Assembly (NCBI GenBank): GCA_023205875.1
Contig: CP060755.1
Location: 1,705,007-1,769,006 of the forward strand
Length of the DNA stretch: 64,000 nucleotides
Source of the DNA: Chloropicon primus
Lineage: Eukaryota; Chlorophyta; Chloropicophyceae; Chloropicales; Chloropicaceae
Direction: 5' to 3'
Below the pieces are notes generated by a model, which was not told where the DNA came from, made no database searches, and saw only the letters and a program-made list of their open reading frames with translations. Of this stretch, positions 1 to 64,000 are shown in pieces; the stretch's first letter is position 1; the number at the start of each line of letters is the position of its first letter. The translations under genes and the position numbers were made by a program.

Positions 1-23
1 CAGAAAATGCAGTCGCACTTACA

Positions 24-125
24 CCTGCGGGTCCTTGATGGACAGGCCTTGCTTTTTGGCATAGTACTCCACCAGCTCCACGGGAACCTGATTCCGGGCG
101 TAATTGTCGTCGCCACCAAGTGAAA
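24..125 (-). CDS. Partial exon of an unidentified gene at the left edge
   Basis: On the minus strand one frame shows GC-rich third positions and an ordinary protein composition. It reads GGDDNYARNQ, then a PVELVEYYAKK-like stretch, then QGLSIKDPQ. It ends at a strong splice donor (CAG followed by GTGTAAGT, or CAGGT followed by GTAAGT), so the gene continues left of the window. No in-frame ATG or clear upstream acceptor could be fixed; the frame stays open to about position 190. The segment E-Y-Y-x3-Q-G-L-x-I-K-D faintly resembles the part of PAZ domains (Argonaute, Piwi, Dicer) just before the QPLL motif. That is only a suggestion from one short exon. Confidence 0.35.
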
Positions 126-539
126 AGACAGTCCCACGTTCGTCAGTTTCGTCCGGAACACTCCACCATCGCACACCAGAGTCCCGGCTCGTCCCGACTT
201 TCGTTCGTTCGTTCGTGCGTGCGTGCGTGCGCGTCCCGTTCCCCTCGTTTCTCTGTGCTCTGTTGCTGGCCCCTCCTTCTCCTCGTCCCGTCCGTTCGCT
301 CCGTCCCGTTCGCTCCGTCCTGTCCCGTCCCGTTCGTTCGTTCGTTCATTCTTACCGCTGGCGTGTGTTCCCTCACTGCCTCCCTGACCTCCCTCCCCTT
401 CCTCACCCACTCCTCTGCCCCCTGCTCCGCCATTGACCTCCTCGCTCTGCTCCTCCCGCCAAACACAACCCAACCCAAACGTTGGCGGGAGCTGGCGACG
501 AAGACGCGCTGAGGTGTGGGTTGTGGGTTGTGGGTCGTG
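126..539. other. Pyrimidine-rich intergenic stretch before PPIL3
   Basis: This stretch holds runs of GTTC and GTGC repeats (around 203-230) and CCGTTCGCTCCGT-like repeats (280-345). I see no convincing coding frame. The long + strand frames through it are low-complexity Arg, Pro and Ser. It is likely the shared upstream region of the left-edge gene and PPIL3. Confidence 0.5.
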
Positions 540-1031
540 ATGTCGGTGACGTTGCACACGAACCTGGGGGACGTGAAGGTGGAAGTGTATTGCGAGCTGG
601 TGCCCAAGGCGGCGGAGAACTTTTTGGCGCTGTGCGCGAGTGGAAAGTATGACAAGACGTGTTTCCACAGGAACATCAAAGGGTTCATGATCCAGGGAGG
701 GGACCCTACGGGGACGGGACGGGGGGGGAAGAGCATCTATCCCACCGCGAATGGCAAGTTCGAGGACGAAATCGTCGACAGCCTGAAGCACAACGCGAGG
801 GGGGTGCTGAGCATGGCCAACAGCGGGCCGAACACCAATGGGAGCCAGTTCTTCATCACCTACTCCAAGCAGAACCACTTGAACGGCAAGTACACCATAT
901 TTGGCAAGGTCATCGATGGCTTCGAGGTGCTGGAAAGCATGGAGAAGGCGCCGACGGGGGCGGGGGACAAGCCAAAGACGCCGATCGTCCTGGGGAAAGT
1001 TACGATACACGCCAACCCCCTCGCGGGGTGA
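540..1031 (+). CDS. PPIL3: Cyclophilin-type peptidyl-prolyl isomerase, PPIL3-like
   Basis: A 163-residue single-domain cyclophilin that should catalyse cis-trans isomerisation of X-Pro bonds. The start is set at MSVTLHTNLGD, which matches the start of PPIL3 proteins; an in-frame ATG 24 bases upstream adds eight residues of no family character. Visible family motifs are FHRNIKGFMIQGGDPTGTGRGG, MANSGPNTNGSQFFIT and LNGKYTIFGKVIDG. The Arg, Phe and Gln expected in the active site are present. The spacing after GGKSI carries a few extra residues (YPTANG). PPIL3 is a known spliceosome-associated cyclophilin, and two other splicing proteins lie in this window. It is convergent with the next gene. 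No introns. Confidence 0.93.
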   Translation: MSVTLHTNLGDVKVEVYCELVPKAAENFLALCASGKYDKTCFHRNIKGFMIQGGDPTGTGRGGKSIYPTANGKFEDEIVDSLKHNARGVLSMANSGPNTNGSQFFITYSKQNHLNGKYTIFGKVIDGFEVLESMEKAPTGAGDKPKTPIVLGKVTIHANPLAG

Positions 1032-1264
1032 TGGCCTGGGAGGAGGAGAAAGGAGGGAAGGAAGGGGAGGCGCGCGGTGTCTACCTTTATTATTTACAGA
1101 GTTTGTAACTTGTACTAACAAAGCAGATTTTTAGCTTTTTTTTCAGAAGCCTCTGCAAAAGAGAAGCTCCTTTGTGTTACTATTTTTTAGTTTTGTTTTC
1201 CATTGAGAAAAAGATCTAGTGTTACAAGCGGGTCTAAACCAAAAAAAAGTTTCGTGGGTCCCCC

Positions 1265-3670
1265 TCAGAAGGAAAAATTGCTAAGGCTCGGGGCAGGTTC
1301 CAACGGCTGAATGTCTTCCTTGTTCAGCAAGGGCTGGTCCTCCCCCGTGAGACCTCCAAGGCACTGCTGGGCGTGGCTCGAGTGCTCCGCCATGAACTCC
1401 AGAACTTGGAGCCGGTGCGAAAGGGCCAGCCTCGTCTCCAGAGCCTGGCCCTGGCCCCGAGCAGGAGCCTCCTGCTGCGCGCCCTGGTCCCTTTCGACCT
1501 CCATGGGCTCGACAATCTTGACGCCCCAGACGTCGTCCACGCTGTGCACGGGAAGGGCGTTGGCGTTCGACTTGTTGGCCTTGTTCCTCGAGCTGAGCTC
1601 CTCCAGCGGGGTCAGGAGGCCCCAAGCGTTGTGGATGTTCGAGAGAACGTCAGACCTCTCCACCCCGGAGACTTTGTTGCTCCCTGGGCAGTGCGCGAAG
1701 AACTCGGGGTGGCAGGACATCAGGTCCAGGGCCTCCTCGTCGAACACCCTGAGCTCCTCCCTGCCGCCCTGGGTGGGGCCCTTCTTGACGTTCCCGCTCT
1801 TGAAGGCTTTGGAGTTCACGTGCTTCGAGCTCACGGGGAGCCACTTGACATCCTCCTTGCTCAGGTTGAGCCAAACTTGCTGCTCGGCCATCTTCTCCTC
1901 GTACTGGACCAGGTAGTGGCCCGAGGTGGGCTCAAAGTTCATGATCCGCCCCTGGTAGAACCTCTCTCTCTCGGGCCAGTAGACCGCGACCCTCCAGCCG
2001 AGGGCGTCCATCCCCTGGGGGAGGTACGAGGGCCTGGTCACCGCCGACGAATCGTGGAGCTGCCAGTTGTTCCTCTTCAGGTCCGACCACTCGTGCTTCG
2101 AGTCCACGAAAAGAATCAGGTACTTTTGCCTCGAGGGCGAGAAGGCCACGACCTTGCCGACGAGCTTCTCGTGGCCCCTGTGGATCCTGACGTGCTTGCC
2201 CACCAGGTCCCTCGTGTCCTTCAAGGGCAAGAGCTTCTGGTTGGTCGCCAGGCTCTGGGAGGCTGGCTTCTTGAGAGCCTCCGGGATGGTCTTGTTCAGC
2301 CACTTTGTCCTCTGCTGGTCGAGAACGACCGAGTCGACCTGGCCATTGTCGAACTTGAGCTTGTGCTCGCCGCTGCCCTGGTTGAACCCTATCACCACGC
2401 CCTTGAAGTACTTGTGCTCCTCCGGGGACCACACCCTCAGGCGCCAGCCCACCGCGTCCTTGCCCTGGGGCTTGTCGTGGGCCTCCGCCTTCTGCGCCGC
2501 CTCCGCCGCCGCGAGGGCCTTTGCCGCCGCCTCCGCCTTCCTCGCCGCTATCTCCTTCGCTTTCATGGCCTTGGCCTTGGCCAGCTCCGCCTTCTCCACC
2601 ACGGCCATGTCCTTCTTGTTCGCCTCTCCGACCTCCACCAGCTCCACGGGCAGCTGCAGGGGGGGCGCCAGGCCGACCTGATTGGCCACCGCCTCCTCAA
2701 GGTCGTGGTCCGGCGTCTTCGGGCACTGCACGTTCCTCATGCTGTCATTGCTGTCGTTGTCGCTGCTGTTTCCCGAGACGCACGTGCTGCTGTCCAACTC
2801 CATGGAGCTCGTCGTCACGGTCTCGTTATGGCTGGTCTCCCCCTGGCGACCAGGCTTCGAGGACCTGGCCCTCTTCGTTGTGGGCTGCTTGCCCCCCGGA
2901 CCGACGTGCTGCACGGTGTACTCGGAGTGCACGCTCGAGTCGTTGTTGTTGTTCTGGCAGTCCGCCGCCACCCTCTTGCCCCTCGGGAGGGTCCTCGCCC
3001 CGTGACCCGGGGACCCCCCCTTCTTGTTGCCGCTGCCCTGCTTCACCTTCTGCTTCTTCTTCTGCATCTTCATCGCCCTGTCCTTGGCCTTCTGGGCCTC
3101 TATGTGAGGGTACTTGACGGCCTCGTTCCTCAGCAGCACCAGCTGCTGCTCCCCGTCCTGGTAGGCGATCAGGTGCTTCCCGCTGGGTTTGTCGTACTCC
3201 TTGACCTTCCCCACGTACCACCTCCCCATAGCCGGCCAGTACACCTTGACCTTCCTGCCCACGGCGTCCTTCCCCTTGGGCGACCCGTGGTAGCTCGAGT
3301 TTGGGGCCGCCCCGGGCTTGGGCTGGGTCAGGAACTGGAACTTCTCCCTCGCCAGGTCGACCTCCTGCTGGTCCCCGTCCTCGTACTTGACAAAGTGCTT
3401 CTTGGTCTTGTCCGTGTAGCTATATATCTTGCCCTTGAACCACTGCCCGGGCTTGCGCCAGTACACGGCCACCTTCCTCCCCACGACCTCCGGGCCGAAG
3501 ATGCTCCCCTCCTCGTCCCCCGCCTGCCTCTTCCGCACCGAGTCGCTCGGGGAAGGCTTCTTCTTGCTGCTCAGGAGCTCGTGGACCACGGACTTGTTCC
3601 TGTCCCGCGTCTTCATCCCGTGCGACAGGGGGGCGTCCACTGTCGTCGCCGCTTGGTGGTGCTGGACCAT
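1265..3670 (-). CDS. Protein with five Tudor-like domains
   Basis: 801 residues, intronless. Five copies of a Tudor-like unit are visible at about residues 62-114, 136-187, 405-458, 488-538 and 555-612. Each has the pattern VGRKVxVYWP, a short loop with W/FYxGxV, then KHxVxYxDGxQQ. This is the style of Tudor modules in PDS5, MSH6 and plant chromatin proteins. A basic, low-complexity linker (190-330) and an Ala/Lys/Glu-rich helix (355-397) separate domains two and three. A nuclear, chromatin-associated role is an inference. No enzymatic domain is seen. The start codon is the first ATG of the frame; the region upstream is CpG-rich non-coding DNA. It is convergent with PPIL3. Confidence 0.8.
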   Translation of the reverse strand: MVQHHQAATTVDAPLSHGMKTRDRNKSVVHELLSSKKKPSPSDSVRKRQAGDEEGSIFGPEVVGRKVAVYWRKPGQWFKGKIYSYTDKTKKHFVKYEDGDQQEVDLAREKFQFLTQPKPGAAPNSSYHGSPKGKDAVGRKVKVYWPAMGRWYVGKVKEYDKPSGKHLIAYQDGEQQLVLLRNEAVKYPHIEAQKAKDRAMKMQKKKQKVKQGSGNKKGGSPGHGARTLPRGKRVAADCQNNNNDSSVHSEYTVQHVGPGGKQPTTKRARSSKPGRQGETSHNETVTTSSMELDSSTCVSGNSSDNDSNDSMRNVQCPKTPDHDLEEAVANQVGLAPPLQLPVELVEVGEANKKDMAVVEKAELAKAKAMKAKEIAARKAEAAAKALAAAEAAQKAEAHDKPQGKDAVGWRLRVWSPEEHKYFKGVVIGFNQGSGEHKLKFDNGQVDSVVLDQQRTKWLNKTIPEALKKPASQSLATNQKLLPLKDTRDLVGKHVRIHRGHEKLVGKVVAFSPSRQKYLILFVDSKHEWSDLKRNNWQLHDSSAVTRPSYLPQGMDALGWRVAVYWPERERFYQGRIMNFEPTSGHYLVQYEEKMAEQQVWLNLSKEDVKWLPVSSKHVNSKAFKSGNVKKGPTQGGREELRVFDEEALDLMSCHPEFFAHCPGSNKVSGVERSDVLSNIHNAWGLLTPLEELSSRNKANKSNANALPVHSVDDVWGVKIVEPMEVERDQGAQQEAPARGQGQALETRLALSHRLQVLEFMAEHSSHAQQCLGGLTGEDQPLLNKEDIQPLEPAPSLSNFSF

Positions 3671-4491
3671 GTTGTTCTGTTTTCGCTACGTGTCAAGTCC
3701 TCGGAGGCCTCTGCGCCGCGAGCGCGAAACCCGGCGTTCAGGCGAGCCGCGGCCGCGCGGCCACGGCCTCGGGAAAGCTCAGGGGGGAGCCCTCGCGCGC
3801 TGCCCGGTCCCCCACGTCGACGACGCGACGACGACGACGGAGAGGTCCTCTCCCCCTTAAGAGGTCCTCTTTAAGGTCGGGTCGCAAAAAAAAAAAAAAA
3901 ACCCAAAGCCCTTGTCGTTGTATTCTGTATGTCTGTGTGTCTCCGGCCTGTGTTCCTCTCCGTCCGTGTCCCTGTCGTTGGAGTCGCGGAGGAGGAGGAG
4001 AAGGACGAGAGCGACCGACGGACCGACCGACGTGTTTTGCGCGCGCCCTCGTCTTCGTCTTCGTCTTCGGGTGGGTTCTGGTCTCTTCTCTTCTCTTCGT
4101 TTTCTATTCGGTTCTGAGAAGGAGTTGCTCGGGGGAGGAAATAAAGGGATTTCTACTCTCCACCAAGACCCAAGAGGCAGGAGAACCTTCCGCGTACATT
4201 TCGCACCTCGCACCTCCATGACGAGACGAGACGAAATTTAGAAATTTAGGACACGGAGCGAGGGAGAGAATTCGAAGGAAGATATTTCCGATAACAGGCC
4301 GAGGAGGAGGCCTGGGGCCGGCCGGCCTTCTCCCATCAGCACGAGAACGAGCACCTCATCCCAAAAACCAAATGGCACATTAAAAAAAATATTTCACAAA
4401 AGCAAACTCCCCACCCACACCCACACCCACACCCGCACAATACCCCCAATGCATGCATGGATCCATCCTCCCCTCTCCTTCCCTCTCTCGT
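3671..4491. other. Intergenic region, about 820 bases
   Basis: Upstream region of the Tudor gene (near 3670) and 3' region of the CAO gene (near 4491). It contains a 17-base A run (3886-3902), a TCTTCG repeat (4050-4068) and, near the right side, a CCCACA repeat (4411-4435). No convincing gene. The short frames are Arg/Ser-rich and lack family features. Confidence 0.5.
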
Positions 4492-6083
4492 TCACTCGTC
4501 CTCCTCCTCCACCGGCGCGAGCATCTCCCCCGCGGACATGGTCCTGAGCTGCATCTCGGCCTTGGTCCTGAGCTCCTCGTCGGACAGGGAGTTCCTCCAC
4601 TTCCTGTACCTCACGGCGAGCTTGTCGTAAGGCACGGGGTTGGCCCAGGTGTCCCCGCCCCGCTTGAGGCGGTCCTCCTGGCCCTGGACGAGCACGAGGT
4701 CCTCCCCGAGGACCTGGGCGGCCATGGTCTCCCAGAGCTTCTTGGCCAGGGGGACGTAGAGCATGAAGCCCATGAAGTCCAGGGACATGCGGTACAGGAG
4801 CCTGGTGCCCTGGCCGGCAGGGACGCACACGTGGAGCTGGTGCAGGTGGTTCTCGCAGGCCGCGGCCCGGGCTCCCTCCTCGAGCTTCCCGGGCTCCGCC
4901 AGCCCGATGGTGGAGAGGACCATGCAGGGCGGCTCGAACGACATGTCGATCGGGTAAGGCTCCCAGTTCCCCCCCAGGAGCTTCTGGGTGTTGAACTTGA
5001 CGAGGTCGGGGATGGACCACCCCTTGGCGAAGGTCGCCGTGTGCGTGAAGGGGGCGTGGGCCAGGTCGAGCAGGTTCTCCAGCAGGAGGCCGTGCTCCAC
5101 GGGCACGTCGATCACGAGCTCGGCGTGAATGATGAAGGGGCTCTCCTCGCGGAAGGCCGGGGGTGGCTTGGTCAACCCCGGGAGCTGGTCCGCCGCCGTC
5201 TCGGCGGGCTCCTTGTCGCTCAGCCAGCACCACACCATCCCGTCCCTCTCGAGGGCGGGGAAGGCCCGGCCGTCCTCCTCGCCGCCCACCTGGCGGAGCT
5301 CCAGCCCGCTGGCGGAGCTCGGCGACCTCGACAGGGAGACGCTCACGTCGAAGGCGTCGAACTCGATCGCCTCCCCGCCACGCTCGTCGAGGTTCTTGGA
5401 GAACTCAAGCGGGTACCAGTAGTCCTTGAGCTCCTTGGGCCACCTGAGGTCGGACCTCAGGGCCGAGGTCTTCTTGGTGGACTCCATGTCCACGGCCTCC
5501 GGGATGAAGTTGGCCGTCGACGAGGCCCCCTCGCCCCCGGACCTCTCCGCCATCTCCAGGGACGCCTCCAACGCCTTGCTCCTCTCGTCCACCTCCCTGA
5601 GCTTCCGCAGCTCCTCCTCGATCCTCTGCTCCTGGACGTGGGCCTGCAGGTGCGCCTCGTGGATCTGCTCCTGGAGCAGGCTCATCTCTGCCTGCAGGTC
5701 CTCGATGCTCCGCCCGAGGACGGGGTGCTTGGACGCCGACGAGGACGAGGAGGATTCCTGTGTGTTTGGATCGTGTTGCGCGCGAATGATGATGATCATG
5801 TTGATAATGGTGAAGAAGATCACGAGAGAGAACACAGGGTGTCAGAGTCAGCCCGCTCGCCCGCTTCGACGAAAAAACACGCGCACTCGCTCACCTTGCC
5901 GGTCCTGCCGTACGCCCCCTCCCCCCTGGCCTCCCCGAGCGCCCGCAGGGGTTGAGGCTGTTGTTGGCGAGCCCTCCTCGGGTGAGGTGTCCTCGGTCTG
6001 CCCACCACCGTCGTCGCGCACCTCGCGCCGCTCGCCGTCCCGCCGTGCCCTAGCCCCGCTCCCGACACGACCCTCCCCCTCAT
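4492..6083 (-). CDS. CAO: Chlorophyllide a oxygenase, mononuclear-iron half lacking the Rieske centre
   Basis: Chlorophyll b synthesis. Two exons are inferred: 6083..5895 (63 codons, an Arg/Ala/Gly-rich transit-peptide-like leader) and 5757..4492. They are joined by a 137-base phase-0 intron (GTGAGC..ACACAG). Spliced length is 484 residues. A coiled coil lies at about 80-134. From about 176 the protein aligns with CAO (DYWYPLEFS), and LIHAEL-type sequence leads into PVEHGLLLENLLDLAHAPF. The iron site is D294, H297, H302 with E290. The C-terminus YDKLAVRYRKWRN is typical CAO. Where CAO carries the CxH and CxxH [2Fe-2S] ligands there are only about 26 unrelated residues with no Cys or His. This matches the split CAO described in Micromonas and Ostreococcus, where a separate Rieske protein partners the iron subunit. 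An ATG at 6110 is an alternative start. Confidence 0.88.
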
Positions 6084-6527
6084 GCTTCCCAACAATACCC
6101 ACACCACCAAAGACCGAGGCCGATCGTAACTCGTATCGTCGCAAAGAGGGAACCTAACCCCTCTCCATTCCCCAGTCCAGTATTGTCGTTATCGTTGTCG
6201 TGTTGTGTGTTGTTCCTCGTGTGTGTGTGTGTGTGTTGTTCCTCGTTGTTGTCCTCGGGTCGCGGCGCGGCTGGTCCCTCCCCCCTTTCCCTCTCCTCCT
6301 CCTGGGCTCCGGATCTGCACCAATGAGAATCTCGCTTTCTTCTCGATAAGAAGAAGATCTTGGTGAACTCTCCTGCCGAAAGAAAAAAGACAGAGAAACA
6401 CAAAGGCGCCAAAATATCTTTCGCTCGAACAGGGCTGCCCGGACGACGTGGTGAACCGGAGGAAGGGACACGGAGGAAGGGACACGGAGGAAGGGACACG
6501 GAGGAAGGGACACTTCGGGGTCGAACG
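6084..6527. promoter_or_regulatory. Divergent promoter region between CAO and the PLAT-like gene
   Basis: About 440 bases separating two head-to-head plastid-type genes. It holds a GT run (6220-6236) and four copies of a 14-base unit ending GGAAGGGACA (about 6457-6512), just before the + gene start. No separate gene is seen. Confidence 0.5.
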
Positions 6528-7607
6528 ATGAGGAACTTGAGGAGGAACTTGGGGAGGAACTTGGGGAGGACAGGAAGGAGACGAACAAGGGAGCACTGCT
6601 GCTGCAGGAGGGCGGTGCAGGAGGAGGTCTGCGTCTTCCCGGCCTCCTGGTCCTTGGACCCGAAAGGATCCCAAAGCCGGAGTCCGACGCACGCCGTCAC
6701 GGTGTCGACGGCGGACTTCCGGGGCGCGGAGCTGACCGAGCCTGACGCGGGGATCTGGATCGCTCTGTTCGACGCGGACCGCAAGTGCTGCCTGGCGAAC
6801 GTGCGCCTGCCGGGCCTCCGGTTCGACCGGGGCGCGAGCGAGACCTTCTGGGTGTCGTGCCCCGAGCTCGGGAGGACGGTGGAGAGGGTCTGGATCGGGC
6901 CGGCGGGGGGGTCCTGGCAGCCGGAGGGGATCGCGGTCCAGCGGTGGACGGAGAGGGGCCCCGGGCTGTCCTTCAGCTTCAGGAACGCCTCCGTGCTCGG
7001 GGAGAGGCAGGAGGCGAGCGCGGCGGAGCTCGTGGCCTTTGACGCGGCCGCGGACCGGGGCAGGAGGGAGGCCGCGGCGGTGCGGGACCGGGCGAACTTC
7101 GAAGAGGCGAGGAGGTACATGCTTGGCGCCGACGCCGCCCTGGTGGGCCTAGGCACCGCCCTGCTCTACCTCTCCTCCGGCCGGGTCGACGCCCTGAACT
7201 TTGGGGCCGGGGGCGCGGTGGGGTTCGTCTACCTCTCTCTCCTCTCCAAGTCCGTGGCGTCGATGGGCGCGAGCGAGGGAGAGGGGGGGGGCACGGAGGA
7301 GGAGGAGGAGGAGGACGGGGGGAGCGGGGCCGGTCCACTGAAACTCCTCCCCACCTTCTCCCCGGAGAAGGTCCTGTCCCTCCCCGGGACCCGGCTGCTC
7401 CTGGCCTCCGGCCTCGTGTTCCTGATCGTCCGGCGGCAGCTCGGGGACCTGCACTGGGGGACCGGGCCGCTGGGGAGTCGGGAGGTTCTCCTCACCATCC
7501 TCGAGACGGTGGGGGGCCTGCTGATGTACAAGGTCGCGGTCCTGGGGGTGAGCGCCGTCAACCCGCAAGCCAAGGACGGGGAGGACGCGGAGGGGAGGCG
7601 GTCTTGA
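6528..7607 (+). CDS. PLAT-like domain membrane protein, probably plastid-targeted
   Basis: 359 residues from the chosen ATG. The leader is Arg-rich with two Cys clusters and looks like an organelle transit peptide; an upstream in-frame ATG at 6360 would translate the 14-base repeat array and is unlikely. Residues about 52-150 resemble a PLAT/LH2 beta-sandwich: VTVSTADFRGAELTEPDAGIW, then LRFDRGASETFWVSCPELG. Three or four hydrophobic segments follow: VGLGTALLYL, FGAGGAVGFVYLSLL, LLLASGLVFLIV and LMYKVAVLGV. An acidic Glu-rich loop sits between the second and third. Uncharacterised plastid proteins of plants have a similar PLAT-like plus membrane layout. Function unknown. It is divergent from CAO. 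Confidence 0.65.
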   Translation: MRNLRRNLGRNLGRTGRRRTREHCCCRRAVQEEVCVFPASWSLDPKGSQSRSPTHAVTVSTADFRGAELTEPDAGIWIALFDADRKCCLANVRLPGLRFDRGASETFWVSCPELGRTVERVWIGPAGGSWQPEGIAVQRWTERGPGLSFSFRNASVLGERQEASAAELVAFDAAADRGRREAAAVRDRANFEEARRYMLGADAALVGLGTALLYLSSGRVDALNFGAGGAVGFVYLSLLSKSVASMGASEGEGGGTEEEEEEDGGSGAGPLKLLPTFSPEKVLSLPGTRLLLASGLVFLIVRRQLGDLHWGTGPLGSREVLLTILETVGGLLMYKVAVLGVSAVNPQAKDGEDAEGRRS

Positions 7608-8063
7608 AAAGCGAACGACTAAGGTCTTCTTCAAAAATGACGTACGTGTGTAAGTGTTAGTCGTCGTCGTTTCTTTTGTGCTTGTTGTTTTTCTTCCTCC
7701 TCGCTCGCTTGTCGTTCGTTCGTTCGTGAGGGAGTGATGCCAAAACCCGAGACCCGTGCCACCACCAGCATCGTGTTCAGGACGACCGTTTCTTAGGCCG
7801 TGCCTGCCCAGCGATTGAGTTGATGATATTCGCGACGACGCGTCGTGCGTTTTTGGTGGAGGGTAAGGAAAAAACAGACAGTCAGCAAACATACGACGAC
7901 GGCGACGACGACGCGGAGGAGGAGATCCATCTCCGTGTGGCGATCGACGGGCCTCTCTCTCCGTCACAAAAAAACACACAAAATCGCGGCACGACCACGT
8001 CCAAGTCGTGCTTGCTCACACAAATCTTCACCCTGTCATCATCTTCTCATCTCGCCCACTCAC
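7608..8063. other. 3' region of two convergent genes; may hide a short exon
   Basis: Tail-to-tail region between the PLAT-like gene and the metallothionein-like gene. Low-complexity TTCG and CGACGA runs are present (7715-7730, 7897-7915). If the donor at 8063 is used, a terminal exon of the metallothionein-like gene should lie here, but I could not place it. Confidence 0.35.
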
Positions 8064-8313
8064 CACACATGCAGTTGGCTCCGCACTGGCAGTCGACGCC
8101 GCAGGGGCAGTCCTTGTTGAGGCACTTGGACTTCCCGAGGCTGGTGACCTGCTGGGCGGCGGCCACACTCGCGGATCGGCAGCAGGCACGCGCGACAGTG
8201 GTCGCCTCCTTCTTCGTGGTCGCGACCTTGCTCCCGCAGCACCCTCCCTGGTTCGCGCGTGGCCCGGCTCCCACCACCGCCACGTTCTTGTTCCCTGCAA
8301 CGCTCCTGTTCAT
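8064..8313 (-). CDS. Metallothionein-like Cys-rich protein
   Basis: About 84 residues in this exon. The C-terminal third has Cys at 64, 69, 71, 75, 77, 81 and 83, giving C-x4-C-x-C-x3-C-x-C-x3-C-x-C. Further CC pairs lie at 25-26 and 44-45, making 11 Cys. The spacing of CxC pairs is that of metallothioneins, so metal (Cd, Zn, Cu) binding is inferred. A strong donor (GTGAGT) begins at 8063, right after the last CxCG. Read through, the frame stops four codons later at 8047. The ATG sits one base after a good acceptor (polypyrimidine tract then CAG at 8315), so a 5' intron is likely. The N-terminal half may be a targeting or linker segment. Confidence 0.5.
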
Positions 8314-8860
8314 CCTGAAAATGAAAAAAATGTACGCACGCCACGCACGTCTGTCTCAACCACTCCCCCCCTGGATCAAGGTGTACGTGTACCCAAGCAA
8401 AGTTGTCTTTGTGTTTGTCTCTCCGCTCCGGGTCCGGGTTCCTCTGCTCGGTTCGTCGTCGCTCGTGGCTCGTCGCTCTGGATTTCCCGATAAGGCGAAA
8501 TTGGATTTTATTTTTTGTGTAGATTTCCCTTGTTGTTTGTGGGATCTTATCCATTTCCTTCCTCGAGGCCTCCAGGAGCCCAGGGGATCTTTTCAAGTCC
8601 TGATTGGCTCCAGCCCATTTGGGGTGTGTCTGTCCCAACACCAACACCAACACCAACACCAACACCAACACCAACACCAACACGACGACAGAGGGGAACG
8701 CTACGCTGCTTCCTGCCAGTCTGACGTGAAAGGAATTCGGACGGATTGCTGCTCCAGGAAGAAGGCGACCTCCCATTCCCATTCGCATTCCCGTTCGCGT
8801 TCTCCTATTCCTATTCATTCTTCATTCATTCATTCATTCATTCTAGACTAGGCTGACTCT
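8314..8860. promoter_or_regulatory. Divergent promoter region, metallothionein-like and UROD
   Basis: About 550 bases. It holds a perfect CCAACA tandem array (about 8635-8684), a CATTCC/CATTCG run (8772-8800) and an ATTC run (8812-8842) just before the UROD start. It probably also contains a 5' intron of the minus-strand gene, because a strong acceptor ends at 8315. Confidence 0.45.
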
Positions 8861-10063
8861 ATGAACACGACGACGAGGACGATGAACACGAGCAAGTGCT
8901 GCGGCGGCGGGCCCAGAAGTCTCGTCGTCCGCCAGCAGGTCTCGTCCGCCAGCAGGTGCGCGAGCCACCACCTGAGGACGAGGGCGACCGCGGTGGAGGT
9001 GAGCGGGAAGGCCCAGGGAACCGCGACCGAGGAGCCCCTTCTCCTTCGGGCGGTTAGGGGGGAGGAGGTGTCCAGGCCCCCGGTGTGGATGATGAGGCAG
9101 GCCGGGAGGTACATGAAGTCGTACCAGGAGCTCTGCAAGAAGTACCCGAGCTTCAGGGAGAGGAGCGAGATCCCGGAGCTCAGCATCGAGATCTCCCTGC
9201 AGCCCTGGAAGGTGTACAAGCCGGACGGCGTCATCCTTTTCTCCGACATTCTCACGCCCCTGGAGGGGATGAACATCCCGTTCGACTTCCTCCAGGGCAA
9301 GGGCCCCGTGATCGAGGACCCGATCAGGACGATGGAGCAGGTGGAGAGGGTGTGCAAGCTCGACCCGGCCTCCGCGGTGCCGTTCGTGGGCCAGACCCTC
9401 GAGGCCCTGAAGAAGGAGATCGGGAACGAGAGCACCCTGCTCGGGTTCTGCGGGGCGCCGTACACCCTCGCGTCCTACATCATCGAGGGTGGGTCCAGCA
9501 AGAACTACACCAACATCAAGAAGATGGCCTTCACCCAGCCGGAGGTCCTCCACGCCCTCTGCGGCAAGCTCGCCGAGGGGATGGTCGACTACCTGTCGTA
9601 CCAGGCGGAGTCCGGGGCGCAGTGCGTCCAGATCTTCGACTCGTGGGCGAGCCACCTCTCCCCCTGCGACTTTGAGGTCTTCTCCCTGCCCTACATCAAG
9701 CAGATCGTGAGCGGGGTCAAGGCCAAGCACCCGGACCTGCCCATCATCCTCTACATCAGCGGCGGCGCCGGCATCCTGGAGAGGATGGCGGACACAGGGG
9801 TGGACATCGTGTCCCTGGACACGTCCCTGGACATCACGGACGCCAGGAAGAGGATCAACGACAAGACTGGGATCCAGGGGAACATCGACCCCGCCCTCAT
9901 TCTCGCGGGAAACAAGGAGGCGATCACCAAGAGGGTCCACCAAACCATCGAGCAGGGAAGGGGAACGAAGCACATCGTGAACCTTGGCCACGGAGTCCTT
10001 CCGGGAACCAGCGAGGAGAACGTGGGCTACTTCTTCGACACCGTCAAGGAGTTCAGCTGGTGA
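8861..10063 (+). CDS. UROD: Uroporphyrinogen III decarboxylase, plastid
   Basis: Converts uroporphyrinogen III to coproporphyrinogen III in heme and chlorophyll synthesis. 400 residues, intronless. A Ser/Arg/Thr-rich leader of about 50 residues looks like a chloroplast transit peptide. The enzyme begins near residue 58. Family signatures are [13 protein letters not shown] (73-85), [25 protein letters not shown], and near the C-terminus GNIDP and [10 protein letters not shown]. The invariant Arg pair and the FSD aspartate are present. CAO, four genes to the left, acts later in the same pigment pathway, though nothing suggests co-regulation. Confidence 0.97.
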
Positions 10064-10228
10064 AGGGAGCCTCTCCACCCACCCCTAAAAAGATAGGAAA
10101 GAAAAAAAGAACTCGTTTGTATTATAGGGTTTTTCCGCAAACAAGCTTATAGACTATCGTATATATAACTACTCTTACAACAGCGCGCGCGCACTCGACC
10201 CGCTCGGTTCGTGCTCTCCCCCTCCCCC

Positions 10229-11716
10229 TCAGAATTGGGTGCCCCCCAGATTGATCAGCGTCTGCTGCGTGATCACGCCGAGGGCGGCGCCTCCAACCAC
10301 AACGAGCATCGGCACCCCCCCCGGAACCAGGCTCGGGACATCGGCCACCCCGAGGTCCTTCCTCTCCCGAATCTTCCAGGCCATCGCCGCTGGCAGGACG
10401 CCGAAGAGGGCGAGGACGCCGTACGTCCCGGCGTACTCCAGGGCGCTCAGGAAGGCGTCCGGGTACACGACCGCAAACAGGGCCGGAGGGACAAGAGTCA
10501 GGGAGAAGGGGACCAAGCTCTTCGTGTTCACTGGCATGTTGAGGCCGTCCGCGATAAAGTCGACCAGCCCCAGCACGAACCCGATGAAGGAGGTGGCCAC
10601 CGCAAGCAGGCTGAAGGACATGATGTATGTCCCGACCGTGGCGTCTTCTTCCAGCACCTTGAGCGGGTCCAGAATCGAGCCGTCCGCCGCGTCGGACCCG
10701 TCGAGGTTGTAGCCCAAGATGGCCGCGTTCCACAGGAGGAACATCACGAGGGGGATCGTCGTCCCCGCCACGATTGCCGTGGTGATTTTCCTCCTGTCCC
10801 CCTCCAAGCTCGACGTCACCGTGGGCACGATGTTGTGAAACACGAAGGAGAGCGCCACCACCGGCACGCAGGACATGACCCTGCCGACGTCCGCGTGCCC
10901 GAGCTGAGAGGCGTCGAACTTGCCGAAAGCGACGGCCAGAATCCCGAAGAAGGAGAGGACGACCCCGCCCACGAGCGCGGTGTTCACCCTGTCCAGGACG
11001 CTGGGGTTGCTGGCGTAGATCGTGACGCCCAGCAGGGAGCCGAACGCCACGCTCGCGAGCGCCGGCGAAAAGTCTGCTATGCCCGATATCAGCTCCCCCC
11101 CTCGGGAGATGTACGCCACCAGGAGGGAGTAGTGCAGAAACACGTAGGTCGTGCCGGCCAAGATTCTCCCAGGCCCGCCGAAGGTGTCCTCCGCCATCGA
11201 GAGCATGGACACGCCCCCCCGCCCGAGCTCGCACATCAGGAACAAGTTGACCTCCGCGAGGAGGAGGCCCGTGACGCACGAGTACGCCCAGCAGCCCAGG
11301 ATCACGGCGGAGCTCGGGAGGTACCCCGTCCCAGCGGTGACAGCAGGGAGGGCGAGGATACCCGCGCCCACCGTCGTCCCTGCAACGAGGGACACGGACC
11401 CCAAAACCGAGCCAGGCTGGTGCTGGAGGGTCTCCACGTCCAGGTTGGAGAACAGCCTCTGCTGCTCGTCGTCGACCTCCGCGTCGAGGTAGCCGTCGTC
11501 CTCGTCCAAAACCTTCTCCTTGACCTCCACCTTGGAGCCCACCTTCGTCGTGGTTCTCCGCTGCTCCCTAGGATGCAAGACCACGCTCGTCAACCCAACC
11601 TCCCTCCCCCTCGTGTTCCCCCCCCTCTGCATGTTTCCCCTCCCCCCCCTCCTCCCTCCCCCTCCTTTCGCTCTTCTCCCTCCGTCCCTCACCCCTCGCA
11701 CCCCCTCGACCACCAT
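10229..11716 (-). CDS. Aromatic amino acid permease (Tyr/Trp family), probably plastid
   Basis: Eleven or so hydrophobic helices follow a long basic leader. The first transmembrane region, LVAGTTVGAGILALPAVTAG, is the hallmark of the TyrP/TnaB/Mtr (HAAAP, APC superfamily) permeases. Plants and algae carry plastid members related to bacterial tyrosine-specific transporters. Further conserved stretches are VPVVALSFVFHNIVPTVTSS and FSLLAVATSFIGFVLGLVDF. I chose the ATG at 11716; the frame is open to an ATG at 11800, but that stretch is a GA-rich tract like the 5' leaders of other genes here. It transports aromatic amino acids by family inference. It is convergent with UROD (165 bases apart). Confidence 0.85.
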   Translation of the reverse strand: MVVEGVRGVRDGGRRAKGGGGRRGGRGNMQRGGNTRGREVGLTSVVLHPREQRRTTTKVGSKVEVKEKVLDEDDGYLDAEVDDEQQRLFSNLDVETLQHQPGSVLGSVSLVAGTTVGAGILALPAVTAGTGYLPSSAVILGCWAYSCVTGLLLAEVNLFLMCELGRGGVSMLSMAEDTFGGPGRILAGTTYVFLHYSLLVAYISRGGELISGIADFSPALASVAFGSLLGVTIYASNPSVLDRVNTALVGGVVLSFFGILAVAFGKFDASQLGHADVGRVMSCVPVVALSFVFHNIVPTVTSSLEGDRRKITTAIVAGTTIPLVMFLLWNAAILGYNLDGSDAADGSILDPLKVLEEDATVGTYIMSFSLLAVATSFIGFVLGLVDFIADGLNMPVNTKSLVPFSLTLVPPALFAVVYPDAFLSALEYAGTYGVLALFGVLPAAMAWKIRERKDLGVADVPSLVPGGVPMLVVVGGAALGVITQQTLINLGGTQF

Positions 11717-11971
11717 CACCGCAAACACCCGCGAAGATCTCTCTCTCTCTCTCCTTTCCTTTGACTTGGATGGCGGGAGGGGACAGGAACAGGGAAACAC
11801 GACGGGCCTCGCGCGCCGCGAAGGGAAGGGAAGGGAACAGGGGGGGAGGTGGGTTGTTCATCACATCATTCATGGCGTCGGAGATCCGAGGGGAATAGGA
11901 AGGCCTCTGTCGTCGGGAACTCTCTCTGTCTCTCTCTGTCTCTCTCTGTAACGGTAACGCTGAAGCCCTTG
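11717..11971. promoter_or_regulatory. Divergent promoter between permease and HlyIII-like genes
   Basis: Contains CT runs (11736-11757 and 11921-11948) on either side of the head-to-head pair. No further gene. Confidence 0.4.
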
Positions 11972-12649
11972 ATGGTGATGGGAGGGGAGAAGGAGGGCAG
12001 GGCGGGGGCGGGGGCGGGGGAGAGGAAGAAGCCCTTGATGAGGGGAGTGCTGCACCAGGTCGCTGCGGCAGTGAGTTTCGTGGCGGGGGGGGCGATGGTC
12101 GGCCACGCGGCGCCCGACAGCAAGGCGATGGTAGCTGGAGCGATCTATTGCCTGAGTTTGGTCTTTTTGTTCGCGGCATCGGCCACGTACCACAGGCCTG
12201 ACTGGGAGCCCAGGGAGAGGAAGATTCTCAGGAGGATAGACCACGGAGCGATCTTCGTCCTCATCGCGGGGACGTACAGCCCGATCGTCCTGCTGACCTT
12301 CGAGTCCGGCACGAGCGCTGAGAAGTACGTCGGCTTCATCTGGCTCCTGGCCCTCTTTGGGATTTTGCTGTCCGTGTTCTGGCCGAGCGCGCCCAAGGGC
12401 CTGGTCGCTGCGATATGTGTGGGATTCGGCGCGATCGGCCTCCTGGAGCATAAATCTTTCCAGCTGACTGGCGCGGAGTTGTTCGTCATCGGGCTCGGGG
12501 GCGTTTTCTACGTGATTGGGGCCGTCGTGTACGCAGTCCGACGCCCAGACCCGTTCCCGGAGGTGTTCGGTTACCACGAAGTGTTTCACGCTCTCACGAT
12601 CTTGGCGACCGTCTGCCACTTTGGCGTCATCTGGGAACTCACCTCGTGA
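11972..12649 (+). CDS. Hemolysin III/PAQR-family seven-helix membrane protein
   Basis: 225 residues from the chosen ATG (a second ATG lies six bases on). About seven hydrophobic helices. Conserved family features are SATYHRP early, RIDHGAIFVLIAGTYSPI in the middle, and GYHEVFHALTILATVCHF at the C-terminus. These His residues form the metal site typical of the PAQR/HlyIII superfamily. The family name comes from a bacterial member; in eukaryotes these are membrane receptors or hydrolase-like proteins, and nothing here indicates a toxin. Substrate unknown. Upstream frame extension is CT-repeat leader and is left out. Confidence 0.88.
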   Translation: MVMGGEKEGRAGAGAGERKKPLMRGVLHQVAAAVSFVAGGAMVGHAAPDSKAMVAGAIYCLSLVFLFAASATYHRPDWEPRERKILRRIDHGAIFVLIAGTYSPIVLLTFESGTSAEKYVGFIWLLALFGILLSVFWPSAPKGLVAAICVGFGAIGLLEHKSFQLTGAELFVIGLGGVFYVIGAVVYAVRRPDPFPEVFGYHEVFHALTILATVCHFGVIWELTS

Positions 12650-12737
12650 GACCAGCAGCGCGAGAGGGGCTCTCGCTCGTCGTCAAAGAGACGATGCGCC
12701 GTATCACGTATGATAATACAAACGAATAATGACGGAG

Positions 12738-14660
12738 TTAAGCAAATTTGTTTCCCATCTCAAGCTGTTTCTGCTCCTCCAGATACTTCTTCAGCTTCTT
12801 CTCTTGCTTGTTCTTGCTCTGCTTGATCCCGTGGAACTTGTAGCACAGCTGCCTGAAGGCCTCCTTCGGAGTCATGACACGGCCGAACTCATCCTTCCTT
12901 GTCAGGGCGCTCTCAATGTCCTGAGCGAATTGGCCGTTGTCGCTGTAGCTCTCGATCACGTCCCGCACGTTGTTGTCCTTCATGTCGTTCGTCCTGCCCG
13001 CCCATCGCACCGTCTTCCTGAGTTCCCCCCTGTCCTGGAGCAGCTTCAGTGCGCCGCCAAGGCCCTTGTTGGAAGTGGAGGCCGCCGTCTCGTCCCAGAC
13101 GGCCACACCCTTGCCCCCGCCCTCGCGCGGCTTGGACTTTTCTTCCTCTTCCGGCCCAGCGCTGGTCGAGGCCCCCCCCTGGGACTCGGGCTTGGCGTCC
13201 CCCTCGCCTCGCTCCTTTCCAGCCTTTTCGCCGTCCTTCTTGTTGTTGTTCCTCATGCCTCTTGCGGATATCGTGTTGCAGAACTCGCTCGTCTCCGTGA
13301 AGACCTCGCCCCCGTAGAGGTCGCCTGGGACCTGTTCTCTCTGGGAGAGGGACTTGACCTGCATGGCCATCGTCGCCTCCGAGCCCTGGCCCGCCCTCCT
13401 CTGCCTCGACAAAGCGGTTTCCCTCGCTCGGTTCAGGGCCGAGAAAAAGGCGTCGTTCTCCTCGTCCTCCTGGGCCTCCTCCACGTCCATGTTTTGGTTG
13501 AACTTCTCCGCCGTCTTCTCGGCCGCCTTCGACATGGCTTTGGAGTAGGCGGCATCCCTCCTGGCTTGCTCAGTGAGGTAAGAATCCTTGTTGTGCTTCG
13601 AGCGCATCCCCTCGACACGCTTCCCGTGGTTCACCTCGCTCTCGTTGGCCTCGCCGGCGGTCTGGGAGGCCAGCGCCCGGGCCTCCAGATCGTCAATGTC
13701 CTTCTTCTTCATCCTGATGTTCTTCTTCTTCTTCCGCCTCCTCTTCTTCCCGGACCCGTCCTTGGCGCCCTCCAACGTCGCCGCCTCCTCCTGCGTCCAG
13801 AAGTCGTCCATCGCCCTCTTTATGGGGTCAGCACTCTCCTTCGTCTTGCCGTAGTTTATCCCCTCCTTGAGCTTCTTCCTGATCTCCTCCTGCTCCTTGA
13901 GCTTGGCCACGTCGACCCCGCCGCTCCCATCGATTTCCATGCCCCTGGTGCTGCCGTCCTCGCCGTCGCACAGGACGCCTCCGGAGCCCTCGAGGTCCTT
14001 CTCCGCGGCCTCCTCGTACCTGTTCCGAGGCTTGGACAGCCTCACCGCCTCGTCCCTCTTCTCCTGCTGCGCCAGCAGCGTGTCCTCCAGGACGTCCTCG
14101 CCGGTCTGCAGCTCCCCGTCGTCGTCCAGGACACCCTGGTCCTTGAGCGTCAGGATCACCTGGCTCCCCTCGCGGAACTGCTGGGCGTCGTGGCCAATCT
14201 TCAGGCCCTTCAGCTCGCTCGAGGCGTACCTCCTCCTCTTCGAGCCTTGGCCTGCGAAATCGTCGTCCCCGAACTCCTCCTGGTCCTGCAGAGCCTGCTG
14301 CGTCCTCAGGGCCTCCTCCCTCTCCTTCTTCCTGCTCTTCTTGATCCAGGACCTGACGTCATCCTCCTCGCCTCCCCCGCCCTCCCCCAGCGGCCTGACC
14401 ACCCTCCCCTCGTCCACCTTCTCCTTCGCCAGCCGCTCCTCCCTGATCGCCAGGAGCTTGTCCTTCACCTTGTCCCTCTCCTCGGTCCCCTTGCTCCCCT
14501 TGCTCGGCCAAGCCTCTTCCTCCTCCTGGTTCTTCCTTGTCCTCTTCCTCTTCTTGTTCTTGTTCTTGTTCTTGTTCTCCACCCTGAGCGGCTTGAGCCC
14601 CAGCTTCTCCCTCAGCGCATTCGTCTCCTCCACGCTAAGCTCCACCGTCTTGTCCACCAT
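12738..14660 (-). CDS. SART1: U4/U6.U5 tri-snRNP protein SART1/Snu66
   Basis: 640 residues, highly charged, intronless. The N-terminus LSVEETNALREKLGLKPL is the SART1 signature. Lys/Arg-rich stretches follow. The middle has helical acidic segments and the conserved FFSALNRARETAL. The C-terminus TPKEAFRQLCYKFHGIKQSKNK, with the Lys-rich tail, is diagnostic of SART1. The protein is needed to assemble the spliceosomal tri-snRNP. It is shorter than the human protein (about 800 residues), mainly in the linkers. It is head-to-head with the PRC-barrel gene and tail-to-tail with the HlyIII-like gene. Confidence 0.93.
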   Translation of the reverse strand: MVDKTVELSVEETNALREKLGLKPLRVENKNKNKNKKRKRTRKNQEEEEAWPSKGSKGTEERDKVKDKLLAIREERLAKEKVDEGRVVRPLGEGGGGEEDDVRSWIKKSRKKEREEALRTQQALQDQEEFGDDDFAGQGSKRRRYASSELKGLKIGHDAQQFREGSQVILTLKDQGVLDDDGELQTGEDVLEDTLLAQQEKRDEAVRLSKPRNRYEEAAEKDLEGSGGVLCDGEDGSTRGMEIDGSGGVDVAKLKEQEEIRKKLKEGINYGKTKESADPIKRAMDDFWTQEEAATLEGAKDGSGKKRRRKKKKNIRMKKKDIDDLEARALASQTAGEANESEVNHGKRVEGMRSKHNKDSYLTEQARRDAAYSKAMSKAAEKTAEKFNQNMDVEEAQEDEENDAFFSALNRARETALSRQRRAGQGSEATMAMQVKSLSQREQVPGDLYGGEVFTETSEFCNTISARGMRNNNKKDGEKAGKERGEGDAKPESQGGASTSAGPEEEEKSKPREGGGKGVAVWDETAASTSNKGLGGALKLLQDRGELRKTVRWAGRTNDMKDNNVRDVIESYSDNGQFAQDIESALTRKDEFGRVMTPKEAFRQLCYKFHGIKQSKNKQEKKLKKYLEEQKQLEMGNKFA

Positions 14661-14908
14661 CTCGCCTCAACCCTCTCCTCCGCTCTTCTCTTCCGCTCTC
14701 CTCTCCTCTTCTCTTCCAAAGGGAAAGTGAAAGCGGGAGTGTTTTTTGGATAAAGCGCGGCGGAGGGAACCCTCCAGCACGAGCCACGTCACACCGAGAC
14801 CAACAACAACAACCAACAAGAACGATAACAACAACAACAAGAACAACAACCACGAAGGCGACGACGTCCTAGGAGAGGAGAGGAGAGAAGAGGAGAGAAG
14901 AGGAGAGG

Positions 14909-16144
14909 ATGGCCAAGTGTACCGGGAACCTCAACCTCAACCTCAACCGGAATGGACGGACGAGGAGGGCCACCACCACCAGGGTGATGGTCAGCAGAGT
15001 GGACCCAGCCAGGAGGGGACAAGGACAAGGAGACCCCAACGCGGGCTTCGAGAGGAGGAGCGGGAGTCCGGGCCCACCGGGGGGAGACAGAGACAGGGAA
15101 AGGGACAGGGAGGCACGACGAGGGCAAACGGAGTCCCAGAGGGGGCCCGGGCGAGCGGGGCAGGGGAAGCGGGGAGGAAGGCGTAGGACGGGCTACGAGG
15201 GAGGGCCCGGAGGGAGCAGGGCGCGCGGGAGGCGCGGGAGCGTGGCCCGTGGCCGAGGAGGCGACGCCAACGAGCCCGTCCTCGTCAACCGCTCCTTCTT
15301 GCTGGGCAAGCCCGTCATCACACGCACCACCGGCACCAACCTCGGGGTGGTGAACCAAATGTGGGTGGACACGAACGAGTGGAAGGTCGTTTGCTTTGAC
15401 GTGAGGGAGAACATGTTCTTCGGAGAGTACGATTCGGTCATGCTGGAGAGCCTGAAGCAGATTGGCGACGTCATTTTGGTCCAAAACGAGTCGGACGCCC
15501 AGCAGCACGTCGTGGTGTACGGCCTCAACTACCTGGTGGGGAGCGAGGTGGTCACGGAGGTGGGAGGCTACCTGGGCAAAGTGAGGGACTTTGCCTTCAA
15601 CCCGGAGGACGGGCAGATCGCGACCATCGAGTTTGACTCCTTTGGAACTCCGGTGGTGCCGTCCTCGGTGCTCTCGACGTACGCGGTGAACTGCAGCGAG
15701 ATCATCAGCGTCGGGCCAGACAGGCTCGTGGTGGCAGCGGGGGCGGAGTCAAGAGTGCAGCAGCTTTCGAGCGGAGTCATGCAGAGGCTGGCGCTGTACG
15801 AGCCCCCGTGGGAGGCAGCTTACAGGGAGCAGTACGAGATGGACTACTACGGCAGTGGTTACGCCCTCCCGCCCTTCCAGGAGCAGTACAACCAGAATGA
15901 CTACAGAAGCGCTCCGCCGCAGCAGTACAGGCAGTATAACCAGAGGGAGCCCCAGTACATGCAGGACAGGCGACCGCCCCAGCGCGAGAGAGAAAGGGCG
16001 AGGGGGCAGCAGAGCTATGATGACTTCATTGAAGTGGAGGAGCGTGAGCCCGTGTACGAGGCCCAGGTCCAGTCACAGCGCACTCCCCCGAAACCTCAAG
16101 ACGCCGATTACACAAAGTACAACAGGGACGAGGACCGGCTGTGA
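14909..16144 (+). CDS. PRC-barrel domain protein, plastid-type
   Basis: 411 residues, intronless. The first 120 are Arg/Gly-rich and low complexity, likely including a transit peptide. Two PRC-barrel-like units follow at about 125-195 (LLGKPVITRTTGTNLGVVNQ) and 210-285 (VGSEVVTEVGGYLGKVRDF, then an IEFDSFG stretch). The remainder is Tyr/Gln/Arg-rich and disordered. PRC-barrels occur in RimM and photosynthetic reaction centre H subunits; plant and cyanobacterial proteins with two PRC-barrels are plastid-associated and poorly characterised. The function here is unknown. The 248-base divergent region upstream carries CAA and AGGAG repeats. Confidence 0.75.
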   Translation: MAKCTGNLNLNLNRNGRTRRATTTRVMVSRVDPARRGQGQGDPNAGFERRSGSPGPPGGDRDRERDREARRGQTESQRGPGRAGQGKRGGRRRTGYEGGPGGSRARGRRGSVARGRGGDANEPVLVNRSFLLGKPVITRTTGTNLGVVNQMWVDTNEWKVVCFDVRENMFFGEYDSVMLESLKQIGDVILVQNESDAQQHVVVYGLNYLVGSEVVTEVGGYLGKVRDFAFNPEDGQIATIEFDSFGTPVVPSSVLSTYAVNCSEIISVGPDRLVVAAGAESRVQQLSSGVMQRLALYEPPWEAAYREQYEMDYYGSGYALPPFQEQYNQNDYRSAPPQQYRQYNQREPQYMQDRRPPQRERERARGQQSYDDFIEVEEREPVYEAQVQSQRTPPKPQDADYTKYNRDEDRL

Positions 16145-16392
16145 GCTCGCGCGTGTCGTGCGAGCTACTGAAAAGGCACAAGACAAGACAATGAGATATA
16201 CGATAAAAGGCGTCGTTGTTTCCTAGTGTGATAATATTTTCTTGCTCAAGAGACCAAGCCTGTAAGTTTCCCCATGAATTTGCCCGCTGCGTACACCCTG
16301 GTAAGCCAAGCGAGTCCGAGAGCAGAACGTGTGAGGGGTCTGTTGACACGCAACCGAACGAGTGGGAAGAAGAAGAGAAGAGGGGAGCTTGC

Positions 16393-17062
16393 TTACTTTG
16401 TCCAGATGTAAAACAAGGTCAGCACCCCCATCGCAAAGACAAGAAGCATGAGGATGTGGCCACTGCCAGTGAACTTGAAAGCCCTGTCTATCCGCTTCAT
16501 GGTCCGCTTCAAGTTACTCCTCGCCTTGTTCACGGTGTCCTCCAAGCTGTTCAGAATCTCCGAGTTCAGCCTGGACTCGTGTTGAATATCCAACGCCAAC
16601 TGCGAAAATTCGCAGAGCAAGCCCCGAACGCGCGGGAAAGAGTTAGTCTCGTCTCGGCCACTCGTTCGTTCAAGATCCTCCTCACTGACACAGAGAGTGT
16701 TCGTGTCATCTTACCCCTTTCATTCTTCCTATCTTCCCCCTGAGGCCGTCCACCTCCGTGTCGAGGTCGAAACTCGGCGCTACCGTCAGCTGGATATCCC
16801 CGCTTCCATCTCCCGAAGCGCTGGGACTGTTGCTGCCAAATAAGTTTTGCCTGTCCCGAAGCCCATCCCTGTCCACACCGTCCCCATCATCGCAAACAAA
16901 CGGACAAAAACACAAACAAGACGACGCGTGCGTCAGTTGAGGTCCCCCGAGATACGAGTCCCGGGGTTCTCGAGGCTCCCCCCGGTCGTGCGCCCCCCCC
17001 CCCCCGGTCGTGTCGTGCGGCGTCCCTTCCTCTCCTCCTCCTCACCTGCCGTAGTGCGCCAT
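16393..17062 (-). CDS. Bet1/Sft1-like Qc-SNARE (three exons)
   Basis: Golgi/ER vesicle fusion. I infer three exons: 17062..17046 (17 bases, MAHYG plus part of Arg), 16868..16715, and 16599..16393, all with GT..AG introns. The spliced protein is 125 residues. It reads DTEVDGLRGKIGRMKG across the second junction into LALDIQHESRLNSEILNSLE. A SNARE helix runs to about residue 105, followed by a single C-terminal anchor (HILMLLVFAMGVLTLFYIW) ending in TK. Size, central layer and tail anchor all fit Bet1/Sft1. Frame continuity at both junctions (phase 2 then phase 0) supports the model. Its start lies only 92 bases from that of the FYR gene on the other strand. Confidence 0.85.
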
Positions 17063-17153
17063 GGCGCTCCAGTGAATGGAGAGGGCGCTCCTGGATTTTG
17101 CCGACGGGGAAGGGTAACGCTCTTGGGACGACGAGGAGGACGAGGAGGAGGAG

Positions 17154-18164
17154 ATGGCGGAGCTTGTTGGGGAGAGGATAGAGGTGTTGTTCGACGACCC
17201 GCCGGAGTACTTTGCTGGGGTCGTGACAAGGTACGCGGAGGAAACGGGATTGCACGGGGTGAGGTACGACGACGGGACGAACGAGGAGTGTGACTTGTCC
17301 TCGAGGAAGACAAAGTATCGCCTCGTGAGGGGAGAAGGAGTGGCCTCGCGAAAACTGTCGAGAACCCCGGCGTCCCAGGAAGGAGGAGGGGTCGACGGGA
17401 ACGAGCTGCAGGCGGCCGACGCAGAGCCTGTACCGGAAAGAGCAGAGTTTGATGTGAAGACGGTTCCTTGGTTGCACTCTGCAAGTTTGGACGTAAGTCT
17501 CCAGCGTCACCTCACCCACGCACGCACGCACGCACGCACACAAACTGACTCGCTTCTTTCGTGCGTTTTCCCTCTCCGCAAGTCCCTGTTTCGGAGAAGC
17601 GTGATAGAATCGAGGCGCGGGCCGAAGCAGAACATCCACCCGCCCTTCTCTCTGAGGACAGAAGACGGCGTGGAGATGACCGTGGTGTCCCTCGGTAACC
17701 TTGTCCGAACGAAGGCGGAGGCGAAACCGTTCGGGATCTCTCAAGCCGACTTTTATGGCGTGCAGTACAACCTGACACCTGCTGGGCACGTGGCTGACTT
17801 CAAAACGAGTGGCAAAGTGATGAGAATGGAAGTCCAGCCAAGCCAAGGCGGTGGTTTTGCATGGAAAGTGAGGGTCTCCGATTCCCATGGGAACTTCCGT
17901 GACTTCGTGGGCCAAGACGCCTCCTCATCCTGGGCAAAGGTTGCTTTGAGCGAGCACGGACATCTTTGGACAATTCGCATGAGCCGTTGGTGTGGGTTGA
18001 AAGCCTTTGGTCTGCTGGAGGAGAGCGTTTTGGATGCTTACAAGGACCAAGTCCTGGCAGAGATGCTGGAGGAGCGAAAGAGTTTTGGATTTTGGGAGAA
18101 CTTGCTAATGGCGAGGAGAAACGTCGAGTCGTACCAGAACCTTGATTCAGGGGAAGAGGAGTGA
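17154..18164 (+). CDS. FYRN/FYRC-domain protein with N-terminal Tudor-like module
   Basis: Two exons: 17154..17492 and 17583..18164. They are separated by a 90-base in-frame intron (GTAAGT..GCAAG) that contains an ACGC repeat; the frame also stays open if the intron is retained. The spliced product is 306 residues. Residues 1-58 (GERIEVLFDDPPEYFAGVV, YDDGTNEECDL) look Tudor-like. The rest has the order of FYRN then FYRC: SLGNLV, then YNLTPAGHVADFKTSGKVMR, then GLKAFGLLEESVLDAYKDQV. TBRG1 and trithorax-type proteins carry this pair. A chromatin role is inferred. Similarity is by pattern only, so the FYR call is tentative. Confidence 0.6.
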   Translation: MAELVGERIEVLFDDPPEYFAGVVTRYAEETGLHGVRYDDGTNEECDLSSRKTKYRLVRGEGVASRKLSRTPASQEGGGVDGNELQAADAEPVPERAEFDVKTVPWLHSASLDVSLQRHLTHARTHARTQTDSLLSCVFPLRKSLFRRSVIESRRGPKQNIHPPFSLRTEDGVEMTVVSLGNLVRTKAEAKPFGISQADFYGVQYNLTPAGHVADFKTSGKVMRMEVQPSQGGGFAWKVRVSDSHGNFRDFVGQDASSSWAKVALSEHGHLWTIRMSRWCGLKAFGLLEESVLDAYKDQVLAEMLEERKSFGFWENLLMARRNVESYQNLDSGEEE

Positions 18165-18230
18165 AAGGACAAGTGGGAAGGAAAAAAAAGAGGCGACTTT
18201 ATACTCTTGCTTCTCTTTAAAACTCGAGAT

Positions 18231-20323
18231 TTACGCTTGTTCGAGGGTTGGGCTGTCGAGAACCTTATAGATCCTTATCATCCAGTGCTTGGACGTGAAA
18301 ACCTCTTGAAAGTAGTTCAACGTGATGTCGGGGTTTCCGAACTTGGTGTTCCTCACCCTGTCCATGCCATCCCTGCCAACCGTCTCCGCAAACCTGTAGT
18401 AGGAAAGCTTGTACATCAGGGTGTTGAGCATCGTCGGCGAAGCCTTCTCGTCGATCCTGTAGTACCCTTCCCCAATGTAGTCTCTCTCCTTGATGTCGCC
18501 GTAGACACCGCCCCCGATTCTCACCATCCACAAGAATTTGTTGATGTCGTCGCTTGAGTACCCGACCAAGCCACCAAAGATGACGAAAACGTAGTCCACA
18601 TCCAACTTTCTGAACTGAACCCAGGCCTTCTCCTCTGGTGAGGCCATTGCCCTCCCAACAGTCGCAATGTGCGTGTTGTTCCACGTGTTGTTGTCCACCA
18701 ACACAGTTCTGTCGGCCATTGCCGTCGTTTGATATCCGTAGTCCCACCAACTTGCGACCTTTGCCTCGTAGTCCGTGTTTTCCCTCAACCACGAGTACCC
18801 CTCTCTGTAGTCATCAAAGATGTAAACTCCGCCATCGCGGGTCCTGGACTGCAGTATAATACTGGGAGAGGAGTAGCCCTCACCCCCCAGGAAGGAGCAG
18901 TGAAAGAGATGGTAGGAGAGCACGAAAATGGTGCCCGAAATGCCCAACAAAGCAAGCGGGCGCGGGATGGCCCCGAGCCCAGACTCCGAGCGAGAGTTCC
19001 TCCTCCCCTTTCTCTTCTTCTTGCTCGGGCTGGTAACCGTTTCCTCGGGAGCTGGCGCCGTGATGTGGTAACTCTTGCAGAGCACTTCCAGGACGTCAGA
19101 GAGGGCAATGCCAGCCAGGCAGCATGCCGCCGGGGCAAGCACAAGCATGAGCCTCACCATGACCGCGGAAAAGTAAACGCTCAGCACGCCCCAAATCACA
19201 AGAAACAGGGACCCCTCCGAGAGCGGCCTGAAGCAGGAGATGATGCCAGACCCCATCAGGATGATTCCAAGCCTAAGGTCGTTGATGAAGGACGACCAGG
19301 ATGGAGCCTGGTGCTCGCTCACACTGGCGATGATTGGAATGTACTTGGACGCGTACGTTGGGTCCAGCAAGCTGAGACTCCTTCCAGACCACCTCAGCGT
19401 GGGCGACGTCATTGCGAAGGTGATGACTGCGAGGGAGACAATCCCCATGACGCCGATGCTCGCGGTGACAAACAGCCTCAACGCCTTGTTGTACGCCGCT
19501 TCGGTCAAAGTCCTCTTCAGGTACTTGACAAGAGCAACCCCGTTCATCAGTGCCAAGACAAAGAATCCACTGAAATGCTCAGAGGTCTCCACCGCGTTGA
19601 AGCCGATCACTGGAAGCACCATGGCCAGCACAGTACCGTTGATGATGAACATGGAGTACCCCGTGTACAAGTTCGTGCTGAACTTGTTGATAATCAGCAA
19701 AGCCAGCGCGTGGATCGGGATCAGGTTGATAATGAAGGTGTACCCTCCCCAGGAGGAAACCATGTAAAAGTACGAGAGACTCGCACACACGCCCCAAAAC
19801 ATGCTGCCCGTCTTGATGGACTTGAGGTAAAGGTAGAAAGTGAAGGTGAGGGCGAAGATCGCCACAGCTTCGTTGTCATACGATCCCGCAACGCTCCTCG
19901 AGATGTAGCTCGGAATCGTCGCAACGAAACTCGCTGCCAACAAGCCCGCTCCCCTGGACCTCACCTGCCTGACCATGAGGTAGGTCGATATCGCCGTGAA
20001 GCTGCTGAAGAGGGGGCCGATCATCACACAAACGTCCTTCACGTTCACGGGGTGGAGCTTGAAGACATTCTGCAACACCTTGTACAGCCAAGTCGCCGTA
20101 AGGGTGAGCCCCGGGTAGATGGTGCCGCCCACGACTCGACCGAGCGGGTACCAAGTGCGCTCGTCGAAGAAGTTCCAGAACGCATCGACGCCTGCAAAGT
20201 GGCAAGTACGACGGAGTCAGTCGAACGGCAGCGAGCGGAGCAGGCTGGGCAGCGGACCCCCTTCGCGACGAGGCGAAACCCTTTCGTCCTCAGATCAAAC
20301 CGAGGTCGTGGCACAGAGATCTC

Positions 20324-20358
<35 letters not shown>

Positions 20359-20671
20359 TGTGCAAACCTCCCCACGTCGACTACAGCGTTGACGCTCGCC
20401 GGTCCTCGCGGTCCCACTTACCTTTCTCGCTCGCCAGCTGCGTGACCCTGTAATTGAAGTAGGGGTCGAACTCGTGTATGACGCTCTCGTACTTTACAAT
20501 GCTAAAGAGCCTGATGGAGAAGGCCACCGCGGCGATGAGCACCAAAGTTGTTATTTCAATGGTCGCCGCAATGGGTGATTGTGTTTGTTCCTTTTCCACT
20601 TCCCCCTTGTTCCTGGTTTCCCCCTTCTCCCCCGCCACCCCGACCTTCCTCATCCTCGCCGGCGTCGCCAT
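18231..20671 (-). CDS. STT3: Oligosaccharyltransferase catalytic subunit STT3
   Basis: Transfers the lipid-linked oligosaccharide to Asn-X-Ser/Thr in the ER. Two exons: 20671..20422 and 20191..18231, with a 230-base intron holding CT and TG microsatellites (20319-20360). The junction codon is Gly in [20 protein letters not shown], matching STT3 exactly. The spliced product is 736 residues. Visible features: [10 protein letters not shown] in the first luminal loop, about 11-13 helices, SVSEHQ (about 373) and the catalytic WWDYGYQ (565-571) followed by [10 protein letters not shown]. An ATG at 20782 in the same frame lies in the upstream minisatellite and is rejected as a start. Confidence 0.96.
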
Positions 20672-20923
20672 GATGTCGCAAACCCTGAACCCAACAAGTA
20701 CAATTCGCTCGAGGGGAGGGAGGGAGGGAGAGGGCAGGGCGTTACCCGACTCATCGCATTGCATCCATAGGAGACACGACACGGCAGGAGGGGGGGGGCG
20801 TTACCCACTCATCGCATTCATCGGAGACACGACACGGAAGGAGGGGGAGGGCGTTACCCGACTCATCGCATCGAATCCATAGGAGACACGGCAGGAGGGG
20901 GGAGGGGGAGGAGGAAGGGGAGG
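20672..20923. promoter_or_regulatory. Divergent promoter of STT3 and folate-biopterin transporter
   Basis: 252 bases between two start codons, dominated by three tandem copies of a 53-59 base unit described separately. A GAGG-rich tract follows, just before the + start. Confidence 0.5.
20739..20903. repeat. Minisatellite, three copies of a 53-59 base unit
   Basis: Each copy starts GCGTTACCC, continues ACTCATCGCAT, then GGAGACACG and ends in a G-rich AGGAGGGG run. Copies start at about 20739, 20798 and 20851. The second lacks the CATAG segment. The array lies entirely within the divergent promoter. Confidence 0.85.
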
Positions 20924-22597
20924 ATGGGGGGGTGGAGGGGGAACCGACCACTGGAGTGGGTCAGGGGATCGAGGAACTACTGGAACAGATTGGTGGGCAA
21001 CTTCACCTTGGAGTTCATCGTGCTTTTGACGTCGTGCTACTATGGGGTCAAGGGAACTCTGTACACGTTCGTCCAGTCGGGTCAGCTCCCGTACTTTCAA
21101 AAGTACGTCGGCATCACCGGCATAGAGTACCAGAAGTACAAGCTGGTGTCGAGCCTCCCCTGGGCCATGAAGGCCTGGATAGGCCTCATCAGCGACAACT
21201 ATCCCATCTGGGGATACAACAAGAGGTACTACATGGTTCTCGCGACCTTCATCGGCTCCGTCTCCTTCGCCCTGCTCGGGGTTCTGGACATTGATCAGAG
21301 TACGGCCTTGTTTGCGGCGCTGCTCCTGTTCTTCGCTTCCCTGGACATGGCGACCGTCGACCTTCTCTGCGAAGGCAAGTACGCCGAGAAGATGATGGAG
21401 AAGCCCGAAACCAGCAGCGATCTCGTGAGCTGGGTCTGGGGGGTGTACCAGCTCGGGTCCCTGACGGCGAGCTTGTTCATAGGACCAGTATCGGACAGAT
21501 ACTCGCCAAAGATTATCTATCTCATCGCGGTTCCGTTCGCGTTGCAGTTCTTGATTCCGCTCGCTCTCGGTTACCTGCCTGAGGAGAGGGTCAGCCCCGC
21601 CTCGGAGGCCAGCCCGATTGGAATGACGAGAACGAATTGGAATGCAGGCGTGACGATGCGCTTGGTGAGCTACCTGCCCCGGAAGATGAGGGAGAAGCCA
21701 AGGATCTTTGTGATGGCTTTTCTGACCGCGCTCAGCGCCCTGCTGCTTGGGGTGGTCCACCTCACGGGCACCGAGGGGCAGCAGTTGACTTACACCATCT
21801 GCGCCTCCGTGATGCTTTGTGCCTGCTCGAGCTGGGCCTTGCCACCTGTGCTAAGTCGCGCCAATATCTACATGTTCCTCTGCCAAGTCCTCTACATCCA
21901 AGTCTCTGGTGCGTTGGACTACTTCTACACCGCTGGCCCCGAGTGCTTTGCGGGGGGGCCCAGCTTCAGCTTCAGCTACTACACGACCTACACGGTGATT
22001 GTGGGTTCGCTCGCGGCTTGGTTGGGCGTTGTCCTGTTCCAGGCCTGGATGAGGGACTGGAACTTCAGGAGAGTGTTCTGGCTGACCACGTTCGTGAGGG
22101 TGATCGGAAGCATCTTTGACATTTGCATCGCGTTGCGTTGGAACCTCAGCATTGGCATCAGCGACAAGACGATGTACATGTTTGGCGACGCCGTTATCTA
22201 CAACATCGTGTACCAGATGGACTTCATGCCAGCTGTGGTCTTGACCTCAAAGGTCTGCCCCAAGGGGCTCGAGAGCACGATTTACGCGTTGCTCGCCGGG
22301 ATGCAGAACATGGGCCAGAACGTGAGCCAGAGCCTGGGATCATATCTCATAGAAGCCATGGGTGTGAAGACTGCTTGCAAGCCTTCCGTCGACGAGGAGT
22401 GTGACTGCGATTTCGACAACCTCCCGCTGCTCCTCTTCGTAAGCCACATGGTATTGCCCCTGCTCACCATTCCGCTGACGTTTCTGCTGATTCCAAATCG
22501 AAGGATGACTGACACCCTCGACGTGGGGAATGACGACCACCACCGGGTCGTGAAGGAAGATGAAGTGGAGTTAATGCCTAATGATGCCGGTGAATGA
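20924..22597 (+). CDS. Folate-biopterin transporter (BT1 family)
   Basis: 557 residues, intronless, about 12 membrane helices (major facilitator fold). The BT1 hallmarks are present: YYGVKGTLYTFVQSGQLPYF near the start, then SLPWAMKAWIGLISDNYPIWGYNKRYY. A second half starts near residue 240 after a hydrophilic loop, and the C-terminus is cytosolic and acidic. Family members move folates or pterins across plasma, vacuolar or plastid membranes; some related algal proteins have other substrates. Targeting cannot be judged from the N-terminus, which lacks a clear transit peptide. It is convergent with the MscS-like gene. Confidence 0.88.
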   Translation: MGGWRGNRPLEWVRGSRNYWNRLVGNFTLEFIVLLTSCYYGVKGTLYTFVQSGQLPYFQKYVGITGIEYQKYKLVSSLPWAMKAWIGLISDNYPIWGYNKRYYMVLATFIGSVSFALLGVLDIDQSTALFAALLLFFASLDMATVDLLCEGKYAEKMMEKPETSSDLVSWVWGVYQLGSLTASLFIGPVSDRYSPKIIYLIAVPFALQFLIPLALGYLPEERVSPASEASPIGMTRTNWNAGVTMRLVSYLPRKMREKPRIFVMAFLTALSALLLGVVHLTGTEGQQLTYTICASVMLCACSSWALPPVLSRANIYMFLCQVLYIQVSGALDYFYTAGPECFAGGPSFSFSYYTTYTVIVGSLAAWLGVVLFQAWMRDWNFRRVFWLTTFVRVIGSIFDICIALRWNLSIGISDKTMYMFGDAVIYNIVYQMDFMPAVVLTSKVCPKGLESTIYALLAGMQNMGQNVSQSLGSYLIEAMGVKTACKPSVDEECDCDFDNLPLLLFVSHMVLPLLTIPLTFLLIPNRRMTDTLDVGNDDHHRVVKEDEVELMPNDAGE

Positions 22598-22703
22598 AAA
22601 CATATACTTAGTCTTCTTGATGTGATCTCAGCACACTAGGGTCTTGGTCACAGGGCTGCATCATCATCTTCCCGTTCAGGTCCGAAGTCTTGCTGACCAC
22701 GAT

Positions 22704-24182
22704 TTACGGCTTGTTTGATCTTCTTGATATGATGTTGTTTAATTCAAGGTTTTCAAAAGAGAATTCGGCGCCGCTGTCGTTCACGAGGGTGTAGACTTGA
22801 GCCAATATCTTTTCCCTCTCCACGGCAAACTCGGACGTGCTCGAGGCTAGGACGACCGCGTAGAGCTCGACCTCAAAGCATCTCAACGAGATATCCTTAA
22901 GGTGGCAGCGCGGGGGTTGGTGCGTAGTGTCGATTTTAGGATTGCTCTCCAGGCTCTCCCGGATCATCCTGCTGATTTTCAGCAGCTGGTCGATGTTCTT
23001 TGCGTACAGCCCAAATGTCATCCTCAGGACGCGCGTTTTGCGAGTACTGTAGTTGACGAGGGTCGAGTTGGTGAACGTGGCATTCGGCGTGCTGATCACC
23101 TCGTTTTCTCTCCCTCGAACACGACTGTGTATGAGCCCGATATCGGTCACGACTCCGTGAACCCCGTGAACCTGAATGAGGTCCCCCACTTCGAAGGGCT
23201 TGAGGAACAGCATGTTCATTCCGCCCAGAAAGTTCTTTGCGATTTCTTGCGACGCTAATCCGAAAGCTATGGTGAGGAAGCCGAGGGACGTCCAGATTGG
23301 CTTGAGCGGCAGGCCGATCGCTTCGGCGAAAAACAGACTGGTCAGAACTGTCACAGTCAGTCTCAAGAAGTTCCTGCTTCGGCGCAGAAACGACGTAGTC
23401 CTCAGCTGCTTGCTTCCAGCGTTGTTGTTTTTGTTCATCACGTTGAGCGCCGCGAAGAGGACGTTCACGAGCTTCAGCACGAGAATGGACAAGCTCACGA
23501 TCCAAGCGACTTCGACGGCGTTCATTTCCCTCAGGAGACACCCGTTCTTCCCAGTGATGACCTTGTACAGCTTGGAGGAAAACCCGGCCTTCTGAAGAAT
23601 CCTCACCAGAGTCATCGAGATGAGTCCGGTTTGCACCCCCCTCTCTAGTCCTTTGTAGATGCTCTCCTTGTAAGAAGGTTGGTACCCGGGCAGCGGGTTG
23701 TGAGTGAGGAGCCTCTCCACGATCTTGGGGGAATGCTTGTGCAGGACCCTAAGCGGTACCAGCAAGATGGGTGCGCCCACCGGAACGTTCAGCAGGAGCA
23801 GCAGGATCAAGTAGCAGCAAAACTCGTGGGAGTTCAAATTCGCCGCCACGGCTTTCTCGTGCGTGAAGAGCTGCAGGCCGAGGAGGAGGAACAGCACAAC
23901 GGTGGACAATCGCGTCACGACATCCCTCGCTCGCAGCTTCTGCTTCACTGTCACAGGTGAGCTGGAGCTGGCCCCGTTGCTGCTGATTGCTTGCACGCGA
24001 CATCCGTAACTTCCTCTCCTCGGCAACTTGCTTCTGGCGCCTCTCAAGCATCCTCCCTTTGGCCTTCGCTGCCTTGGTCCCCGCTTCTGCTTCACTATCA
24101 TAGGCGAGCTGGAGCAACATCCGTACCTCCTCGGCCTCCATCCCGAGCCCAACCTCCCTCTCAGCGTCTGCGTAGTCTCCAT
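22704..24182 (-). CDS. MscS-like mechanosensitive channel, probably organellar
   Basis: 492 residues, intronless. The basic N-terminus holds a degenerate internal repeat (CSSSPMIVKQK at 23-33 and SSSSPVTVKQKLRAR at 72-86) and may be a transit peptide. Four to five hydrophobic segments follow. The MscS core begins near 272: the pore helix and beta domain are AFGLASQEIAKNFLGGMNML, then FLKPFEVGDLIQVHG. P366-N367-x9-N377 is the PN(x)9N motif of plant MSL proteins. The C-terminal beta domain ends near 485. It releases osmotic or membrane tension; plastid MSL2/3 proteins are the nearest known comparison. Confidence 0.9.
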   Translation of the reverse strand: METTQTLRGRLGSGWRPRRYGCCSSSPMIVKQKRGPRQRRPKGGCLRGARSKLPRRGSYGCRVQAISSNGASSSSPVTVKQKLRARDVVTRLSTVVLFLLLGLQLFTHEKAVAANLNSHEFCCYLILLLLLNVPVGAPILLVPLRVLHKHSPKIVERLLTHNPLPGYQPSYKESIYKGLERGVQTGLISMTLVRILQKAGFSSKLYKVITGKNGCLLREMNAVEVAWIVSLSILVLKLVNVLFAALNVMNKNNNAGSKQLRTTSFLRRSRNFLRLTVTVLTSLFFAEAIGLPLKPIWTSLGFLTIAFGLASQEIAKNFLGGMNMLFLKPFEVGDLIQVHGVHGVVTDIGLIHSRVRGRENEVISTPNATFTNSTLVNYSTRKTRVLRMTFGLYAKNIDQLLKISRMIRESLESNPKIDTTHQPPRCHLKDISLRCFEVELYAVVLASSTSEFAVEREKILAQVYTLVNDSGAEFSFENLELNNIISRRSNKP

Positions 24183-24314
24183 CCTCCCTCAAGTCCCTCC
24201 TTCCCTTCCATCGAGTCGAGGTCGAGTCCTCCGCTTCTCATCTCCCGCCAAAGCGAGTTCAGCCGTTTCAAGGAGGGCGCGGAGGACGTCAGAGGGCGGG
24301 GGAGTTGTGGGGCC

Positions 24315-26290
24315 ATGACCAAGGCGGTTACGACAGGAGCGCAGAACGGGAAGGAGGAGGGAGGGGGAACCACGAGGCTCAGAACTTTATCGGAGAACTG
24401 TGAGGAGAGGGAAGGAGGGAATGGAGAGGACCTGGAGCTCGTCGTGGTCTCGCGAGGGAGCGGGGCATCAGGCGACTCGGACAGGTCGCTGGGACTCGAG
24501 AAGAATGTTTCCCTGTTCTCGGATTGCTCGACTTCCTCCATTCCCGGCGTCTTGAGGACGCCGAAGAGCTCCAGACAGATCTCGGCCACGGGACTGAGCC
24601 AAAAGTCCGGGACGCCGGAGGTCAAGTTCTTCACCAGCAAACGAGCCAAGGACGAGTCGTCGAAGGGGAAGCAGCGCTGGAGGGAGCCGTTTAGGATGGT
24701 GAAGAGGGGGTTTCGACACGTGGTTCTCTTCAAGTGGCTCCCGAAGCACATGAGGAAGAGACTCACCATTCCCATACTGATGACTTTCTGGATCACAATG
24801 GTCATCGGCGTTGGCCTCGTGTACAACATCGTCTTGTACATCGACTCTCGTAGTATTCCCGAGACCCAGGAAGTTCCCGGGACGTGCACGAGGGAGTTGA
24901 AGGAGATCGAAGACCGCGAGAAGTCCGCAGACAGGCTGTTCATTGTGAACGCCACGTACATCACGTTCTCGTCGCTCCTCACCATCTTTATCGTCATGGA
25001 GGTCACGGGTTCACTGCGGTACTTGGGAAAGGCGCTGAACAAGGTGGTCCTGAAGAAGGACTTGACCAGCATCATGAAAACCCTGCGCCTTGCCACGGAT
25101 AATGCGACCGCGGAAACTGAGACGGTGATGCAGCCGATCCACTCGCTGGTGAACCAAGCGCTGCAGTATAGGAAACGAGCCGAGAAAGCGGAAGCGAGGT
25201 GGGCGGTGAACGTGCGCCGGGTGGAAATGCTCAAAGCTCTCATCGAGGCAGAAAAGGGACCCCAAAATCTGCCATCCATTTCAAGCCAGCTGGACTTGAC
25301 AATATTCGTCTCGAGTTGGAACGTCGGCAACCAGAAGCCCTCGCAGTCGCTCACTTCCTGGCTCGGCGGGGCGTCCATGTGCGACATCGTTGTCGTCGGA
25401 GTGCAGGAGTGCTCCTATGGCGTGGGCTGCGGAAACCATTTCCAAGACCTGCTCTCAACTGAGATGGGAACCGACTTCGTTCTAATGGAACACGCGTGCC
25501 TCTTGGACAACCTCTCGGACATCGCTGCGATTAGGATCTACTTTTTCGTTAGAAAGAAGCACGCGCCTTGGGTGAAGGACATAGTCAAGCAAGACGTGAA
25601 GAGGGGGGTTAAAGTGATCCTCAACAAGGGTGCAGTCGCCATTGCAGCTATGGTCTACGGCATCAGACTTTGTTTCATCAATGCGCACTTTCAGGTTGGT
25701 TTGGTTTGAGCACCGCCCCGTCCGTCATTTTTGAATTCTTCCACTGACCCTTCTCTCTCTCTTCTGTTGTCTCTGCCCAGGCCCACCAGAACCGTGTGGA
25801 AGAGAGGAACTTGGACTTCAAGGTGATCTCGGAGAAGATGGCGGGAAAACTCGGGGACCCCGGACACCACGTGGTGTGGTTTATGGGCGATTTGAACTAC
25901 AGAATTGATCAACCTCATCAGGTTGTTGTGGATCACATTCAGAGAGTCCGAGAAGGACAAGAAGACTGGTCGATCCTGTCGGAGCATGACCAGCTTCGAA
26001 AAAACAGGGCGGCGGGTTTGTGCTTCTCCGGCTACACTGAGCCTGGCATCACATTCATGCCTACGTACAAACTGAACGAGGACCGCTCCGGATATGATTT
26101 GAAGAGAACGCCGGCGTGGTGCGATAGAATACTGTACAAATCCAATCTCGTGCTGCTCGAGCTGGGGTATACATCGGATTGCTTCTTGTCCACAAGCGAT
26201 CACCATCCGATCATGGCGGTTTTCCGGCTGCCTGTTTTCGAGGGTCAAAGAGCGGCGGAGCGCGTCACCATCTGTGGCGACGACGCGTAA
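24315..26290 (+). CDS. Inositol polyphosphate 5-phosphatase with two N-terminal membrane helices
   Basis: Removes the 5-phosphate of phosphoinositides or inositol phosphates. Two exons: 24315..25694 and 25781..26290. The intron is GTTGGT..CCCAG, phase 0, joining NAHFQ to AHQNRVEERN, the conserved family junction. The spliced product is 629 residues. Residues 1-130 are Ser-rich and disordered. Helices at about 152-175 and 208-230 flank a short loop, then a coiled coil (275-315). The phosphatase spans 328-629: SSWNVGN, GVQECSYG, GDLNYRID (496 on), RTPAWCDRIL and STSDHHPIMAVF. All catalytic motifs are intact. The membrane-anchored N-terminal layout is unlike the usual plant enzymes. Confidence 0.92.
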
Positions 26291-26355
26291 CCGTAACCAC
26301 GAGGAATCAAAGAAACAAAATGTATTAAAACGAGAAGAATACGAACAAAAAAACG

Positions 26356-27858
26356 TTACGCAGCAAAGGTCAAGATTGCAGGCTCCTTCGCCAGCATGGG
26401 GATGCTCGTCTCACCCTTTTCACACGTCCCCGCGCTCGTGTTGCACGTCGTTCCTTGCGGGCAGCAAGACTTCTTGTCGTCGCAGCACACGGCGTCTGCG
26501 GCAGGGCAGCAAGAGTACGCAACGCACTGCTGGAACAGCTCGTACATGCAGCAGCAGGTCGCTGGAGCTTTGCACTTCTGGTACTGATTGCACACGACCT
26601 CGGGAGCCGGAGGCGGAGGGCCGGGCGACGGAGGCGTCGGAGGCGGAGCAGGAGGATCAACGCTCTCCTTCTTTGGGTAGCTCGACATCTTTGCGATGCC
26701 GCAGATGCCGGAGGGAGCCACCCCCATGGCCATCTTCATGTAGCCCTCCTCTCCCCACATGCCGCCCCACGAGTTCTTCATGATCCAGTAGTCCTGGCCA
26801 TCCTCGCTCGTGCCGTAGCCCACGACGAGAACTCCGTGGTCGAGCTGCTCCCCACAGTCCGGGTCGGCGAAGACGCCTCCGGTGTAGAGCTGAAAGTTCG
26901 GGTGGTTGGCCTGGATCGCCACCGAGAGGGGCTGCTTTGAGACCACCTTGATCATCTCCTCCTCGTTCCCGGCCTCGACGTCCTCGAACCCGTCAATGGT
27001 CACGACGACCCTGTTCTCCTTGGCCTCGTTGCACTGGGTCTGGAAGCCCTGGTACGGGTAGTCCTCCTCGGTGTCGAGCCCGTTCTTCATCACGAACTCG
27101 AAGGCAAAGTCCATGAGGCCGCCCTGGCAGCCGTGGTCGTGCAACGTGTCGCAGTCCACGAGCTCCTGCTCGCTGAGGGAGGTGAGGTTGCCGCTCACGA
27201 TGGCGTTGATGCCCTCGATCGACCCCGTGGTGGAGAAGGACCAGCACGATCCGCACCTGCCCTGGTTCTTCACCGGGGTGACCGCGTTGCGCTCGACCCA
27301 GTTCACGCTGTCGAGGCCCGCGAGGTCGCCCGGCACGAAGGCGGCCGTCGTCGTCGCCCTCCCCGGGAGCGCGCCGCGGTTCCCGGGGCTCGTCCCGAGG
27401 CGCGTGGCGCGGAACTCCTCCAAGCTCAGGTCCGCGAGCGAGTTCAGGCCCACCGTGTAAGACCTCTCCGCGCCCTGGTCGCCGTGGAGGTACAGCAGGT
27501 TCTCCTTGAAGGCCCCGAAGCGGCGACGCATCAGCTCCGCGTCGCCCTCGTACGCCTTGCCGTGGTAATCCATCCACTCCCTGAATACCGTCAAGATCTC
27601 CTCGTGGACCATGCCGTTGTTCCCGAGGAGGCCATCCTCCGCTCCGGCGCGGGCGCCGCCGCTCAGGAGGCTCAGCCCCCTCGCCGTGATCCTCGCCGTA
27701 AACTCCGCGACAGTCTCGTCGTGTGGGGCCTCCTCCCCCCTGCTGCTGTAGTACCCCTCGTTGCTCCCTGTTTGCTTGCTCCCCAGCACCGCGACGCCCT
27801 GGGCCAGGCACACGGCCACCACCGCCGCCAAGCACACCGCCCTCGCTCCCCTTCTCAT
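26356..27858 (-). CDS. Papain-type cysteine protease with granulin domain (RD21-like)
   Basis: 500 residues from the ATG at 27858, which starts a clean signal peptide (RGARAVCLAAVVAVCLAQGV). Upstream in-frame codons are rejected. An inhibitory I29 prodomain with ERFNIN-like spacing lies at about 88-150. The mature enzyme starts near 184 (SVNWVERNAVTPVKNQG). Catalytic Cys205 is in RCGSCWSFS, His341 in LDHGVLVVGYG and Asn362 in NSWGGMWGEEGY. A Pro-rich linker (403-418) leads to a granulin domain (423-483) with CC pairs. This layout is typical of vacuolar RD21-type proteases of the green lineage. Maturation usually removes the prodomain and then the granulin. Confidence 0.95.
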   Translation of the reverse strand: MRRGARAVCLAAVVAVCLAQGVAVLGSKQTGSNEGYYSSRGEEAPHDETVAEFTARITARGLSLLSGGARAGAEDGLLGNNGMVHEEILTVFREWMDYHGKAYEGDAELMRRRFGAFKENLLYLHGDQGAERSYTVGLNSLADLSLEEFRATRLGTSPGNRGALPGRATTTAAFVPGDLAGLDSVNWVERNAVTPVKNQGRCGSCWSFSTTGSIEGINAIVSGNLTSLSEQELVDCDTLHDHGCQGGLMDFAFEFVMKNGLDTEEDYPYQGFQTQCNEAKENRVVVTIDGFEDVEAGNEEEMIKVVSKQPLSVAIQANHPNFQLYTGGVFADPDCGEQLDHGVLVVGYGTSEDGQDYWIMKNSWGGMWGEEGYMKMAMGVAPSGICGIAKMSSYPKKESVDPPAPPPTPPSPGPPPPAPEVVCNQYQKCKAPATCCCMYELFQQCVAYSCCPAADAVCCDDKKSCCPQGTTCNTSAGTCEKGETSIPMLAKEPAILTFAA

Positions 27859-28265
27859 CCCGTCCCCCTCTTCCTCGCCTGACCTCTTCCCCTCGTCTCT
27901 CTCTTGTCTCTTGTCCCTCTTCTCTTGTGCGCCCCCGACCGACAGACCTCTAACGTCCGTCCTTAACCCTCGCGCTTTTTCGACAAGACCCTGATGCCGA
28001 GATGAGATGGAATTCAACGACTTCTTCGGGGAGGCAAGAGGAGGAGGGAGGAGGGGAAGTGGATTGGGTGCGATGCGATGCGATGCGAAGCTGACGACCA
28101 CCAAGATGGCCATCTTGGTGGGCGGGTCTTCTTTCTTTCTATATAACAAATCAAAGGAAGTAACTTGTTGAAACCTTTAGGGAAAACTTGAGAAAGCAAA
28201 CAAAACCGACGAGAATCATTCCCAGTCCCAGTCCCAGTCCCAGTCCCTGGGCCCCCTCTCTCCTC
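27859..28265. other. Tandem intergenic region
   Basis: Upstream of the protease and downstream of the FAS1 gene. It contains a GATGC run (28070-28088) and a CCCAGT array (28220-28247). No gene seen. Confidence 0.45.
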
Positions 28266-30263
28266 CTAGAGATCGTCCGTGACGGAGAGGTGGAAGTCGT
28301 AGGCCCCGCTGCCCCCGGCGCTGGCCACGACCCACAGGAAGCATCCCTGCCCCATGGTCCTCAGCCTCTTCACGTTGCTCGTCCCGGGGGTGGGGCTGGT
28401 CTGCATGCTGACGACGTGCCAGGGGTCGCCGTTCAGGGGGTTCTGCAGGAGGAACAGCATCAGGTCGGGGGCGTCGGCTCCCCGATTCTGGGGCTCCACC
28501 CAGGCCTCGTGGTACACGGACCCCTTGAAGGCGGACCCGTCCGGGGTGGCCGGGGTGCAGTAGGCGGTCCCGCCCTCGACGGACTGCCAGACGTAGGTGT
28601 TTCCGATGGTGATGATCCCGTCCCTGAAGGCTTGAGGGGGCGGCTGGACCTCGTAGGACTTTGGGCCGCTGCTCTCCAGGAACCCGCACGTGTGCAGCAT
28701 GTTGGGGCTGTTGCACGACCTTCCCCCGATTCTCACGTCGGAGCACTCCGACTGGGAGAGATCCCTCCTCGGGCACTGCGTGGTTCCCGGGGTGATCCAC
28801 TCCTTCCACCCGGGGGGCAGGAAGGTGGCCTTGACCGGCTCCTCCCCAGCGTTTGCCAGGTGGTTCAGGCGGGCCCACTTGCTCGGGACCCTCTTTGGAA
28901 CCACCCTCGTCTCGATGGGAACGTAACTGCCCCATGTCCTGGGCTTCTCGGGGTACACCATGTTGCTCTCGCCGAACGCGGTCGGGGGGGCGTCCTCGAA
29001 CCTCGTCGCGGGGGTCCGGGGCGGCGTGCCGCTGCCCGGCAGGTTCCCAGCCGAAGGCATCTCGAAGTCGTAGTCGTAATCGTAGTCGTACTCCTCCTCC
29101 CCGGTCGTCGCGGTCGCCGGCGCCCCAGCGGGGAGGCAAAGCTCCTGGCCCTCGGCCATGTCGGGAGGAGGCAGCACGCAGTTGATCTTGTACAGGTCCA
29201 CCCCGCAGACCTCCGTGTCCGAGGTCGAGATGGAGCAGCCCGCAACCGTTACGGTCATGTCGTCGCCCTTGCCGACGGCGATATCGTCGCAGGTCGCCGT
29301 CCCGATCGAGTCCATGGAGGCCAGCTGCTCCACGGAGACCCTCTCCGGCAGCAGGTGGTGGAGCACGAGAAGGTCCAGGCTCGGGCTCCTCATCAGGTCC
29401 TCCTTGCTGATGCTCAGAGCCGCCGTGAGCTGCTCGAAGGCCGCGTCCGTGGGAGCCAGCATGGTGTACCTGGCCCCCGGAGGGAGGGACGCCGTCCTAT
29501 TCAGGCTGGTCTCCTCCCAGATCTCCGCGAAGGTGTTGGTGTGCCCGTTGGTCCTCAGCACCTCCGCGACCTCCACGCACCTGTCGGGGCCCTCGTCCAG
29601 GGCCCTCGTCCTCGCCGGCTCCGCCGCCTGGCCGCCCGGCCTGGTGATCCTCACCAGGAGCGGGTCCTTGGTGAACTGGGTGCGGCCGCTCGGGTCCTCC
29701 GCGGTGATGGTGGCGCCCGTGGTCAGCGCGTCCCTCCCCGCGGGGATGGCCGGGGAAAGCAAAGCGATCTCGGCCTCCACGGTCGCCCCGGCGGGAACGC
29801 GCAGCTTGCGGGGATCCTCCGAGTCGGGGACCCCGTCCGCCGGGCGGATGCCGAGGACGTCCAGCTCGCCCGCGCTCTCCCCGTCGGGGCCCGGGGTCTC
29901 GATCACCGAGAACAGGACGTCCAGGTCCTCCCCGCCGTTGTTCGTCACCGAGACCGGGAAGGCCGCCGGCCTGCCCGTCGTCATCTCGAGTGGGCTCGTG
30001 GCGGGGTCCAGCGCGATCTCCAGGAAGGGCTGGTCGTCCGCGGGAGAGGGGGAGGCGCTCGAGGCGCTCGCCCCCTGCGCCGAGTACGCCTTCGGGTACG
30101 CGGGCGGGGCCCCGTACCCCATCATCCCCTTCTTCCAGAACCCCATCCAGGGCAGGAAGGTCGCCTCCGTCTGCCGGGGCGCGCAGCACAGGAAGGCCGT
30201 CAGCACCACCAGGAGGACCAAGGTGCACCCCCTCGAGCTCAAGCCCGGTTGGTGACGCCTCAT
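28266..30263 (-). CDS. Secreted FAS1 (fasciclin)-domain protein
   Basis: 665 residues from the ATG at 30263, which begins a signal peptide (CTLVLLVVLTAFLCCA). An N-terminal region (about 75-205) has alternating hydrophobic segments suggestive of a beta-sandwich. A FAS1 domain lies at about 214-355: YTMLAPTDAAFEQLTAAL, then LLVLHHLLPERVS. An Asp/Tyr repeat (EEEYDYDYDYDFE) follows. The C-terminal 250 residues hold several Cys (QCPRRDLSQSECSDVRI, SCNSPNMLHTCGF) and no domain I can name. An extracellular adhesion or matrix role is inferred from FAS1. The very high GC leaves long antisense frames open here. Confidence 0.72.
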   Translation of the reverse strand: MRRHQPGLSSRGCTLVLLVVLTAFLCCAPRQTEATFLPWMGFWKKGMMGYGAPPAYPKAYSAQGASASSASPSPADDQPFLEIALDPATSPLEMTTGRPAAFPVSVTNNGGEDLDVLFSVIETPGPDGESAGELDVLGIRPADGVPDSEDPRKLRVPAGATVEAEIALLSPAIPAGRDALTTGATITAEDPSGRTQFTKDPLLVRITRPGGQAAEPARTRALDEGPDRCVEVAEVLRTNGHTNTFAEIWEETSLNRTASLPPGARYTMLAPTDAAFEQLTAALSISKEDLMRSPSLDLLVLHHLLPERVSVEQLASMDSIGTATCDDIAVGKGDDMTVTVAGCSISTSDTEVCGVDLYKINCVLPPPDMAEGQELCLPAGAPATATTGEEEYDYDYDYDFEMPSAGNLPGSGTPPRTPATRFEDAPPTAFGESNMVYPEKPRTWGSYVPIETRVVPKRVPSKWARLNHLANAGEEPVKATFLPPGWKEWITPGTTQCPRRDLSQSECSDVRIGGRSCNSPNMLHTCGFLESSGPKSYEVQPPPQAFRDGIITIGNTYVWQSVEGGTAYCTPATPDGSAFKGSVYHEAWVEPQNRGADAPDLMLFLLQNPLNGDPWHVVSMQTSPTPGTSNVKRLRTMGQGCFLWVVASAGGSGAYDFHLSVTDDL

Positions 30264-30609
30264 CGTCTCTCGTGTTCGCGTACCAGGAGGTCGTGTGGTT
30301 GGTGTGGTCGGTGTGGTCGTGTCGCAGGCAGGGGCGGCGCTGTGTCTCGGCCCGCGAATGGGAATGGGCGGACTGCCCCCCCCCACCTACGACGTACGAC
30401 CCCCTCACACGACGACAACCTCCCGCTCGCAGGTTACTCGTAACCTCCAAGATCCAGCGTGGATCGGGATCGGATCGTCACAAACCGAATCCCGGGGGGA
30501 GGGGAGGGAGGGAGGGAAGCGATGGATGGAGAAGGTTGGAGATCAATCTTTCTTTTATTTGTTGTTGCTTCTTTCCTCCTCCTCGTTCGTTTTCTTTTTC
30601 TTTTAGTTT
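30264..30609. other. Tandem intergenic region
   Basis: Upstream of the FAS1 gene, downstream of the Mpv17-like gene. It includes a TGTGGT-rich stretch (30292-30320). No gene seen. Confidence 0.4.
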
Positions 30610-31524
30610 TTACTTGGCCTTCCCCTTCACACCTTTCTTGTCCCCCCCCTCCTCCTTCTTGCTCTTGTTCGCGATGAAGGAGAGCCCCGTGTTCCAGATG
30701 AGGGCCACGAGGTTGGCGAAGAGGACCTGGTAGTTCTGCGGCACGAACCTGAAGTTGACCAGCTGGAAGGGCACCCAGATCTTCCAGTTCAGGACGAGGG
30801 AGTCCAGCCACCCGGCCTTGAGCCTTGGGATGATCTCCGCGGGCTTGCCCTCCAGGCAAGTCAGGCAGGACAGGAACGTGCCGATGAAGACGGGGGAGAA
30901 CACGAGCTGGTCGCACAGGACGCTCACGAGGGCGGCCTTGTTGGAGGTGAGGCCCAGCGTGGTGACGAACTTGCTGAGGTTCAGGTACCAGAAGTGGAGC
31001 GCCGGGGCCACGAGCGCGAGGCCCAAAAAGGTGAAGGTGGCGCTGCGCCTGTAGTTGAAGGGCCCGTCCTCCAGGGTCAGCTGGCAGATCAGGTCGCCCG
31101 CGAAGTTCAGGAAGGCCGTGGTGGCCAGCTTCATGGGGATGGGGTGCTTGTCCACGAGGGCCAGGTACCAGGCGAGCAGGCCCAGGGGCTCCCCGCCCCC
31201 CCCGCTTCCTCCCCCCCCGCTCCCCCCGCTTCCTCCTCCTCCGCTCCCCCCGCTTCCTCCGGCCCCGCTGCCCCCCCCCTTGGTGCCGTCCAGGCTGAAG
31301 GCCCTCCAATTCCTCGCCCCTCCGCTCCTCGCGGACACGGAGGACTGCGAGGGGCCCCTCCCCGTCAAGCCCCTCGGCAACCCCGTGGCCACCCCCCGTG
31401 GCGCCGGCCCCTGCGCGGCGAGGGCGGTCACCCGCCGACCGAGCACTACGCCCTGCTGCTTCACCACCTGCCCCCACGCACCCACACAAACAACCATCCC
31501 GACGTCAGTAAGTCCCCATTCCAA
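30610..31524 (-). CDS. Mpv17/PMP22-family membrane protein
   Basis: 304 residues (the second ATG, nine residues in, is equally possible). A basic, Ala/Gly/Ser-rich leader looks like an organelle transit peptide. Gly/Ser repeats at about 80-110 come from a CCGCTTCCTCC-type DNA repeat. The Mpv17 domain covers about 115-290: WYLALVDKHPIPMKLATTAF, then FAGDLICQ, then GPFNYRRSATFTFLGLALVAP and the closing WKIWVPFQLVNFRFVPQNYQ. Four membrane helices. Family members sit in the inner mitochondrial, peroxisomal or plastid membrane and probably act as small-solute channels. The leader favours plastid or mitochondrion. Confidence 0.9.
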   Translation of the reverse strand: MEWGLTDVGMVVCVGAWGQVVKQQGVVLGRRVTALAAQGPAPRGVATGLPRGLTGRGPSQSSVSARSGGARNWRAFSLDGTKGGGSGAGGSGGSGGGGSGGSGGGGSGGGGEPLGLLAWYLALVDKHPIPMKLATTAFLNFAGDLICQLTLEDGPFNYRRSATFTFLGLALVAPALHFWYLNLSKFVTTLGLTSNKAALVSVLCDQLVFSPVFIGTFLSCLTCLEGKPAEIIPRLKAGWLDSLVLNWKIWVPFQLVNFRFVPQNYQVLFANLVALIWNTGLSFIANKSKKEEGGDKKGVKGKAK

Positions 31525-31895
31525 TTCCCCTGGCGAGAAAAGGGGTAAGAGCGATCGAGGGAGGGAGCGATCGAGGGAGGGATTCCTTTTCTCTTGGTTG
31601 TTCTTGTCGTGGTACTTACCCTATCCGCATTCCTGCAGGCGGACTTGACCCACGTCGTCATCGTAGTGTTTGTTGTGTTGTTGTGTTGTTGTTTGTTGTT
31701 GTTGGTGTGTCGTCGTCCTCCCCCCGGCGCCAGGGCGACTCCGCGTTCTGCAGAGCGGGAAAGGCCAAGGCGGCTGCTGGGGGACCAGGACGAGGACACA
31801 AGAGGAGACGAGGGACGAGGACAAGGACGGAGAGAGGAGGGAGGAGGGAGGAGGGACGGGAGGGAATAATCCTAACGTAAGCCGAGGGGGGGGAT
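31525..31895. promoter_or_regulatory. Divergent promoter of Mpv17-like gene and PWP2
   Basis: 371 bases with a TTG/TGT-rich run (31669-31710) and a GGAGGGAGGAGG run before the PWP2 start. No gene seen. Confidence 0.4.
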
Positions 31896-34358
31896 ATGAA
31901 TTTCGGGTTTAATAACTTGCTGGGAAGCCCGTACAGGGGGGGGAACGCCTGCTTTGATGGGGATGGGAACGACACGAGTTTGTACGTGGGGGTGGGGAAC
32001 AGGGTGGCCAAGACGAACCTAGCGACCACGGTCACCACGGTGCTCAAGTTCGAGGCGGAGAGCGACATCGAGAGGATCGCGTTGAGGCCGGACGGCCGCG
32101 TCCTCGCCGTCGTGGACAAGCTTGCTCGACTGAGCCTTCTGAACACGAGCCAGAACGTGGTCTTGCACAAGCTCACCCTCAAGGGAGAATGCCGCTGCAT
32201 GGAGTACAGCCCATGCGGACGCTACCTCGCGGTGGGCGTGGGGAAGGTCCTCCAGGTGTGGGACTGCTCGGTCGACATGAAGAAGACCTTCGCTCCGCTT
32301 AGGCTGCACGTGCAGCACGGAAGCGCTCACGACGACCTCACGACCATCAGCTGGAACTCCGAGGGCACTTACCTGGCCTGCGGAAGCCGTGACCTGGGGG
32401 TCCACGTCTTCTCTCGGGACAAGGTCAAGGGGTTCAAGGGCGCGGTGCTCACTGGGCACAGGGACAACCCGGTGCTGGCGCAGTTCACGTCGACCAAGGT
32501 GGGGGCGGCGGGATCGGAGGGCTCCAGGCAGGTCCTCTACACGCTCTCCCAGGACGGCAAGCTCATGCGGTGGGCCTTCAAGCCCGACGGAGGCGGCGAA
32601 GGGGACGAGGAAGACCTGTCCCGGGGGAGCTGGATTCTCGCGGGGAAGCACTTCGTGGAGCGGCAGGGGGCGAAGATCACGAGTTGCCACCTTCACCCGG
32701 TGTCCCAGACCCTGGTGGTCGGGTTCAAGGACGGGCGTTTCGAGCTCTTCCAGATGCCGGACTTCACGTCCATCCAGTCCCTGAGCGTTTCCAGGGACGC
32801 GCTGTCGACCGCGGTGATCAACCCCGCCTCGGACTTGGTCGCCATCGGGTGCGCAAAGCTGGGTCAGCTCCTCGTTTGGAACTGGCAGTCTGAGAGCTAC
32901 GTCTTCAAGCAGCAGGGGCACTTTTACGACGTCCTGAGCCTGGACTTCTCCAAGGACGGCAGCCAGGTTGTGACCGGGAGCGCGGACGGAAAGGTCAAGG
33001 TGTGGAACGTGAGGACGGGCCTGTGCTTTGTCACCTTCACGGACCACAAGATGCCCGTGACGGCGGTGCGGTTCATTCCCTCGAACCATGCCGTTGCCAG
33101 CGCCAGCATGGACGGGACCGTCAAAGCCTTCGATCTGATCCGGTACAGGAACTTTCGAACGTTCAAGGCGACTGAGCCAGCGCAGTTCAGCTGCCTTGCG
33201 ATCGACCCCTCGGGCGAAATTATTGCGGCCGGCAGCAAGGACACTTTCCAGGTCCACTTGTGGTCCATGAAGACGGGTCACTTGCTCGACGTTCTTTCGG
33301 GTCACGAGGGCCCGGTCTCTGGGATCACCTTCGATGGCAACGGCACGACGTTGGCCACGTCTTCGTGGGATAAGACTGTCCAGCTGTGGGACACGTTCAC
33401 GGGCAAAGGAAGGAAGGAGACTCTCAGCCATTACCACGACGTGCTTTGCCTCGCCTACCGGCCAGACAACAAGCAGATGTGCGCGGGGACTCTGGACGGC
33501 CAGCTCAGCTTTTGGGAAACGACGAATTTCAGCATCGAGGGAACCATAGATGCGAGACTGGACTTGAGGACCTCGGGCGCCGGAACAGCGGCAGGAGCAG
33601 GGATGTGCTTTTCGAGCATAGCATACTCCGCGGCAGGGGAGCAGCTCTTTGGAGCCGGAAGGTGCAACTTTGTGTGCGTGTACGACACTACAGAAATGGT
33701 GCTTCTGTCGAGAATTCAGATCTCGCACAACGTGAGCCTCGACGGCGTTCTCGACAAGCTCAACTCCAAGAGGGACGGGGTCATGCCGATGGAGGACCCA
33801 GCAGAGGAGGACAAGGATTTGCAGGAGGGCAGGGGAGAGGTTCGGGCGAGCTGCATAGGCCTCTCTCCAGCCGGGGACTCGTGGGCCGTGGCCGCGACTC
33901 CCGGAGTCCTTGTCTTCTGCAAAGACGAGTCTCTCATGTTCCAGCCTGATCTCCTGGACGAGGACATAACTCCAGCAGCAGTGGCGAGGAGCATAAGGAA
34001 AAGGGAATGGGGCAAGGCCTTGGTCATGTCCCTAAGGATGAAGGACAAGGGCCTCTTGCAAGAGGTCTTGGATCGAGTGCCTGTGTCTGAGATCGATTCT
34101 GTGGTGACCAAGGTACCACCTGCCTTGGTGCATGGAACGGTGGAGGGCCTGATGGAGAAAACCGTGCACTTGGAGAGGCTGGTGATGTGGGTGGAGGGGA
34201 TAACGACGCACCATGGAAGGTACCTGAGGCGCGGCGCAGGGGGCATGGTCACCCTGAGGGCCCTGCACAAAGCCCTGAATCACTACGACCTCACGTCAAT
34301 GGTGGAGGACAACCTTTCCAAGCTCGATTACATCGAGCAAGTGAGAAATATCACGTGA
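31896..34358 (+). CDS. PWP2: U3 snoRNP/SSU processome protein PWP2 (UTP1)
   Basis: Small-subunit rRNA processing in the nucleolus, as part of the UTP-B complex. 820 residues, intronless. The N-terminus MNFGFNNLLGSPYRGGN is the PWP2 start. Roughly 12-14 WD40 repeats fill residues 15-640, for example GSADGKVKVWN and ATSSWDKTVQLWD. A Utp12 domain closes the protein at about 700-810 (AVARSIRKREWGKALVMSLRM). It is about 100 residues shorter than the human protein, mainly at the C-terminal tail. It is convergent with the FABP/UER fusion. Confidence 0.96.
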   Translation: MNFGFNNLLGSPYRGGNACFDGDGNDTSLYVGVGNRVAKTNLATTVTTVLKFEAESDIERIALRPDGRVLAVVDKLARLSLLNTSQNVVLHKLTLKGECRCMEYSPCGRYLAVGVGKVLQVWDCSVDMKKTFAPLRLHVQHGSAHDDLTTISWNSEGTYLACGSRDLGVHVFSRDKVKGFKGAVLTGHRDNPVLAQFTSTKVGAAGSEGSRQVLYTLSQDGKLMRWAFKPDGGGEGDEEDLSRGSWILAGKHFVERQGAKITSCHLHPVSQTLVVGFKDGRFELFQMPDFTSIQSLSVSRDALSTAVINPASDLVAIGCAKLGQLLVWNWQSESYVFKQQGHFYDVLSLDFSKDGSQVVTGSADGKVKVWNVRTGLCFVTFTDHKMPVTAVRFIPSNHAVASASMDGTVKAFDLIRYRNFRTFKATEPAQFSCLAIDPSGEIIAAGSKDTFQVHLWSMKTGHLLDVLSGHEGPVSGITFDGNGTTLATSSWDKTVQLWDTFTGKGRKETLSHYHDVLCLAYRPDNKQMCAGTLDGQLSFWETTNFSIEGTIDARLDLRTSGAGTAAGAGMCFSSIAYSAAGEQLFGAGRCNFVCVYDTTEMVLLSRIQISHNVSLDGVLDKLNSKRDGVMPMEDPAEEDKDLQEGRGEVRASCIGLSPAGDSWAVAATPGVLVFCKDESLMFQPDLLDEDITPAAVARSIRKREWGKALVMSLRMKDKGLLQEVLDRVPVSEIDSVVTKVPPALVHGTVEGLMEKTVHLERLVMWVEGITTHHGRYLRRGAGGMVTLRALHKALNHYDLTSMVEDNLSKLDYIEQVRNIT

Positions 34359-34526
34359 AGAAAGTGTGTTGCGTTTGTTGTTTTGTATAGTAAAAAAAAT
34401 ACATTTATTTCTGGAGCTTTTGCCTCCATTCATCTACCTACCTGTCCTGTTTTGGCATACGGACAAAATGCCTCTCTACCTGTGTTCCAAGTTCCCTAAA
34501 CCCAAGCTTCAGAAAAAATCATCCTT

Positions 34527-36299
34527 TCACTCCTCTGCGTAAGACAGAGAAACGTGCGAGAGGGTCTGGCAAGAGTCATAGATCCCGCAGAATGTGGATC
34601 CCAGGCCACAGCTTCCAAGCCCGCAGAAACCCAGGCCCCGGGGAACCTCGTCCTGGTCGGGACTGTTTGGAGCGAAGACGAACTCGTGAAGGCTCTCCTC
34701 GGCATGGAGCATTTTGGCGAGGCCCAATCCAGGTGTCGGGCCCTTCGCACTGATGTACTGAATCTCCTCGCTGGTCTCCGAGGTCTCCCACGTGAGGTGG
34801 GGAAGGACAAACCGCTTGTACAGCACGAAAAGCCTCGTTTCGCTTATTCTGCCAGGATTCACCAGGTTCACGACGCCGCACTGCCTCTCCTTGATCATAT
34901 TCACCGCAAGGGGGAGCAGCTCCGGGAGGCAAGACACAAATCTTGGCGTGTGGGTCAGCGGCTCGCCTTGCTCCGCTCGTCTGCGCAGTCTCGCAAACCC
35001 AGAGTCGGGATGCTTGAGGTCCGCGTTCAGCGCTATTCCAATCCGCAGGATAAGCACCCTGTTCTTGAACTTCTTGTCCAACATCTCGTGCGCTTTCTCC
35101 TTGGTCCACGAGTAGAAGGACGCGTCCGCGTCAAGTTCGCTGAGGTGTGTCAGGTGGCATCCCCTCTCCAGAGCGATTGCTGCCAAGTTCATCGCCCCCG
35201 ACAAGTTGGAAGCCACCATCGCGGGGTCGAAGCCTTCCCCCTGGCCCACCCGGCCAGCCGCATTGATGATATGCGTTGGGTTGACCTCCATCACGTCTTT
35301 CAGAATCGCATCGTAGTTTTCGAGTCTCGCCGCCCCAAACTCGAAGTCAATGTCCATCCTCACCAGAATCTGTCCGATCTGACAAGCCATCCACCCTCCC
35401 TTGCCGTAGAGCAGCACCTTCGTGGGGCGCTCGGCCATCGATTGCCTGCTTGCCACGGTGGACTCCTCCTCTCCCTTGGAGGCCGGCTCCAACACTTCCT
35501 GCTTTCTCTGTGCCGTTACCTCGCTCGCCCTCCGGGTCACTTCCCCTTCTGGGAGATCGTGCACCCATTTCCTCATCATGGTCTCGTTGTTGAAGGAGAC
35601 CTCGGACACCAGCACGTCCCTCTCATCCTTGTCAAAATAGTATCGGCTTACGATGGGCCCAAACTTCCCGTCGTGGTACCCGTGCGTCTCCAGGGACCAA
35701 ACGAAGCGCTCCAGGTCCGTGTCGAAGGTCCACTTGCACCTCTCCAGTATCTTGAACCCCCACGAGTCCTTACGATGGTTGTCGACCCCTTCCACGAACG
35801 TGAGCATGGACCCCGTCTTCCTGTCCTTGGGGATGGACTTGTCCTCGACATGAAGGACGCTCTTCTTCTGCACGATTTTCATCCTCGCCTTCGAAAACGA
35901 GCGGTACAGGAGTTTCCTCACGATCCACGGCGCTCCCGCGGCCGCCAAGAGGGGGTCGAGGTTCTCCACGTCGCGCACCCTCCAGTGGCCGGTGAAGTCC
36001 GGCAGCAGACTCTTGCTGCTCCCCGCCCCAGGGTGCCAGTCTCCCTTGAGAACGCTGTCCCGGATCTCAACGGACTCGCCACTCGTTCTCTCGCCCTCGG
36101 CGCCTTCGCCAAGGTTCTTCGTCGCCTTCGCCAGGGAACTGACCTCGCTGTCGGCCTCCAAGCCTGCCGGAGGGTCGTCCGGCCTGATCCTCATCTCGCA
36201 AGCCCTCCGGAGGTTCATGCCTTCCTCCCCCTCCCCCGCTTCGCTGAGGACGACAGACCTCTCCGTCGTCGAGATGGACTGCGGCGGGTCGTCCTCCAT
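34527..36299 (-). CDS. Fusion of an FABP/lipocalin-like domain and a rhamnose-type epimerase/reductase domain
   Basis: 590 residues in one intact frame. Residues 1-100 are disordered. Residues 101-247 follow the fatty-acid-binding-protein pattern: DFTGHWRVRDVENLDPLLAA, then GAPWIVRKLL and later strands. Residues 294-540 match the C-terminal half of plant RHM and UER1 (dTDP/UDP-4-keto-6-deoxyglucose 3,5-epimerase/4-reductase): KVLLYGKGGWMACQIG binds the nucleotide, NPTHIINAAG follows, and Y396-x3-K400 is the catalytic pair. The third Gly of the usual GKTGWIGG is Ala here. The epimerase Cys/Lys residues cannot be judged by eye. No dehydratase half is present. The fused lipid-binding-like domain is unexpected. 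A membrane or lipid-linked sugar substrate is speculation. Confidence 0.75.
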   Translation of the reverse strand: MEDDPPQSISTTERSVVLSEAGEGEEGMNLRRACEMRIRPDDPPAGLEADSEVSSLAKATKNLGEGAEGERTSGESVEIRDSVLKGDWHPGAGSSKSLLPDFTGHWRVRDVENLDPLLAAAGAPWIVRKLLYRSFSKARMKIVQKKSVLHVEDKSIPKDRKTGSMLTFVEGVDNHRKDSWGFKILERCKWTFDTDLERFVWSLETHGYHDGKFGPIVSRYYFDKDERDVLVSEVSFNNETMMRKWVHDLPEGEVTRRASEVTAQRKQEVLEPASKGEEESTVASRQSMAERPTKVLLYGKGGWMACQIGQILVRMDIDFEFGAARLENYDAILKDVMEVNPTHIINAAGRVGQGEGFDPAMVASNLSGAMNLAAIALERGCHLTHLSELDADASFYSWTKEKAHEMLDKKFKNRVLILRIGIALNADLKHPDSGFARLRRRAEQGEPLTHTPRFVSCLPELLPLAVNMIKERQCGVVNLVNPGRISETRLFVLYKRFVLPHLTWETSETSEEIQYISAKGPTPGLGLAKMLHAEESLHEFVFAPNSPDQDEVPRGLGFCGLGSCGLGSTFCGIYDSCQTLSHVSLSYAEE

Positions 36300-36529
36300 G
36301 GCCTCTCGTGTCCTCTCCCCTCGCGTCCTCTCCTCTCGCGTCCTCTCCTCTCGCGTCCTCTCCTCTCGTCTCGTCCTTGTGCCGAGCCAAGCGAGGCGTT
36401 ACGAGCGAGGCAGTGGCTGCTCTTCTGGGTCGGCGACCCTGAACATCGGAAAAGGAGAGGGGGGAGGTTGTGCTCTTGGTTCTTTGGCTTTTTTATTACA
36501 TCAAAAAGAAAAACGATTGATTTATTGAT

Positions 36530-37609
36530 TCAAGGGGAAGCCAAGTTCGCCAAGCAACTCTGCACTTGTTCCTTGATGAAGGGTTTGTGGACCTTCACGT
36601 CCATGTCAAACTTGGAGCTGAGCTTCTTCAACATGTCCTTCAGGGTGAACTCGCTCAGGTCCACCTCCCGCATGATCGACTGGATCTCCTTCTGTAGCTG
36701 GTCCTCGATCGAGACCTTGGGCTTCGGAACCAGCGGGAGGTCGTCGTCGCTGTCGCTGTCGCTCTCACTCTCGCTCTCGCTCTCGCTCTCGCTCTCGCTG
36801 CCCAGGGTCGTGATCTGCGACTTGGCTGCCTTGGTGGTGGTCGCTTTCTTGGCCTTCTTGGCGCCACCCGCCGCGGCCCCCGTCTTCTTCTTCCTTTGGG
36901 CCTTCCTCTTCCTCTGGGCTTTCTTCTTCTCCTCGGCGGCGGCCAGGTCCCTGGTGGACATGACCTTGGGCGCTCTCAAAAACTCCAAAATTCTTTTGAT
37001 CTTGCCGTCCTTCTTGCTCTCCTCCCCCTTCCCCCTCGGGAGGTCCAAGGTATCAAGCAACAGATTCAGCTCCTCCACCTTGAAAGTCTCCAGCTTGGCC
37101 GCGTCCTTGGCCATCTCATCGCTGGTTCCCTCGCTCCCGTACCCAGGCTTGCCGCTGAACTCCAAGATGTTCTTCTTGATCACCAAGTAGGCCCCAGGCT
37201 TCCTGTACAGCAAGGCGTGTACCTTCTTCAAAAAGTCGTCCTTCCTGTTGAACTTCCCCACGAGGAAGGCGACATTGGGAATGTCACCGAGCCGAGTCCC
37301 GCCTCCCGCCACGATCTCGAGCTTCTTCTTTTCCTTGGGACCCTCCGGCATCAACCGTTGGGTCTGCTTTCGCTCCCTCGCTGGCCGGGCTCTCCCCACA
37401 TTCAGTGTCGCCGCTTGCGCCGCGGCCACCTCCTTGGCCTTGGGGGAGGACAACGTGAGCGAAGGGTTCGGCGGTCAGCACACAGCGGCAAGAGCACACT
37501 CCCGCGCACGCACACACTCCCGCGCACTGCTGCCACCCTCTCTTCCGAAGCGGTGGCAGGTCTCAGATCACGAGAGAAGCCCGATGCGAGGGCCGCACCA
37601 AAAGTGTGC

Positions 37610-37642
<33 letters not shown>

Positions 37643-37737
37643 TAGGAGAGCCGCGGGTGCGGTTTCTTCTCGTGCTCGTGCGCACTTACCTCGACGGGAG
37701 CCTCAGCGGGCGTCGGTTGGTTCGTCTCTGTCTCCAT
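36530..37737 (-). CDS. DEK: DEK-type chromatin protein
   Basis: Two exons: 37737..37690 (METETNQPTPAEAPVE) and 37438..36530. They are joined by a 251-base phase-0 intron (GTAAGT..CCAAG) carrying GT and GA microsatellites. The spliced product is 318 residues. The core RERKQTQRLMP, then GGGTRLGDIPNVAFLVGKF and LLYRKPGAYLVIKKNILEFSG, is the DEK SAP-like region. A Lys-rich stretch and a Ser/Glu repeat (ESESES, encoded by a CTCTCG-type repeat) follow. A C-terminal DEK domain lies at about 260-315 (VDLSEFTLKDMLKKLSSKFD). DEK binds DNA and histones. The first coding exon was missed by frame-only reading, and its donor is a perfect GTAAGT. Confidence 0.9.
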
Positions 37738-38058
37738 CCTTCGCTCTCTCTCTGTTCCGTGGGAGGAGGGATCTTCCTTTTTTTCCTTTTTCTCCTCAGC
37801 CTCAGCAGGAAGGAGAGGGGGGAGGGGAGAGAGAGAGAGAGAGAGGAGGGAGGGAGAGGGAGAGAGAGGGAGAGATGAGCGATTTTTTTGGTTTTTTGCT
37901 TCTCGCGTTCGAGGGAGGTTGAGGGACTCGAGGGGGTAGGATTGAGTTTTTTAGATTACAATGGCGCAGTGGTCGGGCGATAATGGGGCCGGACCACGAC
38001 CATAACACGCGTGGGGGCCCGGGAGCCCCCCTGCCGTCTTCCTCACAACCGAATTTTT
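37738..38058. other. Tandem intergenic region with GA-rich tract
   Basis: Upstream of DEK, downstream of the ER coiled-coil gene. A GAGA tract (37830-37875) resembles those in other 5' leaders of this window. No gene seen. Confidence 0.4.
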
Positions 38059-39324
38059 TTACTTTCTTTGCCTTGGGCTGGGCTTGAAGGGCGAGGTTCC
38101 CTGGGGCTTGAACGCGGGCTTGCCCGGGGACGAGACCTGCCCGATGTTCTGCTTCTTCCCCCTCCCCGCTCTCTTCCCCCTGCCCTTCCCTTTCTTGCCT
38201 CCGAACAGGAAGGGGGACAGGATGAGGTACGCCAAGGTGACCACGGGGATGTGAACCAGGGTGTTGACGACCATCTTCTCCGCTGCCTGGGCGTCCCCGA
38301 CGTACTGCGCCAACTGGGGGACTCCCATGGCCAGGCCGATCACCTTGGCGGCGAGGCCCTTGGAGAACACGACGTACTTGTGCTTCAGCTCGGCATACAC
38401 CTCTGTGGTCTTGGCCTTGGCGATCTGCACGAAGTGCATGACCTTGTCGTACGCGGCCTTCATCTGCGGCTGGTACGGCTTGGTGACCTCGTCCACCTTC
38501 TCCAGCGCCGGGGAGTAGTAGGGCTCGCACACCGCCTTCGCCTGCTCCATCAGGGGTCCCACCTTCTGCACGACGACCCCTTGCAGCTCGAAGAACTTGT
38601 CCTTCCCTTGGTCGTACGCCTGGAGGGCGAGGGGCTTGCACTTCTCGTACGTCGCCGCGGCGTGCCCCGTCACAAAGACGACGGCGGTGGTCACGCCGTC
38701 CCTAGCGTTCCCATAGTACCGAATCAGCTTCGGCTTGACCTTGTTCTCGTACTCGAGCACCCAGGCGGAGAGCTCCGGGGAGAGGCACACTATTTTCGCG
38801 TCATCCTCGGCCTTTGCGGCCAGGATCCTGACTTGGTTCTGGAGGTCCTCGACCTTCCCCAAGGCCATGTTGTAGTTCTCCTTCATCTGCCACTGCAGGG
38901 TCTCGGCGTCCTTCAATTTGGCCTCGATCTCGTTCGCCTCCTTCAGCTTGGCTTCGAGCTCGCCCACCTTAGTCTGGAGCGCCCCAGTCTCCTTGACGCG
39001 CTTGTCAGCCTCCGCCATGGTCTTGGTGGTGAGCTTCAAAATTTTTCCCTCCAAGTCCGCCACCACGATCTCCCTGTCTTTGATTTGGCTCCTGAGCGAC
39101 GCGATTTGCGCCTCCTCCCCCGAGCAGTCCCTGGCCACCTCGTTCATGATGATGTGGTCTTTGTTTCCCTTATCCTCCTCCTGCGCCCAGGCCATTCTCC
39201 CCCAGGTGTTTTGTTCGTTCATGGCGAGCCCCAAGAGCCCCACCACGAGTAGGAGTCGCAGCAGTCTCCCTCCTCCCTTTCCCTTTCCCTTTCCCTTTCC
39301 CTTTCCCTTCCAATACACGGACAT
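38059..39324 (-). CDS. ER/secretory coiled-coil membrane protein
   Basis: 421 residues, intronless. A KGKGKGKGKG run at residues 6-16 is encoded by a CTTTCC hexamer array (39273-39308). A hydrophobic signal or anchor follows (RLLRLLLVVGLLGLAM), and a second ATG after it could matter. A long coiled coil covers about 70-170. A helical region with regularly spaced KPYYxPALEKV-type elements comes next. One membrane helix at about 360-378 (VHIPVVTLAYLILSPFLF) leads to a basic Gly/Lys tail. The layout recalls uncharacterised plant ER proteins with signal, coiled coil and C-terminal anchor. Function unknown. Confidence 0.6.
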   Translation of the reverse strand: MSVYWKGKGKGKGKGKGGGRLLRLLLVVGLLGLAMNEQNTWGRMAWAQEEDKGNKDHIIMNEVARDCSGEEAQIASLRSQIKDREIVVADLEGKILKLTTKTMAEADKRVKETGALQTKVGELEAKLKEANEIEAKLKDAETLQWQMKENYNMALGKVEDLQNQVRILAAKAEDDAKIVCLSPELSAWVLEYENKVKPKLIRYYGNARDGVTTAVVFVTGHAAATYEKCKPLALQAYDQGKDKFFELQGVVVQKVGPLMEQAKAVCEPYYSPALEKVDEVTKPYQPQMKAAYDKVMHFVQIAKAKTTEVYAELKHKYVVFSKGLAAKVIGLAMGVPQLAQYVGDAQAAEKMVVNTLVHIPVVTLAYLILSPFLFGGKKGKGRGKRAGRGKKQNIGQVSSPGKPAFKPQGTSPFKPSPRQRK

Positions 39325-39813
39325 CCTTCACTCGTCCTCGTCCGTTGTTGGTTGTTGTTTGTTCGTGGTGTTTGTGATGGTGTTCGTCCTTCCTCTTCCT
39401 CTTCCTCTTCCTCTTCCTCTTCCTCTTCCTCGGTCCTCTCCTGCTCCGTGTCTCGTGTTTCTGTGGGTTTGAAAGGGTCCTCCTCGCCTCGTTCTCGTCC
39501 TCCGTGTCTCGTGTTTCTGTGGGTTTGAAAGGTTCCTCCTCCTCGCCTCGTCCTCGTCCTCGTCCGTCTCCACTAGGTGTTCGTGGAGACCGCTCCCCAC
39601 CTCATCTGACGGTGGCGAAAACGAAAGGTCAGGACGAGGACGAGGAGCCACACCTTCACTCCAGGACAGGGGACAGGGAGGGGAACAAACACCAGACACG
39701 ACACCACACCACACCACACCACACGGCAGGAGGGGAGGGGGGCGAACGAACGAACACACACACACACACACACACACACGACACGCGCGCGCGCGCGCAG
39801 GGAGGAACGCAGG
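39325..39813. promoter_or_regulatory. Divergent promoter region rich in short repeats
   Basis: 489 bases between the ER coiled-coil gene and the ACHT gene. In order it holds a TTCCTC array (39389-39431), two copies of a 56-base unit (starting 39444 and 39500, with TCTCGTGTTTCTGTGGGTTT in each), an ACACC array (39697-39722), a CA run (39757-39778) and a CG run (39784-39798). No gene seen. Confidence 0.6.
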
Positions 39814-40536
39814 ATGAGGGTGAGGGTGAGGGGTGTGTGTCTGTCGTGGTGCTCCTCGGCCAGGAACAACTACCTCAAGGGGAAGCAAGGGGGAGGAGGG
39901 AAGGGGAGGGCGAGGGTGGTGTTGCCGGTGCTGCCGCAGGGGAAGGGGGAGGAGGGGAGGGCGGCGAGGGGGAGACAGGCAGGGGCAGCACCGAGGACGG
40001 GGAACTCACTCGCCTTCGCCTCCTCCTCGCGGATGATGATGATGCGGAAGCGGCTCGCCATAGCGCAAGAGAGGGACCAGCAACACCCTCCAGGGGCCGC
40101 TGGGGTCGAGGGGCAGGAGGATCAGGACAACGTGGTCGAGATACAGAGCATAAGGCACCTGATAGACGAGCTGGAGAGGGCGGAGGACAAGCTCGTCGTC
40201 GTGTCCTTCCACGCCACGTGGTGCGCTGCCTGCAGGAAGGTGCAGCCCCTCGTCCAGGACGAGGTGAAGGGGAGGGAGGACGTCGTCCTGCTCAAGGTTC
40301 GGTACGACACCAACAAGCAGATCTGCAAGACGCTCGGGGTTCGCAAGCTGCCTTACTTTCACTTTTACAGGGGCAGCGAGGGCAAGCTCGAGGATTTCTC
40401 GGCCTCGGCGAAGACCTTCCACCGGATCAAGGAGGCCATCGCCCAGCACGGCACCCCGCGGTGCACCTTGGGGGAGAACCACATCGTGCCGGACGAGCTG
40501 CAGGAGCTCGTCGGCCGGCCCCAGGACCCGAAGTGA
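39814..40536 (+). CDS. Atypical Cys/His-rich thioredoxin (ACHT), plastid
   Basis: 240 residues, intronless. A basic leader of about 75-100 residues suits a chloroplast transit peptide. The thioredoxin fold covers about 105-225. The redox site is WCAACRKVQP (Cys137 and Cys140), where ACHT proteins usually have CGSCR or CGACR. The downstream block LLKVRYDTNKQICKTLGVRK, then LPYFHFYRGSEGKLEDFS and a final RCTLG, is the ACHT hallmark. ACHTs oxidise plastid targets such as 2-Cys peroxiredoxin partners and the small ADP-glucose pyrophosphorylase subunit in plants. Confidence 0.9.
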   Translation: MRVRVRGVCLSWCSSARNNYLKGKQGGGGKGRARVVLPVLPQGKGEEGRAARGRQAGAAPRTGNSLAFASSSRMMMMRKRLAIAQERDQQHPPGAAGVEGQEDQDNVVEIQSIRHLIDELERAEDKLVVVSFHATWCAACRKVQPLVQDEVKGREDVVLLKVRYDTNKQICKTLGVRKLPYFHFYRGSEGKLEDFSASAKTFHRIKEAIAQHGTPRCTLGENHIVPDELQELVGRPQDPK

Positions 40537-40688
40537 CACCGCGCTCAGCGGGATGGGTCCCAACCATGCGTTTTTCGAGAACAGCATCAAGTTTTTCAGA
40601 GTAAAAAATGCCTGTGATATTAGTTTACAAGAGAATGTTGTGTACGTAGTCTTCCCCCCCGCCCTCTTCCCCTCCTCATCGCCGCGTC

Positions 40689-41599
40689 CTAAACCCGGCC
40701 GTCCTCGCCGTTCGCGTCCTCGTCCTCGGCGCTCTTGGAATCCTGACGATGGTGCCTCCTCCTGTGCTTGTGCCTGTGCTTGTGCCTGTGCTTGTGCCTC
40801 TTCCGCCTGTGCTGCGCCTCCCCCGGCTCGTCGCCAAACACGTCCTTCCTGGCCTCCTGCAGGAGGTTGAACACGGAGTCCTTGGTCTCCCAAGGAAGGG
40901 CCCCGGCCTTGTCCCCTCCTGCGGTGCTGTCCCCCTCGTCAGTCGCCTTGGTTCCCGCGGCCCCTCCGCCCTCCCCCTGGCCGTCCGCCTCGTTTCCGCC
41001 CTCCTCCTCCTCCGCGTCAAGCTCCTTCTTCTTCTGCTTGTAGTCGTCTACGTGCTCCACCCTGACGATCCTCCCCCCCACTTTGGCGCCGTTCAAGTTG
41101 TCCACGGCCAAGACGGTGCTCCTCTGGTCCTCGTAGCAAAGGAAAGCGAAACTGGCACAGCAATCGAAGCAGAGGCAACCCAGGGGAAGAACAAGTGAAC
41201 GAAATCGCGTCTCGTCAGTCAGTCAATCAGTCAGTCGGAATCAAAAAACCCTGCTACGTCAGCAGTCCCACCACCATCATCGGCAACAACAACAACAACA
41301 ATAACTTGTTCATCATCAACGACTTGTTTTTGTTTTTTCGGTTGCGGTTGTCGTTTGGTTGGTACTCACCCCCTGCTCTTTCCCGTCTCCTTGTCTTTGG
41401 GCAAGTTGACGTCCACGACCTGTCCGTACTGTGAGAAGACGGCCAGGACGTCCCCCTCCGTGAGAGCGAACGGCAGCCCCCCAGCATACACATACGCCGA
41501 GTGCTTGAACTGCTCGTGCCAGGACGCCTTGTCACCCCCCTCCCTCACCTCCTGTCTCGACACCCTCTGCGTGTTCCGTATCTGCGTCAGAGTATTCAT
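40689..41599 (-). CDS. RBMX2: RNA-binding splicing factor RBMX2/Ist3 (Snu17)
   Basis: Two exons: 41599..41370 ([18 protein letters not shown]) and 41151..40689, with a 218-base phase-2 intron (GTGAGT..GCCAG). The spliced product is 230 residues. The RRM runs across the junction: [20 protein letters not shown], then TGKSRG joining [20 protein letters not shown]. The typical RBMX2 N-terminus (NELN/EREV-like) and [11 protein letters not shown] are present. The C-terminus is acidic, then a [11 protein letters not shown] repeat encoded by a TGTGCTTGTGCC-type array (40760-40799). RBMX2/Snu17 is part of the RES complex and the activated spliceosome. Confidence 0.93.
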
Positions 41600-41763
41600 C
41601 CTCCCCCTCCCCCTCCTCCCGTTCTCGTTCTCGTCCCTCCTCCTCCTCCTCCTCCTCCTCCGCCTCGGCCTCGTGCGGTTGCGCGCGCTCCGCTCCTGGG
41701 ACAAGCGGAGGGAGGCCGAGCCAGGGCGAAACCGCGAACGAACGTAACGGGCTGAGGGGGAGG

Positions 41764-43068
41764 ATGAAGGGGGTAGAGGTGGGGCTGGGGCTGGGGCTGG
41801 GGCTGGTGGGAGTGGTGGTTGTGGGGGTAGGCTATGCAAAGGGGAAGGGGAAGAGGGAAGGGGAGGAAGGGAAGAAGGGGGAAACCACGACGGAACTCTT
41901 CCCCATGGAAACGGTCATGCTCAAGGAAAAGGAAACCACCGTGACGACCGTGACGTTCTTCGCGGGGGACGTGAGAGACGCGGAGGACTTTCTCAAACCG
42001 AGAATGGAAGCCATACTCCAGAAAAACCGGTGGCTCGCGGGTGCAGTGGGCATCAAAAGGGGCAAGGGCGTCCTCACCTTCCCTGGAGAGGAAGCAGGGC
42101 ATCTGGAGCTGCCTCCCGACATGTTTAGGGTTTACGACTGTGACGGCGAGGTTTCCCTGCACCGGGGCACGGATTACGCAGCCTTTGCCAATTGCCTTAG
42201 TCACAGAATAGTCAAGGCTGGGCCGACGAACTTGGTGTGGACCGTGACCCTGATTCCTGACGCCAGGGAGCCGAGCACAAGGTTCGCCCTCGTCACCTCC
42301 ATGGCCCACGCCGTGGGAGACGGTTGCACGTACTACGAAATCCACAACCAGCTCACCGGCGCTTGTGCAATCAGAGCGATTTCACCTCTGCGGGACTGGG
42401 GCGTCTACGAGCGGATGAGGGAGGCGTGCACAACGCTGGCCGAAGTTTTTACGGGGGCTTTCTTCACCGGAATCGCGTTCAGGATGCTTTACGGCCTGGT
42501 GACACGCAAGAAGCCCACGATGAGGTTAGTGTACGTCAACGAGGAGTGGGTGAAAGCACAGAAAGCTCGGGTGACGTCCGCTACTGGGGGGCGGGAGTTC
42601 ATCTCCACAAACGACGCGGTGACCAGTTGGTTCTTCGCAGACATGGGCGCCCCTATGAACCTGATGGCCATCAACTTTAGGGGGAGGATAGAAAATTGCT
42701 CCAACGATAACGCGGGGAACTACGAGGACATGGTCTACTACCTCAGCGGCGACGCCGATGAGCCTCTGCAGATACGGCGCTCCCTAAAGGGGATGAGGCG
42801 AACGTCTGATTCGCAGTTGGGCTCCACCCTCTCCAGGCTGCTGGGCAAGGGCTCGTTGTGCACGAACTGGAGCACGTTTGCCAAGCCCGCTCGAATCGAC
42901 AAGGTGGTGCCTGATCTGCATTTGCCGTTGTTCAAGTCAGGAGACCTGCCTTACGGGTGGGCGCTGTGCGTGCTGTTCAAACCGGACGCAGCGAGGACCG
43001 GCATCCTCCTTTTGAGCTACCAGGATCCGAAGGACGTCGAGCCTATGGGCGATGCCATAGGCTTTTGA
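41764..43068 (+). CDS. HxxxDG acyltransferase-like protein (CAT/BAHD superfamily)
   Basis: 434 residues, intronless. The N-terminus has a hydrophobic segment (VGLGLGLGLVGVVVVGVGYA) partly encoded by a GGGGCT hexamer repeat; it could be a signal anchor. The CoA-dependent acyltransferase motif HxxxDG is at about residue 182 (SMAHAVGDGCTYYEI). Near the C-terminus LPYGWAL takes the place of the DFGWG structural motif. Spacing between the two (about 215 residues) fits the BAHD/chloramphenicol acetyltransferase fold. Acyl donor and acceptor unknown. Similar single-domain proteins are common in algae. The 164-base head-to-head gap to RBMX2 is very short. Confidence 0.72.
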   Translation: MKGVEVGLGLGLGLVGVVVVGVGYAKGKGKREGEEGKKGETTTELFPMETVMLKEKETTVTTVTFFAGDVRDAEDFLKPRMEAILQKNRWLAGAVGIKRGKGVLTFPGEEAGHLELPPDMFRVYDCDGEVSLHRGTDYAAFANCLSHRIVKAGPTNLVWTVTLIPDAREPSTRFALVTSMAHAVGDGCTYYEIHNQLTGACAIRAISPLRDWGVYERMREACTTLAEVFTGAFFTGIAFRMLYGLVTRKKPTMRLVYVNEEWVKAQKARVTSATGGREFISTNDAVTSWFFADMGAPMNLMAINFRGRIENCSNDNAGNYEDMVYYLSGDADEPLQIRRSLKGMRRTSDSQLGSTLSRLLGKGSLCTNWSTFAKPARIDKVVPDLHLPLFKSGDLPYGWALCVLFKPDAARTGILLLSYQDPKDVEPMGDAIGF

Positions 43069-43135
43069 ATTTAAAACGAAATCCTTTTGCTTTTGGTTTG
43101 GTTTCCAAAGAATTATACTTTTGCTTTAACCCGTG

Positions 43136-44184
43136 TCACAGTGCGTCGAGGCCCACAACTTTTCGCACCTGCTCGTACACCAGGAAGGTGATCGCCGTTT
43201 GAGGTCCAAGCCTGAGATACGAGGCCGTCCATCCTTTCAGGAATCCCCCGAGCCCCTCGTTCTTGACTATCCCTCCGACCTGCGTCAAAATTCCTGCCTC
43301 CCCGTTGGCCGCTTTCCTCGCGGCGTAGACCCTCGTTTTGATCACGTCCACTGGATTGGTCGTTGTCGTCGCCACGAATCCCGTCACCATGCTGGTGCAC
43401 AGGTGTGCCAGGAAGCCATCATCCAAGTAACACAAGACGTGCGCCTGCGGAAGGAAAGAGTCGAGTCAGCAGAGTGCCCCAGAGTCAGCCCCAAACTATT
43501 CTCATTCGTCGTGCACGCCAAGCTCTCTCTCTCTCTCTCACCTTCACCTCAGAATATGTCACCAGCTGCGAAGCGGTGAGGATGCTCGCCCTCGTGGCTC
43601 CCGGCACCGTTCCCTTCCACAGACCGCGGACGCCCTCCTCCCGCAGCACCGTGCCCAGGATGACGGATGGTCTCTGCCCAGTCCCCGTCGACGGGTCCCT
43701 GGCCTGCATTTGTCCCTTGGTCTTGATCAAGTCCATGGGGTTGGTCATCGCCGCCGCGGTGGCTGCAGGCAAATCGAAGAAACAGGTGTCAGCACAAAAA
43801 TCACGTGCAGACGAAACGTTTTCTCTTCGCCTGGGTCCCGCTCCACTCACCTCCTGTGAACACGGATGCCGCTATCTTGCTCCCCAGCCCTGCGTCCTCC
43901 TTGTCCGCCCCGAAGAGCGGCTTGACTGGCCCGTACATCCCTAGCCTGACCCCCCCGTACGTGACCCCCCTGGCCACTGCCGCCGCTAACCCCCCCGAGA
44001 GCCCCCTCACTCCCTCGTTGGTGACGATGGTGACGAGCGTGTTCCTGAAACTCGTGTGCCCCCTCATCGTGTGCAACTGGCACCTCACCTTGACTACATC
44101 CACTGGATTCGTGCACGCTGTTGCCACCCCCACTGCCCCCCCTCCCGCCACCAACTCCCTCCCCAACCTCTTCCCTTCCCTCAT
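43136..44184 (-). CDS. Mitochondrial carrier protein (UCP/dicarboxylate-like)
   Basis: Three exons: 44184..43851, 43762..43542 and 43444..43136, all GT..AG, with phases 1 and 0. The spliced product is 287 residues, the usual carrier length. The three repeats each carry the signature: NPVDVVKVRCQ, NPMDLIKTKGQ and NPVDVIKTRVY. Matrix helices of the form NEGVRGLSGG, EEGVRGLWKG and NEGLGGFLKG follow each. The sequence style (GGVRLGMYGPVK, ATRASILTASQLVTY, FLKGWTASYLRLGPQTAITF) fits the UCP/DIC/oxoglutarate branch. The substrate is not certain. The start may lie in an upstream exon, but the N-terminus already precedes helix 1. Confidence 0.9.
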
Positions 44185-44411
44185 CTCCTCCGCCCCAGAC
44201 TTGGCTTCAGTCCCTGCGCTCGTGTGGGGCGCCGCTGGTGTTGGGTGTTGGGTGTTGGGTGTGGGGTGTGGGGTGTGGGGTGTGGGTGTGGGAGGCGAAC
44301 GACGTCACGTTGCGGTTGGAGTACCTGTGGCCGTGGCCGGTGCGCGTGTCATCACAGGGCACGAGAACGGAACATAAACCACAAGGGAGGACGAGGACGA
44401 GGACGACGAGG

Positions 44412-45509
44412 ATGAGGTTGAGGTTGAGGATGAGGATGAGGGGGAACAGGGGACTGGGGAGGACGGGGGTCGGGAGGGGAAGGGAAACGGGGGGAACGAG
44501 GTGGAGGAGAGGAGGGAGCTGCTGCGCCACGAACCTGGACAACGGGGGGAAGGGGGAAAGGGAGGGGAAGGGGAAGACTTCCTCGGCCTCCAAGGCCAAG
44601 TCGTTCGGACCCGAGACGCAGCCGGACTGGGTGAGGGACCTGTACCAGCAAGCGGAGGACTTCCCCGAGGAGGAGTACCTGAAGGAGCTCCTGAAGGACA
44701 CGGGAGGGGACCCTGCCAAGATAGAGGCGAACGCCAGGCGGAAGCTCGCCCAGAACGTGGGGGAGGCCAACAAGAAGACCTTCGAGGGGGAGGTTGTCGG
44801 GGCAGAGGGCCAGGGCCAGCACCAGCACGAGCTGGCGCAGATGCACGTGCGCTTCGACGAGGTCGACACCTTCAACCTTTGGATTTGGTTCGAGTTCTTC
44901 TCCGAGCCGAGCGAGGCGGAGCAAGAGATGCTCGCCTCTGTCCTCGACGCCTGGTTCGTGCTGGGGAAGCTCGGTTCCTTCAACACGGTGAACCTGCAGA
45001 TAAGCAACAGCTTTGAGCACTCCACGTCATTCTTCCAGTACGACGAGTCCTGCCTTGACACGAGCCTACCGGCCATGTTCCACGAGATGGAGGAACCAGA
45101 ATTCAGGTAGGGCAATAAGAATCCTCTCTCTTTCTCTCTCTCTCTCTCCGTCTCCCGCTTCAGCCTCACCACTCCCCTCTCTGCCGAAGGCTGACGCGAA
45201 CTCTTTCTCGTTTTCAGCGGACGGAACGGCCGGTTCTGGGTCAACCTCGGGACTTGCGACGAGATCGCCCTGGACCTCCTGATCAATGCTTTGCACAACT
45301 TCAGCAACGAGTACGTGAGCATAAGAACCCTTCAGATCGGGGGAAAGAGCTTGGCATCGGGTACTCTGGACGGGTGGGAGGCCCCCGCGAGGCCGACCCC
45401 CTTCAAGCAGAATGCGGACCAAGTCCGGGAGATCAACGAGAGCATCGCGGACGACCTTTCGAGGATCTACAACGCGGAAGAGGGAGAGAGCAACAGCCAG
45501 TTCCAGTGA
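44412..45509 (+). CDS. DUF3531-like conserved plastid protein
   Basis: Two exons: 44412..45106 and 45218..45509. The intron is 111 bases (GTAGGG..TTTCAG), phase 2, and contains a CT run. The spliced product is 328 residues. The leader is Arg-rich and then Lys/Gly-rich, like a transit peptide. The conserved core is QMHVRFDEVDTFNLWIWFEF, then VLDAWFVLGKLGSFNTVNLQ, continuing after the junction with FWVNLGTCDEIALDLLINAL and LQIGGKSL. I recall this pattern from the plant/cyanobacterial DUF3531 family, whose function is not established. The second exon keeps the frame exactly and ends EGESNSQFQ. Confidence 0.72.
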
Positions 45510-45619
45510 ATGCGCACTGCAGGTTGGCGGGGACAGCAGCGCCGCTGCGCCTTAACGAAGCATCTCATCATATTATAGATAGAATTACAAAGTCAGTGGG
45601 AGGGGGCGAGAAGGCGGGC

Positions 45620-46444
45620 TCACAGTCCCCACACGTCCATGTCGCTCAGCACGTCGTGGATTCCCTTGAGCAGAGGGAAGTCGTCCAGGAGGGAGGTCGG
45701 GATGCCGTCGAAGAATCCGTCGTGGATCATCTTCATCAAGGTGAAGAGCGTGATGTCCGCGATGGAGAGCCTGGAGCCGGTGGCGAACTTCCCCTGGTTG
45801 GTCTTGACCTGGTTCGCGGCAACGATCTTCTCCACGTTCTCCAGGAACCTCCGGAGGCTCCCATCCTTCGCCACGAGCTCCTTCCTCATCCGCATCTTCT
45901 TGTCGTGGTTCTTCTCCAGCAGGCTCGGTTTCAACAGGAGCATCGCGTCGCCCACCCCGTCCACGAGCTCGTCCACCTTGAGGGCGAGGAAGGGGTCGTC
46001 GGGGTAAAGGCCCGAGAACTTGCCAATGTACCTGGTGGTGGCGGGGAAAAGCAGCAGGGAAAGAGATACCGCGTGTCAGTCCGTCTCCTTGTCGATTCGA
46101 TTGCCCGCCGCCGCCAAGACGAGCGGGTGTCCTCACCTCAAGAACGCATTACTCTGGGAGACGACCTCGCCCTTCACCTCGAAGACGGGGACCTGTCCGA
46201 AGGGCAGCTTTGGTTTAATTTTCTGCATGGATTCCCTATCTATGAACTCGTTCTCGTAGTCGACGTTCGCTATCTTGAGCGCCGCCCTCGCTGGCCCCGC
46301 CCTTCCCGCCATCTTGAAGTAAGTGACCTTGACCTTTGCCGGTTTTTTCACGAGTCTCGCGACCCCCTTCGCTGCGAGACAGAGCGTGACTCCTAAGGCC
46401 ACCCCTCCCGCCACGAGTCCCACCTCTTTCCTCCACCCTTCCAT
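45620..46444 (-). CDS. Sigma-like glutathione S-transferase with N-terminal membrane segment
   Basis: Two exons: 46444..46137 and 46031..45620, with a 105-base phase-2 intron (GTGAGG..CCAG). The spliced product is 239 residues. An N-terminal hydrophobic segment (EVGLVAGGVALGVTLCLAA) precedes the thioredoxin-like GST domain: KVTYFKMAGRAGPARAALKI has the Tyr expected at the active site, and LPFGQVPVFEVKG, then SQSNAFLRYIGKFSGLYP, binds glutathione. The all-helical domain ends TLFTLMKMIHDGFFDGIP. The sequence is closest in style to sigma-class GST and hematopoietic prostaglandin D synthase. The frame is open upstream to a His/Glu repeat from a GTTCGT array (46478-46523); this is taken as 5' leader. 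Confidence 0.87.
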
Positions 46445-46484
46445 CCTGTCGTCCTCCCCGTCCTCAAGGTCGTGTTCTTGTTCT

Positions 46485-46523
<39 letters not shown>

Positions 46524-46796
46524 CTCGTTCGTGTGTGCTGGTTTGTCTCCTTTTTCCGTTTCGTTGGGTTCCTCCGCCGTTTCCCGTTTTTCCCTTCTGT
46601 TCCCAACATTTCCGAGGCCCACGAAGAACGAACGAACGAACGAACGAAGAAGAGGAGGAGATCGCCTCGCAGTGGATAAGGTGAGAAGAGCCTCTGTCCG
46701 ACCAAGAGAACAACAACAGGGACACAACAGGGAGAGGGACAGGGACACTACGCACAACAAGGGGGGGGGGGCAACATAACACCACACAACACAACA

Positions 46797-46873
<77 letters not shown>
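46445..46873. promoter_or_regulatory. Divergent promoter of GST and HHL1-like genes
   Basis: 429 bases holding a GTGTTC/GTTCGT array (46478-46523), an AACG run (46628-46646), an 11-G run (46761-46771), an ACACA-rich stretch and the GA microsatellite described separately. No other gene. Confidence 0.5.
46800..46872. repeat. (GA)n microsatellite, about 36 units, next to a start codon
   Basis: An uninterrupted alternating G/A run of 73 bases. Only one G separates its end from the ATG of the HHL1-like gene at 46874. Confidence 0.95.
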
Positions 46874-46876
<3 letters not shown>

Positions 46877-47193
46877 ACGCGAGGGGGGGGCTTGATGTTG
46901 ACGAGGAACAGGGCCACGACGGCCACGACGAGGAGGAGGGTTGGGGGAGAGGGGGAGAGGGGGTGGGGGAGGAGGGAGGCGGTTGGAAGCGAGAGGCGGA
47001 TCGACGCGAAGACGGGGGAAAGGAGGAGCGTCAAGGTTCACGCCAAGGGGAAGGGAAAGAAGCTCAATAGGCAAGGAAAGGGAATGAACCAGCAGCAGGT
47101 AGGTGGAAGCAGGGACACGCACGCCATCGCGACGGAACCTGGGAAGAGCCAGGCAGCGCGTCCTGAAAGGGTTGGAGGTGGTGCTCTTGACTG

Positions 47194-47225
<32 letters not shown>

Positions 47226-47684
47226 TCGCTCCCGTGACGATGACGATAATCAACACCATCGTCTTCACAACAGATCTCGACTCCCCCTATCGACCCGGAG
47301 AACGAGGAGTTCGTCCTGTTCGCCCGCTCGAAAAAGTCCGCGCTGAAGAACTGGTACCCGTTCACCATCATGGTGGGCGGGAGCCAGGCCAACGTCCTGG
47401 TGAAGGCGAAGGAGAACGAGTTCACCGAGAAGCTGACCGGGAACACGCTGGCAAAGACCTTGGGCGCGACCCTGTACAAGGAGAAGGGAAAGGTCGTGGA
47501 CATGGTGAAGGAGAGGGTGCCGTACCTGAAGAACGCCAAGGAGGTGGAGTTCGCCTTCAAGATCAGGAACAAGGACAAGCCAGCGTCCTGGATGTTCACG
47601 GACGGCGTAGAAGCGATTCCTTCCGAGGAGGACTGCAAGGGAGTCTTCGACAAGGCGGCAGAGTGGGCCGCGCAGTTCCAGTAA
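46874..47684 (+). CDS. HHL1: HHL1-like plastid photoprotection protein
   Basis: Two exons: 46874..47098 and 47274..47684. The intron is 175 bases (GTAGGT..AACAG), phase 0, with a CT run. The spliced product is 211 residues. The leader is Arg/Gly/Thr-rich, fit for a transit peptide. The core EEFVLFARSKKSALKNWYPF, then TIMVGGSQANVLVKA, LAKTLGATLYKEK and FAFKIRNKDKPASW, follows the plant HYPERSENSITIVE TO HIGH LIGHT 1 pattern (FVIFIR, WYPLSIIAGGTTAK, ATEFRYGYKL). In Arabidopsis HHL1 binds photosystem II core and LQY1 during repair. Assignment is by recall of the family, not by search. Confidence 0.8.
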
Positions 47685-47814
47685 GAAACAAAACGTTTTG
47701 GACTTGTAATGTAACACGGTATTTACAGCAAGTTAACATTGTACAGAGCGCGCGTGGGAGGATTGGTAATGATAATGCTACAAAAACGGGAAACGACGTG
47801 CCTCGACCAGGAAA

Positions 47815-49004
47815 CTACTCCCAGATCATCTCGGCCGTCGTCGAGCAGGGCAGGACATCCGCCTCCTGGACTTTGAGGCAGTGTATTGTGGTGTCAAAGG
47901 CCGTCCTCCACTGGACGCCGTCCTCGTCCGTCCTGGGGCAAAGAACCACCCGCCAGTCCTTGCAGGACAAGGTGAGGAAGATGGGCGGCTCGAACTTGAG
48001 GTCCTCCACGGCGTAGTTCTTCCAGGGCACTTTGGTGGACTGGAACGCCGAGGTGGCGTCGGTTCCGATGACCAGCCGGCCCCTCTGCGTGCGGCAAGTC
48101 TCGTCCGTGTAATAGGAGACAGAGAATGCTGTCTCGTCCTCCCCCAGCTCCTCGGCGCAGAGCACAAAATAGCGCCAAGTGAAGGTCGTCCACCGGGTCG
48201 AGTGCTGGAGCCACTCCTCCGAGAGCTCCTCCGTGCCCATCACCTTGCTCTTTCCCATGAACCCAGAGAGCAGGACCTCTCCAGGGAAATTCGTTTTGTT
48301 CGTGAGGCTGGTCTTGGGTTGAGCTCTTTTCGTGATCGCTGCCTTCAAGCTATCGTACCAGCTCTTGGTCTCCTTCTCCTCCGTGGACTTGATTTGCAGA
48401 ACCCTCCCAGGCGTCTTGACGTAGATGATGAAGTTGTCCTCGCACTTGGAGAGAACCAAAGACGTGGAGTCCCCCAGGTCCACGGACCCTCGCTTTGAGG
48501 TCACCTCCCCAGCGTTAGAGTAGTATGTGAGCTGGAGACGGAAACGGAAACAATTTGTTTAGTTGGACACACACACAGGGAGAGAGAGAGAGAGAGGGAG
48601 AGGACGAAGAAGCCAGCCAGTCAGCCAGAAGAGCGAGCGAGGGAAGCCATAACTCAGGGGACACGAACGCACCTTCTTCTCGTTCAGAACAAAGTACCGG
48701 TTCTTCCAATTCTTCAGGAGTCTCCCCCGCTTGGCGAGCCAACCGTTCTGCGACAGAGAAAGGGTGCAAAGTTGGAAGTCGTGTGAGCTGAGCGAGCCAG
48801 TTCATTCGCACGTCGAAATACGTCGGCCCAAACCAAGGCGTTGCAGCTCTCGTGGTCCCTCTCTCACTCTCTCCGTGCGTGTCGCCTTTTGTGCCGCCGT
48901 CTCACCTTTTGTCCCTTCATAGGATTTCTGGGGTCCGCCCTGTCCACCATGTTTGGGTGGTCGAAGGACTTCCAGAAGAGTGACTTTGTCTTCTCTGGCT
49001 TCAT
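47815..49004 (-). CDS. Protein with two pleckstrin-homology domains (three exons)
   Basis: Exons 49004..48906, 48747..48673 and 48531..47815, all phase 0 with GT..AG introns (158 and 141 bases). The spliced product is 296 residues. The first PH domain is rebuilt only by splicing: NGWLAKRGRLLKNWKNRYFV in exon 2, LTYYSNAGEVTSKRGSVDL in exon 3, and the closing KSWYDSLKAAI. A second PH-like domain lies at about 140-285 (STRWTTFTWRYFVLCAEELG and a closing QWRTAFDTTI). Membrane phosphoinositide binding is inferred. It is head-to-head with another PH gene, which is unusual for this window. Confidence 0.82.
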
Positions 49005-49415
49005 TTGTATCTCCGCGTGTGGTTGGTTCCCCTTCCTCCTGTTCGGCGTGGCGTATTTTTGTCTTTTTAATTTCACTCTTTTGTTATCCTCTCCATAGTT
49101 ATAGCTTTATTGTGTTCCGTCCCTCCCGCCCCCCCCCCTTTGGTTTGTTTTGCCTCCCAGCTCACCCCAACCACAGCCCGGACCAGTCCTCCCTCCTCCC
49201 CTCCCCTCTCCGTGTCCTCCCCTCCCCTCTTGCCTCTTGTCCAGATTGGTCCAAGATTTTGATGTACGATTGTATGATTGATTTTGGCCATTTTAGTTTT
49301 AGAAGGACAAGGGGGAGGACAAAGGGGACAGAGGGTCTTCCACTTTGGGACGCCTCGGGTCGGGGACGCGACACCAAGTGCGCACGGAACTCTCCTCTCC
49401 TCGACGACAGAAAAG
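49005..49415. promoter_or_regulatory. Divergent promoter between two PH-domain genes
   Basis: 411 bases, AT-richer than its neighbours on the left (TTTTTGTCTTTTTAATTTC) and with a C run (49129-49139). No gene seen. Confidence 0.4.
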
Positions 49416-50562
49416 ATGTTCAAGAACATTGGAAGGAGGAACCCAGCGATCAGTGCGCCTCCAGAGGTGGACTGGTCCGCAGACGCACTGCAGGGGCGCA
49501 GGAGGAGCTCGGGGGAGGAGGGAGACGACGAGGAGTACAAGGGGAGAACCACGGTCAGGAGACTCAAGGACGGTATGAGGAAGAGCTTCACTTCGGTGGT
49601 CGACCCGAACACCCGAGGACAGAGGCACGCGAGAGTCCAGTTGGAGGTAAGTACGCAACGCAAGACTACGCACCAGTCCCTCGGTCCTCGTTGAATTACG
49701 ATACAAGCGGCAAAGTTTCTCACACGCGTTTGCTCTCGTATCTGGTACCCCTCTTTCCCTTGTCGGCGACGCTTGCGATGGAATCGAACGGTGAATCTGC
49801 CAGGTGGATCTTCACCACGTTCCCTTGAGCTCGATGAGGAACGAGATACCCTTTGCGAACAAGAAGGGCTGGCTCTGGAAGGCGAGGATGAAAGGAGACC
49901 GGTGGCTCCGGCGTTACTTCATCCTCCAGGGGCAGCTTGTCGTGTATTTTGTGAACGAGAACGACTCCAAGCCGAAAGGCTCCTTCCTGCTGCACAGCTA
50001 CGCCCAGGTCGACTACACGAACGAAAAAATAAACGGGAGAATCTTCAACTTCGACGTGGACACGCCCGAGAGGACGTACTACTTGAGCGCGGAGACGCAG
50101 GAGGAGGCAAAGGAGTGGGGTCAGGCGATGGCTGACGCGTGCGGCGAGTCCCACAGAAGCCTGTACGCAGGGGAGAAGCTGGAGTCCAATGATGAGGGCA
50201 GGAAGGAGGCTCAGGGCCAGGCGGAATCCGATGCGGAGGAAAACCTGATCAAAATGCAGCAAGAGCTGTCAAAAGTTCTCATTGAGATGGACGATAGGGT
50301 AAACGCGGCAGTAGAGAAGGAGAGGCAGGCGCAGGCTAACAACATTCAAAACGCCGTGAGCGTGGAGGTCGCGAGCATGAGGGAAGATTTCGCCAACGCT
50401 AGGGACCAACTGGTCCAGTGGCAACATCTCAGCGAGAATCTAATTCAACTGATCTCAGGACACGAGCTTGCCCTGAGATTCCCTGACGAGAAAGACAAGC
50501 TTGCGCGGATGAAAGAGAACTACCAAAACCTTTCCGCACTCCTGCAGTCTTTTGCGAACTAA
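49416..50562 (+). CDS. PH-domain protein with C-terminal coiled coil
   Basis: Two exons: 49416..49646 and 49804..50562, with a 157-base phase-0 intron (GTAAGT..GCCAG) joining VQLE to VDLHHVPLSS. The spliced product is 329 residues. The N-terminal 75 residues are basic and Ser-rich. The PH domain covers about 95-195: NKKGWLWKARMKGDRWLRRY, then FILQGQLVVYF, NFDVDTPERTYYL and the closing EEAKEWGQAMADAC with its invariant Trp. A coiled coil covers about 220-290. The C-terminal end is helical. Lipid binding and oligomerisation are inferred. It ends only 32 bases before the Kintoun stop codon on the other strand. Confidence 0.88.
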
Positions 50563-50594
50563 AAAGAATTAAACTCAATGTTTTTGTTTTAGTT

Positions 50595-52343
50595 TTAGTC
50601 GAGGTCATCCCACAAAGCAGCGCTCGGGGAAGGCTTGACGATGAAACTGCTCTGATTTACACTCCCCTTTGCCGAACTGCCCGATCCTCCAAGGTTTTCC
50701 TCGTCCCCCTCGCTTTCAACGGAGCCTACTTCTCTGTAGTAACCGAGCCCACTCCCCCCCAGCTTGTACGCGTAGCCCAGCACCTGCCCACAGAACGCCT
50801 TGCTTGCGATGAAACCAACCTTGTTTCCAGATGCCTCCTCGGCCATTTCAAGAAACTCGTCCCCCTGAGGCGACGCCGAGTCCTCTTGCGCTGCGCTGCC
50901 GCGAGACCCTTCCCCCTCGGTCTCCTTCTCGTCGGCCTGTGGGGCAGCAGCAGCTTCGTGCATAGCTTTCCAGCGCCTTTCGTTCTCGGTCTCCTCTCCA
51001 GCGTTAGGGGCTCCCTCCCCAGTGCCTTTGGCGGCCTTGCTGCTCGCGCCACCAGCCGCTTCTTCCTTCTGCGGCTCCTCTGGTTGAGAACCCGACTCCT
51101 CTCCCTTATCGTGCCCAGTGCTCTCGAGTTCCTGCACCAGCTTCACCGGTTCCACGAAGGGCTTGGCCTGTGGCTTCTCGGGGGAGACCACGGGCAGCGT
51201 GATCTCCAGAACCTGCTTCTTCTTGTCGAATTTCGCCTTGCCCTTCTTGTCCAGGACCTCGTAGGGGAGCTTGGCTTCGAGCTTGTACTTGTCTGGCACG
51301 GACAAGAGGACTTCCTGGCTTGTCACGTCGAGGGACATCGACCCAACACCTTTGACGCCGGGAAGCACAACCTTGAGCGTGATTTCTTTCGGTCGCTTGG
51401 GCGCCTCCGCCAAGGCCTGGCCCATGTCTCCCCAAGTGTCCAAGAGGTCGTACTGACCCCTCTCCACGACTTCAAACTGGGGGACGGTTTCCCCAGAGGC
51501 ATAAACGTAGCCGGCCTCTCCTTCCTTTGGGGCCGGGGGCTTCCTCTTTGGCTTCTCCACTGCCCTGTTGAAGGAGAACTCGCTCCTCTTCGTGGGTTCG
51601 GAGGAGGGTTGTCCAAGGTCTGTCTTGGGCTCACTGAGGGGCTTGATCGGTCCCTTGCCACCGTTCGCCGAGGAAATTCTCACGGACTGCACCCCCGGCT
51701 TCTCCATACCCTCGCTGCCCTTGTACTTCATCTTCAGGTAAGTCACGGTCTTGCATAGTTTCATGCCCTTTGTCCTCTCGATGTTCTCGATCGCGGTCTG
51801 CGCGACCATTTCCTTGAAAGGAGGGAAGGAGCACTTCTCGCACGTTTGAGGGTGAAGCACGAAGTCGATCACGGCCGCGGTGTTCCCACTCTTGTCGGTC
51901 GTCTCCCTCTCCTGCCCCAAGCTGAAGGGGATGGACCAGGTGTTGCCCTCCTGGCCGTTCCTGGTCGTTTTCTTGGACTCGGCCTTCTGGATCTTCTCCG
52001 AGCTGCAAACGTTGATGAACATCTTCTTCCCCTTGCTCTCCCCGTCGTCCTCCCTCCTCGTCTTCACCACGAAGTTCTCCTCCGGCACAATGAGCTGCAC
52101 GTCTGATCCGTACACGTTCTCGGTCTGGTTCTGGTCCTCGATCTGCCTCAGGTAGGCCTCTGACTCCGCCCTCGCCTTGGGGTCCGAGATCTCCTTGGCG
52201 TACTCCTCGAACATTTCCTTGAACTTGGGGTCCTGGAAAGCCTTCTCGAACCGGTTGACTTCCTCCGTCGTCATGTTCAGCTTGTCCAGGGACTCCCTCA
52301 GCATCTCCGTCTCCTCCTTGTCCATACTCCTCGTATTAACCAC
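50595..52343 (-). CDS. DNAAF2: Axonemal dynein assembly factor Kintoun (DNAAF2/PF13)
   Basis: Cytoplasmic preassembly of flagellar dynein arms with HSP90. 582 residues, intronless. The N-terminus MTTEEVNRFEKAFQDPKFKE, followed by MFEEYAKEISDP, is the Kintoun signature. The PIH1 domain covers about 70-205 (FINVCSSEKIQ, NTWSIPFSLG, DFVLHPQTCEKC, VTYLKMKYKGS). A CS/p23-like domain lies at about 315-400 (ITLKVVLPGVKGVGSMSLDV, ending EITLPVV). Long acidic linkers follow. The gene implies that the organism builds, or recently built, dynein-bearing flagella. Confidence 0.92.
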   Translation of the reverse strand: MVNTRSMDKEETEMLRESLDKLNMTTEEVNRFEKAFQDPKFKEMFEEYAKEISDPKARAESEAYLRQIEDQNQTENVYGSDVQLIVPEENFVVKTRREDDGESKGKKMFINVCSSEKIQKAESKKTTRNGQEGNTWSIPFSLGQERETTDKSGNTAAVIDFVLHPQTCEKCSFPPFKEMVAQTAIENIERTKGMKLCKTVTYLKMKYKGSEGMEKPGVQSVRISSANGGKGPIKPLSEPKTDLGQPSSEPTKRSEFSFNRAVEKPKRKPPAPKEGEAGYVYASGETVPQFEVVERGQYDLLDTWGDMGQALAEAPKRPKEITLKVVLPGVKGVGSMSLDVTSQEVLLSVPDKYKLEAKLPYEVLDKKGKAKFDKKKQVLEITLPVVSPEKPQAKPFVEPVKLVQELESTGHDKGEESGSQPEEPQKEEAAGGASSKAAKGTGEGAPNAGEETENERRWKAMHEAAAAPQADEKETEGEGSRGSAAQEDSASPQGDEFLEMAEEASGNKVGFIASKAFCGQVLGYAYKLGGSGLGYYREVGSVESEGDEENLGGSGSSAKGSVNQSSFIVKPSPSAALWDDLD

Positions 52344-52622
52344 AAACCAAGACGCTTGTCGTGTGTCGTATGTCTCGTGTCTTTTTTCGTGTTATGTACT
52401 TCCCTCCTCCTCCTCCCCCGTTGTGTCTTGTGTTGTCTTGTGTTGTCGTGTGTTCCTGTCCCTCGCTCCGGTCTTGGGATTCGTATTTTGGTCCCCGCTC
52501 TTCCTCTTCCTCTCTTGGCGGGAAAGGAGAAACCAACACCAACAGAGGAGGAGAAAGAGAAGAGAAGGCTCCCGCCAGTTTTCACAACCACCAGGACCAG
52601 GACCAGGACGACCAGCACGACC

Positions 52623-53204
52623 ATGAGGAGGAGTGTGGCCGTGAGGGGGACGAGGAAGGAGGGGAGGGGGAGGGGAGCAAGCACAGGAGCACCAGTGAAG
52701 GGAGGGAACAAGAGAGGAACGGGAGAACGACGACGGGAGGCAGGGAAGGAGACCCGCCTGCGCCTGCGGAGGGGGGCAGCATCCGAGGGGAGGGGCCAGG
52801 GGGCCAGGGGGAAGGCCACTGGGAGGGAGGATGCCCCGGTGGGGGACGTGCTGCTGCCCGTGCTGACGGAGGGGGAGCTGCAGCGGGAGGCGGAATGGCT
52901 GGGTCGAACCATCGCTCTGTGGCTGGACGAGGAGTGGTGTCCGCAGCAGGTCCACGCTGATATTGGGGACACGCTGTGCCGAGCGTACCTGGACGAGAGG
53001 GGAAGGGGGAACAACGAGGCGACTTCCATTCTGCTCCAGTTGTCGGACGATCTGATGAAAGTGGACTTCACGGAAGCCTTTGTGAACCCCTTTGACGTGA
53101 GCAACAAAGCGCTGGAGTGCCTCATGTTCAAGAGCGGCATCGACGTCTGTTGCCAGTCCGAACAGGACAAGAAATTCCTTGAGGACAGGTTGAAGGAGGC
53201 GTAG
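52623..53204 (+). CDS. Conserved plastid-type protein of unknown function
   Basis: 193 residues from the ATG chosen just after an ACGACC-rich leader. Frame-open sequence upstream is non-coding in character. Residues 1-75 are Arg/Gly/Lys-rich, like a transit peptide. The rest is a compact helical domain: GRTIALWLDEEWCPQQVHAD, then IGDTLCRAYLDERG, LQLSDDLMKVDFTEAFVNPF and DVSNKALECLMFKSG. I have seen this EEWxPQ...VNPFDVSNK pattern in plant chloroplast proteins but cannot name the family. It is head-to-head with Kintoun and tail-to-tail with PSF1. Confidence 0.6.
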   Translation: MRRSVAVRGTRKEGRGRGASTGAPVKGGNKRGTGERRREAGKETRLRLRRGAASEGRGQGARGKATGREDAPVGDVLLPVLTEGELQREAEWLGRTIALWLDEEWCPQQVHADIGDTLCRAYLDERGRGNNEATSILLQLSDDLMKVDFTEAFVNPFDVSNKALECLMFKSGIDVCCQSEQDKKFLEDRLKEA

Positions 53205-53406
53205 CCGCCCAGACTTACTCAAAAAAATATGTTTTTGTTACATTGTTCATTCCCGGACTGTATTAGTTGTGTGCTGCGGTTTGAAGGTCGCTAAGGTCTG
53301 CGCTCTCCGCGCTGTTCTCTCTCCTCGTGGTCAGTTCCGTCCTCGCGGCACTGGTTGCGCGCAAAGCCAAGGACGTCTGCCGATCCCTCCTCGCCCTCGC
53401 TCTGGT

Positions 53407-54317
53407 TCAATTTGCCAGGTGTTCCAGCTTCCCTTCTATGATCAGCCTCTCCGCGTCCTCGTGAGGCAGGAGGTGCACGGTGCCCACCTGCAGGTCAGCT
53501 TCCCCGATGTAGTCGAACTCCATGGTCCCCAAGTCCTCCACCACTCGCACTTTCAGCATGTTCTCACTGGGTGGGTAAAACCCCACGGTGAGGTCCACGC
53601 CGGCCTGCTTTTGGTACTTTGCCAACATCTTCTCGTACCTCTTCACGAAATCCTTCTCTGGCGAGCTGAGCTTCTCCTGGGTCGAACGGGGCAGGCGGCC
53701 GCACTTCCAACGGAAGGCCTGGGGAAAGGCGAAGGGACAGGGTTTCAGTGTTGATGCGAACGGTCACCGACCGCCTGGCTCTCGAAAAGAGGACGAGCAA
53801 AGACTGTTGGAGAACGGATCACATCTCTCAAGGGACGAGACCCCCTTTTGCACGTGGTGTGGTTGTTGCCCCACCGCGTTCCTCGTTCCCTTCGCCAGCG
53901 GTTCGCTTGGTATCCAAACGGACAACTTACCTTGACTCTCTCTAGCCTCATGTTCTGGTACGCCATCAGCAGCCGCTTGTTCCTAAGCAGGGCCTGGTGG
54001 TGAATGAGAACGGAGCTGGCGACCTCAGGCCGACCCTCCCAAGCCACGCCCTGATCTCTGAAGGCGTCGAGAATGGAAACCAAGGACTCGTAGTGCTCCG
54101 CCACCTCCTGCAAGCACCTCCGAACTTCCTCCTCCTTGAACTGAGGCAGGGCCTGCCCAGGGTCTCGGAGCAACCCTCCGAGGACCCCCCCATCTCCCCC
54201 CGAGTAACCTGACCCCCCCCCGACAGAACCGAGCGATCCGCCCAAGTCGTTCGCCTCCAGGTGGGTCTTCAGTTCCTTCAACAGGTTTGTCGCCGTGCGG
54301 GCAAAGTCCGTCGCCAT
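53407..54317 (-). CDS. GINS1: GINS complex subunit PSF1
   Basis: DNA replication: with MCM2-7 and CDC45 it forms the CMG helicase. Two exons: 54317..53931 and 53718..53407, with a 212-base phase-0 intron (GTAAGT..CCCCAG). The spliced product is 232 residues. The start is MATDFARTATNLLKEL; an upstream ATG at 54404 is rejected. The A-domain helices include LIHHQALLRNKRLLMAYQNM, then RLERVKAFRWKCGRLP across the junction, then KDFVKRYEKMLAKYQ. The C-terminal B-domain reads VRVVEDLGTMEFDY and ends EDAERLIIEGKLEHL. A Gly-rich insert lies at about 35-60. Length and domain order fit PSF1. Confidence 0.93.
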
Positions 54318-54535
54318 GGTGCGCCTCCCCCCTCCCCCAACAGGAGCGGCCTCCCCCTCCTCTCTCGAAACCCCGAACCCGCTTTGAAGCGCGGGAAGAA
54401 CCAACTGGGAGAAGGGGCGAGGAGAGGGTGAAACGGTGGATGAGGGGAGGGGAGGGTGAATCGCAGTCGTCCTCTGTAATTATATATATAGAGAGAGACA
54501 GTTATTTACTTAAAGCATTAGCACTCTTCTTCCAC

Positions 54536-57500
54536 TCAGTTCCTGCCGAAGAGCCTTTTCTTCTTGGTCGAGGCCGTGGCGTTGGCCGCTCTCTCTGCAG
54601 CGAGCAGCTTGGACAAGATTTCATTATCCCTCTTCTCGTCCTCCACCTTCTCCTTCGTTTCCTCGAGTTGGCTCAACACGTTCTTAAGCTCCTTCTTAAG
54701 ATCATCGTTCTTCTGCCTCTCCACATCGAGGTCCACCTTAGCCTTGGTCGAGGTCTCCTGGGCAGCTTGGGCCTCCTTGACGTCCCTCTCCTGGGCAGCT
54801 TGGGCCTCCTTGACGTCCCTCTCCTGCTCCAGTTGCATGAAGTTCTCGTTGCACTCGGCAACCTCTTCCGCAAGCTCACCTATGCTGTTCTGGAGGCTCT
54901 CACTCTTCCTGCGCTCCTCTGCAAGCGAACTCTCAAGATCATCTTTCTCCCTCTGCACGTCAACCATCTTCTCCTCGAAGGCTTCGAGCTTGCTCAGAAT
55001 GTCGTTCTTCCTCTCCTCCACTTCCGCCTTCTCCCTCTGCATGTCAACCATCTTCTCCTCGAAAGCTTCGAGCTTGCTCAGAATCTCACTCTTCTTTACC
55101 TTCTCGGCCTCCAGTTGCTGCGCGAGGTCGTCCTTCTCAGCAGTCAAGGATGACATGGCCTCCGACTCCGCATTGCCTGCCTCTTCCTTCTCCCTCTGCA
55201 TGTCAACCATCTTCTCCTCGAAAGCTTCGAGCTTGCTCAGAATGTCGTTCTTCCTCTCCTCCACTTCCGCCTTCTCCCTCTGCATGTCAACCATCTTCTC
55301 CTCGAAAGCTTCGAGCTTGCTCAGAATCTCACTCTTCTTTACCTTCTCGGCCTCCAGTTGCTGCGCGAGGTCGTCCTTCTCAGCAGTCAAGGATGACATG
55401 GCCTCCGACTCCGCATTGCCTGCCTCTTCCTTCTCCCTCTGCATGTCAACCATCTTCTCCTCGAAAGCTTCGAGCTTGCTCAGAATCTCACTCTTCTTTA
55501 CCTTCTCGGCCTCCAGTTGCTGCGCGAGGTCGTCCTTCTCAGCAGTCAAGGATGACATGGCCTCCGACTCCGCATTGCCTGCCTCTTCCTTCTCCCTCTG
55601 CATGTCAACCATCTTCTCTCCTCGAAAGCTTCGAGCTTGCTCAGAATCTCACTCTTCTTTACCTTCTCGGCCTCCAGTTGCTGCGCGAGGTCGTCCTTCT
55701 CAGCAGTCAAGGATGACATGGCCTCCGACTCCGCATTGCCTGCCTCTTCCTTCTCCCTCTGCATGTCAACCATCTTCTCCTCGAAGGCTTCGAGCTTGCT
55801 CAGAATCTCACTCTTCTTTACCTTCTCGGCCTCCAGTTGCTGCGCGAGGTCGTCCTTCTCAGCAGTCGATGGCCTCCGACTCCGCATTGCCTGCCTCTTC
55901 CTTCTCCCTCTGCATGTCAACCATCTTCTCCTGGAAGGCTTCGAGCTTGCTCAGAATGTCGTTCTTCCTCTCCTCCACTTCCGCCTTCTCCCTCTGCATG
56001 TCAACCATCTTCTCCTCGAAAGCTTCGAGCTTGCTCAGAATCTCACTCTTCTTTACCTTCTCGGCCTCCAGTTGCTGCGCGAGGTCGTCCTTCTCAGCAG
56101 TCAAGGATGACATGGCCTCCGACTCCGCATTGCCTGCCTCTTCCTTCTCCCTCTGCATGTCAACCATCTTCTCCTCGAAGGCTTCGAGCTTGCTCAGAAT
56201 GTCGTTCTTCCTCTCCTCCACTTCCGCCTTCTCCCTCTGCATGTCAACCATCTTCTCCTGGAAAGCTTCGAGCTTGCTCAGAATGTCGTTCTTCCTCTCC
56301 TCCACTTCCGCCTTCTCCCTCTGCATGTCAACCATCTTCTCCTCGAAAGCTTCGAGCTTGCTCAGAATCTCACTCTTCTTTACCTTCTCGGCCTCCAGTT
56401 GCTGCGCGAGGTCGTCCTTCTCAGCAGTCAAGGATGACATGGCCTCCGACTCCGCATTGCCTGCCTCTTCCTTCTCCCTCTGCATGTCAACCATCTTCTC
56501 CTCGAAGGCTTCGAGCTTGCTCAGAATGTCGTTCTTCCTCTCCTCCACTTCCGCCTTCTCCCTCTGCATGTCAACCATCTTCTCCTCGAAAGCTTCGAGC
56601 TTGCTCAGAATCTCACTCTTCTTTACCTTCTCGGCCTCCAGTTGCTGCGCGAGGTCGTCCTTCTCAGCAGTCAAGGATGACATGGCCTCCGACTCCGCAT
56701 TGCCTGCCTCTTCCTTCTCCCTCTGCATGTCAACCATCTTCTCCTCGAAAGCTTCGAGCTTGCTCAGAATCTCACTCTTCTTTACCTTCTCGGCCTCCAG
56801 TTGCTGCGCGAGGTCGTCCTTCTCAGCAGTCAAGGATGACATGGCCTCCGACTCCGCATTGCCTGCCTCTTCCTTCTCCCTCTGCATGTCAACCATCTTC
56901 TCCTCGAAGGCTTCGAGCTTGCTCAGAATGTCGTTCTTCCTCTCCTCCACTTCCGCCTTCTCCCTCTGCATGTCAACCATCTTCTCCTCGAAAGCTTCGA
57001 GCTTGCTCAGAATCTCACTCTTCTTTACCTTCTCGGCCTCCAGTTGCTGCGCGAGGTCGTCCTTCTCAGCAGTCAAGGATGACATGGCCTCCGACTCCGC
57101 ATTGCCTGCCTCTTCCTTCTCCCTCTGCATGTCAACCATCTTCTCCTCGAAAGCTTCGAGCTTGCTCAGAATCTCACTCTTCTTTACCTTCTCGGCCTCC
57201 AGTTGCTGCGCGAGGTCGTCCTTCTCGGCGGTCAGTGAGGCAACGACTGTGTTGTCTTCAGCATCACCATTACTGCGCTCTTGCCTTGTGGGTGTACCTA
57301 AGGTCTCTAGAGAATCGCACGTTTGCAACAAGTGCGACTCTACAATCTTAACTTCCTCGCTGATGGTTTGCAGCTCCAACACCTTGGCGTCAACGCTGGA
57401 CGCCAGCTTGTTGAGCATGTCCAACCTTCTCTCATCGGATGCTACTGGCGCAGCGACTGGCGACGAGCTCTGGTCAGACTGCACTCGATTCTTCAGGTCT

Positions 57501-57985
57501 TCTACGGTCTGCGTGAGCTGACCAACCTTTTCTTCCAGGGCTTTCTTCTCCATCCTGGAGTCCTCCAACTTTTTCATGATGCTAAACCTCTCTTTCTCGA
57601 AGATTTGCGAGGCAGCCTGCGCCGCACGGAGCTCAGCGCTGAGCTCTAACCTCCTCGCTTCGACGTCCTCCACCCTCGCGTTCGCGGCCGTTAGCGCATT
57701 CCTCACTACCTCCTCTGTCTGAGCCGCCTCCTGGGCAATCATGGCCCTCTTCCTCTTCTCCTCCTCCAGCTCCATTTGAAGAACCTGGAACGAGGGGGAG
57801 TCCCCGCCCTCCATTGCCCCGTCCTCGGAATGCGGGGTGTCCCTAGGTGAGTCACTCATGTCCGCCCCTTTCTGCCTATTCATTTTGCTGGAAAGAAAAT
57901 TCTTGAGCTTGGCCCTCACTCTCGTCCTCGGTGAAGGCGTGTCCATCGCTGCCCCGTCCATGTTGTTCCTCTCTCTTCTCCCCAA
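54536..57985 (-). pseudogene. Tandem-repeat coiled-coil protein gene, interrupted by two indels
   Basis: The 5' part (57985..55859) encodes 708 residues: a Ser/Pro/Arg-rich head with KLKNFLSSKMNRQKG, a coiled coil (about 65-255), then repeats. Long modules (53 residues; SSLTAEKDDLAQQLEAEKVK onwards) alternate with short ones (28 residues; KAEVEERKNDILSKL onwards). Near 55867 a net 8-base loss inside a module puts a TGA in frame after SEAIDC. Near 55617 a 2-base gain (GA) restores the original frame. From 55612 the frame runs to 54536 and ends with two RDVKEAQAAQE copies, more coiled coil and KKKRLFGRN. Counting both parts and the gap there are about 11 long and 7 short modules. It may be a real broken allele, an assembly error in the repeat, or spliced. 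Cytoskeletal or scaffold role is a guess. Confidence 0.75.
54970..57235. repeat. Coding tandem repeat array, 159-base and 84-base units
   Basis: About 2.3 kb of nearly identical units. The long unit is 159 bases and the short one 84 bases; both share the segment encoding ILSKLEAFEEKMVDMQRE. Copies differ at few sites (AAAGCTTCG or AAGGCTTCG; CTCCTCG or CTCCTGG), so the array is young or homogenised. Confidence 0.93.
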
Positions 57986-58470
57986 ATCACCAAACCCGTC
58001 GTCGGTGGTCGTGTGCTTTTTCTCTCTCTCTCGATATCAATCTCTTGGGTGTTTTGTTGTGTCCCCTATATCGATATCGATATCGATATCGATATGATAT
58101 GATATGATTGTCGTATTGATGTTCGGCCTTGTTCTTTGCGTGTTCCGCCAAGCCAAGCCAAGCCAAGCCAAGCCAAGCCAAGCCAAGCCAAGCGGTGTTG
58201 TCCCTTTCCCCTCCGTTGTTTTGTTTCGTGTTTGTGTTCGTGCTTTCCTCCTGGTCCCCCTGGTCCCTTTCCCCCTTTTCCTCTTTTCCCCAAACCCTAT
58301 TCCTTCTCTTTCTCTCTTCGTCGTACAAAACCAAGATCCAGAATTCAGGAGGAAACACTCCTCACCAAGCCACCAGCAGGGCCCCGCGGGGGAACCGACA
58401 ACCCATCCACAACCGACAACCGAGGGGGGCTGCCTCAGGAGGGAGGAGGAGGACACACACCACCACCACC

Positions 58471-58502
<32 letters not shown>

Positions 58503-58546
58503 CAACAACAACACACGAGAACACGAAACAAGGAGGATACCATAGA
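57986..58546. promoter_or_regulatory. Divergent promoter region with four simple arrays
   Basis: 561 bases between two coiled-coil genes. It holds a TCGATA hexamer array (58068-58107), about nine copies of CAAGC (58148-58193), and CAC then AAC runs (58452-58512) ending shortly before the + start. No gene seen. Confidence 0.55.
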
Positions 58547-59674
58547 ATGCAGCGGATGGGTATGTCCATGGAGTCCCAAAGCACGGGGGGAGGTGTGCGA
58601 TACACTCTGAACCACACGGGGGGCTCGAGGATAGAAAGGAACACCGGCGGGTTCACCAAGAAGAAGAGGAACTACGACTATGAGATTGACAAGCTTAGGA
58701 AGGATAACCAGCTCCTGAAAGAGTCTCTCAAGGAGAAGGAGAACAAGATCCAGGAGCTGAGGAACGCCTTGGACGAGATAACGAGGATGAGCGCATCAGA
58801 ACTCGCGGCGAAGGAGAGGTCGCTGGTGAAGAAGGACAGGGCTCACCTGCAGCTGAAGAGGCAACTGGACTCGGCGAAGGCCGAGCACGTGCGGACCAAG
58901 GAGGCCTCCCAGGGAAAGTTGGAGTTGCTTCAAAGGGAGAGGAAGGAGATGGTCAGGGCCCTTCACTCTATCGCGTCCCAATGCACAAAAGCCCGCACGC
59001 TCGTAGAGCCGGTGTACGGGAGGGAGGAGGTTTTCCCGAAAAAGGTGGAGCCTTGGCTGTCCCTCACGTACGACTCGGATTACGTCCCCAGCCCAAAGAG
59101 GACGGGCCGCTCCACCTTGGGCTCGACGGGGGGACGCCACGCCCACAGGCCCGGGTTGAGCTCAAAGGCCCTCCCCTTTCAGGGCGCTGGCGTGCCCCTG
59201 GTGGCGGAGTTGCTCTCCCTCGTGGAGCAGACCTGCACCAAGTACGCCGAGCAGAGCAAGGCGGTGGCGGGCTACAAGTCCTCCGTGCGGGAGCTGAAGC
59301 AGGAGCTCAAGGAGGCCAGGGAGGAGAGCGGGGACTTGAGCGAGATGGTGGACATCGTGGTCGACGAGGTGCGGGAGGGCAGCGTGCAGAGGGATCTGGA
59401 CGGTCTGCCGCCGGAGCCTGAGACTTCGGGGTGCTCGAACCAGGTGAAGCTGAAGCTGGTTCACAAGCAGCTCAAGGCCTTCAACGCATTGGACGCCGAG
59501 GTGTCGGAAAAGTGCAGGACCTTTGAGACCCAGGCCTTGGAGCTCGAATTCTACGCCAAGCTCCACGGCAAGCTCGTCAAGCAGGCGGTGTACGACAGCT
59601 TGAACGCAACGGGGAACGGCCTGGAGCTGTCCCCAAACAAATCGCCGAGGAAGGGTTCAGAAAAACAGCAGTGA
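58547..59674 (+). CDS. Coiled-coil protein of unknown function
   Basis: 375 residues from the ATG just after the AAC run; the frame is open upstream through the simple repeats, which are rejected. Residues 1-35 are Gly/Ser/Thr-rich. A coiled coil covers about 38-145 (YDYEIDKLRKDNQLLKESLK and on). A conserved-looking linker follows (ARTLVEPVYGREEVFPKKVE, then WLSLTYDSDY). A second helical region lies at about 215-360, ending SPNKSPRKGSEKQQ. No motif identifies a family. A cytoskeletal or centrosomal role would suit the architecture but is not shown. Confidence 0.7.
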   Translation: MQRMGMSMESQSTGGGVRYTLNHTGGSRIERNTGGFTKKKRNYDYEIDKLRKDNQLLKESLKEKENKIQELRNALDEITRMSASELAAKERSLVKKDRAHLQLKRQLDSAKAEHVRTKEASQGKLELLQRERKEMVRALHSIASQCTKARTLVEPVYGREEVFPKKVEPWLSLTYDSDYVPSPKRTGRSTLGSTGGRHAHRPGLSSKALPFQGAGVPLVAELLSLVEQTCTKYAEQSKAVAGYKSSVRELKQELKEAREESGDLSEMVDIVVDEVREGSVQRDLDGLPPEPETSGCSNQVKLKLVHKQLKAFNALDAEVSEKCRTFETQALELEFYAKLHGKLVKQAVYDSLNATGNGLELSPNKSPRKGSEKQQ

Positions 59675-59780
59675 TGTTGTAGAGATGCGCAGCAGCAGGG
59701 TCCCGTCCTTCACGCTTTATGAAAACAATAGATAACAACATCTCTCTAATGGATACAATACACCGCCCACAAGCACAAGC

Positions 59781-61331
59781 TCACGTGCCGCCTCTGTACA
59801 TTTGCTGGGCTGCGGGGTCAATGAGATTGGAAAGCACCACAAACGTTTCCTTCCCCAGAGCGTCCCGCCACCGATGCACGTCTTCGGCTTTCATGCCACT
59901 GCAGTCCACTTGTATTTTCGGACCGCTGAGGAGGGAGAAGAGGGAGTACTTGCTCAGGCGGGCGGCGAGTTCCCTGTTCGCCGCCTCAACCAAGTCAGGG
60001 TCGAGCACCCCGAAGCTCCCGTAGGAGCCTCTGAGACCGAAAGCGACGCCCGTGGGCCAAGGCAGCTCCTCCTGCAAGCAGAATCTCTTGTCCTGCTCGA
60101 TCATGGCCCTGAACTCCCGCGTCGGGTCACCCGCAGAGGAGCCAGAGCGATCCGCATCGTCGTCGTCGTCGTCCACGCAATCCAGGAGCTGACGCTCCAA
60201 GCCCGCGGAGTCCAGCGACGTCCCTATCAGCACCACAACGACAGCGGCGCGACTCTGTCCCCGCTCGGCAACGATCTCGTTCGCTTCGTACCTTTGGCCC
60301 ACCAGGTGGAACTCGTACCTCCTTCCGGGAAGGCAGGAGAACTGAACGAAGCCCTTGCCCCTCAGGACGCTGCCGGGGAGGCCTTCCAAAAACCTGTGGA
60401 ACTTTGACAGGGCCAGGGACGACCGGGCGTGCCTCGGGGTGAAAGTCAGGGAGGACATCGCGTGTCCGGAGCGCCCCCCAGAGACAAGGCCCAAAGCGGG
60501 TTGTTGGACTCTCCCTGAGATCGCCATCCCGCCCCACATGGCCATCGCCTCTTCTCTCTCTGGAGCCGGTGGGGTCCACCCCGCCCTCCCCCCACCCTCC
60601 GCGGGGTCCAAGATCAGGCACAGGTCCACCTGGGCCCTGACGCACGCCACGGCGAGGGTCTTGCCTCCTCCTCTCACCTCTTCCACCCTCCTCCTCGCAA
60701 CCTCCACCTGCTCCTCCATCGCTAGGTCGACCTTGTTCAGAAGTATCACGTCCGCTGCCCTCACCTGGTTCCGCATCGCGGCGCTGTCGCCCAACCTGCT
60801 CAGCACGTCCTCGTCGCTGCAGTCGACCAGGGTGACAACCGCGTCGAGTCTGCACCTCCCTCGCAGCCTCGGGCTGCGGAAGGCCTGGCAGATGGGCCCC
60901 GGATCGGACACCCCTGACGTCTCGATGATCAGGTCCCTGACCCCGTCCCTCCCCACCACGGCCTCCACCCCACTGATGAAGTCGTCCTGCACCGTGCAGC
61001 ACAGGCACCCATTCTGCAGCCTCACGGTGTCCACCCGAGCCCCCCGCCGCATTCCCTTGCCCCCCTTCCCCGCACAGCCCGCAGCCCCCTGGCGGGACAC
61101 CGTCTCCGCGTCGACGTTGAACTCCGCAAAGTCGTTGACTATCGCGACGACCTCTCCCTCCTGCAGGGCCTCCAGCGGCTGGCTCCCCAGGATATGGTTC
61201 ACCAAAGTCGTCTTCCCGCTTCCGAGGAACCCGGTGACCAGTGTCACCCGCACCACCCCTTCGCTCGGCCCAGGCATTCCGAACACGCCGCCGCGGGTCC
61301 TCCCCCTCCTCCCCCTCCCTTGATCCACCAC
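59781..61331 (-). CDS. CobW/COG0523-family metal-chaperone GTPase
   Basis: 516 residues, intronless. G1 is GFLGSGKTT (34-42). The family metal motif GCLCC is at 108-112. ETSGVSDP is the G3 region, and LLNKVDLA provides G4 (NKxD). A CobW C-terminal domain (about 295-480) begins TFTPRHARSSLALSKFHRFL and includes KGFVQFSCLPGRRYEFHLVG. An insertion between the GTPase and C-terminal domains is Gly/Pro-rich. An Asp7 run (DDDDDDD-like) interrupts the C-terminal domain. COG0523 proteins deliver Zn, Co or other metals. There is no His-rich metal loop, so the metal is unknown. Confidence 0.9.
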   Translation of the reverse strand: MVDQGRGRRGRTRGGVFGMPGPSEGVVRVTLVTGFLGSGKTTLVNHILGSQPLEALQEGEVVAIVNDFAEFNVDAETVSRQGAAGCAGKGGKGMRRGARVDTVRLQNGCLCCTVQDDFISGVEAVVGRDGVRDLIIETSGVSDPGPICQAFRSPRLRGRCRLDAVVTLVDCSDEDVLSRLGDSAAMRNQVRAADVILLNKVDLAMEEQVEVARRRVEEVRGGGKTLAVACVRAQVDLCLILDPAEGGGRAGWTPPAPEREEAMAMWGGMAISGRVQQPALGLVSGGRSGHAMSSLTFTPRHARSSLALSKFHRFLEGLPGSVLRGKGFVQFSCLPGRRYEFHLVGQRYEANEIVAERGQSRAAVVVVLIGTSLDSAGLERQLLDCVDDDDDDADRSGSSAGDPTREFRAMIEQDKRFCLQEELPWPTGVAFGLRGSYGSFGVLDPDLVEAANRELAARLSKYSLFSLLSGPKIQVDCSGMKAEDVHRWRDALGKETFVVLSNLIDPAAQQMYRGGT

Positions 61332-61631
61332 CGCCAGGAGAACCCAGGACCTCTCCTCCGACCTCTCTCTTAACGCCAGGCCAGCCAGTGGCCTGCAGGG
61401 ACGAGGAGGGCGGGGGGTATTGGTAGTGAAGGAGGGAGGGTGGGTGGGTGGGTGGGTGGAGGAGTGATTAGTATTAGTAAGGAAACAGAATGACCTTTCC
61501 TCCCTCCACTTCTCCTTTCTCTAACGCCAGCCAGCAAGTGGCCTCCTGTTGGGCCGGGGGTTGGTAGTGGAGGAGGGAGGAGGGATGGAGTAGTAAATAG
61601 TAAGAGAACACAATGGTTTAGATCAGGGATA
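61332..61631. repeat. Imperfect direct repeat, two units of about 100-120 bases
   Basis: Unit 1 (about 61370-61488) and unit 2 (about 61521-61618) both start TAACGCCAG, contain GCCAGC then AGTGGCCT, then GGGGG(T)ATTGGTAGTG-like sequence, a GGAGGGAGG run, TAGTA motifs, and end GAACACAATG or GAAACAGAATG. Unit 1 also has a GGGT tetramer array (61439-61456). The region lies between CobW and the RING gene. Confidence 0.75.
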
Positions 61632-62413
61632 TTAGAAGCGCAGGACGATGGGGACCGGGGGCCAGTCTGCTGCGCGACCCCCCGTCACGCGCTTGTACAT
61701 AAAATATAGGAACATGCACACCAAGTTAACCCGGTGTGCGGTCACGAAAACGACCCTCACGATTCCCATGTTCCTGTACAGGAACCAGAGGACGCTCGCG
61801 AGGGCCGCACCCGCGGCGATCTTGTCGTTGAGCAGGCGGCCGATCACGCCGGACGCTCTCCAGCCCACGGCGGTGTAGGAGTTGTACAACCACAAGGCGA
61901 CGCGGCTCAAGCGGGCCCTGAGCTTGTCTTCCACTGCTTTCATTCACGCGCGAGAACGAGGGGGTTGGTGGGTGGGCATGGAAAAGAGCAATGGAGTCAG
62001 CTTCCGGGTGTTCCAGGCCAGGTGCAGCAAGTCCAAAAGAACGCAAACGAGTCCTTACCTTTCGGAGCCTTCAGCCGGAGCCTTGTCGCCTTGGCACGGC
62101 AGAGGGGGCAGCGAACCCCGTCGCAGGGCAGACCCTGGTGCAGCCACATCTGCAGCACGCAGTGCGAGCAAAGGCCGTCGTGGCCGCAGGGGATGAGGAC
62201 CAGCGGGTGCTCGAGGGGCTGCAAACACACCGCACACTCTTCCGACGAGCTGGGGAGGGCGCGAGGGCCATCATCCAACAACACTGATGGAGGGGTTGGA
62301 GGAGGCCCCGCAACGTCTTCCAAGGAGTGCGACCGTATCCCTTCCTCTTTTCTTCCCGCCCGGCCGCGCCTCCGCCTCCTCCGCCCCAGCAAGGTGCCGA
62401 GCCCGAAAGGCAT
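61632..62413 (-). CDS. RING-finger membrane protein (probable E3 ligase)
   Basis: Two exons: 62413..62059 and 61933..61632. The 125-base phase-1 intron (GTAAGG..AAGCAG) makes the junction Val in KAPKVEDKLRARL. The spliced product is 218 residues. A basic stretch (RRRRRRGR) is followed by a C3HC4 RING: CAVC, then CGHDGLCSHC and CPLC, at about 60-105. The C-terminal half is helical with two probable membrane segments (KIAAGAALASVLWFLY and VNLVCMFLYFMYKRV) and ends VPIVLRF. E3 ubiquitin ligase activity is inferred from the RING; a membrane-embedded C-terminus suggests organelle or ER location. Confidence 0.8.
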
Positions 62414-62490
62414 GACGAGGCTTGCGTTTTTGGATTGATTGATTGTGGCGCGAAGCCAACAAAAAGAAACTTTGGCTTCCTTCAACCTTC

Positions 62491-62789
62491 TCAACACGTG
62501 CACCTTGGGAGGAAGTACCACCTCAGCAAGCCCACCTGGAGAACGGACGAGGAGTTCGAATAGTCAGAAGAAGAAAGCGTGGTGGGCCTCGACGTGCTTC
62601 TTCGCATGGGGGAAGACTGGGACTCACCATGATGGCCACCAGCACAAAGAAGTTCGTGTGCGGGTCCCTCGTCGAGAACACGTCGAGGCTCTGGGACGCG
62701 GATCCGCTCCCGCTCCCGCTCCCGTCCTGGTCTCTGTCGAAGTTCTGCCTCTCCCCTCCCTGCGCGGACGTCCCCGCTTTGTCGACCAT
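62491..62789 (-). CDS. Small tail-anchored protein (two exons)
   Basis: Exon 1, 62789..62628 (54 codons), has a GTGAGT donor. Exon 2, 62535..62491, follows a CTCCAG acceptor. The phase-0 join gives 68 residues: a hydrophilic N-terminus with a Gly/Ser repeat (DGSGSGSGSAS), then one membrane helix across the junction (NFFVLVAIM joining VGLLRWYFL) and a short Cys-containing tail. Its stop lies 77 bases before the start of the RING gene on the same strand. An alternative is that a different acceptor joins exon 1 to the RING frame. Function unknown. Confidence 0.5.
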
Positions 62790-63446
62790 GCTCTCCTCTT
62801 TTTGAGGCCCATGGGAGGAGGGGCCGGGCCCAGATCGGCTCCGGGCACCGGCGTCCAGGGGTGGGGGAGGAGAGGTGTTGAGGTTGATGCAGGGGGTTGG
62901 GAGGGGAAACGAGGCAAGGAGAGGTGTCTGTGGGTAGTTGTTCGTGGATTGGATCCTCTTGGTTTGGTTCATGCTGACTTGATTGTGTAATGTAGGTGTG
63001 TATGATATGATTCTGTCAGTTGCTGTTATTGTCCATTTTGGGCCTATTTTTTGGTACGAATAGTGGAGTGACGGATCCAGTTCGTGTCCGATGGCTATGA
63101 AACTTTGTCAAAAGGGGCTTGTATTTTATATTTGGATACTCCTTTAATATTGTGTATCTTCCTCTCGTCCTTGAGCCTGTAGAGATCCATCTGTCGGACC
63201 ACTAAAACCCAAACCACAGCCCTCCATGGATGATGATGATGATGTGTGAATGGAGTCCTTGATGAAGAGACCTGTTCCGGGTGGAGTGCAATCTAGGGCA
63301 CCTGACAATAACGATGTCCAATCGTAAACCTTACCCTGATCCACTCTTCTGCTGGAATCCGTCGTCTTATGCGACCTGGTTTAGGGCTGACTAAAACCAA
63401 AACCTCACTTAAAACCTATACTAGAAAGAAAAAATGAGGTGGCTGG
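62790..63446. other. Gene-poor, AT-richer subtelomeric DNA
   Basis: Composition shifts visibly from GC-rich coding style to mixed DNA. A 66-codon frame at 63344..63144 (minus) has no gene-like features. A GAT run (63227-63243) is present. I see no gene. Confidence 0.55.
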
Positions 63447-63739
63447 GAGGCACCACGGAAAGCTTGGATAATGCAACGGTGTGTTTCTCCTAGGCTTCTT
63501 TTGTTCTCCGGCTCCTTTCCTTGGCCAGGTCGTCCTTCCTTTCTTCCTCGGGCAAACCCTACTCAAGGCACTTCGGACCCACGAGAGGGCCTTTTAGGCG
63601 TTAGGTTTTAGGACTCCCAAGGCTTTAGGAAACGCGGTGACTCGGAGGCACCACGGAAAGCTTGGATGATGCGACGGTGTCTTTCTGTTAGGCTTCTTTT
63701 GTTCTCCGGCTCCTTTCCTTGGCCAGGTCGTCCTTCCTT
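63447..63739. repeat. Subtelomeric direct repeat, two copies of about 94 bases
   Basis: Copy 1 is 63447-63540 and copy 2 is 63645-63739. Both start GAGGCACCACGGAAAGCTTG and end GGCCAGGTCGTCCTTCCTT, with a few substitutions. The spacer holds telomere-like TTAGG motifs at about 63588-63612 (TTTTAGGCGTTAGGTTTTAG). Confidence 0.9.
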
Positions 63740-64000
63740 AGGTTTAGGCTTGTAGGTTTGTAGGTTGTTAGGTTGTTAGGTTGTTGGGTTGTTAGGTTGT
63801 TAGGTTGTTAGGTTGTTAGGTTGTTAGGTTGTTAGGTTGTTAGGTTTAGGTTTAGGTTTAGGTTTTAGGTTTTAGGTTTTAGGTTTTAGGTTTTAGGGTT
63901 TAGGTTTTAGGTTTTAGGTTTTAGGTTTTAGGTTTTAGGTTTTAGGTTTTAGGTTTTAGGGGTTTAGGTTTTAGGTTTTAGGTTTTAGGTTTTAGGTTTT
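63737..64000. repeat. Telomeric repeat array at the chromosome end
   Basis: The G-rich strand runs 5' to 3' towards the right edge, as expected at a right telomere. It starts with variants (TTTAGG, TTTGTAGG), then about ten TTGTTAGG units (about 63758-63842), three TTTAGG units, and then mostly TTTTAGG to the end. Single-base G or T variants occur at about 63895 and 63960. Confidence 0.95.

Follow-up and report, generated by a model that had tools for sequence, protein, structure and literature searches.

According to our analysis, a gene in the window, the 64-kb stretch of Chloropicon primus DNA studied here (64,000 nucleotides), very probably encodes the iron-bearing, catalytic subunit of a chlorophyllide a oxygenase (CAO) made of two polypeptides, its partner being a Rieske subunit encoded on another chromosome (locus L001). 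The same genome holds an iron chain without Rieske ligands and a Rieske chain without an iron site, and no intact CAO was found in it. Chlorophyll b, the product of CAO, determines how large the antenna is in green algae and plants. Two-chain CAOs are a known class; new are the discovery of a second chain in this Chloropicon genome, the location of the A-domain region, a corrected reading of the coiled coil and evidence that the Rieske centre was lost repeatedly.

The iron chain encoded in the window

The window protein matches the Pfam families PaO (2.2e-15) and VanA_C (2.1e-12) and is closest to CAO; a Rieske domain was absent from the same Pfam search. Joining the two exons (Table 1) reproduces the public entry P0001 ('chlorophyllide a oxygenase [Chloropicon primus]') except for residue 272 (I/V), which bears out the coordinates and the 137-base intron of the first-pass annotation. 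Exon 1 probably encodes a plastid transit peptide. When P0001 is aligned with 46 other CAO-family proteins, all positions of its iron site (Asn, bridging Asp, two His, Asp) are kept, and the four Rieske ligand positions are gaps. Together with the Pfam result, this upholds the earlier claim that the Rieske centre is missing and the iron site complete. Since the Rieske CxH/CxxH motif is missing from the same chain, the window protein is not a complete CAO.

The Rieske segment had further been described as replaced by about 26 residues. The loss of the ligands holds, but a deletion describes the segment better than a replacement: from the WYP motif to the iron motif there are 118 residues in the window protein, compared with 168 in P0010, the nearest intact CAO, and 146 in P0073. 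Judged by sequence, the protein is better described as an otherwise kept Rieske scaffold from which the cluster-binding loops appear to have been deleted.

An additional exon supplying CxH/CxxH, which the first-pass annotation named as one outcome contrary to its reading, did not come to light. A six-frame scan of the 64-kb window for CxH(8-30)CxxH, which a motif split over two exons would escape, returned no match, and a genome-wide Rieske-domain search had zero matches on C2, the contig of the window. We therefore conclude that no uncalled nearby exon provides an unbroken Rieske motif.

Among the neighbouring genes (Table 1), uroporphyrinogen decarboxylase (UROD) belongs to tetrapyrrole metabolism and is separated from the CAO gene by about 2.8 kb and a single intervening gene, a proximity that is possibly due to chance.

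Table 1. Features of the window gene, its neighbours and the putative Rieske partner. Positions refer to the window, except for the last row.
Feature	Position	Strand	Remarks
CAO2-like gene, putative Rieske-less iron-site subunit of a split CAO, 484 aa	4492..6083	-	two exons
Exon 1, 63 codons, Ala/Arg/Gly-rich N-terminus	5895..6083	-	agrees with public gene model P0001
Intron, 137 bp, GT..AG	5758..5894	-	splicing gives P0001 save one residue
Exon 2, encoding the coiled coil of the B/linker, the loop-deleted Rieske scaffold and the complete mononuclear-iron domain	4492..5757	-	
Coiled coil, residues 79-136 (model helix 81-136), homologous to the B/linker of intact CAO	5539..5712	-	coordinates hand-counted from exon 2
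Remnant of the Rieske domain (residues 171-235) with predicted beta strands and without either metal-binding loop	5242..5436	-	coordinates hand-counted
Mononuclear-iron domain (residues 274-484 plus stop codon), containing ENLLDLAHAPFTH and LGEDLVLV	4492..5127	-	coordinates hand-counted
801-aa protein with tudor-like domains	1265-3670	-	PF21743, three stretches
Protein between the CAO and UROD genes	6360-7607	+	DUF7755 4.1e-9; CGL160_C match sub-threshold
UROD	8861-10063	+	PF01208 7.9e-124
L001, CAO-like Rieske chain, 600-aa frame	G000:C14:417609-419408	+	CSHRACPLSLGKVNKDTGCIQCPYH, PF00355 6.1e-24

A Rieske chain on another contig

The genome searched consists of 20 contigs (17.58 Mb), among which the organelle contigs may not be included. 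Four loci were returned by the genome-wide Rieske-domain search (L001-L004), and only L001 is CAO-like. On visual inspection, L002 and L003 resemble the Rieske proteins of cytochrome b6f and of mitochondria, and L004 matches a small soluble Rieske-type ferredoxin. L001 thus supplies the Rieske-bearing CAO paralogue that the first-pass annotation had expected elsewhere in the genome: its Rieske motif is intact, and the DxxHxxxxH iron motif is absent from its frame. P0121, a near-copy of L001 with two residue differences, has both His and the third iron ligand replaced by other residues in the CAO-family alignment.

Searches of the genome with either chain or with the PaO family each returned only the gene itself and revealed no full-length CAO; these searches match frames exon by exon and score the best candidates only, so that an intact CAO in short exons could escape them. 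Nor did the exon-by-exon search, which yielded only the four Rieske loci and one PaO-family locus, reveal a pheophorbide a oxygenase, TIC55 or a PTC52-like Rieske oxygenase; this is no proof of absence.

The complementary ligand pattern extends to the relatives of both chains. It is present in all eight Chloropicon-type iron chains of the alignment (P0001-P0003 and P0005-P0009; P0004 lies outside the alignment) and in five of five Chloropicon-type Rieske chains (P0121-P0124 and P0175), whose C-terminal part aligns loosely. The first-pass annotation had named the joint absence of a partner and of chlorophyll b as speaking against a split enzyme; instead L001 was found, and a chlorophyll b/a ratio of 0.901 mol/mol is listed for C. 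primus RCC15 (PMC5656628, Table 2). According to the same table, the ratio ranges from 0.624 to 1.196 in 21 strains of Chloropicophyceae, compared with 0.283 in Picocystis salinarum.

Placement of the A domain and the B/linker

The intact CAO of core chlorophytes and plants has an A-B-C architecture; the A-domain name and the A/B border are used here in their customary sense. A profile of the A and B regions was built on the N-terminal regions of 112 CAO sequences carrying both metal motifs. It matched the L001 protein at positions 18-205 (1.5e-40) and the window protein, searched as P0001, at 137-221 only (1.1e-10), the latter match being the coiled coil. According to these matches, the Rieske chain alone carries the A-domain region, and both chains have the B/linker. 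P0121-P0124 match the profile as L001 does; P0175, a piece of 293 amino acids beginning just ahead of its Rieske motif, gave no match. None of 38 hand-picked Rieske chains that we label, by inference, as Mamiellales-like matched at E 10. Three other Rieske-only CAO chains, P0126, P0172 and P0174, match the profile and stand apart from the Chloropicon chains in the best tree; they are possibly further split lineages.

The coiled coil of the window protein had been proposed as a special addition for pairing with the partner. This has to be revised: the coiled coil corresponds, with a match at E 5e-11, to the B/linker of intact CAOs, the usual linker of the family, and a new pairing device is thereby ruled out.

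The N-terminal domain of plant CAO reportedly destabilises the enzyme when chlorophyll b accumulates. If the A domain, as the chlorophyll-b-sensing part, is indeed carried by the Rieske chain, feedback would be exerted on the subunit that donates electrons rather than on the catalytic one, and a regulatory domain on one chain only would offer a clean test of chlorophyll b feedback.

Working model of a two-chain CAO

The predicted models of both chains (the window protein for the iron chain and P0121 for the Rieske chain) resemble whole Rieske-oxygenase alpha chains with Rieske and catalytic parts, although intact CAOs were among the aligned sequences behind the models and could have partly dictated both the iron chain's Rieske scaffold and the Rieske chain's catalytic fold. 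In the listed Foldseek rows the TM-scores by model length reach a modest 0.29-0.41, and the iron-chain model drops below pLDDT 50 at residues 303-328, just after the iron motif.

A two-chain CAO is the simplest working model for the Chloropicon chains, for which import into the plastid, pairing, stoichiometry and activity are here inferred. After import into the plastid, the two chains, both of the Rieske-oxygenase alpha type, would join into a hetero-oligomer. Ferredoxin would reduce the [2Fe-2S] cluster on the Rieske chain. From there the electron would pass over the subunit interface by way of the iron chain's conserved bridging Asp and reach the mononuclear Fe(II). At this site two oxidations would convert the C7-methyl group of chlorophyllide a into the formyl group present in chlorophyllide b. 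A mixed oligomer would be required, and a mixed ring of three would allow only one productive Rieske-to-Fe interface, whichever chain is in excess. Placing cluster and iron on separate chains would need no new chemistry, since intact Rieske oxygenases already transfer electrons between adjacent subunits. A review pictures Arabidopsis CAO with electrons leaving the cluster in one subunit for the iron in the adjacent one (PMC13297055), and the recombinant two-chain CAO of Micromonas is described as producing chlorophyllide b, with a trimer of dimers suggested (PMC9615114).

Two other readings of the window gene have to be weighed against this model. It could be a decaying paralogue, or an artefact of assembly or annotation, that lost its Rieske segment, and the window protein does miss a domain that the family normally needs. 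We consider this scarcely credible, as eight more database proteins share the same state with intact iron motifs (P0002-P0009, among the best 120 of 657 matches), the public C. primus entry has the same gene model and the genome searches yielded no second CAO. A decayed gene or a missed exon is rejected on the alignment, the six-frame scan of the window for an unbroken motif and the genome-wide Rieske search, and the earlier description as an intact, specialised subunit is sustained by those relatives and by the public gene model. Alternatively, the iron chain could receive electrons from another donor, be it the Rieske-type ferredoxin of L004 or directly a plant-type ferredoxin, with the L001 protein acting as a regulator or being a relic. 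L004 does encode a Rieske_4 ferredoxin-like domain (5.2e-12), and L001 is less well conserved towards its C-terminus (40-49% identity among three relatives). However, the Rieske part is 68-73% identical among the same three relatives and retains all four ligands, which would be unexpected for a relic, and the model of P0121 resembles a whole alpha chain. Another donor therefore seems very unlikely to us, and L001 is kept as the partner of the iron chain.

Origin of the split

Homology searches provided three sets of proteins, namely the best 120 of 657, all 27 of a second search and the best 120 of 180 in a third. In the first two sets, 27 of 144 proteins had no match to the Rieske motif pattern; they comprise four fragments, the incomplete model P0048 (partial domain) and 22 Rieske-less chains. 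Two of the latter, P0030 and P0042, have a Rieske domain that is still colinear with a broken first ligand motif and are sister to the loop-deleted P0022 and P0041; by their sequences, they are likely intermediates of a separate Rieske loss. Thinning of near-copies left 126 rows. On a quick tree of 122 rows, which omits the four fragments (P0024, P0038, P0068 and P0106), the Rieske-less label needs eight changes, at least three of them forced by starred branches; the label here includes P0048 and also P0117, wrongly so, since P0117 has CFH...CSFH.

For the iron domain, a tree of 67 rows was built with the Rieske columns excluded and the intact CAOs thinned by hand to 45. It also omits P0048, the long branches P0117, P0157, P0178 and P0208, and two rows without a long-branch flag, P0061 and P0109; of these, the intact CAO P0061 had clustered with P0012-P0014, P0047 and P0054 at 81 in the 122-row tree. 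The bootstrap of the 67-row tree was still short of full convergence; on this tree the Rieske-less label takes six changes (6-7 over the 5-95% range of bootstrap trees, and a single change in 0 of 200), and starred branches alone force at least two. A single clade of all 22 Rieske-less chains was rejected (p-AU 3.1e-7) and a single origin of these chains is thereby ruled out; it follows that the Rieske centre was lost more than once among green-algal CAOs. A tree of the Rieske domain covered 101 rows and 127 columns, near-copies above 78% identity being thinned with a few kept by choice, and omits P0121, P0201, P0142-P0144, P0191 and the fragment P0215. On this tree the iron-less label needs four changes, and P0175 is a deep relative of the Chloropicon Rieske chain (100/98) that might come from the same lineage as the intact CAO P0010. 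One scan of viral contigs for more iron chains, with P0014 as query, returned no relative.

Whether the Chloropicon split shares one origin with that of other marine picoalgae, being ancient and either inherited or transferred, is the main alternative to a separate event. A clade of the Chloropicon iron chains with P0012-P0014, P0047 and P0054, a group picked after the tree was seen, was not rejected (p-AU 0.209), and neither was one origin of the 19 iron-less Rieske chains (p-AU 0.136 on the 127 columns). Against this, the nine Chloropicon-type iron chains group together (100/93) with the intact P0010 as their sister (99/98), and next to the rejected 22-chain clade, a clade of the Chloropicon iron chains with P0022, P0030, P0041 and P0042, likewise picked after the tree was seen, reached p-AU 0.031. 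The architecture also differs, the A/B profile matching L001 and four of its five Chloropicon-type relatives but none of the Rieske chains inferred to be Mamiellales-like. We regard a shared origin as rather unlikely. It seems a fair statement, on the sequences compared, that the Rieske loss in Chloropicon is younger than the P0010 branch, and the split there is probably, though not certainly, independent of that in Micromonas. Since a single origin with only some of the Rieske-less chains was not rejected, we do not claim independence from every other split. We give about even chances to a scenario in which green algae split CAO several times independently by duplication and complementary loss, in Chloropicophyceae after an A-less, P0010-like CAO had arisen, with the A domain staying on the Rieske chain. 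If splitting recurred, CAO would represent a series of natural experiments on dividing a two-cofactor enzyme and on electron passage between Rieske-oxygenase subunits.

Comparison with known systems

In the literature searched, where subscription journals were thinly covered, no report of a split CAO in Chloropicon was found, and the terms 'CAO' and 'chlorophyllide' are absent from the main text of the C. primus genome paper as available to us (PMC6731263). Among solved structures, dicamba monooxygenase and NdmA/NdmB share the overall fold of both Chloropicon models at 11-22% sequence identity in the alignments. These enzymes carry both metal sites in one chain.

The closest precedent is the split CAO of Micromonas, in which the Rieske centre and the mononuclear iron are likewise apart, being assigned to different chains named MpCAO1 and MpCAO2. 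This split is reportedly linked to a new light-harvesting complex. The enzyme of Micromonas pusilla (MpCAO) is described as consisting of two polypeptide chains (PMC9615114). In contrast to Micromonas, the Chloropicon iron chain has its cluster-binding loops deleted and comes from an alga of another class. Its Rieske chain differs by keeping the A-domain region, a comparison made with surrogate Rieske chains taken as Mamiellales-like. All six Lhcb proteins of C. primus are described as of the core-chlorophyte type, unlike the mamiellophycean Lhcp (PMC6731263), so that a split CAO in Chloropicon would separate the split from the Micromonas antenna.

With the intact CAO of core chlorophytes and plants, the Chloropicon chains share a homologous iron domain, the B/linker and, on the partner, the A-domain region, whereas the metal sites of the catalytic domain sit on two chains. 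The intact P0010 is nearest to the iron chain in the tree, with an iron domain 75% identical, the B/linker kept and the A region unmatched, but it has the complete Rieske motif and PF00355 that the window protein lacks.
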